DNA of 64,000 nt from assembly GCA_029260295.1 (NCBI GenBank), contig JAJDDN010000008.1:868001-932000 (forward strand), written 5' to 3'. Under the pieces are notes generated by a model. That model searched no databases, was not told where the DNA came from, and saw nothing but the letters and a program-made list of their open reading frames with translations. Each line of letters begins with the position of its first letter. Position 1 is the stretch's first letter. Shown here one piece after another: positions 1 to 64,000 of this stretch. The position numbers and the translations under genes are program-made. Source of the stretch: Phycisphaerales bacterium. Its GTDB lineage: Bacteria > Planctomycetota > Phycisphaerae > Phycisphaerales > UBA1924.

Positions 1-392
1 CCCGCCGCCTCAAGCAGCTCATGCCCCCCGCGACTCACCTCCGCCGGATCACGCCGTGCATACACAACCTCAGAAACCCCCGCCTCAATCAACGCCTCAC
101 TACAAGGCGGCTGCTTCCCAACATGACAACAAGGCTCCAGCGTGCAATACACAGTGGACCCAGCAACATCAAACCCATTCCCCCGAGCATTCGCCAACGC
201 CTCCCGCTCCGCATGCAACCCCCCAAACCGACAATGATGCCCAATCCCAAGAATCTGATCCTCCCCACCATCAACCCCATGCCGCACAATCACCGCCCCA
301 ACAAGCGGATTCGGCTCAACATCCCCCCGCCCCCGCAACCCAGCCCGAGCCGCCATATCCAAATACTTCTTTGTCATCCGCCGATCATCCAT
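1..392 (-). CDS. ribD: RibD, riboflavin biosynthesis deaminase/reductase, N-terminal part (runs off left edge)
   Basis: Reading the minus strand from an ATG at 392 gives about 130 residues of the zinc cytidine-deaminase-like domain of RibD, which deaminates the pyrimidine intermediate in riboflavin synthesis. Visible motifs are a start MDDRRMTKKYLDMAARAG that aligns with the MEEYYMKLALDLA start known from Bacillus RibD, the substrate motif NPLVGAVIV, the zinc/catalytic HAERE, and PCCHVGKQPPC carrying the two zinc cysteines. An alternative ATG lies at 377. The reductase domain and stop are outside the window. Coding strand is G-rich, matching the other minus gene left of 3 kb. Family call is secure; the exact start is less so. 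Confidence 0.9.
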   Translation of the reverse strand, partial: MDDRRMTKKYLDMAARAGLRGRGDVEPNPLVGAVIVRHGVDGGEDQILGIGHHCRFGGLHAEREALANARGNGFDVAGSTVYCTLEPCCHVGKQPPCSEALIEAGVSEVVYARRDPAEVSRGGHELLEAA

Positions 393-412
393 ACCCCAAT
401 CATACGACCACA

Positions 413-451
413 CGGGTGCCACTACTCGCCGCTTCGGCGCAGTAGTGTCTT
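413..451 (-). repeat. GAAGAC/GGCACCCGG hairpin element, stem class ACTACT
   Basis: On the + strand it reads CGGGTGCC, stem ACTACT, loop with CGCCGCTTCGGCGC, stem AGTAGT, then GTCTT. Same stem class as the copies at 6683 and 6844. It lies 20 bp upstream of the ribD start, so it sits in the 5' gap of that gene. Confidence 0.7.
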
Positions 452-453
452 TT

Positions 454-590
454 CTCCTCCCCCAGGCCTCTTGGGGGGCGGGGGAGGTGTCCGCAAAGCG
501 GACGGAGGGGGTCTTCACTTCGAGGGCTCTTACTCCTCCCCCGTCAGGACGGGGGAGGTGGCCGAGTCTTCGAGGTCGGAGGGGGTCTTT
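454..590. repeat. Two tandem copies of a second palindromic repeat family
   Basis: Units at 454-516 and 531-590 share the frame CTCCTCCCCC, hairpin, GGGGGAGGTG, second hairpin, CGGAGGGGGTCTT. The internal hairpin arms differ between the two units (GTCCGC..GCGGAC in the first; a CCGAGTCTTCGAGGTCGG arrangement in the second). Similar CTCCTCCCCC..GGAGGGGGT repeats are known from many bacterial genomes. Read on the minus strand both units begin with (G)AAGACCCCCTCCG, so they share the AAGACC edge of the main hairpin family here. With the hairpin at 413 this fills most of the gap 393-697; I see no gene in it. Confidence 0.65.
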
Positions 591-697
591 CTTCTCTGGA
601 TCCAGTGCCCCCTATAGGTCAAAGCAGCACACCCCGCTAATATCCCACAACCCAAAATCACTCAGTTCATCACACACCAAACGACCCAGGTCCTTCC

Positions 698-970
698 ATG
701 CCCAAAGATGCAATCAGAATCACGGTCCGAATCGTCGACCGCCCAGCCGCGGCCAAACCCGATCCCAACAAACCGTACCAACCCCCCAAAGCACAGGTCT
801 TCAAAGCCATCGCAGACTGCACACTCAACGGCAAATCACTCAGCAGAAACGCAACAAGCTCAACCGAAGCCCAAGCAAGGCTCGACGCATTCGACAAGCT
901 CGCAACCCTCGTCGCCAAACAAGGCGACGCCTTCCCCATCAAAGGCCCCGGCGTTGAAGACACCCAGTAA
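698..970 (+). CDS. Small hypothetical protein (90 aa)
   Basis: A 90-residue product beginning MPKDAIRITVRIVDRPAA and ending KGPGVEDTQ. It has a beta-strand-like start, a Pro/Lys-rich turn and a C-terminal helical part, with no signal peptide or membrane segment. I do not recognise a family. Its composition is that of a globular protein, whereas the overlapping antisense and +1 frames give implausible sequences, so this frame is preferred. Its coding strand is C-rich, as expected for a + gene left of the skew switch near 3-4 kb. It stands alone between repeat-filled gaps. No clear Shine-Dalgarno; AGG lies about 11 bp upstream. Confidence 0.55.
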   Translation: MPKDAIRITVRIVDRPAAAKPDPNKPYQPPKAQVFKAIADCTLNGKSLSRNATSSTEAQARLDAFDKLATLVAKQGDAFPIKGPGVEDTQ

Positions 971-1011
971 GGTCTACAAATTGAGCTAATACCCCGAGAA
1001 GCCGAATCTTC

Positions 1012-1058
1012 ATCTTCCTCCCTCTCCCCCGGGGAGAGGGCCGGGGTGAGGGCTCCCC
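1012..1058 (-). repeat. GCCCTCACCCCGGCCCTCTCCC-type palindromic repeat
   Basis: Contains CCCTCTCCCCCGGGGAGAGGG followed by CCGGGGTGAGGGCTC. In reverse complement it matches the copy at 22188-22232, including flanks (GGAGAAGTC before, GGAGGAAGA after). This type of repeat is widespread in bacterial genomes. Confidence 0.7.
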
Positions 1059-1103
1059 GACTTCTCCTCTTCTCTCCCCCCCTCTGACTTATCTTGAATT
1101 AAT

Positions 1104-1142
1104 CCGGTGCCCTCCTTCGACCGCTTCGGCGAAGGAGGTCTT
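1104..1142 (-). repeat. GAAGAC/GGCACCCGG hairpin element, stem class CCTCCTTCG
   Basis: Reads CCGGTGCC, arm CTCCTTCG, loop ACCGCTTCGG, arm CGAAGGAG, GTCTT on the + strand. Same stem class as copies at 6641, 6801 and 17681 but inverted. Confidence 0.7.
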
Positions 1143-1159
1143 GGTAGTCCAAGAACGAT

Positions 1160-1206
1160 CGGGTGCCCTTACTCGCCGTCTTTGGGGGGCGGCGCAGTGA
1201 GGTCTT
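1160..1206 (-). repeat. GAAGAC/GGCACCCGG hairpin element, partly decayed
   Basis: CGGGTGCC edge, arms CTTACT and AGTGAG, edge GTCTTC. The loop is longer and contains GGGGGGCGG. Confidence 0.6.
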
Positions 1207-1237
1207 CTCTTAAAACTACACAACCACCAAACCCCAT

Positions 1238-1283
1238 CGGGTGCCCTGCTTACGCCCGATGTCTTCATCGGGCGTAAGCAGAT
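1238..1283 (-). repeat. GAAGAC/GGCACCCGG hairpin element, 15-bp stem class
   Basis: CGGGTGCC edge followed by a perfect 15-bp inverted repeat (CTGCTTACGCCCGAT / ATCGGGCGTAAGCAG). Here GTCTTC forms the loop instead of the edge. A half-decayed relative lies at 6577. Confidence 0.7.
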
Positions 1284-1312
1284 CGAAAACCATCGACGAC
1301 CGAAGACCCATC

Positions 1313-1353
1313 GGGTGGCGTGGAGGTGTCGTCTTCGACTCCTCCACGATCTT
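1313..1353 (-). repeat. Hairpin element, stem class GTGGAGG
   Basis: GGGTGGC edge, arms GTGGAGG and CCTCCAC, loop TGTCGTCTTCGACT, then GATCTT. Edge is one or two bases away from the consensus. Confidence 0.6.
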
Positions 1354-1370
1354 GCCCACTCCCCCACACC

Positions 1371-1413
1371 AAAGACATGCAGGAACCGAAGACGGCACCT
1401 ACATGGCACCCGG
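1371..1413 (+). repeat. GAAGAC/GGCACCCGG hairpin element, stem class CATGCAGG
   Basis: AAAGAC edge, arm CATGCAGG, loop AACCGAAGACGGCA, arm CCTACATG (one mismatch), edge GGCACCCGG. The constant loop core CCGAAGACGG is present. It abuts the 3' end of the membrane protein gene at 1417. The gap 971-1416 is almost wholly made of repeats and holds no gene I can support. Confidence 0.65.
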
Positions 1414-1416
1414 ACT

Positions 1417-1842
1417 TCAACTTGTTTCTTTCAATCCTCTCATCATCCCTATCACCATTCCAGTCACAATGGGGCCAAACATCCAATACCACAGATTCAC
1501 GGACATTTCTAACTTAAACGATTCAGCCATTTGCTTTTCTGCGATGACATACAACAGGAACGGCAACAATGAAATTGCCTCCACCCATAACACAAACTGA
1601 AATGTGGAACTCCCCGCCGGACTCATTTTGGCATACTTCGGGTTGTCCAGATCAAGTGGCCCAATGGCACAAAAACATCTTATCAGTGTGACAAACAGAA
1701 TAAAGATCGCAACTCCTGGTACAACATGCCAACTCCAATCCATGTAATAGCCAAGAAGAATAGTTGACAGAATCGCATCTATCAGGATCAACAGAGCCCA
1801 ACAGAAGAACTTGTCAATATCACCGTGTATGGATAAATTCAT
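1417..1842 (-). CDS. Small integral membrane protein of unknown function
   Basis: About 141 residues with hydrophobic segments near the N-terminus (CWALLILIDAILSTILLGYY), then VVPGVAIFILFVTLI, then FVLWVEAISLLPFLLYVIA, and a last one, WYWMFGPIVTGMVIGMM, so probably four membrane helices. I do not recognise a family. AGAGG lies five bases upstream of the ATG at 1842; an upstream GTG at 1848 sits too close to it to be the better start. The gene is more A+T-rich than its neighbours, which might reflect recent acquisition. Confidence 0.6.
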   Translation of the reverse strand: MNLSIHGDIDKFFCWALLILIDAILSTILLGYYMDWSWHVVPGVAIFILFVTLIRCFCAIGPLDLDNPKYAKMSPAGSSTFQFVLWVEAISLLPFLLYVIAEKQMAESFKLEMSVNLWYWMFGPIVTGMVIGMMRGLKETS

Positions 1843-1911
1843 CATCACCTCTAACCTATAGATTCTTCTAAAACCGTTGCAGTAGGCAAATACTGATTAA
1901 ATACTTGTAAC

Positions 1912-2901
1912 TTACGCAATCCGAACCAACCCCTCCCGATCCCCATCCCCCAACACATCTTCCGCATCCACCAACCACCTTCTCGCATCCTGCACATACC
2001 CCGCCGTAGGCTTCAGCCCCGTCATCCTCCCCCCCCAATACCGATTAAACCGCCCCATCATCAACTCCCGCACATACTTCGCCGCCATCGACGCCAGCGA
2101 CACCGGGAAGTACCCATCGTCCGCCTTGGACACCAGTAAAACTCCCAGCGCATTCCCGTGCGCATACCGACTCGCCCGATCCGACTCCTCAAGAACTTGT
2201 AGATCATCCCACACCCGCGACAGCAAGTTCATGTAATGCGTCCGCCCACTCTGCCGATCAATCACGATCCGTGTGTGATCCACGCCCGAAATCCCCTTGA
2301 TCTCCCGCAGATGTTCAAACAACAACTGAGCCGTAGTCGCCGCCTTGGTGCCATGCGTTCGAACAGTCTCATTAAACTCCCCCACCCCCATCGTGTGCAC
2401 CTTCAAATCCACCAGCCCAACCCCCCCCCCAACCACCTTCTCCATCGCCGACCGCAAACCATTGGAATCAATCCGCAACAAATCCCGATCCGAACCCACC
2501 GGCAGTTCAATAGGTTCACCCCCAAACCAAGCCCGATCCTCAACCCCCGCCCCAAGCATTTCGAACAACTCCAGATCCGTCTTCGGAATCTCCCCCACCG
2601 TCCCCAGCATCGCAAGCACGCCCCGCTCTAAATGCACCAACGGATGATGCCGCACCGACGAGCTCGGCAGCTTCAACTTCTTCGAATCCGCCACCACAAT
2701 CCGCCCCTTGGCCTCCTTCCGGGCCTTAGCCGTCACCGACGACAACACCTCCCACAAATCAGGCACCCTCCGCGGCTCACCATCCTCCCCAACCGGCGAC
2801 CACCCCTCCACCGAAAACGCCGCCCGCCCAACACACAACGGCCCCAACATCGGCCCGTACCCCGCCTCGTCCAATCCTGCATACAACAAGCTCATACCCA
2901 T
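1912..2901 (-). CDS. Divergent ribonuclease HII-like protein
   Basis: About 329 residues, longer than the usual 200-250 of RNase HII. The N-terminus has GLDEAGYGPMLGPL, equivalent to the DEAGRGP motif with the two catalytic acidic residues (D11, E12). Further on are VVADSKKL, VIDRQSGR (a likely further catalytic Asp) and SLASMAAKYVREL near the C-terminus, matching the family order. The Arg of the GRG substrate-sensing motif is replaced by Tyr. The open frame continues upstream through the tRNA gene, so the start is placed at the ATG at 2901 (or 2895). RNase HII removes ribonucleotides from DNA; whether this variant keeps that specificity is open. Confidence 0.75.
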   Translation of the reverse strand: MGMSLLYAGLDEAGYGPMLGPLCVGRAAFSVEGWSPVGEDGEPRRVPDLWEVLSSVTAKARKEAKGRIVVADSKKLKLPSSSVRHHPLVHLERGVLAMLGTVGEIPKTDLELFEMLGAGVEDRAWFGGEPIELPVGSDRDLLRIDSNGLRSAMEKVVGGGVGLVDLKVHTMGVGEFNETVRTHGTKAATTAQLLFEHLREIKGISGVDHTRIVIDRQSGRTHYMNLLSRVWDDLQVLEESDRASRYAHGNALGVLLVSKADDGYFPVSLASMAAKYVRELMMGRFNRYWGGRMTGLKPTAGYVQDARRWLVDAEDVLGDGDREGLVRIA

Positions 2902-2919
2902 ATTGTACGCACACAATAC

Positions 2920-2949
2920 AAAAACCGGCTCACCTAAACGGTGAGCCGG
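2920..2949 (-). terminator. Rho-independent terminator of tRNA-Leu
   Basis: On the minus strand a 10-bp GC-rich stem (CCGGCTCACC / GGTGAGCCGG) with a 5-base loop is followed by TTTTTG. It lies 24 bp after the tRNA 3' end and just before the RNase HII-like gene. Confidence 0.8.
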
Positions 2950-2972
2950 GAACCTTGGGGGTTTGGGGGGAA

Positions 2973-3058
2973 TGCGGATGAGAGGACTCGAACCTCCACG
3001 GGATTTTACTCCCACTTGGACCTGAACCAAGCGCGTCTACCAATTCCGCCACATCCGC
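2973..3058 (-). tRNA. tRNA-Leu (anticodon CAG)
   Basis: Minus strand begins GCGGATGTGGCGGAATTGGT and folds with a 7-bp acceptor stem (GCGGATG/CATCCGC), D-arm, anticodon stem CTTGG/CCAAG around loop TTCAGGT, a long variable arm (class II, fitting Leu) and T-arm GGTTCGAGTCC. Discriminator A; CCA is not encoded. Confidence 0.95.
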
Positions 3059-3149
3059 AATGGTTGTGTAGGTGGGTCGAGGATCATTGGCCCCTCAACA
3101 CCATTTGGCAAGACAATCAGCCTCATGAACGCCGGTTCGGGCCAATCAG

Positions 3150-4304
3150 TTACGCCTTGGCGGCCTCGAACTCCGGCTGCTTCTTGGACTTCTTGCCCTT
3201 GACCACAACCTCGGCAACTTCTTCGATCTCGCCGGCCACCTCGGCCTCCTCGGCGCCTTCCACCTTATTGCGGTCAGGGAGCCGAGCGTCAAGGACGCCC
3301 TCACGGATCTCAGCGAACAATTCCGGGTTCTCACGGAGATAATCCTTCGCCTTCTCGCGGCCTTGGCCCAGGCGGATATCGCCGTAGGAGTACCACGCGC
3401 CGGACTTATCAATCACATCATCCTCGACGGCCATATCAATCAGATCACCCGTAATCGAGATGCCCTCATTGAACATGATGTCGAACTCCGACTGACGGAA
3501 CGGCGGGGCGACCTTATTCTTGACCACACGAACCCGCACATGGTTACCCACGGCCTCGTCGCCGACCTTGATGGTCCCGGTACGACGGATATCGAGCCGG
3601 ACCGATGAGTAGAACTTGAGGGCGCGGCCGCCGGGGGTGGTTTCTGGGGAACCGAACATCACGCCGATCTTCTCGCGGATCTGGTTGATAAAGATGACGG
3701 TACAGTTGGAGCGGGCGATCACGCCGGTGAGTTTCCGCATCGCTTGGGACATCAATCTCGCTTGGAGACCGACGACGGCATCGCCCATCTCGCCCTCGAT
3801 TTCAGCACGGGGGATGAGGGCCGCGACCGAGTCGATCACGACCACATCGACGGCGTTGGAACGGACCAGCAACTCGCAGATTTCCAGCGCCTGCTCGCCC
3901 ATGTCGGGTTGAGACACGAGGAGGTCGTCAATATCGACCCCGATCTTGCGGGCCCATGATGGGTCGAGGGCGTGCTCGGCGTCGATGAAGGCGGCGACGC
4001 CGCCTTCTTTTTGGGCGTGTGCGAGGACGGTGAGTGCGAGGGTGGTTTTGCCTGAGGATTCAGGGCCGAAGATTTCGACGATGCGGCCGCGGGGGATGCC
4101 CTTGCCGCCGAGTGCGAGGTCGAGCGAGAGTGCGCCGGTGGAGATGCCTGGGATGCTGTTGTAGGCATCTTCGTCGAGGCGCATGATTGAGCCTTTGCCG
4201 AAGGCTTTGTCGATCTGGGCGAGTGCGCGGTCGAGGGCTTGTTTTTTTTGTGTTTCGCCGGCGGGGATTGCGTTGAACTCGAGTGGTTTTTTAACTTTGG
4301 CCAT
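3150..4304 (-). CDS. recA: Recombinase RecA
   Basis: 384 residues, close to typical bacterial RecA with a longer C-terminal tail. The ATP-binding Walker A GPESSGKT is at residues 80-87, Walker B VVVID at about 154-158, followed by the conserved loops ([34 protein letters not shown]). RecA forms filaments on single-stranded DNA for homologous recombination and triggers SOS cleavage of LexA. The tail is rich in Glu and Lys. No LexA-type operator is evident upstream; instead a parS palindrome lies 55 bp before the start. The + strand composition changes from C-rich to G-rich inside this gene. Confidence 0.98.
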
Positions 4305-4845
4305 TGGATTTTGCCTTTCAGGCTTACCACACGGGGCCTCGGGCTTTTTGGATCGAATTGTTCCACGTGGAACATCATGACCGTTTTTGTGCGCACGGAT
4401 CTGGTGGTAGCCAGAGGTTTGTGCGGGCGGCCTGATTCGACCCTCAGCCTTGTGGGCGTGCGGGGATCAGCACGGGGCGGGGTGGTTGGTGTCCTTACCG
4501 ACCTAGACGAGGTGTCTATTTCCCGACCGGGGGCGGTGCTGTTCGCGGGCCCGGCAGGGCGACTGTACCATATCCCGAACAGGTTGTCAATGTACGGAGG
4601 GGGTTTGGGGGTGATAATGTTTGAAATTGTTGGTTGGGTGGGGGGAAAGTTGTTGGGGATGTCTGAAATCCGACGCGTCGAGGACGGCGTGTCGGGGCAC
4701 CCTGCACTCAGTTATTTCCTCACGCAAGCGGCGGCACAAAGATCGTGTGTAGGCCGAGTTCACCATTGTAATTGCACCAGATATTGGTACACTATTTATT
4801 CAAAACAACTGCCAGAGATCGCGGACTCCAAGAGGGCTTTCGTAC
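4305..4845. other. 541-bp gap with parS site; possible origin-proximal region
   Basis: No convincing gene: the + strand open frame through it is Gly/Val/Arg-rich and looks like noise. It holds the parS palindrome at 4359. Its right end (4765-4815) is relatively A+T-rich and has one near match to a DnaA box (TTATTCAAA, one mismatch to TTATNCACA). No DnaA-box cluster is visible, so calling it the origin would go too far. Confidence 0.4.
4359..4374. promoter_or_regulatory. parS-type centromere site (ParB binding)
   Basis: TGTTCCACGTGGAACA is a perfect 16-bp palindrome equal to a well-known form of the bacterial chromosomal parS consensus. ParB/Spo0J spreads from such sites, which cluster near replication origins, for chromosome segregation. 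It lies in a non-coding gap next to a compositional strand switch. A local operator for recA would be the alternative reading, but the match to parS is exact. Confidence 0.75.
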
Positions 4846-5475
4846 ATGACTGCACCTAAAAAAAAGTCAAAGACAGAATCCATTGAACCAAACGAGCAAA
4901 GATCGGTTGGGCTTGACTATCCCAATATCCGCGTTGCACTCGATAATCCGATACGCTGGGAAATATTTGATACTCTGACCTCAATTCATGAGGGATCAAT
5001 ATCTGACATCGCCCAACTGACGGCCCGTGCAAGGACTTCGATTTATCACCATGTCAACAAGCTTCTCGATGCTGAGCTGATCTACAAATCTGGCAAGCGG
5101 CTTGTTGGGAAGCGAAACGAGCAGCTCTATCGCCCGAAGTTTACTTCTGTATATACACATTTCGATAAGGATGACATTGAGAATATCGAGTTTCATGTCG
5201 CGTTTGCCAAGACGATTATCAGATCACTGGGCAGGAAGTATGAAGAGGCAGCCCATTCGCCTGAGGCGATCGCGACTTCGCCAAGCCGAAACTTTCATTG
5301 TGGCATACACAATGGTTGGTTCGACAAGAAGGAACTGGCCAAGCTTAATGTCATGATCAGCGATATCTGGCGTTTCTGCAACTCGTCATCCCCCGGCCCA
5401 GACAAGCAGCTTGTTCATGTCGGGATCGTTGAGGCCTTTAGGACGCTGGCGAATACAGAGGCAGATGACATTTAG
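4846..5475 (+). CDS. ArsR-like winged-helix transcriptional regulator
   Basis: 209 residues. After a basic N-terminal tail, residues around 30-100 form a winged-helix domain: ALDNPIRWEIFDTLTS, then SISDIAQLTARARTSIYHHV as the helix-turn-helix, then LLDAELIYKSGKR as the wing, the pattern of ArsR/HTH_20 regulators ('changes in fate' of the gene when a ligand or metal binds are known for the family). The C-terminal 100 residues are unrecognised and could be an effector or dimer domain. GAGGG lies 8-12 bases before the ATG. It is monocistronic, followed by a strong bidirectional terminator, so its target cannot be read from neighbours. Confidence 0.75.
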   Translation: MTAPKKKSKTESIEPNEQRSVGLDYPNIRVALDNPIRWEIFDTLTSIHEGSISDIAQLTARARTSIYHHVNKLLDAELIYKSGKRLVGKRNEQLYRPKFTSVYTHFDKDDIENIEFHVAFAKTIIRSLGRKYEEAAHSPEAIATSPSRNFHCGIHNGWFDKKELAKLNVMISDIWRFCNSSSPGPDKQLVHVGIVEAFRTLANTEADDI

Positions 5476-5539
5476 TGTTGTATTTTCGTGAGGCGGAGGC
5501 ACTAAGTGGGTGGGGTAGTTTTCAAATGCCAAAAACAAG

Positions 5540-5569
5540 AAAAGCCCCGACGGTTTGGCCGGGGCTTTT
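5540..5569. terminator. Bidirectional rho-independent terminator
   Basis: Inverted repeat AAAAGCCCCG ... CGGGGCTTTT between the convergent regulator gene and PEP-CTERM gene; A- and T-runs on both sides serve both strands. Confidence 0.85.
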
Positions 5570-5586
5570 GAGTTGGATAAAGATAT

Positions 5587-6330
5587 TTAGCTACGGCGAC
5601 GACGAGTCGCTGCGAGCCCTGCGAGCGAAAGAAGGGCTGCGGCTCCTGGAGTAGGAACCGTTGCGACGACATTGAAGTTGTCGAAGACGGCGTCTGGACC
5701 GAACTCATTTACGGTCAGGAAGCTCCAACTGATGCTTTGGACATCTGAGAAATCGAGTGTGCCTGTGAAGCTGTCGAAATCAAAGAGGTATGTAGTTGGT
5801 GTAAAATCAAGGTTATCTAAGAGTACATCCACGGACATGCTCCCTGCACCGGTGCCTGTGACGACCTCGATTGTCATCGGTGCTGATGGAATATCGGTGA
5901 AGAACACATCCATCGAGAATGCGTTGCCGCCACCGGCGGTGAGATCAAAGGCTGATGTTCCTTGGCCCGGGGTGTAATCGAGCCCAAACTCGAGGTTGTA
6001 GTCGAAGCCACCGAAGTTGAGCGTTCCTGCAAGAGGGCCATTGGCGGGATCATCTGGCACCATAGATAGATTATTGGCAACGCCTGCGAACTGGAAATCA
6101 AACCCGCTGATCCATGTATGGCGATCACCAATCGCTCCGCCTGGTGCGAGATCGGTGATCTCATCGAAAGTTGTGATGCCATCGACGGTGACGGCGTTCC
6201 ACTCCACGCCACCCAATGCAGATGAAAAATCATCGATAACCAGTGTTGTTTGGGCTTGTGCTGCTGAGGTGGCGATCAGTGTTGCGGCTACGCCTGCAAT
6301 ACATAGATGCGTCATACTTTGAACCTTCAT
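5587..6330 (-). CDS. Exported PEP-CTERM-type protein of unknown function
   Basis: 247 residues. An N-terminal signal peptide (positively charged start, hydrophobic core, cleavage near SAAQAQ at about residue 26) precedes a beta-rich domain with many Asp/Gly/Thr, resembling a secreted jelly-roll-like fold. The C-terminus VPTPGAAALLSLAGLAAT then RRRRS has the PEP-CTERM layout (Pro-containing motif, hydrophobic helix, Arg cluster) recognised by exosortase systems and common in planctomycetes. The protein is probably exported and retained at the surface until processed. Monocistronic. The function of the body is not known. Confidence 0.8.
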   Translation of the reverse strand: MKVQSMTHLCIAGVAATLIATSAAQAQTTLVIDDFSSALGGVEWNAVTVDGITTFDEITDLAPGGAIGDRHTWISGFDFQFAGVANNLSMVPDDPANGPLAGTLNFGGFDYNLEFGLDYTPGQGTSAFDLTAGGGNAFSMDVFFTDIPSAPMTIEVVTGTGAGSMSVDVLLDNLDFTPTTYLFDFDSFTGTLDFSDVQSISWSFLTVNEFGPDAVFDNFNVVATVPTPGAAALLSLAGLAATRRRRS

Positions 6331-6576
6331 ACTTTCTCTCCAGTAGTGTTTTTTGTGTGCATTTCTCTCTTGAGCCGGAACTGTCCGGTCTCTGATTCAA
6401 TAATTTACTTAATATTGAATCACAATTCAAGGGCAAAATAGCAAAACTTTTATTATTGCTCTGCAGGAACCCGCGGGGTAAAACGGTGCTGAAAGTCAAT
6501 CATCCTGAGATGAGCCGGGGGCCATGCTTAAGCAGGACTTTTGATGGCCGATGGCTCCGGATCCTTCTTAAAACCG

Positions 6577-6608
6577 ATGAAGACATCGGGCGTAAGCAGG
6601 GCGCCCAC
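6577..6608 (+). repeat. Half-decayed hairpin element, 15-bp stem class
   Basis: CCGATGAAGACATCGGGCG then TAAGCAGGGCGCCC matches the reverse complement of the right two thirds of the element at 1238, but the left arm is no longer complementary. Confidence 0.55.
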
Positions 6609-6640
6609 ATTATTCGCACAGGTTGTTTTTTTGTATTTCG

Positions 6641-6725
6641 AAGAACCTCCTTCGCCGAAGACGGTCGAAGGAGGGCACCGAAGAAAGACACTACTGCGCC
6701 TAAGAATGCGAGTAGTGGCACCCGG
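6641..6725 (+). repeat. Two adjacent hairpin elements, first copy of a duplicated block
   Basis: 6641-6680: AAGA-ACCTCCTTC, loop GCCGAAGACGGTC, GAAGGAGG, GCACCG. 6683-6725: GAAAGAC, arm CACTACT, loop GCGCCTAAGAATGCG, arm AGTAGTG, GCACCCGG. The pair recurs at 6801-6885 with only a few base differences. Confidence 0.8.
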
Positions 6726-6738
6726 CCTTGTGAACTAC

Positions 6739-6781
6739 GAAGACCCGAAGGAGGATAAGAATCCTCGTTCGGGGCACCCGG
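6739..6781 (+). repeat. Hairpin element, stem class CCCGAAGGAGGAT
   Basis: GAAGAC edge, arms CCCGAAGGAGGAT and ATCCTCGTTCGGG (imperfect), short loop AAGA, edge GGCACCCGG. Its stem sequence is not shared with any other copy here. Confidence 0.7.
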
Positions 6782-6800
6782 CACCCAGTTCGTTGATTTC

Positions 6801-6885
6801 GAAGACCTCCTTCGCCGAAGATGGTCGAAGGAGGGCACCGGAGAAAGACACTACTGCGCCTAAGAAGGCGAGTAGTGGCACCCGG
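6801..6885 (+). repeat. Two adjacent hairpin elements, second copy of the duplicated block
   Basis: GAAGACCTCCTTC, loop GCCGAAGATGGTC, GAAGGAGG, GCACCGG followed by AAAGAC, CACTACT, GCGCCTAAGAAGGCG, AGTAGTG, GCACCCGG. It differs from 6641-6725 mainly by C/T in the first loop and T/G in the second. Confidence 0.8.
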
Positions 6886-6944
6886 CAGCAAATACCAAAA
6901 ATGCAGCCAATGTCTTTAATTTCCAACTCATAACTAACCTTTTC

Positions 6945-8045
6945 TTATTTAATGATTTTTTTGATAACTTGCACGGCACCCACGGCACCTAGAACAACTA
7001 GCAATCCAATAATCACCTTGTTAAGGTATGTTTGCTCATTCTCTGCGCGAACAACCTCTAGAATCTCTCGCGAAGCCAAATCTAACTTTGTTTGATTATT
7101 CGTCGTGTAATTTTTAATGCTGGTGAAAGTATTTCGACCCCTCAAGATGTCATCGCCATCGGTGGCTGGAACCTGCACAAGCTGATCAATGTCAGTACTA
7201 AGTGGACCGCTTGACACGAGGGTCAAGACTGTTTCCACTGAACCATCGGCTTTGTAGACTGTTTGCTTTCCAGCTAAATATCTATTGAACACATCAGAAT
7301 GGGCCCAATCACCAAAGGCCGCACTCCCTACCACTTCGCCTGAATCAAATTCAAGAAGATCCACCCTCTGAATCCACGCCCCACTCCAATCATCCCCGTC
7401 CGCATCAAAAGACCGAGCAAGAGTTACATCGTAACTCATTTCTGCAACCCGAATAGTCGCCTTTGCAGTAGAACGCATGAGTTCCAAACGATCCAGATTT
7501 ATTTCAGAACTTGTGTCCCAAACTACTCCTGTAGATAATGAGTTCAACCAAGATTGACACAATGCGAAGTAATAGTTTGGATTAAAGCCAACTTCAGAGT
7601 CAATATTTGATAAATTATCCGCTCGTTGCAACTGCCGACCAGTCAGAACCCAATACCCCTCGTTGCCATTCTGCGCCATGTCGACACTGGGGATCAGAGA
7701 ATACCCTAGCAGATCATTGCTGGTTCTCCAAGTTGATTCATTTCCATAGAACAGGCGAACCTTGCGACGAACGCCACCCTCCGCATTCTCCGATAGCATT
7801 TTTTCGAGCCTTACGGCTGCAGTTGGGTCTGTCGTAGCAGATTGCCTGAGTTGATCAATTTGTATGTTTGTAGCCGGTTCTTTGACCAAAAAGAACTCAA
7901 ATGCAATCTGAGTATCGTCGGGAAAACTACTTTTCTGTGCCAATGCGGTCTTACTTTGCAAGACTTGATATATATCATCTTCAGCACTTTGAGCTATGCT
8001 CTGCTGTGTCAGAATTACTATACAAATGCAAATTGCAATCTTCAT
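6945..8045 (-). CDS. Exported membrane-anchored hypothetical protein
   Basis: 366 residues. An N-terminal signal peptide (MKIAICICIVILTQQSIAQS) leads into a soluble domain with a Glu/Ala-rich helical start and then beta-rich sequence (VRLFYGNESTWRTS, GYWVLTGRQ). Near the C-terminus there is one transmembrane helix, VIIGLLVVLGAVGAVQVI, then a basic KKIIK tail, so the body faces the periplasm or exterior and the tail the cytoplasm. I do not recognise the family. The gene is clearly more A+T-rich than its neighbours and sits between repeat-rich gaps. Confidence 0.65.
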   Translation of the reverse strand: MKIAICICIVILTQQSIAQSAEDDIYQVLQSKTALAQKSSFPDDTQIAFEFFLVKEPATNIQIDQLRQSATTDPTAAVRLEKMLSENAEGGVRRKVRLFYGNESTWRTSNDLLGYSLIPSVDMAQNGNEGYWVLTGRQLQRADNLSNIDSEVGFNPNYYFALCQSWLNSLSTGVVWDTSSEINLDRLELMRSTAKATIRVAEMSYDVTLARSFDADGDDWSGAWIQRVDLLEFDSGEVVGSAAFGDWAHSDVFNRYLAGKQTVYKADGSVETVLTLVSSGPLSTDIDQLVQVPATDGDDILRGRNTFTSIKNYTTNNQTKLDLASREILEVVRAENEQTYLNKVIIGLLVVLGAVGAVQVIKKIIK

Positions 8046-8263
8046 ATTTCCAATGTATACGATATATATATGGGATACATGCCCATTTGTCTGAAATTGT
8101 CACAATTGCAACAGAACTTGATAATTAGGCAGAACTACCTAATGCGACTCAGCAGGTAACGAAGCGTCAGGACCACCAGCCCCCAAATACCCCCTTGCCC
8201 TTCAGTCCAATGCCGGGCAGCCTGCAGGTGTGGGGCAGGTGATTTTACTTTCGTTCTTGGTGC

Positions 8264-8297
8264 TATGCAGAAACCACAAACGGCACCTGTATGACGC
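8264..8297 (+). repeat. Decayed hairpin element related to the one at 1371
   Basis: ATGCAGAAACCACAAACGGC then ACCTGTATGACGCC aligns with the core of the element at 1371 with seven substitutions. Lies in the 291-bp gap 8046-8336, which has no supported gene. Confidence 0.45.
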
Positions 8298-8336
8298 CAG
8301 AGATTAAAACTCGAACCCCCAGGAAAACTCAAGTCG

Positions 8337-9971
8337 TCAGATTTTTGCTAAGGGGTTTGTGATGGATTGGGCTAGGGCTTCGGCGATCTTTATGCCGTCG
8401 ATGGCGGAGGAGAGGATGCCTCCGGCGTAGCCGGCGCCTTCGCCGGCGGGGTAGAGGCCGCGGGTGTTGATGCTTTGGAAGTCTTTGCCTCGGGTGATTC
8501 GGATTGGGGAGGAGGTTCGGGTTTCTACGGCGGTGAGGATGGCGTCGGGCATGTCGTAGCCGCGGATTTTTTGGCCGAAGATTGTGAGGGCTTCGCGGAT
8601 GGCTTCGATGGCGAAGTCTGGGAGGCAGGGGGTGAGATCGGTTGGGAGGACTGCGGGGGTGTAGGAGGGGATGACTTGGCCTAGGGAGGTGCTGGGGCGG
8701 CCGGCGATGAAGTCGCCTACGCGTTGGACTGGGGCGGCGTAGGTGCTGCCGCCGGCGATGTATGCGGCGGATTCCCATTTGCGTTGGTATTCGATTCCGG
8801 CGAGGGGGCCGCCAGGGTAGTCTTGTTCGGGGGTGATCCCGACGACGATGCCGGCGTTGGCGTTGCGTTCGGCTCTTGAGTATTGGCTCATGCCGTTGGT
8901 GACTACGCAGTTTTTTTCGGAGGTTGCGGCGACGACGGTGCCTCCGGGGCACATGCAGAAGCTGTAGACATCGCGGCCGTTGGATGCGTGGTGGACGAGT
9001 TTGTAGTCTGCGGCGCCGAGGACTGGGTTGCCTGCGTTTTTTCCGAATCTTGCGGCGTCGATGATGGATTGTGGGTGTTCGATTCGGAAGCCGAGGGAGA
9101 AGGGTTTGGCTTCGATGTAGACGCCTTGGTCGTGGAGCATCTCGAAGGTGTCGCGTGCGCTGTGGCCTACGGCGAGGACGATGTGGTTTGATTTGATGTG
9201 GTCGCCGTTGGCGAGTGTGAGGCCTTGGATTTGTCGGGTGCCGTCGGTTTTGGTTTGGATGTCGAGGTCTGTTACTCGGCTTTCGAAGCGGTACTCTCCG
9301 CCTAGGGATTCGATTTGGGCTCTTATGCTTTCGACTATCTTTACGAGTTTGAAGGTGCCGATGTGTGGGTGGGCGTCGATGAGGATTTCTGGTGGTGCGC
9401 CGGCTTTGACGAACTCGGTGAGGACCTTTCGTCCTAGGAAGCGGCGGTCTTTGACTTGGGAGTAGAGTTTGCCGTCGGAGAAAGTGCCGGCGCCGCCTTC
9501 TCCGAACTGGACATTTGATTCTGGGTCGAGGATTGATTTTTTCCAGAGGCCCCAGGTGTCTTGGGTGCGTTGTTTGACTGCTTTTCCGCGTTCGAGGATG
9601 ATGGGTTTGAGTCCCATTTGTGCGAGGAGGAGGGCGGTGAATAGGCCGCAGGGGCCGGCTCCGATTACTAGTGGGCGTTGATGGTTTGTGTTCTCTGGTG
9701 CATGGGCGACGAACTGGTAGGCCATGTCAGGGGTTTGCTTGATGCTTGGGTCGTCGGCGAATCGCTCGAGGATGGCGGGTTCGTCGTTGACTTCTACATC
9801 GAGGGTGTAGATTCGGAGGATGGCGTTTTTTTTGCGTGCGTCGTGGGCTTGGCGGAAGACTGTGCAGGAGATTAGATTTTCGGGCCTGATGCGTAGGCGT
9901 GAGGCGGCGGCTTTGGCGATCGCTTCGGGGGGGTGGTTGAGTGGGAGTGAGATTTGGGTGAGGCGGAGCAT
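8337..9971 (-). CDS. FAD-dependent dehydrogenase of the COG2509 type
   Basis: 544 residues. Residues 1-90 form the small N-terminal domain typical of this family (RLRIRPENLISCTVFRQAHD). A Rossmann FAD-binding motif VIGAGPCGLFTALLLA follows at about 102, with the acidic ribose-binding end IILERG. Conserved downstream motifs include NVQFGEGGAGTFSDGKL, GHSARDTFEML, a Cys-containing SFCMCPGG stretch and the C-terminal FAD motif GLYPAGEGAGYAGGI. The family is found widely in bacteria as an 'uncharacterised FAD-dependent dehydrogenase'; the substrate is unknown. The start at 9971 gives the family's usual N-terminus. Monocistronic. Confidence 0.88.
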   Translation of the reverse strand: MLRLTQISLPLNHPPEAIAKAAASRLRIRPENLISCTVFRQAHDARKKNAILRIYTLDVEVNDEPAILERFADDPSIKQTPDMAYQFVAHAPENTNHQRPLVIGAGPCGLFTALLLAQMGLKPIILERGKAVKQRTQDTWGLWKKSILDPESNVQFGEGGAGTFSDGKLYSQVKDRRFLGRKVLTEFVKAGAPPEILIDAHPHIGTFKLVKIVESIRAQIESLGGEYRFESRVTDLDIQTKTDGTRQIQGLTLANGDHIKSNHIVLAVGHSARDTFEMLHDQGVYIEAKPFSLGFRIEHPQSIIDAARFGKNAGNPVLGAADYKLVHHASNGRDVYSFCMCPGGTVVAATSEKNCVVTNGMSQYSRAERNANAGIVVGITPEQDYPGGPLAGIEYQRKWESAAYIAGGSTYAAPVQRVGDFIAGRPSTSLGQVIPSYTPAVLPTDLTPCLPDFAIEAIREALTIFGQKIRGYDMPDAILTAVETRTSSPIRITRGKDFQSINTRGLYPAGEGAGYAGGILSSAIDGIKIAEALAQSITNPLAKI

Positions 9972-9997
9972 GGGTGAATTATAGCGTTGCTTGCGCG

Positions 9998-10046
9998 AAA
10001 ACCTCCTTCGCCGAAGATGCCCCCCAAGTCGAACGAGGGTACCGGG
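9998..10046 (+). repeat. Degenerate hairpin element, stem class CCTCCTTCG
   Basis: AAAACCTCCTTCGCCGAAGA, then GTCGAACGAGGGTACCGGG. The left arm and loop core are kept, while the right arm is interrupted by CCCCCCAA and has lost full pairing. Confidence 0.5.
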
Positions 10047-10052
10047 ATTTGC

Positions 10053-11126
10053 TTATGGGCAGCCTGCGGAGAAGGCGGTTAGGAATGCGGAGATATCGAA
10101 GAAGTCGAGCTGGGCGTCGTTGGTGAAGTCTGCGGCGAGATCGCCGGAGGAGAAGAGGGTGAGGAAGGCGGCGATGTCGAAGAAGTCGAGGGAGCCGTCG
10201 GCGGTGAGGTCGGCGGGGCAGGTTGGGGCGGAGTTGGTGTCGAAGATGTAGATGGAGCCGGAGTCTGTGCCGTTGTCGTCGTCGTGCCATGCGCCTGCGG
10301 CGACGATGTTGTTGGATATTGCGATGGAGTTTCCGAACTGGTTATTTGCTTTTCCGTCGGTTGGGATGAGGTCGGCGAGGTAGTCGCCGGTGGAGGCGTC
10401 GAAGAGGGATGCGGCACCAGCGGCGTTGTTTGCGTTGATGGCACCGATTGCGATGATGCTGTTGTCGATGGCGATGGAGTGGCCGAACTGGTCGTTTGCT
10501 GCGCCGTCATCGGGGAGGAGTTTGGCGGTTTGCATGCCTGTGGTGGCTTCGAAGAGGTACACTGATCCGGAACCGATGCCGTTGTCGCCGCCAAGGATGC
10601 TGCCTACGGCCGCGATTGTGTTGTTGATGGAGGTTGAAAATCCGAAGGAATCACCTGTCTGGCCATCGGTGGGAAGGAGCTTGAACAACTCTTCACCTGT
10701 GGAGGCGTCAAAGAGATATGCAGAACCTGATCTGAAGCCGTTATCACTGTCATTTTGCGCTCCTACGGCGACAATGCCCTTATTGATGGCAATAGAGAGC
10801 CCGAAGAAATCTCCATCCGCCCCATCGCTTGCGAGGAGTTTGAAGAGTTGCGCCCCAGTGGACGCATCAAAGAGGTACGCTGAACCAGAGTTGTTTCCGT
10901 TCTCGTCATCCGAGAACGCCCCTACGGCGACAACACCCTTGGAGATGGCAATGGAGTATCCAAATAAACCATTTGGCAATCCATCGGAGGTAATGAGTTT
11001 AAAGTCTTCGTTGATGGTTTGGCCTGCGGCGGGGAGGGTTGTGAAGGTGGAGAGGGTTGCAAGAGCGATGGTGGCTCTGGCGAGATGGGAGCGGGTGGTT
11101 TGTAACATACTTTGGGTTCCGAACAT
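10053..11126 (-). CDS. Exported FG-GAP repeat protein with GC-type dockerin-like C-terminus
   Basis: 357 residues. After a signal peptide (cleavage near PAAGQT, residue 37) come about five repeats of roughly 50 residues with the pattern DGxxGDxFGxSIAIxxxxVAVGAxxDDxNGxxSGSAYLFD, as in FG-GAP_2 beta-propeller blades. The last 55 residues begin CPADLTADGSLDFFDIAAFL, repeat the DFFDISAFL half, and end in GCP. They form two calcium-loop-like dockerin repeats bracketed by Cys, a C-terminal module known from planctomycetes (GC-type dockerin). An exported surface protein is likely. An alternative ATG lies at 11108. Confidence 0.8.
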   Translation of the reverse strand: MFGTQSMLQTTRSHLARATIALATLSTFTTLPAAGQTINEDFKLITSDGLPNGLFGYSIAISKGVVAVGAFSDDENGNNSGSAYLFDASTGAQLFKLLASDGADGDFFGLSIAINKGIVAVGAQNDSDNGFRSGSAYLFDASTGEELFKLLPTDGQTGDSFGFSTSINNTIAAVGSILGGDNGIGSGSVYLFEATTGMQTAKLLPDDGAANDQFGHSIAIDNSIIAIGAINANNAAGAASLFDASTGDYLADLIPTDGKANNQFGNSIAISNNIVAAGAWHDDDNGTDSGSIYIFDTNSAPTCPADLTADGSLDFFDIAAFLTLFSSGDLAADFTNDAQLDFFDISAFLTAFSAGCP

Positions 11127-11278
11127 AACTCTGCATGTGAAATCAATGCCGAGATGCGGTTATATATGCTCTTAGTATATCGTGTTGTGGGTGTCTGTAA
11201 AGACCAAAAATACCGGCCAGGCTTGGAAATTCTTGGGTGTGGATATGGGACGGTGATTGGCTTGGTGAGAATTTGGTT

Positions 11279-13429
11279 TTAGGGGCAGCCTTGGGCGATG
11301 TCTGTTAGGAAGCTGCTGATGTCGTAGAAGTCCCAGTGGCCGTCGAAGGTTCGGTCTGCGATGGGGTCTTGTTGTTTGAATAGGTTGATGAATGCGAAGA
11401 TGTCGGAGGAGTTGATGATGCCGTCGTTTGTGTAGTCGTTTGGGCATGGGCCGCAGTCGTTTGAGAGGTCGAGGATGGAGATTCTGTTGCCTTGGATTTT
11501 GGCGGTTTGGTTTTTGATATTGACTTCGATGCCATCGGGATTTCCGAGGGAGCCGTAGCTTGTGATTTTTGATGGTGCGAGTGGGTCGGTGACATCGTAG
11601 ATGGAGATGCCTCCCCATCGGTTGGCGCAGTAGAGGGTGTTGTCGATGATGGTGAGTGCTTCGCAGGAGAGGCCGGAGTCGTGGAAGTAGGTGAGGAGGG
11701 TTGGATTCTTTGGATTGCTGATGTCGATGATTTTGAATCCGGTTTCGTATTCTCCGGATGCTGATGGATTCTCTGGCCCCCACCAGCTCACATAGGCGTA
11801 TTGGCCTTGGACATCGATGGTCGCGCTACCTCCTGGGAGCGAACCTTGATATATGAGGGCGGGGTTTGTTGGGTCGCTGACATCGTACGAACTGAGGAGT
11901 CCTGTTCCGGCTAAGAAGAGCGTGCTGCCTTCGAGAATTATTTGATTTGGATTTTGGGGCAGCGGGTGTGAGCCTAGGAGAACGGGGGTAGAGGGATTCG
12001 AGAAATCGACAACTTGGAGCTCGTCGTTTGTTGCGAGGTAGGCTATTGAATCGACAATGAGGTACTCTCGGATGGAGGATTCGAGATTGTATATGGCAAC
12101 AGGGACTGGGTTGGATTGGTCGGCGATGCTGTAGAGGTGGAGATCAGTGCCCCAGTTTTGATCACGGGTGAGCATGTAGGCGATGTTGCCGGCGAGTTGG
12201 ATATTGGCGGTTGAGTTTGAGAGGCGGGTGGTGCTGAGGAGTTCTGGATTGAGCAGGTCTGGGGCGTTGTAGAGGTTGAGGTCATAGTACCAGTTGCTGT
12301 CGGGGTGGATGACGGTGACGACGGCGAGGAGATCATCGGCGGTATCGTGGCCTGCGACGGATTCGGTGGGAACAGTCTGGATGATGGGCGGTTGGGCTGG
12401 GACGGTGTTGAGGTCGACCAGGGTAAGCCCGCTCCCAAGGTTACTGATGTAGCCGAGCCCGGGGTGGTTGGGATCGGTGTCGAGTTGAAAACTGGAGCCA
12501 TTTGACGGGAGCCGAAGAAATCCGAGTTGGTTGATGTCAGCGAGATTGGAAATGTCGTATACGGCTAGGCCATCACTGTGGCCTGATTGATAGAAGCGAT
12601 TTTCAGTGAAGTGGAAACCATTGCTTGATGGGAGCGAGTCATTCTCTATCACGGTCGTTTGAGTAGGGTTTTGAGGGTCACTGACATCTATGGAGATGAA
12701 TCTTGGGTCCGATGCTTTGATGACAATGGTTTGATCGAAGAGTTTGATGCCGTATGGGCCGTTTTTGAAGGTTGTTTGGAGTGTACCCAGTGGGACTGGG
12801 TTAAAGGCGTCGGAGGTGTCGAGGATGCGGAGCTCGGTCTCGGAAACGAGGTAGACTTTGTTCCCATGGGCGGCGAGTTCTGATGGGGTGAAGTTCGCCG
12901 GCTCGTAATGAGCGGTGTGTTGGATATCGTAGTTTTCAGGGGGGGCTCCGGATATGTCGTAGATGTTGAGTCCCAGTTCAAAGAAGAGAATAAAGAGATT
13001 GTCCCCATCGGTTGCGATGTCTTCAATCCATTCATCGAATCTGACATAGTCAACTAGGAATGGGTTTGCTGGATCGGCGATATTGAATACGGCCAAGTTC
13101 CTGGACGATGTTGCGCTGAAGGCGTAGTCGCCGGCGATGTGGAGTTTGTTGACCCAAGGTGATTCGGAGCGGCTGAGGAGTTTGGGGCTGCGGGGGTTTT
13201 GGATGTCGTAAATTTCAAGCCCGCTTGGGCTGGATGTGGAGACATAGGCGAGGTTGTCTTTGATGGTTGTGTATCTTGCGGATCCGATGGTTTGGGTGGT
13301 GCTGATGACATCGTAGTTTGTACAGAGCAGGCCATCGGCGGCGGTGGGAGTGGTGAACAGAGTGAATATGGCGAGGAATAAAACTATATAATGATTCAAA
13401 ATTGGACCCTTTGCATGGAATGGCTCCAT
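11279..13429 (-). CDS. Exported LVIVD-repeat beta-propeller protein with GC-type dockerin-like C-terminus
   Basis: 716 residues. A signal peptide (hydrophobic YIVLFLAIFTLFTT, cleavage near PTAADG) is followed by many copies of the LVIVD-type blade, for example LEIYDIQNPRSPKLLSR, LAVFNIADPANPFLVDY, LQVVDFSNPSTPVLLGS and FKIIDISNPKNPTLLTY, indicating one or two beta-propellers. The C-terminal part CGPCPNDYTNDGIINSSDIF ... WDFYDISSFLTDIAQGCP is the same dockerin-like pair of calcium loops as in the upstream FG-GAP gene. Both genes point the same way but are separated by about 150 bp, so they may be separately transcribed. The ligand is unknown. Confidence 0.8.
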   Translation of the reverse strand: MEPFHAKGPILNHYIVLFLAIFTLFTTPTAADGLLCTNYDVISTTQTIGSARYTTIKDNLAYVSTSSPSGLEIYDIQNPRSPKLLSRSESPWVNKLHIAGDYAFSATSSRNLAVFNIADPANPFLVDYVRFDEWIEDIATDGDNLFILFFELGLNIYDISGAPPENYDIQHTAHYEPANFTPSELAAHGNKVYLVSETELRILDTSDAFNPVPLGTLQTTFKNGPYGIKLFDQTIVIKASDPRFISIDVSDPQNPTQTTVIENDSLPSSNGFHFTENRFYQSGHSDGLAVYDISNLADINQLGFLRLPSNGSSFQLDTDPNHPGLGYISNLGSGLTLVDLNTVPAQPPIIQTVPTESVAGHDTADDLLAVVTVIHPDSNWYYDLNLYNAPDLLNPELLSTTRLSNSTANIQLAGNIAYMLTRDQNWGTDLHLYSIADQSNPVPVAIYNLESSIREYLIVDSIAYLATNDELQVVDFSNPSTPVLLGSHPLPQNPNQIILEGSTLFLAGTGLLSSYDVSDPTNPALIYQGSLPGGSATIDVQGQYAYVSWWGPENPSASGEYETGFKIIDISNPKNPTLLTYFHDSGLSCEALTIIDNTLYCANRWGGISIYDVTDPLAPSKITSYGSLGNPDGIEVNIKNQTAKIQGNRISILDLSNDCGPCPNDYTNDGIINSSDIFAFINLFKQQDPIADRTFDGHWDFYDISSFLTDIAQGCP

Positions 13430-13537
13430 GATACTTGAGATCCCGCTTCAATACAAGCGATGAACTTACATATTCCAGACCATAATTCGTGATTTTGTTG
13501 TGCAGCGGGTGCTGCTGCGGGTCATCGCTGCTTGTGA

Positions 13538-14086
13538 TCAATCGTCATCTTCGTGTGATTCGTAAGAGGATTCGAGGGTTGCGGGGTCGAAGGTTCCTAC
13601 TGGGGCGTGGATTCCTAGGTCGTGGACGAGGACGCCGCCTTGGTGGGATGCGTTTGCGAGGGTCATGATGCCGAAGATGTAGAGGGCGGCGATGAAGACG
13701 CCTCCGATAGAGGATGCTGTTTTCTTTTTGGCTTCGGGGGCCTTTGCGCGGACGAAGAGGACGGCGGCGGCGAGGAGTGTTAATGCGATGAAGATGTTGC
13801 GTGCCATCTCTGCGGTTTCTTCGTGTTGATGGACGGCTTGTTCGAGGAGTTGTGATCCTTTGTCGACGACATCTTCGGTGGCTTCGCCGGTGAGGACGGC
13901 TCCGAAGGAGAAGAGGGTGCCTAGGACGAGGAGGAGGAAGGCGGAGGTGATCCAGTGATTGCGTCGTTTTTTGTCGGCGAGCGCGAGGAGGATTGGTAGC
14001 CATGCGATCATGAGGATGGCGATGGGGAAGTGGACGACGATTGGGTGCATGCCTTCGAAGGGTGGCAATGGTGGGAATCCGAACAT
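13538..14086 (-). CDS. DUF2231 membrane protein
   Basis: 182 residues. The motif EGMHPIVVHFPIAILMIAW at the N-terminus is diagnostic of DUF2231 membrane proteins, whose conserved His residues are suspected to bind metal or haem. Four membrane helices are visible: about residues 20-38, a second at WITSAFLLLVLGTLFSFGAVL, a third at NIFIALTLLAAAVLFV, a fourth at GGVFIAALYIFGIMTLA. The C-terminus is rich in His, Asp and Glu. The ATG at 14086 is preceded by AGGAG at 7-11 bp; the open frame extends further upstream without such a site. Function not established. Confidence 0.75.
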   Translation of the reverse strand: MFGFPPLPPFEGMHPIVVHFPIAILMIAWLPILLALADKKRRNHWITSAFLLLVLGTLFSFGAVLTGEATEDVVDKGSQLLEQAVHQHEETAEMARNIFIALTLLAAAVLFVRAKAPEAKKKTASSIGGVFIAALYIFGIMTLANASHQGGVLVHDLGIHAPVGTFDPATLESSYESHEDDD

Positions 14087-14253
14087 GGTGTAGCTCCTGT
14101 GTTGATTGATTGAGTTATAGTATTGGGATCTGAGTTTGGATTCTTTCTCTGTGCGCCACAAACTCTGCGGTTTTTACTTTGTCTAGCTTTTGAAGAATGG
14201 AACACAGGGCTTGTCGAGTTGCGAATGAGACTCAATGCTTTTTAAGATTTTGA

Positions 14254-15855
14254 TTACTCCGTGCGTGATTGATAGTAGGTGTCGAGGTCGGCTTTGAGTT
14301 TGGCGAGCATGTCGCGATGGGCGTACATCATGTGGCCGGCTTCGTAGTAGTGCATGGAGATGTTGTTGCGTACTTCTGGGCGGAGGAACATGTGGTTGAT
14401 GGTGTACTGGGTTGCGAAGTATGGTGTTGCGAGGTCGTAGTAGCCGTTGGCGATGAAGACCTTCATGTCGGGGCGTTTGTGCATTGCTTTTCGGAGGCGT
14501 TCGGCGACATTGAGGTATTGGTTGTCCCCCACTCCTCTGTATGACCATGGCCAGACGCTGGTGAGGATTTCGTAGCGCATGTCGCTGGCGTAGTTGAGGT
14601 CGTCACGGAGGTAGGCGTTCATGCCTTCGGTGTAGATGCTTTGGATGGCGGCGTATGAAGGGTCGAACTCGTAGGAGTCGCCGGCGTCGTCACGGTCCCA
14701 TGAGGTGAAGCGGGCGTCGAGGCGGCCGATGATTTTGCCCTCGTCACGGAGGAGTTCTTTGGGGAACCTTGGCATGTTGATGCGGAGGTTTGTTTGGAGG
14801 ACATAGTCTTTCGTGAGGCCGGTGTAGCTTGCGAGTTTGTCGGCGATTTTGTTTCGGGCGTTGTCTGAGAGCTGGTCGCCTTGGGCCAGGGCGAGGGTGT
14901 AGTCGTTCATGGCGTAGCTTTCGACTTCTCTCATGAACTTCTCAATGTCCATTTTCTGGTATTTGGATGAGAGTTGGTTGTGGAAGCGGGCGGTGGCGGC
15001 GAAGGAGGGGAGGTAGAGGGGGTAGGGGACATCGTTTCCGACATCGAAGCGTGCGGTTTGGAAGTTCATGATGGCGGAGATGAGGACGACGCCATTGAGT
15101 GAGATGCCGTGGGTGGATTGGAGTTCGTCGACTAGTCCGGCCGCGCGGGTTGTGCCGTAGGATTCTCCGGCGATGTATTTGGGGCTGCCCCAGCGTTGTT
15201 CTTTCCCGAGGTAGATTCGGATGAACTCGGCGACTGAGCGGATGTCTTGGGATACGCCGTGGAAATCTTTGGGGTTGTTGTCTTTGGCGGCTCTTGAGTA
15301 TCCGGTGGCGACGGGGTCGATGAAGACGAAGTCTGATTGGTCGAGGAGTGAGTATTCGTTTTCTACGAGTGCGTAGGGCGGTGGTCCTGGGTTTCCGAAG
15401 TCGTCTGCGGGGTTGACTCGTTTGGGCCCGAAGGTTCCGAGGTGGAGCCAGACGGAGCTTGATCCTGGGCCGCCGTTGAAGGAGAAGGTGATCGGGCGGG
15501 TTGTGGGGTCTGGGAATGCGGGATCGATTGCGGGGTCGGCTTGTGGGTCAAATGGGGTATCGAGTTTGTGGTAGGCGATGTAGAACATTTGAGCGGTGGG
15601 CTCGTGTTCACCGGAGAGTTTGGCGAGGGTGATGGTGCCTGCGGTGGCTTGGTAGTGGATGAGCTGGTTGTTGATGGTGACGGAGTGGTAGGTGATTGAG
15701 GATTCGTCTGGGTAGACGACGAAGGGGGGCGGGGTTTCGGGGGCTGGATTAGCGTCTGGTTTGGCATCGTCTTGGGCGGTGGCGAGGGCTGATACCGATG
15801 CGAAGATGCAGAGGGACAGGAGGGTTAGTAAACGGTGGATTTGGGGTTGGTTCAT
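14254..15855 (-). CDS. Exported serine carboxypeptidase-like protein (peptidase S10)
   Basis: 533 residues from the ATG at 15855. A signal peptide (LLTLLSLCIFASVSALATAQ) is followed by a Pro-rich linker and an alpha/beta-hydrolase domain with SFNGGPGSSSVWLHLGTFGP (oxyanion region) and the nucleophile motif AGESYGTTR (Ser near residue 232). A likely catalytic Asp lies in VFIANGYYDLATP, and His in YEAGHMMYAH. This matches bacterial S10-family proteins that remove C-terminal residues from peptides in the periplasm. The open frame extends 14 codons further upstream, but the extension lacks signal-peptide character. It is divergent from the carboxyltransferase gene. Confidence 0.88.
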   Translation of the reverse strand: MNQPQIHRLLTLLSLCIFASVSALATAQDDAKPDANPAPETPPPFVVYPDESSITYHSVTINNQLIHYQATAGTITLAKLSGEHEPTAQMFYIAYHKLDTPFDPQADPAIDPAFPDPTTRPITFSFNGGPGSSSVWLHLGTFGPKRVNPADDFGNPGPPPYALVENEYSLLDQSDFVFIDPVATGYSRAAKDNNPKDFHGVSQDIRSVAEFIRIYLGKEQRWGSPKYIAGESYGTTRAAGLVDELQSTHGISLNGVVLISAIMNFQTARFDVGNDVPYPLYLPSFAATARFHNQLSSKYQKMDIEKFMREVESYAMNDYTLALAQGDQLSDNARNKIADKLASYTGLTKDYVLQTNLRINMPRFPKELLRDEGKIIGRLDARFTSWDRDDAGDSYEFDPSYAAIQSIYTEGMNAYLRDDLNYASDMRYEILTSVWPWSYRGVGDNQYLNVAERLRKAMHKRPDMKVFIANGYYDLATPYFATQYTINHMFLRPEVRNNISMHYYEAGHMMYAHRDMLAKLKADLDTYYQSRTE

Positions 15856-15960
15856 GGGGGTAGGGTAATCTGAATTTGGGTGGGTTGCAACTCGCATTCA
15901 ACTTTGGGCTAGCGGGGCAAGATCGGGAAGAACTTGGGTATTGCTCCTATCCTCTTTGCC

Positions 15961-17652
15961 ATGGACCAAGCACCGACCAATCTGCGTGATGTGACGACTG
16001 CGTTTCTTGACATTGAATCTAAGATCGAGCTTGGCGGAGGGGGTAAGGCGATTGAGCGGCAGCATGGGAAGGGGCGGCTGACGGCTCGGGAGCGGGTTGG
16101 GCTGCTGGTTGATAAGGACAACGGTTCTCATTGGGGGTTTCAGGAGCTTGGGTTGTGGGCGGCTTACAACATGTACGCGGAAGCTGGGGGTGCTCCGGGG
16201 GCTGGGGTGGTGACGGGGATCGGCAGCGTGCAGGGGGTTCGGCACATGATTATTGCCAATGACGCGACGGTGAAGGCCGGGGCGTTCTTTCCGATGACTT
16301 GTAAGAAGATTATTCGGGCGCAGACGATGGCGATGATGGCGAAGTTGCCTTTGATTTATCTTGTCGATTCGGCGGGGGTGTTTTTGCCGATGCAGGAGGA
16401 TGTGTTTCCTGATACGGATGACTTTGGTCGGATCTTTCGGAACAACGCGGTGATGAGCGCTCAGGGGATCCCGCAGATTGCGGCGATCATGGGGTTCTGT
16501 GTTGCGGGGGGTGGGTATCTGCCTGTTTTGTGTGACACGCTTTTGATGACCGAAGGGTCAGGGTTGTATCTTGCTGGGCAGGCGCTGGTGAAGGCGGCGA
16601 TCGGGCAGGATGTGTCGGATGAGGATCTTGGGGGCGCGGAGATGCATGCTCAGATTTCGGGGACGATTGATTTTCGGGAGCCCAACGATGAGGCGTGCAT
16701 CGAGCGGCTGCGGTCGCTGGTTGCGAAGTACCCGGATCGTAAGGCCGGTGTTGATGCCAGCGAACGGAAGCGGCAGCATTCGCATCGGGATGTGATGGAT
16801 GTGTACGACATCTTCACGGACAAGGCGGGGCAGCAGTACGATGTGAAGGAGATCATTTCTTGCATTGTTGATACTGGGGCGAAGACTGTGGACGGGGAGC
16901 AGGTGCTTTGCCCGGACTTTGATGAGTACAAGGCGGAGTTTGGGGAGTCGCTGGTGTGCGGGTATGCGATGATCGGGGGGCATGCGTGCGGGATTGTTGC
17001 GAATCAGGGGAAGCTTACTGAGCGGCAGATGGCTGGTGGGAAGGCGGGTCCGAGTAAGTCGAGCAATATGCCTAAGGTGATTTATGATGACAGCGCGGAT
17101 AAGGCGTCGCGGTTTATTATGGATTGCAATCAGCGGAAGATCCCGATTGTGTTCTTGCACGATACGACTGGGTTTATGGTTGGGCGGGATTCGGAGCAGG
17201 CGGGGATTATTCGGTCTGGGGCCAAGATGGTCAATGCGATGAGCAACTGTGTTGTGCCGAAGATTGTTGTGATTCTTGGGGGGTCGTTTGGTGCGGGGAA
17301 CTATGCGATGTGTGGGCGGGCGTTTGATCAGTTTGTGGCGTTGGCTTGGCCGGGGTCTAAATGCGCTGTGATGGGTGCGGGATCGGCGACTGGTGTTCTT
17401 GCGATGATCGAGGAACGGTCACGGGCTCGGAAGGGTGAGGAGATTGATGCCCAGACGCATCAGGCGATTCTGGATGCGGTCGGCGATTCGTACAACGAGC
17501 AGCAGGACATTCGGCATGGAGCTGCGAGGGGGTGGGTTGATCGGATCATTGAGCCGCACTTGACTCGGGATGAGATTATTGCATCTTTGGATGCTGCGAA
17601 TCAGGGGTGGGATTATTCGGTTGGGTTTAAGACTGGGGTTTTGCAGGTATGA
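15961..17652 (+). CDS. Acyl-CoA carboxylase carboxyltransferase subunit (methylcrotonyl-/propionyl-CoA type)
   Basis: 563 residues, the usual length for AccD5/MccB subunits. ERQHGKGRLTARERV at about residues 37-50 is the family N-terminal motif. The two crotonase-like halves carry GAFFPMTCKKIIRAQ, FCVAGGGYLPVLCD, and in the second half HDTTGFMVGRDSEQAGIIRSG, GGSFGAGNYAMCGRAF and WPGSKCAVMGAGSATGVLA. It transfers carboxyl from biotin to an acyl-CoA. With HMG-CoA lyase and crotonases downstream, 3-methylcrotonyl-CoA (leucine breakdown) is the likely substrate, but no biotin-carrier subunit is in the window. Start chosen at ATG 15961; a TTG at 15934 adds nine non-conserved residues. Confidence 0.88.
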   Translation: MDQAPTNLRDVTTAFLDIESKIELGGGGKAIERQHGKGRLTARERVGLLVDKDNGSHWGFQELGLWAAYNMYAEAGGAPGAGVVTGIGSVQGVRHMIIANDATVKAGAFFPMTCKKIIRAQTMAMMAKLPLIYLVDSAGVFLPMQEDVFPDTDDFGRIFRNNAVMSAQGIPQIAAIMGFCVAGGGYLPVLCDTLLMTEGSGLYLAGQALVKAAIGQDVSDEDLGGAEMHAQISGTIDFREPNDEACIERLRSLVAKYPDRKAGVDASERKRQHSHRDVMDVYDIFTDKAGQQYDVKEIISCIVDTGAKTVDGEQVLCPDFDEYKAEFGESLVCGYAMIGGHACGIVANQGKLTERQMAGGKAGPSKSSNMPKVIYDDSADKASRFIMDCNQRKIPIVFLHDTTGFMVGRDSEQAGIIRSGAKMVNAMSNCVVPKIVVILGGSFGAGNYAMCGRAFDQFVALAWPGSKCAVMGAGSATGVLAMIEERSRARKGEEIDAQTHQAILDAVGDSYNEQQDIRHGAARGWVDRIIEPHLTRDEIIASLDAANQGWDYSVGFKTGVLQV

Positions 17653-17680
17653 TTTGGTTTGAGTGAGGGTTCGCCTTACT

Positions 17681-17720
17681 AAGACCTCCTTCGCCGAAGA
17701 CGGTCGAAGGAGGGCACCGG
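17681..17720 (+). repeat. GAAGAC/GGCACCCGG hairpin element, stem class CCTCCTTC
   Basis: AAGAC, arm CTCCTTC, loop GCCGAAGACGGTC, arm GAAGGAG, GGCACCGG. Located 28 bp after the stop of the carboxyltransferase gene, where it could act as its 3' end. Confidence 0.75.
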
Positions 17721-17730
17721 ATGAATACAA

Positions 17731-17771
17731 GAGAAGCCACTACTACGCCGAAACAACGAATGGTGGCACCC
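17731..17771 (+). repeat. Hairpin element, stem class CCACTACT, partly decayed
   Basis: GAGAAG, arm CCACTACTACG, loop CCGAAACAA, arm CGAATGGTGG, GCACCCG. Follows the previous element, repeating the two-hairpin order seen at 6641 and 6801. Confidence 0.65.
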
Positions 17772-17781
17772 GAAAGACATG

Positions 17782-17807
17782 AAAAAAACCGCCCTTTGTA
17801 GGGCGGG
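17782..17807 (-). terminator. Rho-independent terminator
   Basis: Stem CCGCCCT/AGGGCGG with loop TTGT; the minus strand continues with a run of seven T. Serves the PEP-CTERM gene ending at 17832. Confidence 0.85.
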
Positions 17808-17831
17808 GCGGGGATTGAAGTGGTTTTTGTG

Positions 17832-18458
17832 TTAACGGCGGCGGCGGGTGGTGATGAGGCCGCCGGTGAGGAGCATGGCGAGGGCGCCTGGTGCTGGGAT
17901 TGCGGCCGAGATGACTCGGACTGAGTCGTGCATGAGGAAGCCGCCGGCGCCGTCGTTGTAGTTTGCGGTGACTTCTACGCGGTTGAATCCTTCCTGGAGT
18001 GCCCAGCCGTTCCATGACCATTCGCCTCCGACTGCGGCGGCGAGGGTGCTTTCTCCGACGAGTGCATCGTCTGAGCCGAAGAACTTGACGGTGCCGTCTG
18101 CGACATCTGCGATGGTGGCGAAGAAGCCACCGAAGGTGTGCTGGGTTTGATCGAAGCGGTAGATGATTGAGCCTCGGGTGTTTCCGAGCATTGAGCCGTC
18201 GTAGGCGGTTGTGCGTCCGCTCCAGTCTCCGCTTGAGAGGCCCCATGAGCCGGTGGTGTGGATCCAGCCGCTGTCTGAAGCGAAGACTTCGCCGATTCCG
18301 CCGAAGACTAGTTTGGTTTCAGATTCGAATGTCCATTGCTCGTTGTCGAAGCCTTCGAACTGTAGGGAGTCGAACTCTCCGACGCGGGCGACATCGGCAT
18401 AGGCGGTCCCGGCCATGATCATGACAGCGGTGGCGATGGCGGCATTTTGAGTTTTCAT
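17832..18458 (-). CDS. Exported PEP-CTERM-type protein of unknown function
   Basis: 208 residues. Signal peptide MKTQNAAIATAVMIMAGTAYA (cleavage near residue 21), then a domain rich in Gly, Asp, Ser and aromatic residues (FEGFDNEQWTFESETK; TQHTFGGFFATIADVADGTV) that looks like a secreted beta-sandwich. The C-terminus AIPAPGALAMLLTGGLIT plus TRRRR is a PEP-CTERM-like sorting tail of the same design as the 5587-6330 protein but with PAPG instead of PTPG. It lies on the opposite strand within an otherwise plus-strand catabolic block. Molecular role not known. Confidence 0.8.
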   Translation of the reverse strand: MKTQNAAIATAVMIMAGTAYADVARVGEFDSLQFEGFDNEQWTFESETKLVFGGIGEVFASDSGWIHTTGSWGLSSGDWSGRTTAYDGSMLGNTRGSIIYRFDQTQHTFGGFFATIADVADGTVKFFGSDDALVGESTLAAAVGGEWSWNGWALQEGFNRVEVTANYNDGAGGFLMHDSVRVISAAIPAPGALAMLLTGGLITTRRRR

Positions 18459-18661
18459 GTTGGTGTTCTCCTGGTGCTTGCGATTTCTGAGACGCTTCCA
18501 CGAGCGGCTCTACATAAATATGCAATTCAGGAATCGCGATGCACGGGGATTGCGGGGGGAGTTGTCGTGGTGGGCGGCGTGGGGCGGGATAATCGGTATA
18601 GACGGGTGAAGTGGTGCTTGGGGGGTCGGTCTTGGGGCGATAACTCGAATAGACTGTGGGC

Positions 18662-19588
18662 ATGGAAACGGTACGGATTACAGATGTTGCTCCTCGGGAT
18701 GGTTTGCAGGCCGAGGGTGGGGTTGTGGAGACTGGGGATAAGGCGGCGTTGGTCCGGGCGATTGAGGGGGCGGGGGTGGATGAGGTTGAGGTGAGTTCGT
18801 TTGTGTCGCCCAAGTGGGTGCCTCAGTTGGGGGATGCGGCTGAGTTGTTTGGGTTGATTGCGGGGGGGAAGCCTGAGGGGATGATTTATTCGGCGCTGGT
18901 TCCCAATGAGCGGGGGTTTGAGGGGGCTCTTGCTGTGAATGCGGATGCTCGTCAGGTGCATGGGGTAGAGCGGTTGATTGATAAGGTGGCGGTGTTTACG
19001 GCTGCTTCTGAGGGGTTCTCGCAGAAGAATACGAATGCGAGCATCGAAGAGACTCTTGAGCGGTTTGGGGCGTTGATTCCGAGGGCCAAGGAGCAGGGGT
19101 TGATGGTGCGGGGGTATGTTTCTTGTATTGTGCGGTGCCCGGTTGATGGGGATGTGTCGGCGGAGCAGGTTGGGGATGTGGTGTCGGGGTTGCTGGAGCT
19201 TGGGGTGGATGAGATTGATCTTGGGGACACGATTGGGGCGGGTGATCCGGATTCGATTGAGCAGGTGCTTTTAGAAGTCATGGAGCGGCTTGATGGGCGG
19301 GCGGTCAATGACTTTGGTGATCCGACTTTAACCTTGCATCTGCACGATACCTTTGGGAATGCTGGGGCGTGTATTGAGCGGGCTTTGGAGGTTGGGGTTC
19401 GGTCGTTTGATTCTTCGGCTGGGGGTCTTGGTGGGTGCCCTTATGCTTCTACGGAAACATCGCGGGCGCCGGGGAATGTTTCGACTTTGGCGGTTTTGGA
19501 TGCGGTTGAGGCGGCGGGGCTCACGACAAATGTTGATCGGGAGGCGATGATGAGGGCGTCGTTGTTTGCGGGGGGACTGATCAAATGA
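18662..19588 (+). CDS. mvaB: Hydroxymethylglutaryl-CoA lyase
   Basis: 308 residues of the HMGL-like TIM-barrel family. The start VRITDVAPRDGLQAE carries the catalytic RDG, EVSSFVSPKWVPQ the substrate region, LHLHDTFGNA the metal-binding His pair, and AGGLGGCPYA the signature with the active-site Cys. The enzyme splits HMG-CoA into acetoacetate and acetyl-CoA, the last step of leucine degradation. ATG at 18662 gives the family's normal N-terminus. Its stop overlaps the start of the next gene (ATGA), so both are translationally coupled. Confidence 0.93.
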   Translation: METVRITDVAPRDGLQAEGGVVETGDKAALVRAIEGAGVDEVEVSSFVSPKWVPQLGDAAELFGLIAGGKPEGMIYSALVPNERGFEGALAVNADARQVHGVERLIDKVAVFTAASEGFSQKNTNASIEETLERFGALIPRAKEQGLMVRGYVSCIVRCPVDGDVSAEQVGDVVSGLLELGVDEIDLGDTIGAGDPDSIEQVLLEVMERLDGRAVNDFGDPTLTLHLHDTFGNAGACIERALEVGVRSFDSSAGGLGGCPYASTETSRAPGNVSTLAVLDAVEAAGLTTNVDREAMMRASLFAGGLIK

Positions 19589-20319
19589 TCAAGGTACACA
19601 CTAAGAACTTGGTGACGACGATAACGCTTGATCGGGGGGAGAAGCGGAATGCGATGTTGCCGTCGATGTTGGTTGATTTTGAGGCGGCGGTTCGGGGGAT
19701 TTCTGAAGATACGAAAGCGGTTGTGGTGCTTGGGGCGGGGAAGGTTTTTTGTGCTGGGTTTGATTTGAAGGTTTGTGCTGCGGATGAAACTGGGGAGACG
19801 ATGCGGGCGTTGTTGACGGGGTTGTCTTCGTGTGTGGTGGCGATGCGGGAGTGCGTGGTGCCTGTGGTGCTTGGGGTGCATGGGTGCGCGATTGCTGGGG
19901 GGTGCGCGATGCTTGGGGGGGCGGATGTTGTTGTGGCGGATCGGGGGGCGAAGTTGGGGTATCCGGTGGTGAAGATTGGGGTTTCGCCTGCGGTTTCGGC
20001 GGCGTTTTTGATGTCGGCTGTGCCTGCGGGGGCGGGGCGGGCGTTGATGCTTGATCCGGGGTTGATTGATGGGGTGCGGTGTTTTGAGTTAGGGTTGGTG
20101 CATGAGTTGGTGGAGGGGGCCGGGGATGTGAAGGGGCGGGCGATGGAGATGGCGGGGGTGCTTGCGGGGAAGCCTGGGGTTGGGGTTCGGGCGACGAAGG
20201 GGTTGCTCAATGAGTTGACGGAGGGGGTGGCGGGGCGAGCCGGTGAGGGGTTGGGGGTTTCGTTGTCGCGGGTGGGGAGTGATGAGGAGCGGGAGATGCT
20301 TGGGGAGTTGTGGGGATGA
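19585..20319 (+). CDS. Enoyl-CoA hydratase/isomerase (crotonase family)
   Basis: 244 residues. Crotonase motifs: VLGAGKVFCAGFDLK (oxyanion-hole loop near residues 47-61) and GVHGCAIAGGCAMLGGADVVVA (second oxyanion-hole and core helix). Coupled by a 4-bp overlap to HMG-CoA lyase. The position usually carrying the catalytic Glu of hydratases (ALGGGxE) reads CAMLGGAD, so activity may differ from a classic hydratase. A role in branched acyl-CoA breakdown, for example methylglutaconyl-CoA hydration, fits the context but is not proven. The coding strand is extremely G-rich. Confidence 0.8.
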   Translation: MIKVHTKNLVTTITLDRGEKRNAMLPSMLVDFEAAVRGISEDTKAVVVLGAGKVFCAGFDLKVCAADETGETMRALLTGLSSCVVAMRECVVPVVLGVHGCAIAGGCAMLGGADVVVADRGAKLGYPVVKIGVSPAVSAAFLMSAVPAGAGRALMLDPGLIDGVRCFELGLVHELVEGAGDVKGRAMEMAGVLAGKPGVGVRATKGLLNELTEGVAGRAGEGLGVSLSRVGSDEEREMLGELWG

Positions 20320-20359
20320 CATGACTTGGCGGGCCCATTCAAGTTGCGTAGAGTTTACA

Positions 20360-21175
20360 ATGCATGATTCAGAAGATTTCTTTGCCAAGCTTGAGCGTGA
20401 GGACCAGGAGTTTGTTGATCTCATCAACACAATGGAGGAAGGCGATCTGTATGGCGTTCTGGATTTAAACGGAGCGGCAGGGAACGGTTTCAAAAATGGA
20501 ACGGGACCAGAAAGAACAAGATTTACACTCGGAGCATGGAAGTTTGGGGATGACAAGATTCACACTGATGAGTTGTATGTAGAAATGCTTCTTGAGAACG
20601 GCCCTGAAACACCGATCTACCCATACCGGCTAGTTCACATCAGGGCTCGTGTTGCTCAGCATCCGCGAGGGGAGTTGCAGGCGTGGGCTTCTGAAATTGT
20701 GAATGCCGAACATGTGGACGAGGAACTCCGGGCTTTTGTCAAAGTACTCAAGGAACCTGTAGACTACAGCGATCCTCATCTTGGTCATTTTAAGCTCAAT
20801 CGATCTGTCGGGTGGTTTGAGGGAAAACTCAACGAACATGTAGAACTGAGCGTACAAGCAAAGTCGGTTACAAATTTTTCATCTTTACTTCCAACATCGA
20901 ATCTGGTGATAAACAACTTGGAACATTGGTTAGAAGAAGCAAAGGCGCTGGCTGTCGAAGAACTGCTCGAAACATATAATACCGGATGGCGTGAGAAAGA
21001 TGCCCCGATTATGGATGAGGACCAGTTCAAAGGTATGCTTCAGCTCACATCGGTCTCAATCCATAACTGCGGTGATCATTTTGTGTTAAATTTTGATGCA
21101 CAGGGACTTTTTACTGACCACTCCATTTGTGTACCCTGTTCGTTGAAAGCAGGGTGTATCGAAGCAAAATTTTAA
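20360..21175 (+). CDS. Hypothetical protein between crotonase genes
   Basis: 271 residues from the ATG at 20360 (MHDSEDFFAKLEREDQEFVD). The open frame extends upstream over the preceding gene, but that part is frame shadow. The protein is acidic and soluble, without signal peptide or membrane helix. It has a central stretch with HIRARVAQHPRGELQAWAS and a C-terminal GLFTDHSICVPCSLKAGC with paired Cys. I do not recognise a family. Base use is balanced, unlike the strongly G-rich genes on either side, so it may be a later insertion into the block. A relation to cluster metabolism cannot be shown. Confidence 0.6.
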   Translation: MHDSEDFFAKLEREDQEFVDLINTMEEGDLYGVLDLNGAAGNGFKNGTGPERTRFTLGAWKFGDDKIHTDELYVEMLLENGPETPIYPYRLVHIRARVAQHPRGELQAWASEIVNAEHVDEELRAFVKVLKEPVDYSDPHLGHFKLNRSVGWFEGKLNEHVELSVQAKSVTNFSSLLPTSNLVINNLEHWLEEAKALAVEELLETYNTGWREKDAPIMDEDQFKGMLQLTSVSIHNCGDHFVLNFDAQGLFTDHSICVPCSLKAGCIEAKF

Positions 21176-21271
21176 GAGTGTTCAATCGGAGCCCTTTCCC
21201 ATCAAATGGGAAGAAAAAAACCCGAAGAAGTATCAGAATCATTCGTCGAGGTACCCGGATAGGATGGAGGT

Positions 21272-22027
21272 ATGAGTGAACTTGCATTGCTGAGGACTGA
21301 GGGACGGATTGCTACTTTGACCATGAATCGGGGGGAGGCGCGGAACTCGATGTCGCTGGGGTTGCTTGAGGCGATGCACAGCCGGGTGGATGAGTTGGCT
21401 GACACAGACTGTTCGGTTTTGGTGTTGACTGGGGCTGGGAAGTCTTTTTGTGCGGGGATGGATTTGAAGGCGGTGGTGATTGAGGTTTCGGGGGATGCTT
21501 CGCTTGGGGAAAAATTGTTGACGAGTTTGGCGGAACTTACGATGAAGATTCGGTCGTTGCCGATGGTGACTGTTGCATCAGTGAATGGGGCGGCGATTGG
21601 GGGGGGGTGTGGGCTGAGTTGTGTGTGTGATGTGACTGTTTCTCATAAAGATGCAAAGGTTGGATTCCCTGAGGTTGATTTGGGGTTGTGTCCGGCGGTG
21701 ATTGCTCCTTGGGTGGTGGCGAAGATGGGGGCCGGGCGGGCGCGGATGGCGATGTTGATGGGGGGGATTATGTCTGGGACGCGGGGGCATGAGCTTGGGT
21801 TGATTGATTATTTGGCGGCGGATCGGGAGGGGCTTGAATCGTTGACGACTGAGATTGCGGAGCGGTTGGCATCTGGGGGGCCGAAGGCTTTGGCGGCGAC
21901 GAAGGATTTGTTGAATGTGATTGATGGGACGGTGGATCCTGCGATGGTTCTGCGTGGGGCGAAGTTGAGTGCGGGGGTTCTTGGGACGGCGGAGGCTCAG
22001 GCGGTGTTGATGGCTCGGTTGGGGTGA
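21272..22027 (+). CDS. Enoyl-CoA hydratase/isomerase (methylglutaconyl-CoA hydratase-like)
   Basis: 251 residues. Crotonase signatures VLTGAGKSFCAGMDLKAV at about 51-68 and SVNGAAIGGGCGLSCVCDVTVS at about 106-127, plus the trimer region VGFPEVDLGLCPA. GGAG lies in front of the ATG (GGATGGAGGTATGAG). Neighbours with carboxyltransferase and HMG-CoA lyase genes suggest a leucine-pathway hydratase (LiuC role), though the usual second catalytic Glu is not obvious. The stop codon is overlapped by the GAAGAC edge of a hairpin repeat. Confidence 0.8.
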   Translation: MSELALLRTEGRIATLTMNRGEARNSMSLGLLEAMHSRVDELADTDCSVLVLTGAGKSFCAGMDLKAVVIEVSGDASLGEKLLTSLAELTMKIRSLPMVTVASVNGAAIGGGCGLSCVCDVTVSHKDAKVGFPEVDLGLCPAVIAPWVVAKMGAGRARMAMLMGGIMSGTRGHELGLIDYLAADREGLESLTTEIAERLASGGPKALAATKDLLNVIDGTVDPAMVLRGAKLSAGVLGTAEAQAVLMARLG

Positions 22028-22068
22028 AGACATGGAGAAGCCGAAGACGGCGTCTCCATGGCACCCGG
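22026..22068 (+). repeat. GAAGAC/GGCACCCGG hairpin element, stem class CATGGAGA
   Basis: GAAGAC, arm CATGGAGA, loop AGCCGAAGACGGCG, arm TCTCCATG, GCACCCGG. Its first bases overlap the TGA stop of the preceding gene. Confidence 0.8.
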
Positions 22069-22098
22069 CGGTGTTGGGGTGAGATGAGAAGAAAAGAC

Positions 22099-22140
22099 AA
22101 AGACATGGCTTGCCGAAGACGGTCAAGCCATGGCACCCGG
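22099..22140 (+). repeat. GAAGAC/GGCACCCGG hairpin element, stem class CATGGCTTG
   Basis: AAAGAC, arm CATGGCTTG, loop CCGAAGACGGT, arm CAAGCCATG, GCACCCGG. Same edges and loop as the element 31 bp upstream but with changed, still perfectly pairing, inner stem bases. Confidence 0.8.
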
Positions 22141-22187
22141 CAAGACAAGATAGGTCAGAGGGGGAGTAGGGAAGAGGAGAAGTCTGG

Positions 22188-22232
22188 GAGCCCTCACCCC
22201 GGCCCTCTCCCATCAGAATGGGAGAGGGAGGA
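22188..22232 (+). repeat. GCCCTCACCCCGGCCCTCTCCC-type palindromic repeat
   Basis: GAGCCCTCACCCCGGCCC then TCTCCCATCAGAATGGGAGA and GGGAGG. Inverted relative to the copy at 1012. Apart from the three repeats, the gap 22028-22386 shows no gene. Confidence 0.7.
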
Positions 22233-22386
22233 AGAGAAGGCCTGATTTGTGGAGGGATTCAGGGGAGGATTCTGGGTGTCAATTTGGGGGTGGGTTGCAT
22301 ATGATCCGTGACCGATGGAGCTGCGGATCCGTGCGGTGATTGTTGCACAAATGCACGATCCTCCTCCGCAAGAGTGAGACATTCCT

Positions 22387-23274
22387 GTGGTTCAAGATTT
22401 ACTGCCTGTTGAGCTGAGCACGAATGGTGATGGTGCCGTGATTGCGGTGTTGACATTGGATCAGCCTGGGCGGCCGGTTGTTGTGATTGATGAATCACTT
22501 TTGAATCGTCTTGATGCGACGCTGGATACGCTGCCGAGTGATTTGGGTGGGTTTGTGTTGGCTTCTTCGGCGCCGAGGGCGTTTGTGGCGGGTGCGGACT
22601 TGAAAGCGATCATGGCGATGGATGATGCGGGGCTGCACGAGTATCTTGAGTTTGGGGCGAAGGTATTCCAGAAGATTGCGGATTTGAAGTGCCCCACTGC
22701 TGCGGCGATTCATTCGACGGTGCTTGGGGGTGGTTTGGAACTGGCGATGCATTGTGATGGGCTTGTTGGGTTGATTGAGCCGGAGGGGAAGCCGTTTTTG
22801 ATTGGGCTGCCTGAGGCGGGGCTCAAGATTTGTCCTGGGTGGGGGGGGACGAACTTGTTGGTTGCTCGGATTGATGCGAAGGACGCGGTTGTTGCGACTG
22901 CGAATGGTCGTGCGATGAAGTCTGACAAGGCGGATGAGATGGGGATCTTTGATGTGACGGTTTCGTCTGCGGATGAACTGCTCGGGGCTGCTCGGGCTTG
23001 GGTTGGGGCTCAAGAGAAGCCAACTCGCGAGGGGCGGCCTTCGCGGTGTATTGATGAAACCAATAGCGCCGAGATGCAGGGGGCTTTGGTTGAGGCACGC
23101 GGGGAGCTTGGGACTGAGGAGCATACCGAAGCGGTGTGTGATGCGGTTGGGGTTGGGATTGCGTCTGGATGGGGGGCGGCGGTTCAGTGTGAGCGGGACC
23201 ACTTGGTCAAACTACGGCATACGCAGCCGGCGCAGGATGCGATCAATGCGTTCTTTGACAAGAGTAAGAAATAA
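22387..23274 (+). CDS. Enoyl-CoA hydratase/isomerase related to the N-terminal domain of FadB/FadJ
   Basis: 295 residues from a GTG start (VVQDLLPVELSTNGDG). Crotonase motifs: VLASSAPRAFVAGADLKAIM at about 58-77 and AIHSTVLGGGLELAMHCDGLV at about 106-126, with the Glu of GGGLELA at the hydratase position. The central GLPEAGLKICPGWGGTNLL and the longer C-terminal part resemble the hydratase half of the multifunctional beta-oxidation protein, but no 3-hydroxyacyl-CoA dehydrogenase domain follows. It probably hydrates an enoyl-CoA made by the acyl-CoA dehydrogenase encoded 64 bp downstream. Confidence 0.8.
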   Translation: MVQDLLPVELSTNGDGAVIAVLTLDQPGRPVVVIDESLLNRLDATLDTLPSDLGGFVLASSAPRAFVAGADLKAIMAMDDAGLHEYLEFGAKVFQKIADLKCPTAAAIHSTVLGGGLELAMHCDGLVGLIEPEGKPFLIGLPEAGLKICPGWGGTNLLVARIDAKDAVVATANGRAMKSDKADEMGIFDVTVSSADELLGAARAWVGAQEKPTREGRPSRCIDETNSAEMQGALVEARGELGTEEHTEAVCDAVGVGIASGWGAAVQCERDHLVKLRHTQPAQDAINAFFDKSKK

Positions 23275-23338
23275 GAGATCAAAACCACCCGATGAACATG
23301 AAAGCTGGTCATCGAGAATTCTTTAAGGAGTTGACACC

Positions 23339-25321
23339 ATGGCGAAGATTCAGAATGCAGACCTGAAGGAAATGAAGGGCGTTTCGGAACGCGATATTAA
23401 GATGATCGCGGATGCGGAGACTTTGCTTGGGCCTGAGCCATCGGAGATGGGGGTTGTCAAGAACTTCTTCTGGGGGAACCTGAGAGAAGAGCTGTTGTTT
23501 CCGTATCCGGAGATGGACAGGGTCTCTGCTGATGAGCGGCGTGAGTGTGATGAGCTTGTCGCGAAGCTCAAGGTGTATCTCAAAGAAGAGCATCCCGCTG
23601 TGGAGATTGATCAGGAGGAGTACATCCCGGAGTGGGTGCTCAAGAAACTCTTTGACTTTGGCGTGCTCGGGATGACGATTCCCAAGGAGTTCGGGGGTCT
23701 GGGGATGGGGATCACCTCGTACAACCGGGTGCTTGAGACGCTTGGGTCGCGGTGTGGGTCTACAGCGGTGCTGGTATCGGCTCACCAGTCGATCGGGTGC
23801 AAGGCGTTGATGCTGTATGGGACTGATGATCAGAAGAAGGAATACTTGCCCAAGCTTGCTCGGGAGTGGCTCAGTGCTTTTTGTTTGTCTGAGCCTCAGG
23901 TGGGGTGTGATGCGGGTGGTCAGGAGACGACGATCACGCTGACCGAGGACGGCGAGCACTACATTGTGAATGGTGAGAAGAAATGGGCGACCTCCGGGGC
24001 GATCGCTGGGCTGTTTACGGTGATGGGTGTCCAGAAAATTGACGGGAAGGATCGGGTCACGGCTCTGATTCTTACGCCTGATATGGAAGGCGTTGATATT
24101 TTCTCTAAGAACCGGAGCAAGATGTGCATCCGGGGTACCTGGCAGGCGCGGATCCGGTTTAATAATGTGAAGGTGCCCAAGAAGAACTTGCTGCATAAAG
24201 AGGGCAAGGGGCTCGGGCTTGCGTTGACTTGTTTGAACTATGGGCGTTGCACATTGTCTGCCGGGATGCTCGGCGGAGCAAAGACCGCGATGGATCAGTC
24301 GATCAAGTGGTCGCAGACGCGGCATCAGTTCGGGCGTCCGATTTCGGACTTTGAGCTTGTGCAGCAGAAGATCGCGAAGATGTCGGCGTACTGCTACGCG
24401 ATGGATTCGATGCTGTACATGACGACTGGGATGCTGGATCGTCATGATGCGGACATTATGCTTGAGACGGCGACTTGTAAGGTCTTCTGTTCGGAGATGG
24501 GGTGGCGGACGGTTGATAATGCGCTGCAGATCATGGGCGGCGAGGGGACGATGGCCGAGAACGAGCTTGAGCGGATCTTCCGCGACTCTCGGATCAATAC
24601 GATTGTTGAGGGTGCTAATGAGGTGATGCAGTCGTTTATCTTTGCGTACGGCGGCAAGCAGCTTGCTGAGAAGATGCTTGGGATCAAGGACATGGCGGAT
24701 AATAAGAAGTTCACGCCGACGATGATCAAGGCGGCGTTGCCGCTGGGTCGCGAGGTGTTCCTTGGGATTCGGAATAAGGCACCGAGCATGACCAAGCTGC
24801 ATCCATCGTTGAGCCCGTATGGGGCACGGATGTGCCGGCTGATTTCGGAGCTGACTTATCAGTTCAAGGTGATTTCAAAGAAGAAGGACGCGGCGATTGT
24901 GACGGCTCAGGTGACGCAAGCACGGCTGGCCGATGCGGCGTTGTATCTGCATGGGTGGGCGTGTACCTTGTCGCGGCTTGATATGGATCTCCGGAACAAC
25001 GAGTCCGGGACCGAGTTTGAGCGGAACAAGGCGAGCGCGATTCACTTCTTTGATCTTGCGGAGCTTGCGATTCATGACGCGTTCCGTGGGTTGCACGAGA
25101 ATGCGGACGACACGATGCTGACTGCCGCGAAGGCTGCATTGACGCATTCGAGTACGCTTGAGAACAACTTGTTTGCGATTCCTGAGAGCTCGCCGAGCGA
25201 TAAGGGGACGGGGCGTGAGCTCAAGCAGGATCACATCAAGCAGTTCCCTGGGACCGGGCTTGAGGATGCGGGTTCTACTGGGCGAGAGCACATGAGCGAG
25301 ACGATTGAGCAGCTCAACTAA
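23339..25321 (+). CDS. Acyl-CoA dehydrogenase, long (very-long-chain-like) form
   Basis: 660 residues, longer than the usual 380 of acyl-CoA dehydrogenases. After an N-terminal extension of about 60 residues come the family motifs: FGVLGMTIPKEFGGLGMG, LSAFCLSEPQVGCDAG (FAD/substrate loop), NGEKKWATSGAIA, and RIFRDSRINTIVEGANEVMQ (the usual site of the catalytic Glu). A helical C-terminal extension of about 170 residues resembles VLCAD/ACAD9-type enzymes. It oxidises acyl-CoA to enoyl-CoA with FAD, passing electrons to ETF. Context suggests an acyl-CoA from leucine or fatty acid breakdown. GGAG lies 10-14 bp upstream of the ATG. Confidence 0.9.
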   Translation: MAKIQNADLKEMKGVSERDIKMIADAETLLGPEPSEMGVVKNFFWGNLREELLFPYPEMDRVSADERRECDELVAKLKVYLKEEHPAVEIDQEEYIPEWVLKKLFDFGVLGMTIPKEFGGLGMGITSYNRVLETLGSRCGSTAVLVSAHQSIGCKALMLYGTDDQKKEYLPKLAREWLSAFCLSEPQVGCDAGGQETTITLTEDGEHYIVNGEKKWATSGAIAGLFTVMGVQKIDGKDRVTALILTPDMEGVDIFSKNRSKMCIRGTWQARIRFNNVKVPKKNLLHKEGKGLGLALTCLNYGRCTLSAGMLGGAKTAMDQSIKWSQTRHQFGRPISDFELVQQKIAKMSAYCYAMDSMLYMTTGMLDRHDADIMLETATCKVFCSEMGWRTVDNALQIMGGEGTMAENELERIFRDSRINTIVEGANEVMQSFIFAYGGKQLAEKMLGIKDMADNKKFTPTMIKAALPLGREVFLGIRNKAPSMTKLHPSLSPYGARMCRLISELTYQFKVISKKKDAAIVTAQVTQARLADAALYLHGWACTLSRLDMDLRNNESGTEFERNKASAIHFFDLAELAIHDAFRGLHENADDTMLTAAKAALTHSSTLENNLFAIPESSPSDKGTGRELKQDHIKQFPGTGLEDAGSTGREHMSETIEQLN

Positions 25322-25514
25322 ACGGAGCGTGTTGTCTTAAACGGTCTTGAAAGTCGAGCCGGGGTAAGCGTTTGCGATGCCCCGGTTTTTTCTGCCAAAG
25401 CGATGTGTTGAACCTATAGTTGAGTCCCAATGGTGAGCCTTGGAACTGCTCGTGCGTCGCTTGGAATCGACGGCAGCGCGGTTGTTCCCCGGTGCCGCTG
25501 GTTAGGAGATTTTT

Positions 25515-26642
25515 ATGCCACACCATACTGTGTATGAAGCGAAGATTGAGCACCTGCAGATCCTTGATGAGGATGGGGTGCTGGATAAAAAACTTGCCAA
25601 GGACACGCTGAGTGATGATCAGGTGGTGTATTTGTATGAGCAGATGCGGGTGTGCCGAGAGCTTGATGAGATTGCGTTTAAGTTGCAGCGGTCTGGGCGG
25701 ATGGGGACTTATCCGCAGAACAAGGGGCAGGAGGCCAATGCGGTTGGGTCTGCTCTGGCGATGGTGAAGGGGAACGACTGGATCGTGCCTTCGTACCGGG
25801 AGAACGCGGCGTTGTTTATGCACGGGATGCCGATGCATTATGTGATCCAGTATTGGATGGGTGATGAGCGGGGATCGAAGTTTCCTGAGGGCGTGAACAT
25901 CACGCCTTTGTCGGTTCCGATCGGGACGCACATGCTCCATGCGACGGGGATCGCTTGGGCGTTTAAGCAGCGGAAGGAAGCGGACCGGGCGGCGATTACC
26001 TACTTTGGTGATGGGGCGACCTCGGAGGGTGATTTCCATAATGCGATGAACTTTGCGTCTGTGATGCAGGTGCCTTGTATTTTCTATTGCCAGAACAACT
26101 CTTGGGCGATCTCGCTGCCTCGGGAGCAGCAGATGAACTCGGCAACGGTGGCGCAGAAGGCGCTGGCGTATGACATGCCGACGATTCAGGTGGATGGGAA
26201 CGATATCTTTGCGGTGTACAAGGCGACGAGCGATGCTCGCAAGCGTGCAATCGAGGGTGGCGGGCCTTCGTTTATTGAGGGTGTGACCTATCGCCTTGCA
26301 GACCACACGACGGCCGATGATGCTCGTCGGTACCGTGATCAATCCGAGGTTGATGCCTGGCTTGAGAAGGACCCGTTGATCCGTACACGCAAGTACATGG
26401 AATCGGTCGGGGTCTGGGACGACAAGAAGCAAGAAGAGCTTGAATCGCGGGCCAAGACGATCGTGAAAGAGGTTGTCGATGCGGCGATTTCTGTGAGCAC
26501 GCCGACGGCGAGCGAGTTCTTTGATGACATGTACGCGGAGTTGCCTGATGATCTGAAGATTCAGCGTGACACGATGCGGACGACTTCGATCGGGCGGAAT
26601 CCTTCGCAGATTGGCCTTAGCGCACAGCACCAGAACGCTTAA
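25515..26642 (+). CDS. 2-oxoacid dehydrogenase E1 component, alpha subunit
   Basis: 375 residues. The thiamine diphosphate motif GDGATSEGDFHNAMNFAS ... CQNN is present at about residues 166-198, as are GRMGTYPQNKGQEANAVGSA and SYRENAALF. The layout (LSDDQVVYLYEQM at the N-terminus, VDGNDIFAVY, a long C-terminus) resembles the pyruvate dehydrogenase E1-alpha of Gram-positive bacteria; branched-chain 2-oxoacid dehydrogenase is the other candidate and fits the neighbouring leucine-type genes. It decarboxylates a 2-oxoacid and passes the acyl group to E2. First of three plus-strand E1-alpha, E1-beta, E2 genes; 39 bp to the next gene. Confidence 0.88.
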   Translation: MPHHTVYEAKIEHLQILDEDGVLDKKLAKDTLSDDQVVYLYEQMRVCRELDEIAFKLQRSGRMGTYPQNKGQEANAVGSALAMVKGNDWIVPSYRENAALFMHGMPMHYVIQYWMGDERGSKFPEGVNITPLSVPIGTHMLHATGIAWAFKQRKEADRAAITYFGDGATSEGDFHNAMNFASVMQVPCIFYCQNNSWAISLPREQQMNSATVAQKALAYDMPTIQVDGNDIFAVYKATSDARKRAIEGGGPSFIEGVTYRLADHTTADDARRYRDQSEVDAWLEKDPLIRTRKYMESVGVWDDKKQEELESRAKTIVKEVVDAAISVSTPTASEFFDDMYAELPDDLKIQRDTMRTTSIGRNPSQIGLSAQHQNA

Positions 26643-26681
26643 CAACCACATGCATGCGTTGCACGCATGAGGAGATTTGAT

Positions 26682-27656
26682 ATGGCAGAACAAACACTTG
26701 TTGGAGCGATTACCTCGACACTCGACCAGGCATTGGCGCGTGATCCTGATGTGATCTTGCTTGGTGAAGATATCGGCGTCAATGGCGGCGTGTTTCGGGC
26801 GACTGAAGGTTTGATGGCGACGCATGGTGAGGACCGTGTTGTTTCCACGCCTCTGGATGAGACCGGGATCATGGGGACGGCGATTGGGCTTGCGATTGCG
26901 GGCATGAAGCCGATCCCTGAGATTCAGTTCGAAGGATTTTTAGGCCCAGCATACGACCAGTTTGTGAACCATGCGGCTCGCATGCGGACGCGGACGCGGT
27001 CGGCGGTGACGGTGCCTATGACGGTGCGGGTTCCTGTTGGGGGGGGGATTCATGCTCCGGAGCTGCACTCGGATTCACCTGAGGTGATTTATGCGCATTC
27101 GCCGGGGATTAAGGTGTTGATGCCTTGCACGCCTTATGACGCGAAGGGATTGCTCAACAGCGCGATTAAGGATCCTGATCCGGTGATCTTCTTTGAGCCA
27201 AAGCGGGTGTACAGAACCTTTAAAGAAGAAGTGCCTGATGAGTATTACGAGATCCCGATGGGCGAAGCGAAGGTTGTTTCTGAGGGTGAGGACCTGACGA
27301 TCGTGACCTGGGGGGCCCCGGTTTTCCAGTGTCTTGAGGCGATTGACAATCTGCCTGAGGATGTGTCGGTGGAGTTGATTGACCTGCGGTCGATCTATCC
27401 GTTTGATATGGACACGGTTGCGGAATCGGTTTGTAAAACAGGCCGATGCGTGATTGTGCACGAGGCACCGCTTACTGGTGGATTCGGGGCGGAGATCGCG
27501 GCTCGGGTGATGGAAGAATGCTTCCTGCATCTGGAGGCACCGGTTCAGCGTGTGGCTGGGTTTGACACGATCATGCCTTATTACAAGCTGGAGAATGAGT
27601 ACCTGCCCGAGGCACCACGGATCCTGAAGGGGATCACGGAGTGTTTGGCGTACTGA
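26682..27656 (+). CDS. 2-oxoacid dehydrogenase E1 component, beta subunit
   Basis: 324 residues. Transketolase-like motifs LLGEDIGVNGGVFRATEGL, TPLDETGIMGTAIGLA, EIQFEGFLGPAYDQ and GGGIHAPELHSDSPE, then a C-terminal transketolase domain with CVIVHEAPLTGGFGAEIA. It pairs with the alpha subunit to form the alpha2beta2 E1. Start chosen at ATG 26682 because GAGGAG lies 8-13 bp before it. Substrate (pyruvate or branched-chain 2-oxoacids) is not decided by the sequence alone. Confidence 0.9.
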   Translation: MAEQTLVGAITSTLDQALARDPDVILLGEDIGVNGGVFRATEGLMATHGEDRVVSTPLDETGIMGTAIGLAIAGMKPIPEIQFEGFLGPAYDQFVNHAARMRTRTRSAVTVPMTVRVPVGGGIHAPELHSDSPEVIYAHSPGIKVLMPCTPYDAKGLLNSAIKDPDPVIFFEPKRVYRTFKEEVPDEYYEIPMGEAKVVSEGEDLTIVTWGAPVFQCLEAIDNLPEDVSVELIDLRSIYPFDMDTVAESVCKTGRCVIVHEAPLTGGFGAEIAARVMEECFLHLEAPVQRVAGFDTIMPYYKLENEYLPEAPRILKGITECLAY

Positions 27657-27727
27657 TTTGATTTCGTGACGATTGATTGAAGAACTGAACTCCCCCACTG
27701 CTTATTGAAGCGAAGAGGACTGAACAT

Positions 27728-29350
27728 ATGGCTGGCAAAGTTTCATCTGATCCGAATATCTTTATTCTCCCTGACCTTGGGGAGGGGCTTGAAGAAGCCG
27801 AGCTTATTAAGTGGGTTGTCAAAGAAGGCGACACGGTTGATGAACTCGAAGTCATCGCGGAGATGGAGACGGACAAGGCGCTTGTTGAGGTGCCTTCGCC
27901 TCGCGCGGGGACGATTAAGACGCTGCATGGGGCCGATGGGGACACGATTAAGGTCGGGGCTCCGTTTGTGACTTATGAAGGCGGACCTGATGATGCACCA
28001 ACAGCGAGTGCCCCTGAACCAGCCGCGGCCGTGAAAGAAGATCGGCCTGAGGATCAGGGGTCTGTGGTTGGGCAGATGTCGGATTCGACGCCTGGGATGG
28101 GGTCAAGTGATGGCAAGGCGCTTGCGTCGCCTGCGGTTCGGAGGCATGCTCGGGATACTGGGGTTGATATTAATGCGATCGCGGGGACTGGGATTGGCGG
28201 GCGGGTGACTCGGAAGGATGTTGATAGTGCGAAGGCATCGGGCGGGGCTGTTGCTCCAATCGCGGCTCCGGCTCAACCAGCACCTGCGGCTCCATCTGCT
28301 CCGGCACCAGCAATTGCACCGCGACCTGCGGAGACTCGTCGGCCTTTGAACCTGCCTACGACGCAGATTCCGGCGGCGCATGCTCCGCAACAGGCGCCTG
28401 CGGCTCAGTACCAGCAGCCGTATCCGCCACAAGGGTATCAGTACCCACCACAACCGGCGTATCCGTATCCTGCTCCACCGCCATATGGCTATGCACCCCC
28501 ACCGCCACCTCCCGGTTATGGGTATCCCCCACCACCTCCCATGCCTTATGGGTATCCGCCTGCACCGATGCAGGGCGGGGTTCCTGCGGCTCCGGGGTAT
28601 CAGGGGCCTGCGGCGTTCCGTCCGATCCCGAACCCGGCTCAGCAGAGTTTGGTTGGGCCAGGTCAGGATGAGGCTCGGATTCCGTTCAAGGGGATTCGGC
28701 GGACGATTGCGAATCGGTTGCGGCATGCTGTGGATACGGCCGTGCACTTTACGGTTGTTGATGAGGCGGATGTGACGGCGCTTGATGCGTTGCGGAAAGA
28801 AGTGAGTGCGCAGTCAGGCGTGAAGATTACTTTCTTGCCGTTTATTTGTGCTGCGGTTTCGCGGGCATTGGCCGGGAAGTTTGGGGCGATGAACGCGATT
28901 GTCGATGATGAGGCGGCTGAGATTGTTCAGTACGGCGCGGTGCATCTTGGGATCGCGACTGATACTGAGAATGGTTTGATGGTGCCTGTGATGCGTGACA
29001 GCGACCGGATGAATGTTGTGGAGCTTGCGCAGTCGATCGCACAGATCGCGGCGAGTTCTCGTGATCGTTCGATCCCGCGGGAGCAGTTGATGGGCTCGAC
29101 CTTTACGATCAGTAATGTGGGATCGCATGCGGGCCGGTTTGCGACGCCTGTGATTAACTATCCTGAGGTTGCGATTCTTGCGATTGGCAAGGCGTACGAC
29201 GGGGCTGTTGTACAGGATGGGCAGTTGATGGTTGGGAAGTTGATGCCATTGTCATTGGCTTGTGACCACCGGGTTGTGGATGGGGCGACGGCGGCTTTGG
29301 CGCTCGCTGAGATCGTGGAATCGCTGCAGAACCCGGAATCGCTGCTTTAG
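27728..29350 (+). CDS. 2-oxoacid dehydrogenase E2 (dihydrolipoamide acyltransferase)
   Basis: 540 residues. Lipoyl domain at 10-85 with EMETDKALVEV (lipoyl Lys50), peripheral-subunit-binding domain at about 134-166 (SPAVRRHARDTGVDI then GIGGRVTRKDVD), an Ala/Pro linker, an unusual Pro/Tyr/Gly-rich segment at about 228-280 (PYGYAPPPPPPGYGYP), and the catalytic chloramphenicol-acetyltransferase-like domain ending with CDHRVVDGATAALAL (catalytic His and Asp). It moves the acyl group from lipoyl to CoA in the core of the complex. No E3 gene follows in the window. A terminator follows at 29376. Confidence 0.92.
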   Translation: MAGKVSSDPNIFILPDLGEGLEEAELIKWVVKEGDTVDELEVIAEMETDKALVEVPSPRAGTIKTLHGADGDTIKVGAPFVTYEGGPDDAPTASAPEPAAAVKEDRPEDQGSVVGQMSDSTPGMGSSDGKALASPAVRRHARDTGVDINAIAGTGIGGRVTRKDVDSAKASGGAVAPIAAPAQPAPAAPSAPAPAIAPRPAETRRPLNLPTTQIPAAHAPQQAPAAQYQQPYPPQGYQYPPQPAYPYPAPPPYGYAPPPPPPGYGYPPPPPMPYGYPPAPMQGGVPAAPGYQGPAAFRPIPNPAQQSLVGPGQDEARIPFKGIRRTIANRLRHAVDTAVHFTVVDEADVTALDALRKEVSAQSGVKITFLPFICAAVSRALAGKFGAMNAIVDDEAAEIVQYGAVHLGIATDTENGLMVPVMRDSDRMNVVELAQSIAQIAASSRDRSIPREQLMGSTFTISNVGSHAGRFATPVINYPEVAILAIGKAYDGAVVQDGQLMVGKLMPLSLACDHRVVDGATAALALAEIVESLQNPESLL

Positions 29351-29375
29351 TTCACAAACTACTTTCAACACATTA

Positions 29376-29406
29376 CTCGCCCTCGAAAATCGGGGCGAGG
29401 TTTTTT
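29376..29406 (+). terminator. Rho-independent terminator of the E1/E2 genes
   Basis: Stem CTCGCCC/GGGGCGAG around TCGAAAATC followed by TTTTTT, 26 bp after the E2 stop. Confidence 0.85.
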
Positions 29407-29911
29407 ATACCCTTGGTTTTCGTTCGATGGAATCATTGGGAAGAAACTCTTTCCATAGATCCGACTCGGCGAGTTCTTTGAGCACGCGGTTGCGTGCGAG
29501 CAGGAATCGTTTCATATAGGCGTTGAGGAAGAGCACCTCGGCGATGCGGCCCAACAGCCCGAGCGGCGCGCGGAGGTGGAGTTCATCGGTCATTTCAGTC
29601 TGCGACTCACTCAAGGCGTGGAACTGATGGACATGATGCATTTCCTTGAAGGCCCCGGAGACCATCTCGTCGGCGAAGCTGTTTGGACGATCGAACGCGC
29701 TGATTCGGACTGTGAGCCTTTGTTTGATTCCGAGATGCTTTGCTTCCCAGGTCACGGTTTGGCCCAGTTTGATGAGGCCGCTGGTGCAGCCTTCGACGGC
29801 TCGCTCGTTGGACTGAGAGGTTGAGGCCATATGAGCATCGATACTGCGGGCCAGGTCGAAAATCCGCGTTTTCGGGGCATTGATCAGTGTTGTGGTTCGG
29901 ATTATGGACAT
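29405..29911 (-). CDS. SRPBCC-superfamily (START-like) protein
   Basis: 168 residues from the ATG at 29911 (MSIIRTTTLINAPKTRIFDLARSID). The start pattern 'TxLINAPxxxIFDLA' and later LGIKQRLTVRISAFDRPNSFADEMVSG and MTDELHLRAPLGLLGRIAEVLFLNAYMKRFLLARNRVLK are typical of the SRPBCC ligand-binding helix-grip fold, especially a subgroup with a long C-terminal helix. The open frame extends upstream, but the extra residues are unlike the family. Ligand unknown. It is divergent from rpmE and convergent with the E2 gene. Confidence 0.78.
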   Translation of the reverse strand: MSIIRTTTLINAPKTRIFDLARSIDAHMASTSQSNERAVEGCTSGLIKLGQTVTWEAKHLGIKQRLTVRISAFDRPNSFADEMVSGAFKEMHHVHQFHALSESQTEMTDELHLRAPLGLLGRIAEVLFLNAYMKRFLLARNRVLKELAESDLWKEFLPNDSIERKPRV

Positions 29912-29975
29912 TGAGTGATTGTAGTATTCAGAGCTCTCAGAGTGCCCATTGATCGAAGGGGATTCGAGGTAGAAA

Positions 29976-30004
29976 TTGACCTTCCCCTTGTGATGGCCTA
30001 TCGT
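29976..30004 (+). promoter_or_regulatory. Candidate sigma-70-type promoter for rpmE
   Basis: TTGACC and TATCGT are separated by 17 bp; predicted start about 40 bp before the rpmE ATG. Based on consensus matching only. Confidence 0.35.
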
Positions 30005-30049
30005 TGAGGCCCTCCGGATGGAAACCGGGGACATTGAAGGAATGAACCA

Positions 30050-30271
30050 ATGAAGAATGACACCCACCCAACTTTCTACCCATCCTGCAAGGTCTACTAC
30101 AACGGCGAGGTCGTGATGACCGTCGGGGCTACGGTTCCTGAGCTGAAAGTGGATGTTTGGTCGGGCTCGCACCCGTTCTTTACTGGCAAGGCGACCTTTG
30201 TGGATGCTGCTGGTCGTGTTGAGAAGTTCCAGAAGAAGTTCGCTGGCAACTACTTCAAGAACAAGAAGTAA
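30050..30271 (+). CDS. rpmE: Ribosomal protein bL31, zinc-free (C-minus) form
   Basis: 73 residues. It aligns with bL31 over its length: MKNDTHPTFYP start, then the conserved SGSHPFFTGKATFVDAAGRVEKFQKKF. The zinc-ligand cysteines of the C-plus form are absent (positions read YYNGE and WSGSHP); only one Cys is left, in YPSCKVYY. bL31 sits on the large ribosomal subunit and bridges to the small subunit. C-minus forms are known to work without zinc. GAAGGA precedes the ATG. A terminator follows at 30301. Confidence 0.93.
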   Translation: MKNDTHPTFYPSCKVYYNGEVVMTVGATVPELKVDVWSGSHPFFTGKATFVDAAGRVEKFQKKFAGNYFKNKK

Positions 30272-30300
30272 GCTGGCCGACTGGTCATATTCGATCTATC

Positions 30301-30335
30301 AAACGCCCTGCGATTCAATCGTGGGGTGTTTTTCT
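30301..30335 (+). terminator. Rho-independent terminator of rpmE
   Basis: Stem AACGCCC/GGGTGTT with inner pairing CGAT/ATCG, followed by a T-rich run. Confidence 0.75.
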
Positions 30336-30484
30336 TTGGTCATGGGGTCACAAACGGTCACTGGGAATGGCTCTGGGACGCTTTTTTCGAGCGTTGAGTC
30401 GAAAGATTGCTTTTTTTGACGATACCATGAACACCAGACGCCAGAAATATGTATAATCCGTTCATCCGGAATATAGGATATACG

Positions 30485-33400
30485 ATGCCAAAGACCACGC
30501 AAACAGTTGAACACCCGCTTTTAGCCCTTTTGAAGACCAAGGTCCTTGTGTGGGACGGGGCGATGGGGACGCAGATCCATGGGCTGGATCTGGATATTGA
30601 TACGCATTATCAGGGGTGCGAGAACTGTACGGATATTTTGTCGCTGAGTTGTCCTGAGGAGATTGGGGATATCCACCGGAGCTATTTGCGGGCCGGGGCT
30701 GATGTGGTTTCGACCAATACTTTCGGTGCGGCGGCGCATGTGCTTGGGGAGTTTGATCGGGGGGATGATGCTCGGGCGTTGTCGAAGTCTGCCGCGGCGA
30801 TTGCTCGGGCGGCGTGTGATGAGTTTTCGACGGAGGATCAGCCTCGGTTTGTGGCGGGTTCGCTTGGGCCTGGGACCAAGTTGATTACGCTGGGGCAGAT
30901 CGGGTTTGATGAGTTGCGGGATTCATACGCGGTGGCGGCGATGGGGCTGATTGAGGGGGGGGTTGATGTTGTTCTGATTGAGACTTGTCAGGACTTGTTG
31001 CAGATCAAGTGTGCTGTGCAATCTGTGCGGCAGGCGGAGGCGGAGCTTGGGCGGGATGCCGGCTCTGTGCTGATCTTTGTGTCGGTGACTATTGAGCAGA
31101 CGGGGACGATGCTTGTGGGGAGTTCTATTGAGGCGGCGATCGAGGCGCTGCGGCCATTGCCGATTGCTGCTCTTGGTTTGAACTGTGCGACCGGTCCGGT
31201 GGAGATGATGAACCATGTGCGGACGCTGGCTGAGAAATGGGACCGGCCGATTACGGTGATGCCCAATGCTGGATTACCTGTGCTTGAAGAAGGGCAGACG
31301 GTGTACCCGCTGGATCCTGATGGGTTTACCAAGGCGGTGCGGCCCTTGATTGATGAGGGCCTGGTCGATGCGATCGGCGGGTGCTGCGGGACATCGCCGG
31401 CGCATATTGAGAAGTTGCGGGCGTATGTGGATTCGATGGAGAAGGTCGCGCGGCCCGAACCCGTTGTGGTGCCTTCTTGTAGTTCGTTGTATTCGGCGGT
31501 TGAGTATCGGCAGGATCTGTCGTTCTTGATTATCGGGGAGCGGTGCAACTCGTCGGGATCGCGGAAGTTCAAACGGCTGCTCGAAGAGGAAGATTTCGAT
31601 GGGATCGTGTCGCTCGCCCGGCAGCAGGTGCGGGACGGGTCGCATGTTTTGGACATCAATGTGGATGTTGCGGGGCGGGATAATGCGCGGGATATGCACG
31701 AGGTGGTGTCGCGGATTGTGAAGTCTGTTGATGCGCCGCTGATGCTTGATTCGACGAACCCAAAGGTGATCCTCGCGGGGCTCAAGGCAGCGGCGGGCAA
31801 GTGCATTATTAATAGTGCGAACTTTGAGGATGGGGACGAGAAGTTTGATGAGCTGTGCGCGATGGCCAAACAGTTCGGGGCGGGGCTGGTGATCGGGACG
31901 ATTGATGAGGATATCGAGAACGCGATGGCGCGGACGGCGGATCGGAAGTTGTCGATCGCAACGCGGGCGATCGAGCGGGCGGTTTCCGTGCATGGGTTGC
32001 TGGTTTCGGATCTGTTTATTGATCCGTTGGTGCTGCCTGTGTCTACGGGGATGGAATCGGATCGGCGGAGCGGGAGTGCGCTTATTGAGGGGACGCGGCG
32101 GATCTGCGAGGCGTTCCCGGAGGTGCAGACGACTTGTGGGTTGTCGAATGTATCGTTTGGTTTGAAGCCGGCGGCTCGGGTGGTGATTAATGCGGTGCTG
32201 TTGCATGAACTGGTCGAGGCGGGGATGAGCAGTGCGATTTTGCATGCATCAAAGATTACGCCTTTGCACAGGATTGATGATTCGCTCAAGGGGGCCGCGG
32301 TTGATTTGCTGATGGATCGGCGGGCGGAGGGTGTTGGTGGTACGGGGCTTCCTGAGGGGGTGACCGATGAGAAGCATGATCCGTTGTCGCACTTGATTGA
32401 GTTGTTTACGGATGAAGAGGAGCAGTCGTCGGCGAAGGTGAAGGTTGATCTGACGCTTGAGGAGCAGTTGCGGGCTCATATTATTGATGGCGAGAAGGAG
32501 GGGCTTGGGGAGACGATCGCTGAGGCATTGACGAAGTACAAGCCTCTGGAGATTATTAATGAGCATCTGCTTGCGGGGATGAAGACCGTCGGTGAGTTGT
32601 TTGGGTCTGGGCAGATGCAGTTGCCGTTTGTGTTGCAGAGTGCTGAGGTGATGAAGGGTGCGGTGGCGATTTTGGAACCTCACATGGAGAAGGATGATGT
32701 GAGCAGCAAGGGGTCGATTGTGCTGGCGACGGTCAAGGGGGATGTGCATGACATTGGGAAGAACCTGGTTGACATTCTGCTGAGCAATAATGGGTTTACG
32801 GTACACAATCTTGGGATTAAGCAGCCGATTGATGCGATCTTGAAAGCGTTTAATGAGACGAAGGCCGATGCGATCGGGTTGTCGGGACTCTTGGTGAAGA
32901 GTGTTAATGTGATGGAGGACAACTTGGGGCTGCTCAACGAGGCGGGGGTTGATGTGCCTGTGCTTCTTGGGGGGGCGGCGCTAACGCGGACTTATGCCGA
33001 GGGGCATCTGAGCAGTGTGTACGAGGGGGATCTTCATTACGCGAAGGATGCGTTTGATGGGCTTGATACGATGAACGCGATCGTGGCGGGGACGAGCGGG
33101 GAGTTGATTGTCGCGGCGAACGAACGGCGGGATGCTCGGAATGTGAATGTTGCCAAGCACCAGGCAAAGATTGATGGGGCGAAGTCGACGCAGACTGCCA
33201 CGCTGGTTCGGTCTGAGGTTTCGCGGGATAACGAGATGCCGACGCCTCCGTTCTGGGGGACGAAGGTGATCAAAGAGATTAGCTTGCCTGATATCTTTGC
33301 GTATGTGAATCCGACGGCGTTGTTTAGCGTGCAGTGGCAACTCAAGCGCGGGAAGCAGGAGAAGGCGGCGTACCAGGCGATGCTCGAAGATGTGGCTCGG

Positions 33401-34042
33401 CCGAAGTTTGAAGAGCTGAAGGCGGCGTGTTTAGAGCGTGAGATTTTGAAACCCAAGGTTGTGTATGGGTACTTCCCGTGCAGCAGTGATGGGGATTCTT
33501 TGGTTGTGTTTGATGCTGAGGATCAGGACAAGGAAGTGCAGCGGTTTGCGTTCCCTCGGCAGGCGGGGAACAAGTGCTTGTGCATTTCTGATTTCTATCG
33601 TGATCTCGATGAGTGCAAGGCGCTCGGTCGGCGGGATGTGATTGGGATGATGTGTGTGACGATGGGGGAGACGATTAGTTTGCATACCAAGGAGTTGTTT
33701 AATTCGGATCGGTATCAGGATTATTTGTATTGGCACGGGCTCGGGGTTGAGTCGGCCGAGGGTCTGGCAGAGCTTTGGCACAAGCGGATCCGGCAGGAGC
33801 TTGGGTTTGGGCATGAGGATTCGAGCAGTATCCCGCAGTTGTTCCAGCAGAAATACCGGGGATCGCGGTACTCGTTTGGGTACCCAGCGTGCCCGGATAT
33901 GAGTGCGCATACCACGATGTGGGAGCTGCTTGATCCGACACGGATTGGGTGCGATCTCACTGAGAACTATCAGATTGATCCGGAGCAGTCGACCTGTGCG
34001 ATTGTTTCACATCATCCCGAGGCGCGGTACTTTAATGCGTGA
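30485..34042 (+). CDS. metH: Cobalamin-dependent methionine synthase MetH
   Basis: About 1185 residues, a full-length four-module enzyme. Module 1: homocysteine/zinc domain (VWDGAMGTQIHGLDL; zinc Cys pair in IGGCCGTSPAHI). Module 2: pterin/methyltetrahydrofolate domain (IIGERCNSSGSRKFKRLL). Module 3: cobalamin domain with the lower-ligand motif GDVHDIGKNLVDI near residue 752 and LSGLLVKSVNVM. Module 4: SAM-dependent reactivation domain (KVVYGYFPCSSDGDSL; RYSFGYPACPD). It methylates homocysteine to methionine. The ATG at 30485 has AGGA 9-12 bp upstream; an upstream ATG at 30449 is less likely. No cobalamin riboswitch is recognisable in the 150 bp before it. Confidence 0.96.
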   Translation: MPKTTQTVEHPLLALLKTKVLVWDGAMGTQIHGLDLDIDTHYQGCENCTDILSLSCPEEIGDIHRSYLRAGADVVSTNTFGAAAHVLGEFDRGDDARALSKSAAAIARAACDEFSTEDQPRFVAGSLGPGTKLITLGQIGFDELRDSYAVAAMGLIEGGVDVVLIETCQDLLQIKCAVQSVRQAEAELGRDAGSVLIFVSVTIEQTGTMLVGSSIEAAIEALRPLPIAALGLNCATGPVEMMNHVRTLAEKWDRPITVMPNAGLPVLEEGQTVYPLDPDGFTKAVRPLIDEGLVDAIGGCCGTSPAHIEKLRAYVDSMEKVARPEPVVVPSCSSLYSAVEYRQDLSFLIIGERCNSSGSRKFKRLLEEEDFDGIVSLARQQVRDGSHVLDINVDVAGRDNARDMHEVVSRIVKSVDAPLMLDSTNPKVILAGLKAAAGKCIINSANFEDGDEKFDELCAMAKQFGAGLVIGTIDEDIENAMARTADRKLSIATRAIERAVSVHGLLVSDLFIDPLVLPVSTGMESDRRSGSALIEGTRRICEAFPEVQTTCGLSNVSFGLKPAARVVINAVLLHELVEAGMSSAILHASKITPLHRIDDSLKGAAVDLLMDRRAEGVGGTGLPEGVTDEKHDPLSHLIELFTDEEEQSSAKVKVDLTLEEQLRAHIIDGEKEGLGETIAEALTKYKPLEIINEHLLAGMKTVGELFGSGQMQLPFVLQSAEVMKGAVAILEPHMEKDDVSSKGSIVLATVKGDVHDIGKNLVDILLSNNGFTVHNLGIKQPIDAILKAFNETKADAIGLSGLLVKSVNVMEDNLGLLNEAGVDVPVLLGGAALTRTYAEGHLSSVYEGDLHYAKDAFDGLDTMNAIVAGTSGELIVAANERRDARNVNVAKHQAKIDGAKSTQTATLVRSEVSRDNEMPTPPFWGTKVIKEISLPDIFAYVNPTALFSVQWQLKRGKQEKAAYQAMLEDVARPKFEELKAACLEREILKPKVVYGYFPCSSDGDSLVVFDAEDQDKEVQRFAFPRQAGNKCLCISDFYRDLDECKALGRRDVIGMMCVTMGETISLHTKELFNSDRYQDYLYWHGLGVESAEGLAELWHKRIRQELGFGHEDSSSIPQLFQQKYRGSRYSFGYPACPDMSAHTTMWELLDPTRIGCDLTENYQIDPEQSTCAIVSHHPEARYFNA

Positions 34043-34057
34043 AGAGTGAAACCTGAT

Positions 34058-34091
34058 GGTGCCCTCCTTTATCCCGCAGGGTAAAGGAGGA
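34058..34091 (-). repeat. Hairpin element, stem class CCTCCTTTA
   Basis: GGTGCCCTCCTTTA, loop TCCCGCAGGG, TAAAGGAGG. Starts 16 bp after the metH stop; it is the left half of an inverted pair with 34112-34150. Confidence 0.7.
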
Positions 34092-34111
34092 TTCGGCGGT
34101 ACAGGTTTATC

Positions 34112-34150
34112 AAGACCTCCTTTGCCCTACGGGTCAAAGGAGGGCACCGG
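34112..34150 (+). repeat. GAAGAC/GGCACCCGG hairpin element, stem class CCTCCTTTG
   Basis: AAGACCTCCTTTG, loop CCCTACGGGT, CAAAGGAGGGCACCGG. With the element at 34058 it forms a roughly 95-bp imperfect palindrome between the convergent metH and permease genes. Confidence 0.75.
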
Positions 34151-34159
34151 AACCCTGAG

Positions 34160-35143
34160 CTAGTAGTCTGATTGTGATGATCGTTGTTTGAGGAGGAGGA
34201 TCAGGAAGACTGGGCCTCCGATGAGGGCGGTGAGTACGCCGATGGGGATGCGGCCGGCGTTGGTTTCGATGACTCTGGTGATGAGATCGGCCCCGACGAC
34301 CATTGAAGCGCCGACGATTGCGGATCCAATAAGGAGCCCTTTGTGTCTGGGGCCGATGAGGACTCGGACGATGTGGGGGCTTACTAAGCCTACGAATCCG
34401 ATGGGGCCTGCGAGGACGATTGAGATGGTGGTGAGGACGCCCGCGCCGACGAGTTGGGTGATTCGGATCTTTCCGATGCGGAGGCCGACGCTTTTGGCTT
34501 CGTCGACGGGGAGGGCACCGGCGTCGTAGGACTTTGACTGGATGAGGGCGACCGCGATGACGAGGGCGGCGATGATTGATGCGATGATGAGGTGGGTGCT
34601 TGTTAAATCTTCACGGAGGTGGCCCATCATCCATCGGGAGGTACCGAAGCCTCGGTCGGGCATCTGGGCGGCGACGAGCATGGTGGCGGCTCCGAGGATG
34701 ACCGAGGTAATGACGCCGATGAGGATCATGGTGACGGGGTCGATGACGCCTCGGCGCTGGGAGAGGGAGTAGACGAGGGCGAGGACGGTGACGGCTCCGA
34801 TGAGGGCGGGGAGGGATGCTCCGCCGACGCTCAGGGTTGCACCAGTGATGAAGATGGTCAGGGTGACAGCGAATCCTGCTCCGGCGGACAAGCCCATGAG
34901 GTCTGGGGCGGCGAGGGGGTTTCGGAGGAGGGATTGGAGGAGGACGCCGGCGACGCCGAGGGTTGAGCCGACGATTGCTCCGGTCCAGATGCGGTGGATG
35001 CGAAGTTCTTGTATCAATGGGTCATCGGGAATCCCCCACCCCCCAAAGTGAAGACCGTTTGTGCCTGCCATGAGTCTGAGTATGGCGATAAGGGCGAATG
35101 CTACAGCAAGGAGGAGAAGGATGGTGATAGATTTCCGGTTCAC
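34160..35143 (-). CDS. FecCD/BtuC-family ABC transporter permease (orphan)
   Basis: 327 residues, GTG start. Nine to ten hydrophobic segments with the family motifs: IHRIWTGAIVGSTLGVAGVLLQSLLRNPLAAPDLMG near the N-terminus, then GPIGFVGLVSPHIVRVLIG, and GRIPIGVLTALIGGPVFLILL at the C-terminus. Such permeases import iron-siderophore, haem or vitamin B12 with a binding protein and an ATPase; neither is encoded here. Being next to cobalamin-dependent metH makes B12 uptake a reasonable guess, but the genes are convergent, not co-transcribed. Confidence 0.88.
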   Translation of the reverse strand: MNRKSITILLLLAVAFALIAILRLMAGTNGLHFGGWGIPDDPLIQELRIHRIWTGAIVGSTLGVAGVLLQSLLRNPLAAPDLMGLSAGAGFAVTLTIFITGATLSVGGASLPALIGAVTVLALVYSLSQRRGVIDPVTMILIGVITSVILGAATMLVAAQMPDRGFGTSRWMMGHLREDLTSTHLIIASIIAALVIAVALIQSKSYDAGALPVDEAKSVGLRIGKIRITQLVGAGVLTTISIVLAGPIGFVGLVSPHIVRVLIGPRHKGLLIGSAIVGASMVVGADLITRVIETNAGRIPIGVLTALIGGPVFLILLLKQRSSQSDY

Positions 35144-35213
35144 GGTCTAGTTTATGCGCAGGACTGGTGCGGAGTGGTTAGGATGAGGAACAACACTCTG
35201 GAAGGGGTTTGAC

Positions 35214-35783
35214 ATGACTGAGCCGAAGATTTTGTGGGATGCTGAGTTTGATCCGAAGATTAAATCGTATTACTTGTGGCCAACGACGATCTTTCTGTGC
35301 ATTACGATCGTCGGTATCCCGTTTGCGATTGTGTATTTTATGCTGGGAAACTGGTTGATTCAAAAGCACATCGACAACCTGGGATGCTCGCTCAGTGAGC
35401 GGACTTTGGAGATCAAGAAGGGGATTCTCAACAAGACCGAATCAACGATCCCGCTGGAGAAAATTACGGATCTGCAGATGTTCCAGGGGCCGATCATGCG
35501 GCAGCTTGGGCTTCGAGGGTTCAAGGTCGAGACGGCGGGGCAGTCGTCTGGGCCTGCTGGGGGATCGCTGGTCAATATGGTCGGGATTGTGGGTGCTGTG
35601 GAGTTCCGCAAGACGGTACTGGATCAGCGTGATCGTCTGGCTTCTGGGGGTCAGGCGGCGGTTGCATCGGTGGCCATTCCGGCGGCGGGTTCTGCTTTTG
35701 AGGCCTCGGATGGCTCGGCTGAGATTCTGAGCGAGATCCGGGATGTGCTGGTGCGGATTGAGTCCAAAATGGGCGATTCCTAG
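35214..35783 (+). CDS. PH-domain (bPH2/DUF304) membrane protein
   Basis: 189 residues. N-terminal hydrophobic region (YLWPTTIFLCITIVGIPFAIVYFML) forms one hairpin of membrane helices, followed by a bPH2-type domain with LSERTLEIKKGILNKTESTIPLEKITDLQMFQGPIMRQLG, the family hallmark. The tail (about 60 residues) is Ala/Gly-rich then helical (AEILSEIRDVLVRIESKM). The family is thought to scaffold at membranes; the role here is not known. GAAGGGG lies upstream of the ATG. Followed by atpC after 92 bp. Confidence 0.8.
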   Translation: MTEPKILWDAEFDPKIKSYYLWPTTIFLCITIVGIPFAIVYFMLGNWLIQKHIDNLGCSLSERTLEIKKGILNKTESTIPLEKITDLQMFQGPIMRQLGLRGFKVETAGQSSGPAGGSLVNMVGIVGAVEFRKTVLDQRDRLASGGQAAVASVAIPAAGSAFEASDGSAEILSEIRDVLVRIESKMGDS

Positions 35784-35875
35784 GGTATTGATCCAAGGGT
35801 ATTTGTGTGGGTGCGGGGGATGTAGGGGGCTATGATTGCCACCTGATCCAGATGACTTAAACCGAGGAAACTGCT

Positions 35876-36316
35876 GTGGCCAACCTGATTACTTGCCGAC
35901 TTGTGACACCGAGTGAAGAGCTTCTCAATGAAGAGGTGGTCTACGCCTCGGTCCCGCAGCACGATGGGCTTGTGGGGTGTCAGCATGGGACATCGCCATT
36001 GGTTTCACAGCTCGGGATTGGCAAACTGCGTCTTGATTTCCCCAGCGATGCTGGCGGCGGATCGCGTGAGTACTTTGTTGATGGCGGGTTCCTCAAGATG
36101 GCTGACAATGAGCTGATCATTCTTGCTGAGCGTGCGGTTGCTGCTGAGGAGATTATCGAGAGCGAAGCGAAGGCCGAGTTGGCTGAAGCGAATGCTCGGG
36201 TGATCCCTGACGATGCATCCAACAGGATGGAAGCGGTTGCTAAGTTGAGCCGGGAGCGTCAGGCGGCGGCACTCAAAGTCTCGATGGCCAAGACGAGCAA
36301 GGTTGTGGGCATCTGA
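35876..36316 (+). CDS. atpC: F-type ATP synthase epsilon subunit, isolated from other atp genes
   Basis: 146 residues from a GTG with GAGGAAA 7-13 bp upstream. N-terminal beta-sandwich motifs LITCRLVTPSEELLNEEVVY and VSVPQHDGLVGCQHGTSPLVSQLG with FVDGGFLKMADNELIILAERA match AtpC; a two-helix C-terminal domain (EAKAELAEANARV ... KLSRERQAAALKVSMAK) follows. Epsilon sits on the central stalk and can inhibit ATP hydrolysis. In most bacteria atpC follows atpD; here no other ATP synthase gene is adjacent. A terminator follows. Confidence 0.88.
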   Translation: MANLITCRLVTPSEELLNEEVVYASVPQHDGLVGCQHGTSPLVSQLGIGKLRLDFPSDAGGGSREYFVDGGFLKMADNELIILAERAVAAEEIIESEAKAELAEANARVIPDDASNRMEAVAKLSRERQAAALKVSMAKTSKVVGI

Positions 36317-36341
36317 TTCTTGTTGATTAAAGACCTTTGAA

Positions 36342-36368
36342 AGCACCCTGCTTTGGGGTGTTTTTTTA
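36342..36368 (+). terminator. Rho-independent terminator of atpC
   Basis: GCACCC / GGGGTG stem followed by a run of seven T and ATAT. Confidence 0.75.
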
Positions 36369-36576
36369 TATCATGAGTTGGTGCCTTAATGTCCAAATAA
36401 CTTGCGAACACGGGCAGTACATCTGCTAACCGGGTGAAATATATCAATTTTGAGCGATCTCCTGCCGATGAATAGATACAGGATCGCGTCCTTTTGGGCC
36501 TGCGAATTTGATTAGTGTGGGGTGGAATACGGGATCCATCTCGACTGTTGACTCCCGATGTGGTAGGATTTATACG

Positions 36577-36975
36577 ATGACCCGACTTCTTGCAACCTTG
36601 ACCCTCATACTCGCGGGGCTTTCGCCTTGGGCGATCGGTCTGTCTGAGGGGATGGATTGCGGCGAGCAGGCTTGTGTGGTTGAGGTCGTTCAGGATAGTT
36701 GCTGCGGCGAACCTTCTGAGCCGATGTACTGCCCGATGTCCGATGGGCCTTGCCGGTGCGGGATTTCTGAGACTCCAGTTCCGGAACGGCAGCCGCCGGC
36801 TCCGCTTCCGAGCACCAACCATCCGACACTTGTGACTGTTTTAACTGCTCCACCGATCATGGTGGACTTGATGAGCGATGAGACCCTGCACGCCAAGGCG
36901 AGCGGGCTCGTTCTCTCCCCCACTTTCAGCTCTCACAACCAGAGGCAGGCCTCGCTGGGTGTTTGGCGGCTGTAG
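36577..36975 (+). CDS. Exported Cys-rich small protein at the head of the metal efflux operon
   Basis: 132 residues from the ATG at 36577 (TAGGA 9-13 bp upstream); the longer open frame from 36508 lacks a signal peptide. A signal peptide MTRLLATLTLILAGLSPWAI is followed by about 10 Cys in 50 residues (DCGEQACVV, DSCCGEP, YCPMSDGPCRCGIS), then a Pro-rich linker and a Met/hydrophobic segment. I do not recognise the family. Secreted Cys/Met-rich proteins at the front of metal efflux operons often bind metals, a plausible role here (inference). The TolC-like gene starts 95 bp downstream. Confidence 0.65.
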   Translation: MTRLLATLTLILAGLSPWAIGLSEGMDCGEQACVVEVVQDSCCGEPSEPMYCPMSDGPCRCGISETPVPERQPPAPLPSTNHPTLVTVLTAPPIMVDLMSDETLHAKASGLVLSPTFSSHNQRQASLGVWRL

Positions 36976-37070
36976 ATCTTGAATCAGTAGAGAAGGTACG
37001 CGCATACATCTATGCGTGCTGTTCTATTTGACTCGATTTCTATCCGTATCCAAATACCTAGGAAGTTCCT

Positions 37071-38498
37071 ATGTCCTCCAAACTTTGTCTGTGTGCACTG
37101 AGTGCCTTTGCGGTTGTTGCCGCGACTGGTTGTTCGTCGCCGTTTGATCGTCGTGATTCGTATTCGAAGACGATGCCTCCGGAGATCCGGTATCCTGAGC
37201 CGTCGGTGTACCGTGAGGGTGATGATCAGGGATCGTCGCCCCAGATCGGTGACGAGATCGCCAACGACGCGGACGAGTACATCCGGTACGCGTTGTTTCA
37301 TAGCCCTGAGGTTGAGTCGGCGTATCAGCGTTGGCGGGTGGCTTCGGAGCGGCTGCCTCAGGTGCGGTCGCTGCCTGATCCCCGGCTGAACTTTGGGTTC
37401 TTTCTCAATGAGGTCGAAACCAGGGTTGGGCCTCAGCAGGCGCGGGTTGGGCTCCAGCAGACTTTTCCATGGATCGGGAAGCTCCGGGTGCGGGAGGACG
37501 CGGCGGCTAAGGGAGCCTTGGCGGCGTGGTTTCAGTATCAGGAGGCGCAGCTGCGGGTTGCTGAGCGGGTGATGATCGCGATGCATGATCTGGCGTATCT
37601 TGACCGGGCGACGGCGATCACGCGAGAGAGCTACGAGCTTTTGGTTTCGTTTGAAGAGGTTGTCCGGGCGCGGTACCGGCTTGGGAGTGGGTCGCACCCT
37701 CAGCTGATTCGGATCCAGGTTGAGCTTGGGCAGCTCGATGACCGGGTTGTGCAGCTTGAGTCGATGCGGGGATCGTATGTGGCGGCGCTCAATGCGGTGT
37801 TGAATCGAAGCAGCTCGGCGACGGTGCCTGTGATTGAGAACTTGCCAGCGCATCTGGTGGATGATGATGCGGAGAAGATCGCGGATCTGGCGCGTGGGTC
37901 AAGCCCGGTGCTGGCGTCGATGAATCAACGGATCGAACAGGCACGGTTTGAGACCGATGTTGCTCGCAAGGACGGGTACCCGGATTTGACTGTCGGGATT
38001 GATTTCATTGTGACCGACGAGGCGGCGGGGCCGACGATTACTGAGAGCGGGGACGATCCGATTTTGCTGAGCTTTGGGATGAATCTTCCTATATGGCGTG
38101 AGAAGTATGACGCTGGGGTGCGCGAATCGATCGCCAAACGGCTCTCGATCAGCCACCAGCGGCAAGCGGCGTCCAATACGCTCTCTGCGCAGGTCCATCA
38201 GGTGTGGTTCGAGCATACCGATGCGGCGCGACGGGCGCGATTGTATGAAGATTCGTTGATCCCCAAAGCGAAGGAATCGCTCGCGGCGTCGATGATCGGG
38301 TTCCGGAATGGGGATTCGGAGTTTCTTGATTTGCTTGATACGCAGCGGACGCTGCTTGAGTTTGCCATTACCGCAGAGCGGGCGCGGGCCGATAGCGGCA
38401 AGGCGCTGGCGACACTCAACCGGTTGGTTGGGGAGCCGGTGCTGACACACACGCATGACCAAACAACTGACTTTACAACCGGCGAGGTGCAGCCATGA
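37071..38498 (+). CDS. TolC-family outer membrane efflux lipoprotein (CusC-like)
   Basis: 475 residues. A lipoprotein signal ends in the lipobox VAATGC (Cys21). Two long alpha-helical repeats follow, as in TolC/OEP: HSPEVESAYQRWRVASERLPQVRSLPDP with FGFFLNEVETRVGPQQARVGLQQTFPWIGKL is typical of outer membrane factors of heavy-metal RND systems. The second half (SPVLASMNQRIEQARFETDVARKDGYPDLTVG) repeats the pattern. It forms the outer membrane channel of the tripartite pump with the next two gene products. Its stop overlaps the adaptor start by 4 bp (ATGA). Confidence 0.9.
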   Translation: MSSKLCLCALSAFAVVAATGCSSPFDRRDSYSKTMPPEIRYPEPSVYREGDDQGSSPQIGDEIANDADEYIRYALFHSPEVESAYQRWRVASERLPQVRSLPDPRLNFGFFLNEVETRVGPQQARVGLQQTFPWIGKLRVREDAAAKGALAAWFQYQEAQLRVAERVMIAMHDLAYLDRATAITRESYELLVSFEEVVRARYRLGSGSHPQLIRIQVELGQLDDRVVQLESMRGSYVAALNAVLNRSSSATVPVIENLPAHLVDDDAEKIADLARGSSPVLASMNQRIEQARFETDVARKDGYPDLTVGIDFIVTDEAAGPTITESGDDPILLSFGMNLPIWREKYDAGVRESIAKRLSISHQRQAASNTLSAQVHQVWFEHTDAARRARLYEDSLIPKAKESLAASMIGFRNGDSEFLDLLDTQRTLLEFAITAERARADSGKALATLNRLVGEPVLTHTHDQTTDFTTGEVQP

Positions 38499-40525
38499 GT
38501 ACGAAATCGAGCAAGTTCCAAAGTATGATCGGTTGGGTATGGAACCATATCTCTGCGTCGGTGGCACTGGTGCTGATTGTTGGTGCGTTGATGCTGGGGT
38601 ATTCCATTGGGCAACTCGCGGAGACCGTTGCTGGGGGCTCGGTGGTTGAACATGATCACGACGCGGAGCAGGCAGCGGGTGTTGATTACACCTGCTCGAT
38701 GCACCCGTCGGTGCGGTTGTCTGATGGGGACGCGAAGTGCCCGATCTGCTTTATGGATCTGATCCCGGTGGCGACTGGTTCGCAGGACGGCGGGGATCGG
38801 CTGACGCTGTCTGAGTCGGCGATCGCGCTGAGTAGGATCGAGACGATGGAAGTCGGACGGTTCTTTCCGTCTGCTGAGGTTCGTCTGTACGGGAAGCTTG
38901 GGTACGACGAGACTTCCGTGGCCCGGATCAGTGCGTACTTTCCGGGGCGGATTGATCGGTTGTTTGTCAACTATGTCGGCGTGTCGGTCAATGAGGGTGA
39001 CCACCTTGCTGAGATGTACAGCCCGGAGTTGCTTGCAGCGTTTGAAGAACTCCGGCAGGCGAAGAACTCTTTGGAGCAATCAGCGAATGCGAGCGACTTT
39101 ATGCGTGATACCTCCCGGCAGATCATGGATGCATCGCGTGAAAAACTCCGGCTCTTTGGTATTTCTCAAGAGCAAATCTCTCGTGTTGAAACAGGGGACT
39201 TTGATTCGGATCAACTGACTATGTATTCGCCGATCAGTGGCGTGGTCACTCGGCTTGGTGCACGCGAGGGGGATTATCTGGAGACTGGGGATCAGATAGC
39301 GACGGTGGCGGATCTTTCGCGGCTGTGGCTTGATCTTGAGGCGTACGAATCGCAGCTTCCGATGTTGCGATGGGGATTGCCGGTCACCTTTACGGTCGAG
39401 GCGCATCCGGGTGAGGTGTTTGATGGGCGGATTTCGTTTATTGAGCCCATGGTTGATGATCGGACACGGACGGCGGCGGTGCGTGTGGCGGTCGACAATA
39501 CGGACGGGCGGCTTAAGCCTGGGATGTTTGCGACGGCGGTTGCTCGGCCAAAGATTGCGGCGGATGGCGTGGTGGTGCCTGATGATCTTGCGGGCAAGTG
39601 GGTGAGCCCGATGCACCCTACGATTGTGAAGGATGATCCGGGATTGTGCGATGTGTGCGGGATGGATATGGTGAGCGTGGAGTCGCTGGGGATTGTTGGT
39701 GATCCTGCGTTGGTTGCAATGCCTTTGGTGGTCCCGAGGTCTGCGGTGCTCTTTACGGGGACGCGGTCGCTTGTGTATGTCCGGGTTGCGGATGAGGAGG
39801 AGCCAACTTACGAGGGGCGGGTTGTTCATCTTGGGCCTTTGGCTGGTGATTTTTATACGGTACGGTCTGGGATTGGAGAGGGTGAGGATGTTGTGGTGCA
39901 TGGGGCGTTCCGGGTGGACAGCGCGATGCAGTTGCTTGCCAGGCCCAGTATGATGATGCCAGATGGTGGACGGAGTGGCGCGGGTCATAACCACGGCGGG
40001 GATGCTGCTGATATGCCTGCGATGGATATGGAATCAGCGGTGCCTGATTCGTTTATGGAGGGTCTTGTGCCGGTGTACTCGGCGTATCTTGATGCTCAGG
40101 AACAACTGGCGGATGATGATCTTGGTGGGTTTCTTGGAGCGGTTGTAGAACTCAACAAGTCTACGGAGTTGGTGAACACTTCGGGGCTCTTTGGCGAATC
40201 GTTGGGATTGTGGAATCGTTCTTCGAAGCAACTTTCGGTAAGCCTTGATGGGGCTGATATTGAAGATGCACGCAAACGGTTTGAGACGATGACCGCGGGG
40301 GTGATGGCGTTGCAGCAGCGGTTTGGGAATCCGAGCGGCGAGACGCTGCATGTGGCGTTCTGCCCGATGGCCTTTGACTTCAAAGGTGCCAAGTGGATCC
40401 AGCGGGGCACGGAGATTAACAACCCGTACTTCGGTGATGCGATGCTGCGGTGCGGTGATATTCAGGAGACGCTTGAATCTGTAAAGGCCGGAGATGACCA
40501 TGACAGGGGGCCTATTAATGACTGA
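38495..40525 (+). CDS. cusB: RND efflux periplasmic adaptor with two metal-binding domains and DUF3347-like tail (CusB-like)
   Basis: 676 residues. One N-terminal membrane helix (ISASVALVLIVGALMLGYSI) and a His/Asp-rich stretch precede a heavy-metal-binding domain, YTCSMHPSVRLSDGDAKCPICFMDLIPV in two pieces (CSMHP; CPICFMDL). The barrel/hairpin/lipoyl adaptor follows (LYGKLGYDETSVARISAYF; GVVTRLGAREGDYLETGDQ). A second metal domain, WVSPMHPTIVKDDPGLCDV then CGMDMVSV, is inserted near residues 370-395. The C-terminus after a His-rich linker (GHNHGGDAADMPAMDM) resembles DUF3347 (LHVAFCPMAFDFKGAKWIQ). It likely delivers Cu(I) or Ag(I) to the pump. Overlaps genes on both sides. Confidence 0.88.
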   Translation: MSTKSSKFQSMIGWVWNHISASVALVLIVGALMLGYSIGQLAETVAGGSVVEHDHDAEQAAGVDYTCSMHPSVRLSDGDAKCPICFMDLIPVATGSQDGGDRLTLSESAIALSRIETMEVGRFFPSAEVRLYGKLGYDETSVARISAYFPGRIDRLFVNYVGVSVNEGDHLAEMYSPELLAAFEELRQAKNSLEQSANASDFMRDTSRQIMDASREKLRLFGISQEQISRVETGDFDSDQLTMYSPISGVVTRLGAREGDYLETGDQIATVADLSRLWLDLEAYESQLPMLRWGLPVTFTVEAHPGEVFDGRISFIEPMVDDRTRTAAVRVAVDNTDGRLKPGMFATAVARPKIAADGVVVPDDLAGKWVSPMHPTIVKDDPGLCDVCGMDMVSVESLGIVGDPALVAMPLVVPRSAVLFTGTRSLVYVRVADEEEPTYEGRVVHLGPLAGDFYTVRSGIGEGEDVVVHGAFRVDSAMQLLARPSMMMPDGGRSGAGHNHGGDAADMPAMDMESAVPDSFMEGLVPVYSAYLDAQEQLADDDLGGFLGAVVELNKSTELVNTSGLFGESLGLWNRSSKQLSVSLDGADIEDARKRFETMTAGVMALQQRFGNPSGETLHVAFCPMAFDFKGAKWIQRGTEINNPYFGDAMLRCGDIQETLESVKAGDDHDRGPIND

Positions 40526-43500
40526 TCAAACACCTCATGTGAATCCGGGTCCGATTGGGCGTGTTGTTCGGTTCTGCTTAGAACAGAAGCTTGTCGTGGC
40601 GTTGATTCTCTTTGTGATGATTTTTTGGGGGATCATGGTGGCGCCGTTTGATTGGTCGATCGGGGATCTGCCTCGGGATCCGGTGCCTGTTGATGCGATC
40701 CCGGATATCGGTGAGAATCAGCAGATTGTGTTTACCGAATGGATGGGACGGAGCCCGCAGGATATAGATGATCAGATCTCGTATCCGATGACTGTTGCAC
40801 TGATGGGTATTCCGGGTGTCAAGGACATCCGTAGCTATTCAGTGTTTGGGTTCTCGACGATTTATATCGTGTTTGAGGATGGGGTTGAGTTTTATTGGTC
40901 GCGGTCACGGGTGCTTGAGAAACTCAACTCGCTTCCTGCGGGGACGCTGCCGACCGGAGTGAGCCCAACGCTTGGGCCTGACGCGACGGCGCTTGGGCAG
41001 GTGTTCTGGTACACGCTCGAAGGGCGTGATGAAAATGGCAACCCGACGGGTGGTTGGGAGCCCGATGAGCTGCGGTCTATCCAGGATTTTACGGTCAAGT
41101 ACCAGCTCGCGAGTGTTGAAGGTGTGAGCGAGGTGGCGTCTATTGGCGGGTTTGTGCGTGAGTATCAGGTTGATGTGAACCCCGATGCGATGCGGGCGGC
41201 GGGGATCTCGCTGAGCCAGGTGATTGATGCGGTCCGCAAGAGTAATCTTGATGTCGGTGCACGGACCCTTGAGGTGAACCGGGCCGAGTATATTGTGCGG
41301 GGCCTAGGGTTCATCAAGAGCCCGGAGGATCTTGAGCAGACGGCGATTACATCGCGCGACGGCATTCCGATCCTTGTTGGGGATATTGCGCATGTGGCGT
41401 TTGGACCGGCGCTGCGTCGCGGGGTGCTGACTAAGGCGGGTGTTGAAGCTGTGGGCGGGGTTGTGGTTGTTCGGTATGGCGAGAACCCGATGGCGACGAT
41501 TGATCGGATCAAAGAGCAGATACAGCGGACGGCTTCTGGGCTGCCTACCAAGACCCTGGCGGACGGGACGGTTTCGCAGGTGACGGTTGTGCCGTTCTAT
41601 GACCGGTCGGGGCTGATCAAAGAAACGCTTGGGACGCTGAACTCTGCGATCGAGCAGCAGATGTACATAACGATTCTGGTTGTGGTGCTGATGGTGATGC
41701 ATCTGCGGTCGAGTATTCTGATCGGGGCGATGCTGCCGATCACGGTGCTGGGGACCTTTATCGGGATGAAGGTGTTCCGTGTGGACGCCAATATCGTCGC
41801 GCTCTCTGGGATCGCGATCGCGATCGGAACGATTGTGGATGTCGGGATTGTGCTCAGTGAAAATATTTTGAGGCATCTTGAGGACGCGAGCGATGACGAG
41901 CGGCCGTTGGAAGTAATTTATCGCGCGACGACCGAGGTCGGTGGCGCGGTGTTGACTGCGGTAGCGACGACGGTTGTTGGGTTCTTGCCTGTGTTTACGA
42001 TGCAGGCGGCGGAGGGGAAGCTGTTTGGGCCCTTGGCGTATACGAAGACCTTTGCGTTGATTGCTTCGATCGTGATTGCCCTCACAATTTTGCCCGCGGC
42101 GGCTCATGTTCTTATGGGTATCCGGGTGCCTTCGAAATCAATCCGTGCGACGGCTTCGATCGTGCTGGCTCTGGTTGGGATTGTGATTTCGGTCATGATT
42201 CAGCCGCTGGGCGGGGTTCTGGTGACGGCGCTCGGGGTGTTTTATCTTGTTGATCAGTGGTTGCCCAAGGGGATTAGCCGAGCGGTGCGGTGGTCTACGA
42301 ATCTTGTCGTTGTGTCGATTGTGCTGGTAGTGCTTGCCAGGTCTTGGGAGCCGCTGGGGCCGGAGCTTGGGACGGCAGGTAATGCGTTGTTTATCGCGCT
42401 TGTTGTTGGTGTGTTGCTGCTGGCGTTCTGGATCGTGCGGATTCTGTTCCCGCTGATTCTTGGATGGGCCCTTGATCACAAGATCGTGGCGCTCTCGCCT
42501 GCGGTGTGTATCGCGGTCTTTGGGGCGACGGTTTGGCTCGGGTTTGATCAGGTGTGGGGCTGGCTGCCTGAACGGGTTCGGCAGACGGATCGGGCGGTTT
42601 CGATCGCCCACGCGCTGCCTGGGCTGGGCTCGGAGTTCATGCCATCACTGGATGAGGGATCGTTTTTGTACATGCCCTCGGCGATGCCTCATGTTTCGAT
42701 TGGTGAAGCGACGGACATTCTCAAGGAGCTTGATCTTCGGATTCTGAGTGTGCCCGAGGTGGAGATGTCGGTTGGGAAGATCGGGCGTGTTGATAGCCCT
42801 CTTGATCCGGCGCCGATCTCGATGGTCGAGACGATTATCCAGTACAAGAGCGAGTACATCACCAGCGAGGACGGCGAGATGATCCGTCAGTGGCGTGATG
42901 AGATTCAGTCGCCGCAGGATATATGGGATGAGATTGTTCAAGCGGCGCAGATGCCGGGGGTCACGAGCGCACCCAAGCTGCAGCCGATCGAGACTCGGAT
43001 CGTGATGCTTCAGTCTGGGTTCAGGGCCCCGATGGGGATCAAGGTGTACGGGCCTGATCTTGAGACGATTGAATCGTTTGGACTAGAGCTTGAGCAGATA
43101 CTCAAGGAAGTCCCAACGATTCAGCCCGCGGCGGTGTTTGCGGATCGGGTCGTGGGCAAGCCGTATTTGGAGATTGAAATTGATCGCCAGCGGATCGCTC
43201 GGTATGGGATTCAGATTGCCGACGTGCAAGAAGTGATCGAGGTTGCGATCGGCGGCAAGGCGCTGACGATGACGGTCGAGGGGCGTGAGCGGTATCCGGT
43301 CCGGGTTCGGTATCTTCGCGAGCTTCGTGACCAGCCCGATACGCTGACACAGATTCTGGTGCCGTCGCCGGACGGGACGCAGGTGCCGCTCGGTGAACTT
43401 GCGTCGATCAACTACCGGCGCGGGCCTCAGATGATTAAGAGCGAGGACACTTTCCTTGTGGCGTATGTTTTGTTTGACAAGCAGCCGGGGACGGCGGAGG

Positions 43501-44249
43501 TTGCGGTTGTGCATGATGCGCAGGCGTATATTGATGAGCAAATTCGATCAGGTCGGCTTGTGGTCCCTGCGGGCGTGAGCTATGTCTTCTCGGGTTCGTA
43601 CCTCAATCAGATCCGCGCGGCCAAGCGCTTGAGCATTGTGCTGCCGCTGTCGTTGATGGTGATTTTCTTGCTCTTGTATTTCCAGTTCAAGAAGGTCAGC
43701 GTGACGCTGATGGTGTTCTCTGGTGTCTTTGTCGCGTGGGGCGGCGGGTTCATGATGCTCTGGTTGTACGGGCAGCCTTGGTTTATGGACTTTGATGTGA
43801 TGGGCACGAACATGCGTGAGTTGTTCCAGATCCGTCAGTACAACCTGAGCGTTGCGGTGTGGGTTGGGTTCTTGGCGCTCTTTGGGATCGCGACTGATGA
43901 CGGGGTGATTATGGCGACGCGGATTGAGCAGGCGATGCGTGAGGACAAGCCTGATTCGATCAAGGCGATCCGCCAAACGGTGATTATTGGCGGGCGTCAC
44001 CGGATCCGCGCGGCGGTGATGACCAGCGCGACGACGATCCTTGCGCTGCTGCCTGTTTTGACCAGCACCGGTCGCGGTGCAGATATTATGATCCCGATGG
44101 CGATCCCGACCTTTGGGGGGATGGCCGTGGCGTCTATTACCTGGTTTGTTGTTCCAATCCTGTATTGCTGGGCGCAGGAATGGAAGATCCGATTGTCCAA
44201 TGCTCCATTTACAAACACGAAAACTCTCAAAGAAGGAGATCTCTCATGA
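40518..44249 (+). CDS. cusA: Heavy-metal efflux RND pump (CusA-like) with extra membrane segments
   Basis: About 1243 residues, some 200 longer than typical CusA. Hallmarks: FTEWMGRSPQDIDDQISYPMTVAL near the N-terminus, the HME-RND TM4 motif AIAIGTIVDVGIVLSENIL, and EFMPSLDEGSFLYMPSAMPHVSIGEA. Between ILPAAAHVLMG (before) and FPLILGWALDHKI (after), about 100 residues add four hydrophobic stretches (for example SIVLALVGIVISVMI, LVVVSIVLVVLA, ALFIALVVGVLLLAFWIV). It expels monovalent metal ions using the proton gradient. Start at 40518 is favoured by GGGGG 8-13 bp upstream; it overlaps the adaptor by 8 bp. Confidence 0.92.
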   Translation: MTDQTPHVNPGPIGRVVRFCLEQKLVVALILFVMIFWGIMVAPFDWSIGDLPRDPVPVDAIPDIGENQQIVFTEWMGRSPQDIDDQISYPMTVALMGIPGVKDIRSYSVFGFSTIYIVFEDGVEFYWSRSRVLEKLNSLPAGTLPTGVSPTLGPDATALGQVFWYTLEGRDENGNPTGGWEPDELRSIQDFTVKYQLASVEGVSEVASIGGFVREYQVDVNPDAMRAAGISLSQVIDAVRKSNLDVGARTLEVNRAEYIVRGLGFIKSPEDLEQTAITSRDGIPILVGDIAHVAFGPALRRGVLTKAGVEAVGGVVVVRYGENPMATIDRIKEQIQRTASGLPTKTLADGTVSQVTVVPFYDRSGLIKETLGTLNSAIEQQMYITILVVVLMVMHLRSSILIGAMLPITVLGTFIGMKVFRVDANIVALSGIAIAIGTIVDVGIVLSENILRHLEDASDDERPLEVIYRATTEVGGAVLTAVATTVVGFLPVFTMQAAEGKLFGPLAYTKTFALIASIVIALTILPAAAHVLMGIRVPSKSIRATASIVLALVGIVISVMIQPLGGVLVTALGVFYLVDQWLPKGISRAVRWSTNLVVVSIVLVVLARSWEPLGPELGTAGNALFIALVVGVLLLAFWIVRILFPLILGWALDHKIVALSPAVCIAVFGATVWLGFDQVWGWLPERVRQTDRAVSIAHALPGLGSEFMPSLDEGSFLYMPSAMPHVSIGEATDILKELDLRILSVPEVEMSVGKIGRVDSPLDPAPISMVETIIQYKSEYITSEDGEMIRQWRDEIQSPQDIWDEIVQAAQMPGVTSAPKLQPIETRIVMLQSGFRAPMGIKVYGPDLETIESFGLELEQILKEVPTIQPAAVFADRVVGKPYLEIEIDRQRIARYGIQIADVQEVIEVAIGGKALTMTVEGRERYPVRVRYLRELRDQPDTLTQILVPSPDGTQVPLGELASINYRRGPQMIKSEDTFLVAYVLFDKQPGTAEVAVVHDAQAYIDEQIRSGRLVVPAGVSYVFSGSYLNQIRAAKRLSIVLPLSLMVIFLLLYFQFKKVSVTLMVFSGVFVAWGGGFMMLWLYGQPWFMDFDVMGTNMRELFQIRQYNLSVAVWVGFLALFGIATDDGVIMATRIEQAMREDKPDSIKAIRQTVIIGGRHRIRAAVMTSATTILALLPVLTSTGRGADIMIPMAIPTFGGMAVASITWFVVPILYCWAQEWKIRLSNAPFTNTKTLKEGDLS

Positions 44250-44995
44250 AATATTTATCGACTCTTGCCGTGTGTGCTTGTTGCACGCTTCTGTCCACCA
44301 CCACTCTTGCTGGGCCTGATCACAACCATGATCATGGCGCGTCGATTGGAAAGGCCACCGCAACAACTGCGACGGTTCACTACACACTCAATACCTGCGC
44401 CATTTCTGGCGAGGCGTTGGGGAGCATGGGCGATGCGATCGTGAAGGTCTATGACGGTCGCGAAGTCAAGTTCTGCTGCTCGATGTGCGTCCCGAAGTTT
44501 GAGAAGGATCTCGAAGCGTCGTTTGCAAACCTTGACGAGCAGATTATTGAATCACAGCTCCCGTTCTACCCCACCACCACCTGCGTTGTATCCGGCGAAC
44601 CGCTCGGCGGGGACGACATGAGCGACCCAATCAACATGGTTCACAACGGCCGGCTTGTCCGCTTGTGCTGCAGAATGTGCACCAAGGATTTTAAAGCAAA
44701 CCCCGAGGCCTACATCGCCAAGCTTGACGAGGCGGTCATCGCCCAGCAGAGCGTGCACTACCCGCTGACGGCTTGTCCGATTTCGGGCGAAGCACTCGGC
44801 TCGATGGGTGATTCGATCGATGTCGTGTACGCGGGCCGGCTTGTCAAGTTCTGCTGCATGATGTGCATCCCGGATTTTGAGAAGGACCCGATGGCGACGA
44901 TCTCGAAGATTGATGCTGCATGGACGGAAATGCATAAAGATGCCGACGGGAATCAAAATCACGAGATGAAGAACGACCACGATCACGGCGGCTGA
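44246..44995 (+). CDS. Secreted protein with three CC-x-M-C (YHS/TRASH-like) metal-site repeats
   Basis: 249 residues, ATG at 44246 with AAGGAG 10-15 bp upstream and a 4-bp overlap with the pump gene. Signal peptide MKYLSTLAVCACCTLLSTTTLA, a His-rich HNHDHG linker, then three repeats at about 45-100, 107-165 and 171-226. Each has the order C-x-[IV]-S-G-E-x-L-G ... G-R-x-V-[KR]-[FL]-C-C-x-M-C-x-x-x-F (Cys 51/77/78/81; 113/141/142/145; 177/203/204/207). The tail is His/Asp-rich (NHEMKNDHDHGG). The pattern suggests periplasmic binding of several soft metal ions, probably copper. Last gene of the efflux operon. Confidence 0.75.
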   Translation: MKYLSTLAVCACCTLLSTTTLAGPDHNHDHGASIGKATATTATVHYTLNTCAISGEALGSMGDAIVKVYDGREVKFCCSMCVPKFEKDLEASFANLDEQIIESQLPFYPTTTCVVSGEPLGGDDMSDPINMVHNGRLVRLCCRMCTKDFKANPEAYIAKLDEAVIAQQSVHYPLTACPISGEALGSMGDSIDVVYAGRLVKFCCMMCIPDFEKDPMATISKIDAAWTEMHKDADGNQNHEMKNDHDHGG

Positions 44996-45015
44996 GTCAA
45001 CACACCACCGAACAA

Positions 45016-45063
45016 ACTGATCATGCTGATCGTGCTTTGCATGCTTGGGTGATCGGTTTTTTT
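45016..45063 (+). terminator. Terminator between the efflux operon and nos cluster
   Basis: ACTGATCA/TGATCGGT stem with a long, partly paired loop followed by TTTTTT, between convergent operons. Confidence 0.65.
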
Positions 45064-45087
45064 ATGCGCACATACCTTGGTCTGGGA

Positions 45088-45543
45088 TCAGTCCCGTTTC
45101 CAGAGTGTCTCGAAACTGACGACCTGGCCCTCGATTGGAGCGGCGAAGGCATCGGCCTCGGCCTTTGTAGTGAACGAGGCGATGTGCGAGGCCATGGGTG
45201 TGCGGAGTTGATCGGATTTGACATACCAGGCGTCGGCCATTGATATCCACTCAGAGGATCCGTGGTCGTGGCTCCATCGATCGGTGATGGTGAGTTCTGT
45301 GTGCTTGGATTCGAAGATCATCTGGCAGTTGAAGTCGTCGAAGGTCATGGGTTCGTTTCCGCGATCGCCGTCGATGATGGTCGCGGTGGCGAAGCGTTCG
45401 TCGGAGATGATCATCCCGCACTCGATGCAGATGGAATCGCCGTAGCGGATGTTGGGTGGGCCGCCGTCTGAGTCTGCTCCGCATCCGGATAACGCCATGA
45501 TTGCTAGGACGCTTCCCAGACCAATCGAAGGTGCGAGATTCAT
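45088..45543 (-). CDS. nosL: NosL copper chaperone lipoprotein
   Basis: 151 residues. A lipoprotein signal with lipobox (ALSGC, Cys21) leads to the NosL motif CIECGMIISDERFATA, where the Cys-x-x-Cys-Gly-Met holds Cu(I) (Cys39, Cys42, Met44), and further FDDFNCQMIF and MASHIASFTTKAEADAFA. NosL supplies copper to the active sites of nitrous oxide reductase. The true start is the ATG at 45543, which overlaps the nosY stop by 4 bp; the longer open frame upstream is a shadow of nosY. Last gene of the cluster. Confidence 0.93.
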   Translation of the reverse strand: MNLAPSIGLGSVLAIMALSGCGADSDGGPPNIRYGDSICIECGMIISDERFATATIIDGDRGNEPMTFDDFNCQMIFESKHTELTITDRWSHDHGSSEWISMADAWYVKSDQLRTPMASHIASFTTKAEADAFAAPIEGQVVSFETLWKRD

Positions 45544-46433
45544 ACCGAGCCCCTTTTCGAGAAGATGAGCACCGCGATGGCGAGCGGGACGATTGTCCAG
45601 ACGCCGAGGACGAGTGCGAGGATCCACGGGAGCATGCTGCCGAAGGTTTGGGAGGCGTACATACCGACGGGACCCAGGACATCGAGCGAGGCGTTCATGT
45701 TGACGATGACCGCCATCTTGAAAGCCTGCAGCGGGTTCATCACGCCGATGGCGAAAACCTCTTGCACGCGGAGTTTGAAGAGAATCGTACCCGCCATCAG
45801 CCCGAGATCGCTCAGGAAGACAAGGATCAGCCAGGCAAACAATCCAAGCCCGGTCGCCACGCCGCTCCGGCGGGACAGCACCGAGAGGAGCATCCCAACA
45901 GAGAGCATCGCCAGCGCGAGCATGCAGGTAAAGAGGACGAGCATGACAAATGCACTGATGCCCACGCCCCCCACTCGCCATGCCAAGACACCGGCGCTGA
46001 GGCCGAATCCGATGCACATCGAGCAGCACAACGCGACGGCTAGGCCGATGTATTTGCCTAGCAAGAGTTCAGTTCGTGAGATGGGCTGGGCGAGCAGGTA
46101 CAGGAGCGTTCCGCGTTCGCGCTCGCCGGCGATCGACCCGGCACCGGCGATGAGGGCCATGAGCGGGACGACGAGCATAATCAAGTTCAGCAGCCCGGCG
46201 GTGGTTCTGCCGAAGCCGGCGAAGCCGTGAGAACCTGAACCGGCGAGTGACATGAAGGACACCGCGACAGCGAGGACCGTGAAGGCGACGGTGTAGAGAA
46301 TAAACCAGCGGCTCGAAATCGCATCGCGGAACTCGCGGCGGGCGAATGCGATGACGCTGGAGACTCTGGACAGGTGCGAACCGATCGCGGAGGAGCTTGG
46401 CTCACTTGATGTTTCAACTGGGAGTGCGGTCAT
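45540..46433 (-). CDS. nosY: NosY ABC-2-type permease
   Basis: 297 residues with six membrane helices (for example FILYTVAFTVLAVAVSFMSLA, LNLIMLVVPLMALIAGAGS, LAMLSVGMLLSVLS, WILALVLGVWTIVPLAIAVLIF) and the ABC-2 motif SIAGERERGTLLYLLAQPISRTELLLGKYIG. With NosF and NosD it forms the complex required for maturation of the copper sites in NosZ. Overlaps nosF and nosL by 4 bp each, a tightly coupled operon. Confidence 0.92.
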   Translation of the reverse strand: MTALPVETSSEPSSSAIGSHLSRVSSVIAFARREFRDAISSRWFILYTVAFTVLAVAVSFMSLAGSGSHGFAGFGRTTAGLLNLIMLVVPLMALIAGAGSIAGERERGTLLYLLAQPISRTELLLGKYIGLAVALCCSMCIGFGLSAGVLAWRVGGVGISAFVMLVLFTCMLALAMLSVGMLLSVLSRRSGVATGLGLFAWLILVFLSDLGLMAGTILFKLRVQEVFAIGVMNPLQAFKMAVIVNMNASLDVLGPVGMYASQTFGSMLPWILALVLGVWTIVPLAIAVLIFSKRGSV

Positions 46434-47305
46434 TTGGAATCCTCCTGGACTTCATCGAGGATCTCGAAGTCGCGGACTTCGATTTCTGCTCTTGCGAGGA
46501 CGGAGACTGGCTCAGCTTTGCGGTTGCGCGGGACCGAGACGCAGAGGCCGTGGCCGTTGAGGTTGACGGCATGGCCAGCATCACGGAGGACAGTCGCGGC
46601 GGTCTCTTCGGTGCCCATGCTTAGGTACAGACGCATGGTCTGGACCCGCGATTCGGTTGGCCAGAGTTCTTGAGGCGAAACATCTTTGACCAGCTTGCCC
46701 TTCTCCATCACCAGCACACGCCCGGCTAGCGAAAGGACCTCGTCTGGACGGTGCGATGCAAAGAGGAGTGTCTTGCCGTCGTCGCGGAGTTGGCAGAGGG
46801 TGTCGATGACCTCGCCTCGGCCTGAGGCGTCGAGGTTTGAAGTGGGTTCGTCGAGGACAATGATGGGTGGATCGGCGATGAGCGCGATGGCGAGTGCGAG
46901 GCGTTGTTTCATGCCGCCTGACAAGTCGCGGACGCGTTTCTTCTCGTGGCCTTGCAAACCAACCTTGGCCAGCGCGAGGGCCGCCCCACGGCTATCGACC
47001 TTGCGGAGATTGGCAAAGAACATGATCGACGATCCGAGCTTGGCATCGTCGTGGAAGGCGAGTTCTTGTGGGACATAGCCGACGAACGAGCGGGCTTTCT
47101 TGCCTTTGGTGCGGACATCGACGCCATGAATGGAGACCGTACCTGCTGAGGGGAAGATGCCTAAGAGTGAGCGGACCAGCGTGGTTTTGCCTGCGCCGTT
47201 GCTCCCCCAGAGGGCGATCGATTCACCTTCGGACAGGTTGAAGGAGAGGTCATCAACAGCGACGACGCTCCCGAATTTTTTGGTGACATGGGATGCTTTG
47301 ATCAT
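46430..47305 (-). CDS. nosF: NosF ABC transporter ATPase
   Basis: 291 residues. Walker A GSNGAGKT at 34-41, signature LSGGMKQRLALA, Walker B IIVLDEPTSNLD, and switch ASHRPDEV. The C-terminal 60-70 residues (LYLSMGTEETAATVLRDAGHAV) resemble the regulatory end of NosF-type ATPases. It powers the NosDFY complex. Overlaps nosD (upstream) and nosY (downstream) by 4 bp. Confidence 0.93.
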   Translation of the reverse strand: MIKASHVTKKFGSVVAVDDLSFNLSEGESIALWGSNGAGKTTLVRSLLGIFPSAGTVSIHGVDVRTKGKKARSFVGYVPQELAFHDDAKLGSSIMFFANLRKVDSRGAALALAKVGLQGHEKKRVRDLSGGMKQRLALAIALIADPPIIVLDEPTSNLDASGRGEVIDTLCQLRDDGKTLLFASHRPDEVLSLAGRVLVMEKGKLVKDVSPQELWPTESRVQTMRLYLSMGTEETAATVLRDAGHAVNLNGHGLCVSVPRNRKAEPVSVLARAEIEVRDFEILDEVQEDSK

Positions 47306-48714
47306 ACGAAGGCCCTTTGTGATGGGTCAGGATCGGCAATGACTGGTAGACGGCGTTGATGTGCGATGAGCCAACCCCCGAGGCATGAGATCGAGAGCAA
47401 ACCGAGTGAGAATGCAATCATAGGAAGGCGCGATGCTTTCTGCGTGCTGACAAGCAGATCGAGCGTTGGGGGCTTGGTGAGGGGGGAGGTGTCGATAAAG
47501 ATAGGTTGCGGGCTGAGTTCTGGAAAGGCGCGGGCGGTGAGTTCGATGGCTTGCTGGGCTGGGCTATGAAGGAAGATGCGGAGGTTTGGCTGACGGGCGA
47601 GCAGTGACCGGAAGAGACTGCGTGGTTCGTGGGGGAAGTCACCGATGCCGTCGTTGTCTTGATCGAATCCGGAATAGTTGGACCAGAAGTTACCGATGCC
47701 GTCTGCTGAGAACTCGTTGAGCATGAGCTGGCCGCGCCCGTGGACGGTGACCTGCTCTTCGTTTTCTACGAATGCATTATTGGTAATGACATTGTTGTGG
47801 GTGATGGGCGTGGAGAGGAGGCCGATCTCGTTGAAGGCGACCTTGTTGCCTGTGATGATCCCCCAGGAATCGACCGACGACGGGGAGTTGTCGACATACA
47901 TCCCGACGCGGTTGGCGAGCAGGGCGTTGTTTTTAATGATGATGGCATCGCAGTCTTTGAGCCCGATGCCGTAGCCGCTGGTGCCACGGTTGTTGATGAT
48001 GGAGTTGCCGATGAGGGTGATGTCGTTGGAGTACATCAGGTAGATGCCCACGGAGTTGGCGACGAGTTGGTTGTCAGCCAGGGTCGTGTTGTGGGAGTAC
48101 ATAAAGTGCAACCCGTACCGCGAATCGGTGACATAGTTGCGGGCGACAGAGAGATCTTCGGAGTACCAGAAGACCATGTCGCGGACGGCATCGATGGTGT
48201 TGTCCTCGATGACGGAGTTGTGGCTCCACCAAAGGCGGATGCCGTCGCCGCGGCGTCCGAGTTCGAGCTCTTTACCGACGATGGTGTTGTTACGGATGAT
48301 TGAATCGGCTGCGGGGCGGAGATCGATTCCGAAATAGACATCTTCGAAATAGTTATCCTCAATGACAACCGGACCTTCGACGGCTCGGATGCCGGCGGGC
48401 TCCTTATCGACCGTCGAACCCGAACCGCGGATCGTAAACCCACGAATCGTGACATCACCAACCATAATCTCAATAACCGAACCCTTGCCGAGCCCGTCAA
48501 TGGTGACGAGGCCTTGGCCTTCGAGGGTGATCGGTTTATTGATCTGGAGGTAACCCTCGTAGAAACCCGCGGGGACTACGACAGTTGAGCCCGGCTCGGC
48601 GGCCTCGATGAGCCGGGCGATTTCGTCGCTTGACTTATGTGTTATTTGCGCTTGAACCCCGAACACCGCGGCAAAGAGTACACATAAGCCCGCGATGTAT
48701 TGGAGTTTCAACAT
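47302..48714 (-). CDS. nosD: NosD periplasmic beta-helix copper-site maturation protein
   Basis: 470 residues from ATG 48714. The signal peptide MLKLQYIAGLCVLFAAVFGV is followed by a right-handed beta-helix with parallel NosD/CASH repeats (VIEDNYFEDVYFGIDLR, SIIRNNTIVGKELELGRRG, SVIEDNTIDAVRDMVFWY, NTTLADNQLVANSVGIYLMY). The C-terminus has a membrane helix LPMIAFSLGLLSISCLGGWLIA and a short basic tail. NosD hands metals and sulfur to NosZ during maturation. The open frame before 48714 is an out-of-frame shadow over the upstream gene. Confidence 0.93.
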   Translation of the reverse strand: MLKLQYIAGLCVLFAAVFGVQAQITHKSSDEIARLIEAAEPGSTVVVPAGFYEGYLQINKPITLEGQGLVTIDGLGKGSVIEIMVGDVTIRGFTIRGSGSTVDKEPAGIRAVEGPVVIEDNYFEDVYFGIDLRPAADSIIRNNTIVGKELELGRRGDGIRLWWSHNSVIEDNTIDAVRDMVFWYSEDLSVARNYVTDSRYGLHFMYSHNTTLADNQLVANSVGIYLMYSNDITLIGNSIINNRGTSGYGIGLKDCDAIIIKNNALLANRVGMYVDNSPSSVDSWGIITGNKVAFNEIGLLSTPITHNNVITNNAFVENEEQVTVHGRGQLMLNEFSADGIGNFWSNYSGFDQDNDGIGDFPHEPRSLFRSLLARQPNLRIFLHSPAQQAIELTARAFPELSPQPIFIDTSPLTKPPTLDLLVSTQKASRLPMIAFSLGLLSISCLGGWLIAHQRRLPVIADPDPSQRAFV

Positions 48715-48716
48715 GG

Positions 48717-49397
48717 TTAAGCTGCGGCCTGCTTTGCTGCTTTCTTTTCGGCCTTCTGGGCCTTGACAAGCGGAGCATACGCCCGCCAGTGGAAGAACAA
48801 TGAGATGACCACCACACCAGATGCGATAGTCGCCAAGATCAACCCGGGGCCTGCCTTGGCGATGGTTTCGAACTGACCGATGAACCCGCTGCCCAAGATC
48901 GGAGGCACAAACGGCTCGATTGAGTTTGAAAGCGGCGCGTCGGGATCGAGATTCATCCCGAAGTGGCTCATCCATAGATACAAGTCGATCAGGAACACTG
49001 CGGGGAATGTGATCACGGGGATAATCAGAATCACTGCCCACCGGCTGTGGATCCAGCTTGCGAGTTCGAGCATGACGACGAACAGGATCATGAAGTACAC
49101 GCCGACATGCCGTTCGATTTGAGCGGCTTCTTCGAGTGGACGCATCCCGATGTAATGATTGAGACTATTGATCTCGGCGACATCACCCGAGAGGTGATTC
49201 ACATACGCAATGAGATGTAGGTTTTCGGGGTATTGCGGGGCGACCAGCTCCATGCTCCAGAAGGGAACAAAGAGTGCTACAAGAAGCATAATCCTGGCGA
49301 GGAGGAGCAAGAACCCCGGGGCGCCGTACTTCAAGCTGTTTTTCTTGAGATCGTCCTGATCCACGCGTGGGCCGACGATGTGATCGATGAATGTCAT
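48717..49397 (-). CDS. Clade-II nos cluster membrane protein (NosB-like)
   Basis: 226 residues with about five membrane helices: FLLLLARIMLLVALFVPFWS, then after a long extracytoplasmic loop VGVYFMILFVVMLELASWI, AVILIIPVITFPAVFLIDLYLW, and GLILATIASGVVVISLFFHW near the C-terminus, ending in a basic Ala/Lys tail. Its place between nosZ and nosD and its topology match the membrane protein NosB of clade-II clusters; this is by position and topology, not by a decisive motif. AGGAG lies 9-13 bp upstream. Its stop is directly adjacent to the nosD start. Confidence 0.65.
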   Translation of the reverse strand: MTFIDHIVGPRVDQDDLKKNSLKYGAPGFLLLLARIMLLVALFVPFWSMELVAPQYPENLHLIAYVNHLSGDVAEINSLNHYIGMRPLEEAAQIERHVGVYFMILFVVMLELASWIHSRWAVILIIPVITFPAVFLIDLYLWMSHFGMNLDPDAPLSNSIEPFVPPILGSGFIGQFETIAKAGPGLILATIASGVVVISLFFHWRAYAPLVKAQKAEKKAAKQAAA

Positions 49398-49453
49398 CCG
49401 CTGATTCTCCTGAAGTGTTTGGCATGTCCTGCTTGGATGCCTGCTTTAAATAC

Positions 49454-49481
49454 GCTGCGACGCGCGGTAGCGCGTCGCAGC
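49454..49481 (-). other. Perfect 12-bp hairpin between nosZ and nosB-like gene
   Basis: GCTGCGACGCGC-GGTA-GCGCGTCGCAGC, a perfectly paired stem without a following T-run, 31 bp after the nosZ stop. More likely an mRNA 3'-end stabiliser or leaky terminator than a strong terminator. Confidence 0.7.
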
Positions 49482-49511
49482 ATGTGTATGTCTCTGAAGA
49501 GCAAGTAGAAC

Positions 49512-51503
49512 TTACTCGTTAGGCTCGACCATGAGGTAGCCCATCATCTCCAGGTGGAGTGCTGAGCAGAACTCGGTGCAGTAGAACGGGAAGGTGCCCG
49601 CGGTGTCTGCAACAAACTCAACAGTCGCTGTTTCGCCTGGCTCAAGACTCAGTGTGATGTTGTATACTGGGATCGAGAAGCCGTGGGTCGCGTCAACAGC
49701 ACGCTCGGTGTTGGTGATGCGCCAGGTGACGGTGTCACCCTGCTTGACAGTAACATGCTCAGGAGTGAAGTGGCTCCGGACCGCGGTCATGAAGACCTCG
49801 ACCTCGTGATCGCCCTTCCGCTCGACGCGTTCCATCTTGGGACGCGGTGCCCATGGATCAACCGCCTGGGTATGTGGATCCCAGCCGATTTCTGGGTACA
49901 CAGACCATGCGTTGAGCTTATCAGCCTTGATGATCTGAGCGTAGTGAGGCTCGCCGACACCCAGTGGCATGTCGTAGATCACAGGCATTTCGGTGCCCTG
50001 CTTGGAGATGTCCAGGAGCTGGAAGTTCTGCGGGAGCAACGGACCGACGCCGATGAAGCGATCGACCGCCCACTTGTTGTATGCGACGAGGTACTTGCCG
50101 TCTGGATCGACGGTATCACCTTCAGCGGCACCGAGGTGGCCGATGTTGTAGTGAACCGGAGTCTTGTGGACGAGTGTCCAGTCTGGCTCAGGGTTGCCAG
50201 CACCATATGAACCACCGAGAGTCCAGCGGGCGACCGCTGAGTCAAGGAAGAGCGAGGTGTAGGCGTAGCCGTCAGGGCCGAACTGGGTGTGTAGTGGGCC
50301 AAGACCGACTTCAACCTGTGCTTCCATGACGCTATCGAAATCGAGAACGGGGACGCCGAACTCATCATGACCTGAGAAGGTCTTGTTATCGATGGCTGCT
50401 TTGATCTTGGCGAACGAGTAGATGGTGGTGTGCGGATCGAGCTTGCCCGAAACGACAATGAAGTCACCCTTAGGAGCAACATCAACACCGTGAGGGCTGC
50501 GTGGCTCTGGGGTCACATGAAGGAGGCCTTCGGCGATCGCTGTTTTGAGCGAGATCACTTCCATGCCCTTGATGGTGCTGGTTTTGCCGGCCTGGAAGAC
50601 TTTTTCAGCCTTCTGCCAGTTGATGATGTGGAGGTAGTCGGTCGCGTTCATGCTGACGCCGGCCTCGAATGGTGGGTTCTTCTCACCCTCGACCCCGATA
50701 CCGCCGGTGGCAAGTTCAGTGTTGATCGAGTTGAGGAAGAAGTAGCCATCGCTCTCGAGCTTGCCACAGTCGGCGATGTCCTGCCAGTATGGTGGGAGCT
50801 CGATCGCGAATGATTTGTCCTTATCGATTCGGCCTGCTTTGCGGTCAAACTTCCACATGGTGACGGCGCCACGGAAGTTCTCTTTGTACTCGCTCATTGG
50901 GGCATAATCAGCACCCCAAGGCACATTGTACTGCGCGGTCTCAAAGACATAGTCGGTGTTTGGGGTGACGAATGCACCGCCGTGATCGTTGATGAACAGT
51001 GGGTTCTTGACGATCTGCTTGGTTTCAAAGTCACGAAGGTCGATCACGGCCATGCGTGCGTTGGACTTGTCGTTGACAAAGAGCCATTCGCCGTCGTAGT
51101 CGCCGTTGGTTTCCGAAAGCGCTGGGTGGTGTGTATCGCCCCAGAGGTTTTCTTTGCCCTGAACATTGCCTTCTGAGAGGATGTTGTTACCGACGCCGTA
51201 GCCGTAGCCCTGCCATGGCTCTGGGGTAAAGACCGCGATGGTCTTGAGCAATCTCATCGATGGGACACCGATGACAAAGACTTGGCCCGAATGACCGCCC
51301 GAGGACATGATGACATACTCGTCCATCATGCCTGTGGGTGTGTAGGTCTTGGCAGCGGCGATCAGGTCCTGCGTGGTGAGACCGCGTTCCTTAGCGACCT
51401 TCTGAACATCGTTCATGGACTGTGCCATGACCGACGACGACATGCCGAGCGTTATAGCCCCGGCCATAAGGATCATCTTGGATCCTAGTTTCGAAAGCGT
51501 CAT
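49512..51503 (-). CDS. nosZ: Nitrous oxide reductase NosZ, Sec-dependent (clade II)
   Basis: 663 residues. A Sec-type signal peptide (MTLSKLGSKMILMAGAITLG ... VMAQ) without twin Arg points to clade II. The CuZ-binding beta-propeller includes WGDTHHPALS (His125, His126) and SSGGHSGQVFV. The C-terminal cupredoxin domain has the CuA ligands CTEFCSALHLEM (Cys642, Cys646, His650, Met653). It reduces N2O to N2 in the periplasm. GGAAAGGA precedes the ATG. Flanked on both sides by hairpins within the operon, which may give it its own expression level. Confidence 0.97.
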   Translation of the reverse strand: MTLSKLGSKMILMAGAITLGMSSSVMAQSMNDVQKVAKERGLTTQDLIAAAKTYTPTGMMDEYVIMSSGGHSGQVFVIGVPSMRLLKTIAVFTPEPWQGYGYGVGNNILSEGNVQGKENLWGDTHHPALSETNGDYDGEWLFVNDKSNARMAVIDLRDFETKQIVKNPLFINDHGGAFVTPNTDYVFETAQYNVPWGADYAPMSEYKENFRGAVTMWKFDRKAGRIDKDKSFAIELPPYWQDIADCGKLESDGYFFLNSINTELATGGIGVEGEKNPPFEAGVSMNATDYLHIINWQKAEKVFQAGKTSTIKGMEVISLKTAIAEGLLHVTPEPRSPHGVDVAPKGDFIVVSGKLDPHTTIYSFAKIKAAIDNKTFSGHDEFGVPVLDFDSVMEAQVEVGLGPLHTQFGPDGYAYTSLFLDSAVARWTLGGSYGAGNPEPDWTLVHKTPVHYNIGHLGAAEGDTVDPDGKYLVAYNKWAVDRFIGVGPLLPQNFQLLDISKQGTEMPVIYDMPLGVGEPHYAQIIKADKLNAWSVYPEIGWDPHTQAVDPWAPRPKMERVERKGDHEVEVFMTAVRSHFTPEHVTVKQGDTVTWRITNTERAVDATHGFSIPVYNITLSLEPGETATVEFVADTAGTFPFYCTEFCSALHLEMMGYLMVEPNE

Positions 51504-51554
51504 TGTATTTCCTTTCCTGCTGGATTATGAAATGACTAGGTGTTGATTTGAAAG

Positions 51555-51576
51555 AACCCCACAGCGTTGCGGGATT
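51555..51576 (-). other. Intra-operon hairpin upstream of nosZ
   Basis: Minus strand AATCCCGCA-ACGC-TGTGGGGTT (9-bp stem with G-T pairs) followed by CTTTC. Could attenuate read-through from the cytochrome gene into nosZ, or simply mark the cytochrome mRNA end. Confidence 0.5.
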
Positions 51577-51585
51577 CAGAACCAC

Positions 51586-52698
51586 TCAATCAATGGTGGA
51601 GATTGAACGGATGTAAGTGATAATGTCGTTGAGCTGATCGTCGGACATCGCGGGGTTCCCGCCCTTTGGAGGCATGTCCACACCGGTGGTGTTGGCAGCG
51701 TCCCAGATTGGGCGTCCCATTTTGACCATCGTAGCGATCTCTTTGTCGGTCGACTCTTTGATAAAGTTACTCGTTGTAAATGGCTTGCCGAGCCCTTCCA
51801 TGCCTTCGCCGCTGGGGCCGTGGCATGCTGAGCACATCGAGACAAAGAAGTCTCGCCCGACAACCGGAGCTGAGCTTTGTGCGTTGTCGGCACCGTTAAT
51901 CGAACGGATGTACTCGATGATGTTGTTGAGATCATCGTCGGACATTGCGGGGTTACCACCCTTGGGGGGCATGTCGATGCCGGTAGTATTTGCGGGGTCC
52001 CAGATCGGACGCCCCATCTTAACCAACATGATGATTTCTTTGTCGGTCGAATCTTTGACAAACTGGCTATCTATAAAGGATTTTCCGAGCCCGTCCATGC
52101 CTTCGCCGTTGGGGCCGTGGCATGATGAACAAAGAGCTACATAGAGGTCACGACCGGGGCCGTCGAACGCGACCACGGCGGTTGATCGTTCGATGATCCA
52201 GCTGTCCATGCTTGATCTTGGTGCTGAGGGGTCTTGAATCGAGCGGAGGTGGACGATGACATCATTAATCTGCTCGTCACTGATGTTCTGTGCGCCGCGG
52301 GCGGGCATCATGACACCGGTGGTGTTGAGCGGGTGGTCTGGAAGCCGGCCCACGGCGATGTTGTTAAAGAGCTCTGCATCATCGCTGTCTTGGATGTAGC
52401 CGTTGTTAACCAATGGCTTGCCCAAGCCGACGACGCCCTGAGCTTTGTCACCGTGACAGACTTTGCATGTATTCATGTAAACCGTCTCACCAAGCGAGAG
52501 CTGTTCTGAAGGAGCACCTAAGAATGCGACGGCGGTATGCGCCACCCGGTCGGAGCTCGGAGGCCCTGCGATGACGACGATCGCAAGAATCACAGGGAGC
52601 GTAATGGTTATCAGGACCAATACCCCAATGGATTTCCACTTATATGGATCAGCGTTGTGCGTAAGGCCTGTATGTGATTGAACTTGAAAATTTGACAT
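51586..52698 (-). CDS. Membrane-anchored triheme cytochrome c of the nos cluster
   Basis: 370 residues. One N-terminal membrane helix (IGVLVLITITLPVILAIVVIAG) anchors three cytochrome c domains: CKVCHG (Cys78, Cys81, His82), CSSCHG (Cys190, Cys193, His194) and CSACHG (Cys289, Cys292, His293). Domains two and three are near duplicates (both have STDKEI, VKMGRPIWD, DMPPKGGNPAMSDD). Likely axial Met ligands lie in VMMPARG and DMPPKGG. Directly upstream of nosZ, it is the natural candidate for electron delivery from the quinol pool or a bc complex to NosZ. First gene of the cluster. Confidence 0.88.
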   Translation of the reverse strand: MSNFQVQSHTGLTHNADPYKWKSIGVLVLITITLPVILAIVVIAGPPSSDRVAHTAVAFLGAPSEQLSLGETVYMNTCKVCHGDKAQGVVGLGKPLVNNGYIQDSDDAELFNNIAVGRLPDHPLNTTGVMMPARGAQNISDEQINDVIVHLRSIQDPSAPRSSMDSWIIERSTAVVAFDGPGRDLYVALCSSCHGPNGEGMDGLGKSFIDSQFVKDSTDKEIIMLVKMGRPIWDPANTTGIDMPPKGGNPAMSDDDLNNIIEYIRSINGADNAQSSAPVVGRDFFVSMCSACHGPSGEGMEGLGKPFTTSNFIKESTDKEIATMVKMGRPIWDAANTTGVDMPPKGGNPAMSDDQLNDIITYIRSISTID

Positions 52699-53449
52699 AG
52701 TGAAGCGGTCTCGGTGTGATTACTGCATTTCTGGACATACAAGTACTCTTATTGCCAATGAGTATATATTCCTGCCTGAGGATAAATCAATGCGTAAATT
52801 CGAAATCCTGAGGCTTCACTACAAAATACGCCCCAACTGAACACTAGGGGCATTTTACCAAAACAAAAAGAAATGAATTCTATTCTGATGCCCCTTTTTA
52901 GGCTCTGAATTAGAACTCAGCGAAAAAACTGTGACAAACTGAAACTCAGAGGCTCAAGTGGAACAAGTTGTTCAATAGTTCGCAAATATAGACCATGGGT
53001 TCACTATCAATCTTAGAGAGCACAATTTGCCTTCCCAGTACCCAATCAGGGCATGAGCCCTCACAATAAGCGATGCATTGAAAATGTGCGGAGGATCGAG
53101 TTTCCCCTCGAATCCAGATACTCAACTGAGAATCAGGGGCAATGAGGATGGATTCATGGCAAAAAAATAGCACTGGAAGTCTGAAGCCAACCAGTGCCAC
53201 ACCCGAAACGGGCTGAATGAATAAACATATAAATCCTGGATCTTGACCGTCTCGTCACAAAATCATTTGGGACAGAATCGAATCTGCCATCTGGGTAAAC
53301 AGATGGCTTGGACGAGCGATCAAGCATTTACATGCCTCATCCAACAACGCACCATCTGTGGAGATCCGCGCAAGGATTTTCTTGATTTTTCGAATTTATA
53401 TGCTGAAGGCTCTGGATGCACACATAAATAGGAACATCGACACAATGAC
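52699..53449. other. 751-bp A+T-richer intergenic region upstream of the nos cluster
   Basis: The right part upstream of the cytochrome gene must hold the nos promoter, but I see no clear FNR/NNR-type box (TTGAT-N4-ATCAA). An 84-codon frame on the minus strand (52946-53200, GTG start, seven Cys/Trp-containing stretches) could encode a small protein but has no recognisable family or ribosome site, so I do not call it. Confidence 0.4.
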
Positions 53450-55810
53450 CTATCTGCACCCGCTGTGCTCAGAGGCACGCTCCATCGCTCTTTGCACCCA
53501 CAGGTTTTTGACACCATATTGCGTAACTAGACTGGAAAAAGATGACTCCATGAGGAGAACTCCATCATTTGTGAATCCTGAATCGCAGAGGGCTGCGCCG
53601 AGGGCGTTCTGAACTTTAGAGAATAGTTTTTCGTTAGCGAGCCCCTGGAGTTGGAGACAGGATTCGTCTGCACGAATGAGGAAGCCGAGCGCCTGTTTAA
53701 AGTCGCCGGATTCAAGATATGCAGAGCCCAGCAAGAAATCTGCTTCGGCGAGGTTATATCGCCAACTATCGGGCATTGCGGCCCAGACCGTTCGAACGGA
53801 GATCATATGGGGAATACATTCTCCGTACCTGCCTTGGTGGAAATAATTCTTTGCAAGGTTCCTGTACATCCGAATAACTATCGGATCTGACGCTAAGTGG
53901 CTTTTTAGTGTGACTTCGAGTGCGTGTTTAATGTGCAGTTCGCCCTCTTCGAGTTTGCCAGCCGAAGTCAGCACAACACCGAGCGAAGAATGGAACTGCC
54001 CAAGATCTTTTTCCTCATGGTATGTTGGGTTATTGGGTGCCGAATCGATGACCCTGCGGAATAACAGCTCGGCAGTGGCGAAGTCTTGCTGGAGCCAAAA
54101 AAGACCTGCAAAATTCGTGAGCACCGTGCTTTGTACCGACCATGAAAGCCTGTCGAACGATTGGTGATCGATCAGTTGCTGATACATTTGGCGTGCGGTC
54201 TTGTAATCGCCGCAGGTTTGGATACCGTGAGCGATCCCCCGCCAATCATTGGCCCGTTGCTCGGTGAGTTCACCATCGATGGTCATGAGTTCTTTGGCCT
54301 GCAGGTAGGGCCGCATCGCATCGGAGAAGTTTCCAACCTGCGTGAGTGAATACCCTTTGGCGAAGAGATATGTTTGTTTGTATTGAGTTGGGACTTCGGA
54401 CAAATCTCCGAACTCACTCTCAGTGAGCTGAATCACACGGGCAGCTTCGGCGTGGAATCCGTTCCTTGCGTGCTCTCCGATGAGCCGAATACGAGCGTTC
54501 AGAACTCCTAGTCGACCAGGAACATCAGATCCATCGTTTGCCGTTTGTGGGTCCCCGAGCGCCTGGGTAATGGCGCCGGGGATGCCGGGAATGTGTCCCC
54601 TTTCGAGCTCTCCATGACTTGATACATCTGTCAAGAAAACAGATCCGGGGAGAACCATAACGACAAGCAGAAGACCCGCCACAGAGACTGCGCGGTATGC
54701 CATTGATTTGATTCGACGAGTTGGCAATCTATCGTTCGGCCAAGACCCCTGCAGCCTGTCCGCGGCACTCCTTAGTGCGACAGCGGCGTCTTGGACTGTT
54801 TCGAATCGCATTGCCGGGTCCGGGTGGATCATTCGGCAGAGGACCTGCGTGATTGGCTTTGGTAGCGTTGGGCAGGAGTCGCTGGGTTGATAGTTGAAAA
54901 TTTCACGGGAATGCTCGCAACACAGAGTCCCATCGAGTGCTTCTGCTGCGAGTACCCCGATTGAATAAATATCGCTGCTGATCGTGTCGCCCGATGATTG
55001 ACCGCTGCGCCGTTCGGGGCTCATGTAACGCAGGGTGCCGAACATTTCAGGATTGATGGTTTGAATATCGATGGGGATTGCTTGGCCGTGGATAAGCTTG
55101 GCGATCCCGAAGTCGATGACGGTTGGAATGAGCTTCCCAGTAACGGGGTCTTTATGAATCAGAACATTTGATGGCTTGATGTCGCGGTGGACGACACCGT
55201 TCTGGTGTGCATACTCGAAGATTTCACAGAGGTTCAAGAGAAGGTCTATACGATGGTCGAATGAGACTTTATTGTCATAGAGATATGACGAGAGTGGGCT
55301 GCCTTGAACTTTCTCCATAACAAGAAACGGCTGCGAATGGAGCTGAGATTCGATAACCCCAACCTGGTAAATCCGCGCGATTGCGGGGTGCTCTAGGCGA
55401 GCCAAGAGGTGTGCTTCGGCCTGGATTCTTGAGGTCGCTTGCTGGGAGCAACTCAGTGGGCGGAGGACTTTGATCGCGACTTCGCGCTGCGGATTCTCTT
55501 GGACTGCGTGATAGACGATGCTGCTGGAGCCTTGCCCTAGAACTCTTTGGAGTTTAAAGCCGGGGATTTGTATGCTGCCTGAGCCGAGAACCTCGGGGCG
55601 GTAATCGATGACGGTGTTGGCATCGACGATCGGGGTGTCGAGGAGAGATTTCGCCTGAGGCTCATGCTCGAGGAGCGAATAAACTTCCTGGCCGAACTCA
55701 GTATCACCATTACAAAGCTCGGCGATGATCGCGTCGCGATCATCGGGCTTTGCAGAGATCACGGCTTGAAGTATCTCTGTAACTCGATTGTGTCTTTGCT
55801 CACTATTCAT
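53450..55810 (-). CDS. Ser/Thr protein kinase with TPR-like C-terminal region
   Basis: 786 residues from ATG 55810. Kinase domain at about 84-350: Gly-rich loop GQGSSSIV (92-99), VAIK (Lys114), HRDIKPSN (208-215), DFG (233-235) and GTLRYMSPE. One membrane helix near 385 (VSVAGLLLVVMVLPGSVFL) is followed by an extracytoplasmic helical region of about 390 residues with tetratricopeptide-like repeats (for example NFAGLFWLQQDFATAELLFRRV; FHSSLGVVLTSAGKLEEGELHIKHALEV). Its start overlaps the sigma gene end by 8 bp, so both are co-expressed. Such sigma/kinase pairs are typical of planctomycetes. Target unknown. Confidence 0.9.
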   Translation of the reverse strand: MNSEQRHNRVTEILQAVISAKPDDRDAIIAELCNGDTEFGQEVYSLLEHEPQAKSLLDTPIVDANTVIDYRPEVLGSGSIQIPGFKLQRVLGQGSSSIVYHAVQENPQREVAIKVLRPLSCSQQATSRIQAEAHLLARLEHPAIARIYQVGVIESQLHSQPFLVMEKVQGSPLSSYLYDNKVSFDHRIDLLLNLCEIFEYAHQNGVVHRDIKPSNVLIHKDPVTGKLIPTVIDFGIAKLIHGQAIPIDIQTINPEMFGTLRYMSPERRSGQSSGDTISSDIYSIGVLAAEALDGTLCCEHSREIFNYQPSDSCPTLPKPITQVLCRMIHPDPAMRFETVQDAAVALRSAADRLQGSWPNDRLPTRRIKSMAYRAVSVAGLLLVVMVLPGSVFLTDVSSHGELERGHIPGIPGAITQALGDPQTANDGSDVPGRLGVLNARIRLIGEHARNGFHAEAARVIQLTESEFGDLSEVPTQYKQTYLFAKGYSLTQVGNFSDAMRPYLQAKELMTIDGELTEQRANDWRGIAHGIQTCGDYKTARQMYQQLIDHQSFDRLSWSVQSTVLTNFAGLFWLQQDFATAELLFRRVIDSAPNNPTYHEEKDLGQFHSSLGVVLTSAGKLEEGELHIKHALEVTLKSHLASDPIVIRMYRNLAKNYFHQGRYGECIPHMISVRTVWAAMPDSWRYNLAEADFLLGSAYLESGDFKQALGFLIRADESCLQLQGLANEKLFSKVQNALGAALCDSGFTNDGVLLMESSFSSLVTQYGVKNLWVQRAMERASEHSGCR

Positions 55811-56396
55811 GCGCCAGCTCTCTTGCAAGCCAGAGACGGGCATGGTTCCAGTCGAGCTGAACGGTCCGTTCGGAAACATCGAGATATGTCGATATATCGC
55901 TGGTTGAAAGACCCCCGAAATACTTCATTTCGACAATCTTCGCCTGACGCTGGGCGACTTGCTCTAAGCGTTCGAGGGCTTCATTGAGTTCGAGGAGTTG
56001 GATTTCATCGAAGGAGGCTTGGCCCCCGAGATCAACGATGATCGAGCTTGGAGCAGACCCTCCGCCCCGGGCTGCTGCGGAACGGTCTCGGATATGATTG
56101 ATGAGAACCCTGCGGATCATGATCGAGGCAACAGCGAGGAGATGGGCCCGTTCATTCCATTTATCTGTACGCTGTTTGAGGACACGCGAGATTGCTTCGT
56201 GGACGAGTTCGGTAGCCTCGATGGTGATTGACTGGTGGGATGTGGAGAGGTGCCACGCGGCAATGTTGCGGAGTTCTTGGTAAACAGTGGCACAAAGATC
56301 GTCTGTGGTGAGCGAAGGATGTATTTGCGAATGCTGCTGTGCGTCAACAACAGAATCGGCGGTCTGCGAGGATGCAGCTATATCTTGATTTTGCAT
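55803..56396 (-). CDS. ECF-like RNA polymerase sigma factor paired with the kinase
   Basis: 197 residues from ATG 56396, which has GGAG 8-11 bp upstream; a longer frame starts at 56492 but lacks a ribosome site. Region 2 is seen around LCATVYQELRNIAAWHLS and ATELVHEAISRVLK, and region 4 at ALERLEQVAQRQAKIVEMKYFGGLS then TSDISTYLDVSERTVQLDWNHARLWLARE, with the helix-turn-helix at the end. The spacing matches the planctomycete/acidobacterial sigma family with an AARGGG-like linker. It probably directs transcription under control of the co-encoded kinase (inference). Confidence 0.88.
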   Translation of the reverse strand: MQNQDIAASSQTADSVVDAQQHSQIHPSLTTDDLCATVYQELRNIAAWHLSTSHQSITIEATELVHEAISRVLKQRTDKWNERAHLLAVASIMIRRVLINHIRDRSAAARGGGSAPSSIIVDLGGQASFDEIQLLELNEALERLEQVAQRQAKIVEMKYFGGLSTSDISTYLDVSERTVQLDWNHARLWLARELAHE

Positions 56397-56804
56397 CTCG
56401 AATCTCCGGTCCTGATCACCATGCGGCCGGTGTGCTGCTGATTTCTGACTGAAATCAACCGTCCGCTGGTTCTCTATACGCAATAAATCCATGTGTGTTC
56501 AGGCTATGCCTCACATGAATAATGTATTCCCAATACATAAGGAAGCCTGAGAACACGCATTGATTATAGTCGCACCCACAGAGACGCATATTTCGTATCT
56601 CACTGGGGCCTTTCGACTTAGATCGCGGCCGGAGTCCAGACAGGGCGGTTTTTGTATCTCAAATAGGCTTTGCATTGTAATTTGACAAGAAATTTCGATA
56701 TTCTGCGCTTTGATTTTGCCGGGCTAACTCGAATCAAGGGAGGATTGTCAAAGATGCCTTAATTGACAACGCCCGGCTCTGGATAGAGCCGGGCGTTTCT
56801 TGAA
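56397..56804. other. 408-bp gap upstream of the sigma gene
   Basis: Contains the promoter side of the sigma/kinase pair and the terminator at 56769. Apart from these I see no gene or repeat. Confidence 0.5.
56769..56797 (-). terminator. Terminator-like hairpin after tRNA-Gly
   Basis: 11-bp stem ACGCCCGGCTC/GAGCCGGGCGT with a short loop, 8 bp after the tRNA 3' end. T-run after it on the minus strand is weak. Confidence 0.65.
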
Positions 56805-56876
56805 AGCGGGTGAACAGATTTGAACTGTCGACATTCACGTTGGCAACGTGACGCTCTACCACTGAGCTACACCCGC
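56805..56876 (-). tRNA. tRNA-Gly (anticodon GCC)
   Basis: Minus strand begins GCGGGTGTAGCTCAGTGGTA; acceptor stem GCGGGTG/CACCCGC, D-arm, anticodon stem TCACG/CGTGA around TTGCCAA, T-arm with GTTCAAATC. Discriminator T as usual for Gly; CCA not encoded. Confidence 0.95.
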
Positions 56877-57014
56877 GTTTGGTTGTCGCTGACCTGACAT
56901 TCATCGGGCCTGCAGGGGTAAAAATAGACCATAAAGTGCCGTTGGTCAATCTGTTTTTGAATCAACCTGACATGTGGTGGGATTGGAGCGAGAATTGAGG
57001 CGTTGAGGGGTGAA

Positions 57015-58925
57015 TTATTGGCCTTGGGCTTTGGTGATAGCGGCGATGACCTGCTTGGTGGAATAGGCGTTGGAGAGCCAGATGGGGTCCGGGTTGCCTG
57101 GTTCGTAGACGACCAGGAGCGGAATTCCGGTTTGACCGAGGTCTCGGAGTTTTTGCCATCCTGGGGCGGAGGTCGATGTCACATCGGCGGCCATGGGGAC
57201 CACCCCAGCACTGAGCAGGGCCGACTTGACGGGATCACGCGAAAGGACGGTTGCTTCGAGGGTCTTGCAGTTGAGGCACCATTCGGCGGTGAAGTCCAGC
57301 ACAACGACCTGGCCGTTGGCGAGGGCTTCATCGAGGGCTTCTTGGGTGTAGGGCTGCCAGAAGTAATGGTAGAGGTGGCTGGTTTGGTTGGAGGCGATCG
57401 CGACGCCGGAGGTGGCGACGAGGATGCCCATGACACTGAAGACCAATCTTGGCCCGAACTTCTTTGAGATCATGATGGTGCGGACGAGGAGGAGCCCGCC
57501 TGCGCCCAGTCCGAGGAGAGCGATGACCCACCAGTGGATTGCTTTGAACCACCATGGGGTGCCCCACCCTTGTCCGGAGGCGACGGAGATCATGGTGGTG
57601 CCTAGGAAGTAGGCTCCGGCGGCGAGCATCAATAAGCCCATGACTTGTTTGACGAGTTCACTCGCTGGGCCAGTCTTGGGTATTTTGTTCATCCATTTGG
57701 GGTTCATGGTGAGGATGAGGTAGGGGAAGGCCATCCCGAAGCCGAGGGAGAAGAAGATGATCATGACCTGCCAGGGCTGCATGGTGGCGGCTCCGGCGAG
57801 GAGAGCACCGGCAACGAATCCGAAGCAGGGGAGCCCGAGGATGGCGGTCATCATCCCGAACATGAATGAGCCTGAGGCGGAATCCGCTTTTGGGTTGATC
57901 ATGTAGGTTGCTTGTGGGAGCTTGATGGTAAAGAGGCCCATGATTCCCAGTCCCATGACGCCGATGAGGAGGCCGATGATTCCTGTGACCCACCAGACGC
58001 CGAAGATGATTGAGGGGTCTACAAAGTCGGCGACGAAGGCGACGGGGATGCCGATGCCCATCCAGAAGGCGATGACACCGAGGGCCATCATGGCGCCGAG
58101 CTTGATGGCTTTGGACTTGCTTTCGCCGGCGTGATTGGTGATGGTCATCACTTTGAGGGGAATAACTGGGAGGACGCAGGGGGTGAGGTTGAGGATGAAT
58201 CCGCCAAACGCGGCGGCGAGGGCGATGACGGCGATGCCTGCGGCGGAGTCGATCGGAGGAAGTACGAAGAGGCCTAGGAACTGGCGTTGATTATTAAGGG
58301 GTTCGGTGGTTGATCCTTGGGTGCCTTCAAAGGTGTCGGGGTTGGAGAATGCGGAGGGGTCGAAGTTGTCGAAGAGTGGGTTTGCTGCAATGGCTTCTGG
58401 GGTGTCGGTAATAGTGAGGTTGATGGACTGGTTGTCGAGAGTTGGGGGGAAGCAGGTGGTGTCGTCGCAGGCTTGGTAGAAGGTTGCGATGTCGATAGAG
58501 AAGTCGCCGAGAGGGGCATCTGGGCTGATCTGAATTGGGATGTAGGCCACGGCTTTGCCGGAGTAGGTGAGGAGATCAACAGGGGGGCCCATGAATCGGA
58601 CTACTGCGATGTGTGGCTCTGGCCATTGAACCTGGCCAGCAGTCACAGAGTCTGGAACGGTGAGGTCGATCGTGGTTGGGATTGCGGCGAAATCGCCCAT
58701 TTCATCTGGGATGACAGGGTCATTTGGGTAGATGTGGAAGCCGTCTTGGTGATCGAGGACTACGGCAATAACAAGGCTGCCGCCGGGCTGGACGGAGGAT
58801 GTTGATGCGGTGGCTGAGACGATTACGGGATTGGCATCAGAACCGAAACCGGGCTGGGCGTACGACTGGGCCGTCATTGCAACGACGATGAAGAGAGCGA
58901 GGATTGATTGCATGCGTTTGAGCAT
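57015..58925 (-). CDS. dsbD: DsbD-family thiol:disulfide interchange protein
   Basis: 636 residues from ATG 58925. Signal peptide (SILALFIVVAMTAQSYAQPG), an N-terminal DsbD-alpha-like domain with ACDDTTCFPP (redox Cys pair), a CcdA/DsbD-like membrane domain of eight or more helices containing NLTPCVLPVIPLKV and AILGLPCFGFVAGALL, and a C-terminal thioredoxin domain with AEWCLNCKTLE (redox Cys pair near residue 550). It carries reducing power across the membrane to periplasmic proteins, for example for cytochrome c or copper-protein assembly, which suits the nearby nos cluster. Divergent from fliM. Confidence 0.9.
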   Translation of the reverse strand: MLKRMQSILALFIVVAMTAQSYAQPGFGSDANPVIVSATASTSSVQPGGSLVIAVVLDHQDGFHIYPNDPVIPDEMGDFAAIPTTIDLTVPDSVTAGQVQWPEPHIAVVRFMGPPVDLLTYSGKAVAYIPIQISPDAPLGDFSIDIATFYQACDDTTCFPPTLDNQSINLTITDTPEAIAANPLFDNFDPSAFSNPDTFEGTQGSTTEPLNNQRQFLGLFVLPPIDSAAGIAVIALAAAFGGFILNLTPCVLPVIPLKVMTITNHAGESKSKAIKLGAMMALGVIAFWMGIGIPVAFVADFVDPSIIFGVWWVTGIIGLLIGVMGLGIMGLFTIKLPQATYMINPKADSASGSFMFGMMTAILGLPCFGFVAGALLAGAATMQPWQVMIIFFSLGFGMAFPYLILTMNPKWMNKIPKTGPASELVKQVMGLLMLAAGAYFLGTTMISVASGQGWGTPWWFKAIHWWVIALLGLGAGGLLLVRTIMISKKFGPRLVFSVMGILVATSGVAIASNQTSHLYHYFWQPYTQEALDEALANGQVVVLDFTAEWCLNCKTLEATVLSRDPVKSALLSAGVVPMAADVTSTSAPGWQKLRDLGQTGIPLLVVYEPGNPDPIWLSNAYSTKQVIAAITKAQGQ

Positions 58926-59155
58926 TGACTTGGGACTCCGGGGATATAGGTCGGGAATGCGTTGATCGTATCGGCATTGATTGGTCGTGATGGCCAACGG
59001 CGGGATTAGAAGATTTGTTCCCCAAGATCATCCTCTGGCCCGAAATCATGGGCGAAATCGTGGAGAATCCGGGCCAGAGTGCCCGATATAAGTCACAATT
59101 GACTATCCGCATGTACAGCGGGATGGTGTATCTGTTTGTATGGAGCTTTCGTCCG

Positions 59156-60175
59156 ATGGGCATGCTTGACCAGAATGAAATCGATGCGATGATGGCTGCG
59201 GTTGACGACGGCGGCTCCGACGAGCCGTTGCCGCAGATAAGCATCTTTTCTCGGACCCGCAAAGATCTTGATAATGTCGAGGTTCGCCAGTATGACTTTA
59301 AGCGTCCCGAGCGGGTATCCAAGGACCAGATGATGGCTCTTGAGACGCTCCACGAGGCGTTTGCACGGAACTTTGGGGCGTCGCTTTCAGGGTTTTTGCG
59401 GACGATTGTTGAGGTGCGGGTGGCCGCGTGTGAGCAGATGACTTATGGAGAGTTTGTTTCTGGCCTCCCGAACCCGACGAGTTACAACCTGATTCAGACG
59501 GACAAACTTGAGGGACAGATGTGCCTTGAGATTTCGCCTCTGATTATCTACCCGATTATCGACAGACTGCTCGGCGGTACGAACCAAGACCTCTTTATCC
59601 CGCAGCGTCCGATGACCCCGATCGAGCAGCGTCTGATCTCCAATGTACTTGGACGGGGGCTCGAAGCACTCAGCGAGGCATGGAGCAGCGTCAAAGAGCT
59701 TGAGTTCAAGATCGTGGCCCATGAATCGAACCCGCAGCTTGTGCAGATCGTGCCTCCCAATGAAGTGGTGATGGTGATCGGGCTTGAGATGCGTATGTCG
59801 TCGCGTGCAGGGACGATGAATCTGTGTATTCCGTACAATGTCATCGAGCCAGTGATGGACGACTTGAGTAGCCAGAGCTGGTTTGCGGTATCCCGGAACG
59901 ATGACGACACCAGCTTCGAAGACCGAATCACTGAGAATCTGGACCAATCCGGCGTCCAGGCATCGGTGGCGATTGCCAACACAACCATTTCGCTTCGGGA
60001 ACTCTCTGAACTCTCGGTAGGTGATCTGATCGTGACTACACATGACGCTAAAAACCCTGCGGTGATCTATATCGAAGGTGAGCCTAAGTTCTTGGCTCAA
60101 GCGGGGCAGCATCGGAATAATCGTGCGGTCCGGGTTCTCAAGAGTATCGCTAAGGGCGAGCGGATCGACGGATAG
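59156..60175 (+). CDS. fliM: Flagellar motor switch protein FliM
   Basis: 339 residues. The start MLDQNEIDAMMAAV matches the CheY-binding N-terminal motif of FliM. A central CheC-like domain (LHEAFARNFGASLSGFLRTIVEVRV; MCLEISPLIIYPIIDRLLGG) and a C-terminal SpoA/FliN-like domain (SVAIANTTISLRELSELSVGDLI) follow. FliM sits in the C-ring and switches rotation direction on CheY binding. Start at 59156 has GGAG about 10 bp upstream; the longer open frame before it is not FliM-like. No other flagellar gene is next to it. Confidence 0.93.
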   Translation: MGMLDQNEIDAMMAAVDDGGSDEPLPQISIFSRTRKDLDNVEVRQYDFKRPERVSKDQMMALETLHEAFARNFGASLSGFLRTIVEVRVAACEQMTYGEFVSGLPNPTSYNLIQTDKLEGQMCLEISPLIIYPIIDRLLGGTNQDLFIPQRPMTPIEQRLISNVLGRGLEALSEAWSSVKELEFKIVAHESNPQLVQIVPPNEVVMVIGLEMRMSSRAGTMNLCIPYNVIEPVMDDLSSQSWFAVSRNDDDTSFEDRITENLDQSGVQASVAIANTTISLRELSELSVGDLIVTTHDAKNPAVIYIEGEPKFLAQAGQHRNNRAVRVLKSIAKGERIDG

Positions 60176-60618
60176 TTGATTTACTGCCACTGGGGCTGTT
60201 TAGACGCCCTGCTTTGCCTCCTCAGTTATCTATATATAGAAGTTCAAAGTTTGATCCTGTCTGGGAGGTGTTCTAGACTTCTGGACGGCGGGCTTGTAAG
60301 GCCTGTTGATTGGAGACCTTTGTATGAACGATGGTTGTGCACAATGTCGGTGATTGGCTTTCCCAGCCAGATCACCCACCAGACGGGAAGGACGCGGATC
60401 ATGCGATGATCTGATCGTCCATTTCGGATGGGTTGCGGACTCTTGGATGAGCCGCGGCTGGCGTGCATGACCGGAACTCTTATGGGAGTCTCCGGTCGTT
60501 TGCGTTTTTAGAAATCCGATGCCAGTACTTTCTGCTGGTGTCTTTGAATCAACCGGCGGCAATGATCGCCAGACATCCCACCAACTTAACAACACAACTG
60601 AAAGCCTGGAGCCCCCAA
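60176..60618 (+). other. 443-bp gap with several hairpins before nusA (possible structured leader)
   Basis: No gene supported. Hairpins include 60349-60376 (GGTGATTGGCT / AGCCAGATCACC), GATCAT-GCG-ATGATC near 60397, and GACCGGA ... TCCGGTC near 60469-60505 followed by GTTTGCGTTTTT, terminator-like. A structured 5' leader or small RNA before nusA is possible; rimP, usually upstream of nusA, is absent. Confidence 0.4.
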
Positions 60619-62004
60619 ATGAACACCCAAGAAATGATGCGAATCCTCGATGGTATTGCCCGCGAACGGAATGTCGAGAAATCTCTTCTGATCTCTGATC
60701 TTGAGGCCGCGATGGTTTCGGCTTGCCGGAAGTACTTTGGGACGCTTGATGCTGAGGAGTTCTCTTGCACGGTTGATCCGTTGACCGGGGAGATCAGTCT
60801 GTTCCGTTATGACGAGCCGCTTGAGATCAGCCCAGAGGACTTTGGCCGCATCGCTGCCCAGACCTTCAAGCAGGTGATGATCCAGCGTTTCCGCGATGAC
60901 GAGCGTCAATCGCTGATGGAAGAGTTTGCAGGCCGCCAGGGTGAGCTTGTGACCGGGACGGCCCAGCGGTACGACCGCGGGGCACTCGTTGTCCAGGTTG
61001 ATCGTGCTGAGTGCGTGATGCTCCGGAGTGAGCAGATCCCGGGCGAGCAGTTCATGCCTGGTGACCGGGTGCGGGCGTTTGTGCTTGATGTCAAGGACAT
61101 GGGGGCGCAGGTCAAGATTTACCTGAGCCGGGCGCACCCTGACTTTATCAAATACCTGTTTGAAGTTGAAGTCCCCGAGGTTCTCGACCGGACGATTGAG
61201 ATCAAGGCGATCGCACGAGAGGCGGGCTACCGCACGAAGATGGCGGTTTCATCGATCGACTCGAAGGTTGACGCTGTCGGCGCCTGCGTTGGTATTCGCG
61301 GCTCGCGGATCAAGACCATCGTTGAAGAACTGAATGGCGAAAAGATTGACATTGTCCGCTGGAACGAGTCCTCGCAGATTCTAATCGCCAACGCGCTCAA
61401 GCCTGCTGAGGTCAATGAGATCTCGCTGTGCTTCGAGCTTGGGCGTGCGACTGTTGTTGTGCGTGATGATCAGCTGTCGCTCGCGATCGGGAAGCGTGGC
61501 CAGAATGTCCGGCTTGGTGCTCGATTGACGGGCTGGGATGTTGACATTCTCACTCCTGAAGAGTTCACCAAGGGCTTGACGATCTTGTCGGAGACCCTGA
61601 CACAGATCGAAGGCGTGACCGAAGACAAGGTTGACCGCTTGGCGGCTTTGGGCATGATCACGGTCTTTGACATCGAAGAGATCGGTGCTGAGGTCCTTGA
61701 AACAGAGCTCGAACTTACACCTGAAGTTGCCGCCCAGGCTGTTGAACTCTGTGCGGCCAAGGCATTGGTTGTTGCCGAGATCCAGGCCCGCGAGAAGGAA
61801 GAAGCGGCGGCCAAGCGTGCCGAGGAAGAAGCGGCGGCCTCGTCGATTCTTTCTGGCGATGTGAACCCCGCCGACAACCCAGAGGCTGCAGCCGCTGCGA
61901 TTCTGGGCGGCGCGATTGGGGCACCGGCAACCGAAGAGGCCGTGGCTGACGAAGCCGAGGTCAAAGAGGCTGACAACCGTGCCTCCGACATTTTGGGCGG
62001 ATAA
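60619..62004 (+). CDS. nusA: Transcription termination/antitermination factor NusA
   Basis: 461 residues from ATG 60619 (MNTQEMMRILDGIARERNVE). N-terminal RNAP-binding domain, S1 domain (GELVTGTAQRYDRGALVVQV), two KH domains (DAVGACVGIRGSRIKTIVEELNGEKIDIVRW; LAIGKRGQNVRLGARLTGWDV). A helix-hairpin region follows (LAALGMITVFDIEEIGAEVL), then an Ala/Glu-rich tail where short motifs SSILSG, AAILGG and SDILGG recur. NusA modulates pausing, termination and antitermination. Upstream of infB as in most bacteria, with a 99-bp gap. Confidence 0.95.
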   Translation: MNTQEMMRILDGIARERNVEKSLLISDLEAAMVSACRKYFGTLDAEEFSCTVDPLTGEISLFRYDEPLEISPEDFGRIAAQTFKQVMIQRFRDDERQSLMEEFAGRQGELVTGTAQRYDRGALVVQVDRAECVMLRSEQIPGEQFMPGDRVRAFVLDVKDMGAQVKIYLSRAHPDFIKYLFEVEVPEVLDRTIEIKAIAREAGYRTKMAVSSIDSKVDAVGACVGIRGSRIKTIVEELNGEKIDIVRWNESSQILIANALKPAEVNEISLCFELGRATVVVRDDQLSLAIGKRGQNVRLGARLTGWDVDILTPEEFTKGLTILSETLTQIEGVTEDKVDRLAALGMITVFDIEEIGAEVLETELELTPEVAAQAVELCAAKALVVAEIQAREKEEAAAKRAEEEAAASSILSGDVNPADNPEAAAAAILGGAIGAPATEEAVADEAEVKEADNRASDILGG

Positions 62005-62103
62005 AAGATTGGAATACCCACCGCACGCGGATTGCTTGCGGTGATTGAATACAGCAGACTGAGACACATTGACACTTTGACCGTTCGCTGAACGGAGGAC
62101 CAC

Positions 62104-64000
62104 TTGGCTAATACACGAATCTTCGAGCTCGCAAAAGAACTCGGCATTAAATCTAAATCAATCGTTGAGAAGTGCCACGCTGAAGGCATCCCCAAGGATG
62201 TCATCAAGAATCACATGTCAACGATCTCGATCGGTCTAGAGCAGACTGTTCGCGAGTGGTTCAGCAGCGAGAACACCGAAGAGTCTCCGCACACTGCGGT
62301 TGAGAAAACCGAAAAGGTTGATCTCGAGAAGGTCAGGACACCAGCCAAGGCAAAGAAGGCCAAGAAAGCTGTTGACGGTAGCACAGATGAGACTGGTAAC
62401 TCGGCTGTTGCCGTCGTCGCCGCTCCGCCTCCACCACCGCCTGCAACCAAGGTGGTCCCAACAGCACCTGCTGCACCGGCAGCACCTGCTGAAACCAAGG
62501 CGCCCAAAGCGTCTAAGGCACCCGCAGCTGCAGCTGCAGCACCGAAGGCAGCACCCGCTGTCCCTGTTGTTCCCGCTGCCAAGGCTCCGGCGGCAGAAGT
62601 ACCGGCTGAGCCTATCGTCAGTGCTCCCGCTGCAGTTGAACCTGCACCTGAGGCAGCGGCAGACGATGTAACCGGCGTAGCAGACACTGCCAAAGCTGCT
62701 GCCAAGGCTCCGAAGAAGACTCCCCCACCGCCGCCACAGATGAATGTACCAACGCGTCCATCGGTGATCGTGCCGGCCGGGCCAAAGATCGAAGATTTGC
62801 AGAAGAAAGTTATTAAGCTTTCGGGTCCCAAGGTGATCCGTGTTGAGGCACCTGAGCGGATTGATCCGCCTCGTCGTCGTCCACCACCTCGCGAGGGTGG
62901 CGGGTATCAAGGCGGGGGTGGTGGCGGATACGGTGCTGGAGCGGGTCCTTCTGAAGGCCGTGCCCCTCGTGGCGGTTCGACACGCCGTCGTCCTCAAGGT
63001 GGCGCGGGTGTTCGTCCATCGGGGAGCGCAGGAAGCGGATGGAGTGAAGCGGATCTCAAAGAACGCGAAGCACGCCTCAAGCAATCCGGTGGTTACCTGC
63101 AGCGTCGTCAGAACCAGATGCGTTCGACCGCTGCGGCCTCGCAAAGTGCGGCCAAGGTCGGCGGGAAGGTTTCGATCTCGGAACCATTCACCATCAAAGA
63201 TCTGTCGGCAGCAACCGGTGTTAAGGGTGCCGACATTGTCAAGAAGCTCTTTATGCAGGGTGTGATCTCGAACATCAACTCCGGGATCGAATCCGAAAAA
63301 GCCCAGGAGATCATGATTGACTGGGACATCGAGCTCGAAGTCGCAGAGGCCAAGGGTGCAGAAGAGCAGGTCGCCGAGCAGTTCGCTGAGCGTGACCGGA
63401 CCAACGAGAAAGCACGCGGGCCGATCGTGACCATCCTTGGTCATGTGGATCACGGCAAGACCTCGCTGCTCGACAAAATCCGCAAGGCCAATGTCGCCGA
63501 TGGTGAAGCCGGCGGTATTACGCAGGCGACCAGCGCGTTCCGGGTTCCTGTCAAAACCGGAAGCGACGAGAAGTATGTCACCTTTATTGATACACCTGGC
63601 CACGAAGCGTTTACCGCGATGCGAAGCCGAGGTGCCAATGTGACTGACATTGTCGTGCTGGTTGTTGCGGCCGATGACGGTGTGATGCCTCAGACTATTG
63701 AATCGATCTCGCACTCCAAGGCTGCGGGCGTTCCGATTATTGTCGCGCTCAACAAGATTGATAAGGAACAGGCGACCGATGGGAATATCCAGCGGATCTT
63801 GGGTCAGCTTGCTGAACATGGTCTAAACCCGGTTGAATGGGGCGGAGATACCGAAGTCATTAAGACCTCTGCAACCAAGGATATTGGTATCCAGGAGTTG
63901 CTTGAGATCCTTGATCTCCAGGCTGAGATCCTGGAACTCAAGGCGGATTATTCTGGTCAGGCACAGGGCACGGTTATTGAGGCCAACCCTGAGGGTGGGC
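62104..64000 (+). CDS. infB: Translation initiation factor IF-2, N-terminal and G domain (runs off right edge)
   Basis: At least 632 residues from a TTG start with GGAGGA 5-10 bp upstream; the product starts [18 protein letters not shown]. An N-terminal domain is followed by a long Ala/Pro/Lys linker and a Gly/Arg-rich segment (about residues 255-310), the IF2_N domain ([21 protein letters not shown]), and the G domain: G1 [15 protein letters not shown]2 [11 protein letters not shown]3 [10 protein letters not shown]4 NKID. It places initiator tRNA in the ribosomal P site using GTP. The G2 segment lacks the usual ITQHIGA. The stop lies beyond the window. Confidence 0.95.

Follow-up and report, generated by a model that had tools for sequence, protein, structure and literature searches.

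The window, a stretch of 64,000 nucleotides of the Phycisphaerales genome, carries two short hairpins at the junction of an enoyl-CoA hydratase gene pair, referred to here as REP 1 and REP 2 (Table 1). On what we call the head strand, an element starts with 5′-GGGTG(C/G), continues with the hairpin and, in this genus, usually ends with 3′ TCTT; its length is about 40 nt. The lower arms of REP 1, CATGGAGA and TCTCCATG, pair at 8/8 positions and the arms of REP 2, CATGGCTTG and CAAGCCATG, at 9/9, while the two elements, 31 bp apart, have orientation, the loop CCGAAGACGG and the edge GGCACCCGG in common. The first-pass annotation of this DNA had described two hairpins of one layout at this distance, which is what lies at these positions. 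Its further statement that the arms pair perfectly holds for the lower stems and fails for the whole hairpin, where an irregularity follows the lower stem, namely an A-G mismatch in REP 1 and one extra T in REP 2. Most hairpins of this genus have such an irregularity between the lower and the upper stem. The stem of REP 2 differs by one compensated pair from CACGGCTTG, the stem flanking the RAYT gene L031.

REP 1 overlaps the end of the upstream enoyl-CoA hydratase gene (21272–22027), whose stop codon (22025–22027) is situated inside the foot of the element, and its insertion may have set the present end of that gene. The loop CCGAAGACGG reads GTCTTC on the head strand and thus has the same letters as the 3′ flank GTCTTC of REP 1 (22024–22065) and of other REPs with this loop, a repetition that might represent a second cut site or a trace of copying; other loops, ATTCTTAT and CCCGAAGGG, are also present among the REPs. 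Additionally, a second and unrelated dispersed repeat with the core CTCACCCCGGCCCTCTCCC adjoins REPs in the window at 22161–22240 and 1032–1082, with dozens of copies in the genome holding the window (G000) and in G001.

Table 1. Hairpin elements located in the 64-kb window
Position	Strand	Element	Basis or context
415..454	+	REP, CACTACT stem class	head and hairpin scan
1106..1145	+	REP, CCTCCTTCG stem class	head and hairpin scan
1162..1209	+	REP, CCTTACT stem class, C/G run inserted in upper stem	6/8 pairs
1239..1281	+	Long hairpin, head as in the REPs, stem CTGCTTACGCCCGATG	missed by head and hairpin scan
1314..1355	+	REP, head GGGTGG, stem CGTGGAGG	class flanking RAYT gene L032
1369..1410	-	REP, CATGTAGG/CCTGCATG stem class	head and hairpin scan
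6639..6679	-	REP, CCTCCTTCG stem class	head and hairpin scan
6682..6722	-	REP, CACTACT stem class	head and hairpin scan
6737..6778	-	REP, CCCGAACG/CCTTCGGG stem class	head and hairpin scan
6799..6839	-	REP, CCTCCTTCG stem class	head and hairpin scan
6842..6882	-	REP, CACTACT stem class	head and hairpin scan
17678..17718	-	REP, CCTCCTTCG stem class	convergent ORFs on either side, the first being a gene for a carboxyl transferase
22024..22065	-	REP 1, head GGGTGC, lower stem CATGGAGA, 3′ TCTT	
22097..22137	-	REP 2, head GGGTGC, stem CATGGCTTG	
34058..34097	+	REP, CCTCCTTT stem class, without 3′ TCTT	between metH and the FecCD gene
34109..34148	-	REP, CCTCCTTT stem class	opposite orientation, same metH/FecCD junction

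Twenty places in the window had been listed in the first-pass annotation, of which 14 proved intact in the head and hairpin scan, while the remaining six were altered, partial or decayed: the copy at 1160 contains a C-run insert, the one at 1238 is a longer hairpin, and those at 17731, 6577, 8264 and 9998 are partial or decayed as judged by eye. The scan returned 19 matches with at least 7/8 pairs versus 4.5 expected (maximum of 9 in 10 resamplings), including five unrelated to the listed family. Of the 14 intact copies, 13 had a 3′ CTT no more than 7 nt away, in a scan that prefers a fold followed by CTT when scores are similar. Some REPs, belonging to several classes, have a run of about six C inserted in the upper stem or the loop (window positions 1162–1209 and 9998–10046, G000:C2:94896, and G001:C112). 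The copies at 22024, 17678 and 34058–34148 are situated between genes, while the surroundings of the remaining copies are known from ORF lists only.

The genome holding the window (92% complete) contains a few hundred copies of the hairpin repeat. The exact AAGAC and GGCACCCGG edges delimited 61 copies, versus none for the reversed pattern, and a looser pattern extending from the head to TCTT had 377 matches, versus 53 for the reversed control, so that the distinct genome-wide family postulated earlier does exist. In size (20–50 nt), intergenic location and number (tens to hundreds), these palindromes agree with what is generally called a REP. A shuffle test on unfiltered copies was used, the stems being too unlike between classes for a single covariance model. 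The arms of the 61 exact-edge copies, which were chosen without any pairing criterion, paired at 6.85 of 8 positions, in comparison with 4.18 for shuffled partners (maximum of 4.80 in 2000 shuffles). Since the arms of unfiltered copies outpair shuffled partners, the stems vary yet stay complementary, in line with the selection for a foldable stem that had been suggested. The same copies comprised 27 distinct arm pairs, 19 of them with at least 7/8 pairs, and the genome had at least nine stem classes, the commonest being CACTACTG with 14 of the 61 copies.

When considering other genomes, the exact-edge pattern was found to be a feature of the genus, with at least one match in 17 of 21 genus genomes and 16–76 matches in six of these. 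The 40 genomes outside the genus had 0–9 matches each, giving a total of 63 on the forward and reverse strands versus 42 for the reversed controls; these 63 were not treated as REPs, with a few of them resembling hairpins.

The search for a Y1-HUH (TnpA-REP) transposase that had been recommended in the first-pass annotation identified three RAYT genes in G000, all of the Y1 transposase family (PF01797) and each flanked by these hairpins. The encoded proteins scored 110, 94 and 98 bits against the NCBIfam model REP_Tyr_transpos (NF047646), all three above its cut-off of 80. Among 37 RAYTs, the HUH histidines H64 and H66, T21, the catalytic tyrosine Y131, N135 and P136 were invariant, and V137 and G140 were conserved in at least 90%, so that the Y1 HUH motif, the catalytic Tyr, the NP(L/V)(R/K)xG motif and the conserved N-terminal Thr of RAYTs are all represented. 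The structure predicted for the L031 protein (mean pLDDT of 94) had as its best match the E. coli TnpA-REP in complex with a REP (4er8, E 4.6e-10).

For the analysis of flanking hairpins, 98 RAYT loci were used. The genus set consisted of 22 of 33 PF01797 rows, leaving out eight rows located in ORFs of 1131–1440 aa (the two that were scanned being tRNA synthetase), L034 and L054 (no RAYT motifs by eye) and G002:C88. The other set consisted of 76 of 80 loci from named genomes, leaving out L065, L076 and L080, which repeat genus loci, and L094, which starts at a contig end.

In G000, two copies of the stem CACGGCTTG, inverted relative to each other, enclose L031, CCCGACGCG copies enclose L033, and around L032 the CGTGGAGG copies are interspersed with those of other classes. 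As typical examples among the other genus loci, L041 and L059 have the stem CATGCAGG, L047 and L060 the stem CCTGCTTTG, L044 the stems CATGGTTA and CGTGGTTA, L038 the stem CCCGC, and L050 the stem CCCGATGG. These genes are thus flanked by inverted palindromes, whose repetition in the genome was demonstrated for G000 and the genus. The flanks of the 22 genus loci contained 38 outward and 20 inward hairpins with a GTG(C/G) head (shuffled mean of 1.4); in the other set of 76 loci, 155 such hairpins faced outward and 53 faced inward (shuffled mean of 5.1). The orientation is not exclusive, considering the 73 inward copies across the 98 loci, and the E. coli rayT locus, taken as an orientation control, also has REPs in both orientations. 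Outward hairpins were present on both sides at 11/22 genus and 53/76 other loci; by record label, outward heads on both sides were found at 29/38 loci of Planctomycetota, 21/32 of Acidobacteriota, 2/2 of Fimbriimonadaceae and 1/4 of others. When both orientations were counted, a hairpin bearing this head was present on each side at 74 of the 98 loci, while 24 lacked it on at least one side, including eight that lacked it on both.

At the two-sided loci, the first 10 stem bases agreed at 9/10 or better in 63 of 74 cases, in comparison with 1.6% of cross-locus pairs. A stem could be assigned to 90 loci, counting L033, whose stem was mis-assigned by the automatic choice (the upstream CCCGACGCG copy has a worn head) and was left in the counts. 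RAYT identity and stem identity were correlated, with r values of 0.52 for 21 genus loci and 0.35 for 69 others, and none of 2000 permutations reached values as high. Genus RAYTs of one genome shared a stem at 9/10 or better in 0/11 pairs and those of different genomes in 22/199 pairs; because RAYTs residing in the same genome have no common stem, host identity does not explain the agreement. Taken together, the agreement between flanks, the correlation between RAYT and stem, and the lack of shared stems within genomes indicate, at the level of sequence comparison, that the stem follows the lineage of the transposase. The proposed rewriting of both arms is consequently unneeded as an explanation of the classes, since these go with the RAYT that they flank.

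The commonest class, CACTACTG, flanked none of the 22 genus RAYTs analysed. Its RAYT may have been lost, may be encoded in the missing approximately 8% of the genome, or may be one that acts on related stems. Among the stems flanking RAYTs, the nearest to CACTACTG is CCCGACTG, found at L045, L046, L051 and L053.

The strand assumed in the first-pass annotation had to be reversed. When all 256 tetranucleotides were ranked by how many loci carry an outward-facing hairpin with that head on each side, GTGC came first with 50/98, followed mostly by its frame-shifted forms, while GTGG was found at 11/98 and GTAG, GGAG and CGTC each at 0/98 RAYT loci. The GGCACCCGG edge thus corresponds to the constant 5′ head GGGTG(C/G), which recurs across phyla, and the AAGAC edge to 3′ TCTT on the head strand. 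Of the two edges taken as constant, the former stays largely so; the latter is a 3′ site mainly of this genus, with CTT within 7 nt in 31/58 genus flank copies versus 23/155 other copies. A scan of the non-genus loci that did not require the head, and that sometimes chose a hairpin spanning two REPs, recovered an inverted hairpin at only 49/76 loci; in 30 of these, GTG(C/G) was close to the foot, including 18 with it placed exactly there, versus five at the opposite foot, which served as the control. G-T and A-C mismatches, compared in a hand-picked set with regard to which strand folds, numbered 8 versus 7 among distinct arm pairs and 17 versus 7 among distinct copies.

Comparison of orthologous junctions revealed that relatives differ in the presence of whole elements. 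At the metH/FecCD junction (34042–34160), where G000 carries a pair of CCTCCTTT REPs, two REPs with other stems (CCTGCTGG and CCCGACTC on the head strand) are present in G007 and one with the stem CACTGCTT in G015, and G016 has one doubtful hit that is possibly coding, while no REP was found in 11 of 14 relatives with both genes together. Likewise, both REPs of the enoyl-CoA hydratase gene pair were absent from this junction in 9/9 relatives with both genes. These counts omit L156 (G001, metH/FecCD) as well as L144 and L145 (G001 and G007, hydratases), which consist of one gene block only. Different classes at one junction, each specific to a lineage, are what would be expected for mobile elements.

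We consider it highly probable that the hairpins are REPs of a GTGC/GTGG-headed type, likely mobilised as folded single-stranded DNA by RAYTs. Every RAYT is expected to recognise a stem of its own, and the diversity of the stems would reflect that of the transposases. The RAYT would bind the head and the hairpin on the head strand, cut near the foot, and copy or paste the hairpin elsewhere. The E. coli TnpA-REP cuts at CT beside the REP (PMC8266576), and the candidate site here, by analogy with that enzyme, is the CT within 3′ TCTT. If a RAYT lineage came to prefer another stem, spreading would be confined to elements in which both arms had changed, and the outcome would be families with constant tags and swapped but complementary stems. 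Mobilisation, the strand read and the cleavage site are accordingly given here as predictions. The number of RAYTs counts against this explanation, with only three found in G000 versus at least nine stem classes, as do the commonest class that flanks no analysed RAYT, the loci lacking a hairpin on one or both sides, the inward copies, and the limited yield of the scan that did not require the head.

Other explanations account for part of these observations. The hairpins could be kept as RNA, in the form of terminators, attenuators or mRNA stabilisers, with selection for the RNA fold pairing the arms and the RAYTs being incidental. The copies at 17678 and 34058–34148, which lie between convergent ORFs, and the far better pairing of arms than of shuffled partners are compatible with such a role, but Rfam matches in the window were limited to two tRNAs, and a function in RNA leaves unexplained both why the two flanks of one RAYT share a stem that differs from that of the next RAYT and why the head is constant across phyla. 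We regard this origin as very unlikely, and a later RNA role for the REPs as possible. We give even less credence to the descent of all classes from one ancestral hairpin by stem drift in situ, through compensated mutations or conversion, in which case the classes would be sub-lineages of copies and the RAYTs would have been captured nearby. Single-step intermediates do exist, for example CATGGCTT/AAACCATG between CATGGCTT/AAGCCATG and CATGGTTT/AAACCATG. However, drift would not be expected to make both flanks of a RAYT agree or the stems track RAYT relatedness rather than the host, nor does it fit with whole elements being present or absent at orthologous junctions and different classes occupying the same one.

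Least credible of all is that the hairpins derive from ordinary IS200/IS605 elements, as their ends or as remnants in decay (MITEs), or from integron attC sites. In favour of this are the Y1 fold and the hairpin-binding relatives IS608 and ISDra2. Nevertheless, the three G000 proteins, which exceed the RAYT cut-off, reached only 38, 29 and 25 bits on the IS200 NCBIfam model, all below its cut-off of 55, and the first protein shares only 41% and 50% identity with the other two.

The preferred reading, REPs mobilised by their own RAYTs, has precedents in gammaproteobacteria. Two reports, from 2010 and 2013, describe RAYT-REP coevolution with several classes per genome and compensated stems, in which REP classes with different, complementary stems are each tied to their own RAYT gene (PMC2817692, PMC3686654); the first-pass view that ordinary REP elements keep their stem is contradicted by these classes. 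As in Stenotrophomonas and fluorescent Pseudomonas, RAYT genes here are flanked by inverted REPs of their own class, many classes with one head and different complementary stems occur per clade, and copies are numerous and form mixed clusters (PMC2817692, PMC3686654). In contrast to the GT(A/G)G head of those gammaproteobacteria, the head here is GTGC (or GTGG) in Planctomycetota, Acidobacteriota and Fimbriimonadaceae, and the hairpin of this genus is longer, mostly with a stem irregularity (PMC2817692, PMC3686654).

The long hairpin, the mid-stem irregularity and the 5′ tetranucleotide resemble the y and z REPs (group 2) of the E. coli TnpA-REP (PMC8266576), and the RAYT fold is likewise that of the E. 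coli enzyme (4er8). TCTT might correspond to the CT dinucleotide that is cleaved beside the foot; the GTAG head essential in E. coli, however, is absent here, and while one E. coli enzyme serves three REP types, different RAYTs carry different stems in our set (PMC8266576). The GTAG and CGTC tags were described in 2013 and mark short palindromes that are also reported from Planctomycetes (R. baltica), as do the tags reported here (PMC3733652). Unlike in those superfamilies, the tag is neither of the two: GT[AG]G at the 5′ foot was represented by GTGG alone and far less often than GTGC, and CGTC REPs have no dedicated transposase, whereas these REPs are linked to RAYTs (PMC3733652). Atypical structures without GT[AG]G were attributed in 2018 to TnpAY1 subclasses 2.6 and 3 (PMC6006769). 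Judging by Table 1 of that report, the motifs of subclass 2.6 (NH[LIV]H, WQ, YIH[QN]NP, median of 179 aa) resemble those of our RAYTs, and both sets of hairpins are without GT[AG]G; subclass 2.6 is mostly from Bacteroidetes, and the likeness concerns protein motifs and not hairpin sequences (PMC6006769). Class 3 is found in Planctomycetes and Acidobacteria, as are these RAYTs, but has Y----Q and the foot CnGA, whereas our proteins and hairpins have other motifs (PMC6006769). Among the papers listed by full-text searches of open-licence PMC literature, none was found to describe a GTGC head or this family in planctomycetes. RAYT-REP coevolution is therefore known, and what appears to be new, from the sequences compared, is a GTGC/GTGG head common to several phyla.

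Such a head may deserve a superfamily of its own. We think it likely, with less assurance than for mobilisation by RAYTs, that these elements constitute a third, phylum-spanning REP superfamily marked by GGGTG(C/G), where each of dozens of RAYT lineages has evolved a stem specific to it. If so, this would represent a natural recognition code between single-strand transposases and orthogonal DNA hairpins. REP tags are no longer limited to GTAG and CGTC, and hairpin families that keep their edges but exchange their stems receive an explanation. For the study of how RAYTs read their REPs, dozens of RAYT-stem pairs under one largely constant head are now available, with two or three different pairs in some genomes, so that the covariation between protein and stem is open to mapping and to tests by swapping.

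Finally, the eight of the 33 genus PF01797 rows situated in long ORFs (1131–1440 aa) include L037 and L043 (G018:C68 and G001:C70), the two that were scanned, each of which encodes a tRNA synthetase of class I, judged by eye to be of the valyl type, with an internal Y1_Tnp domain at approximately residues 480–600 (Pfam scores of 32.6 and 27.3 bits, cut-off of 23), and in which the tRNA-synt_1 matches are split into two stretches.
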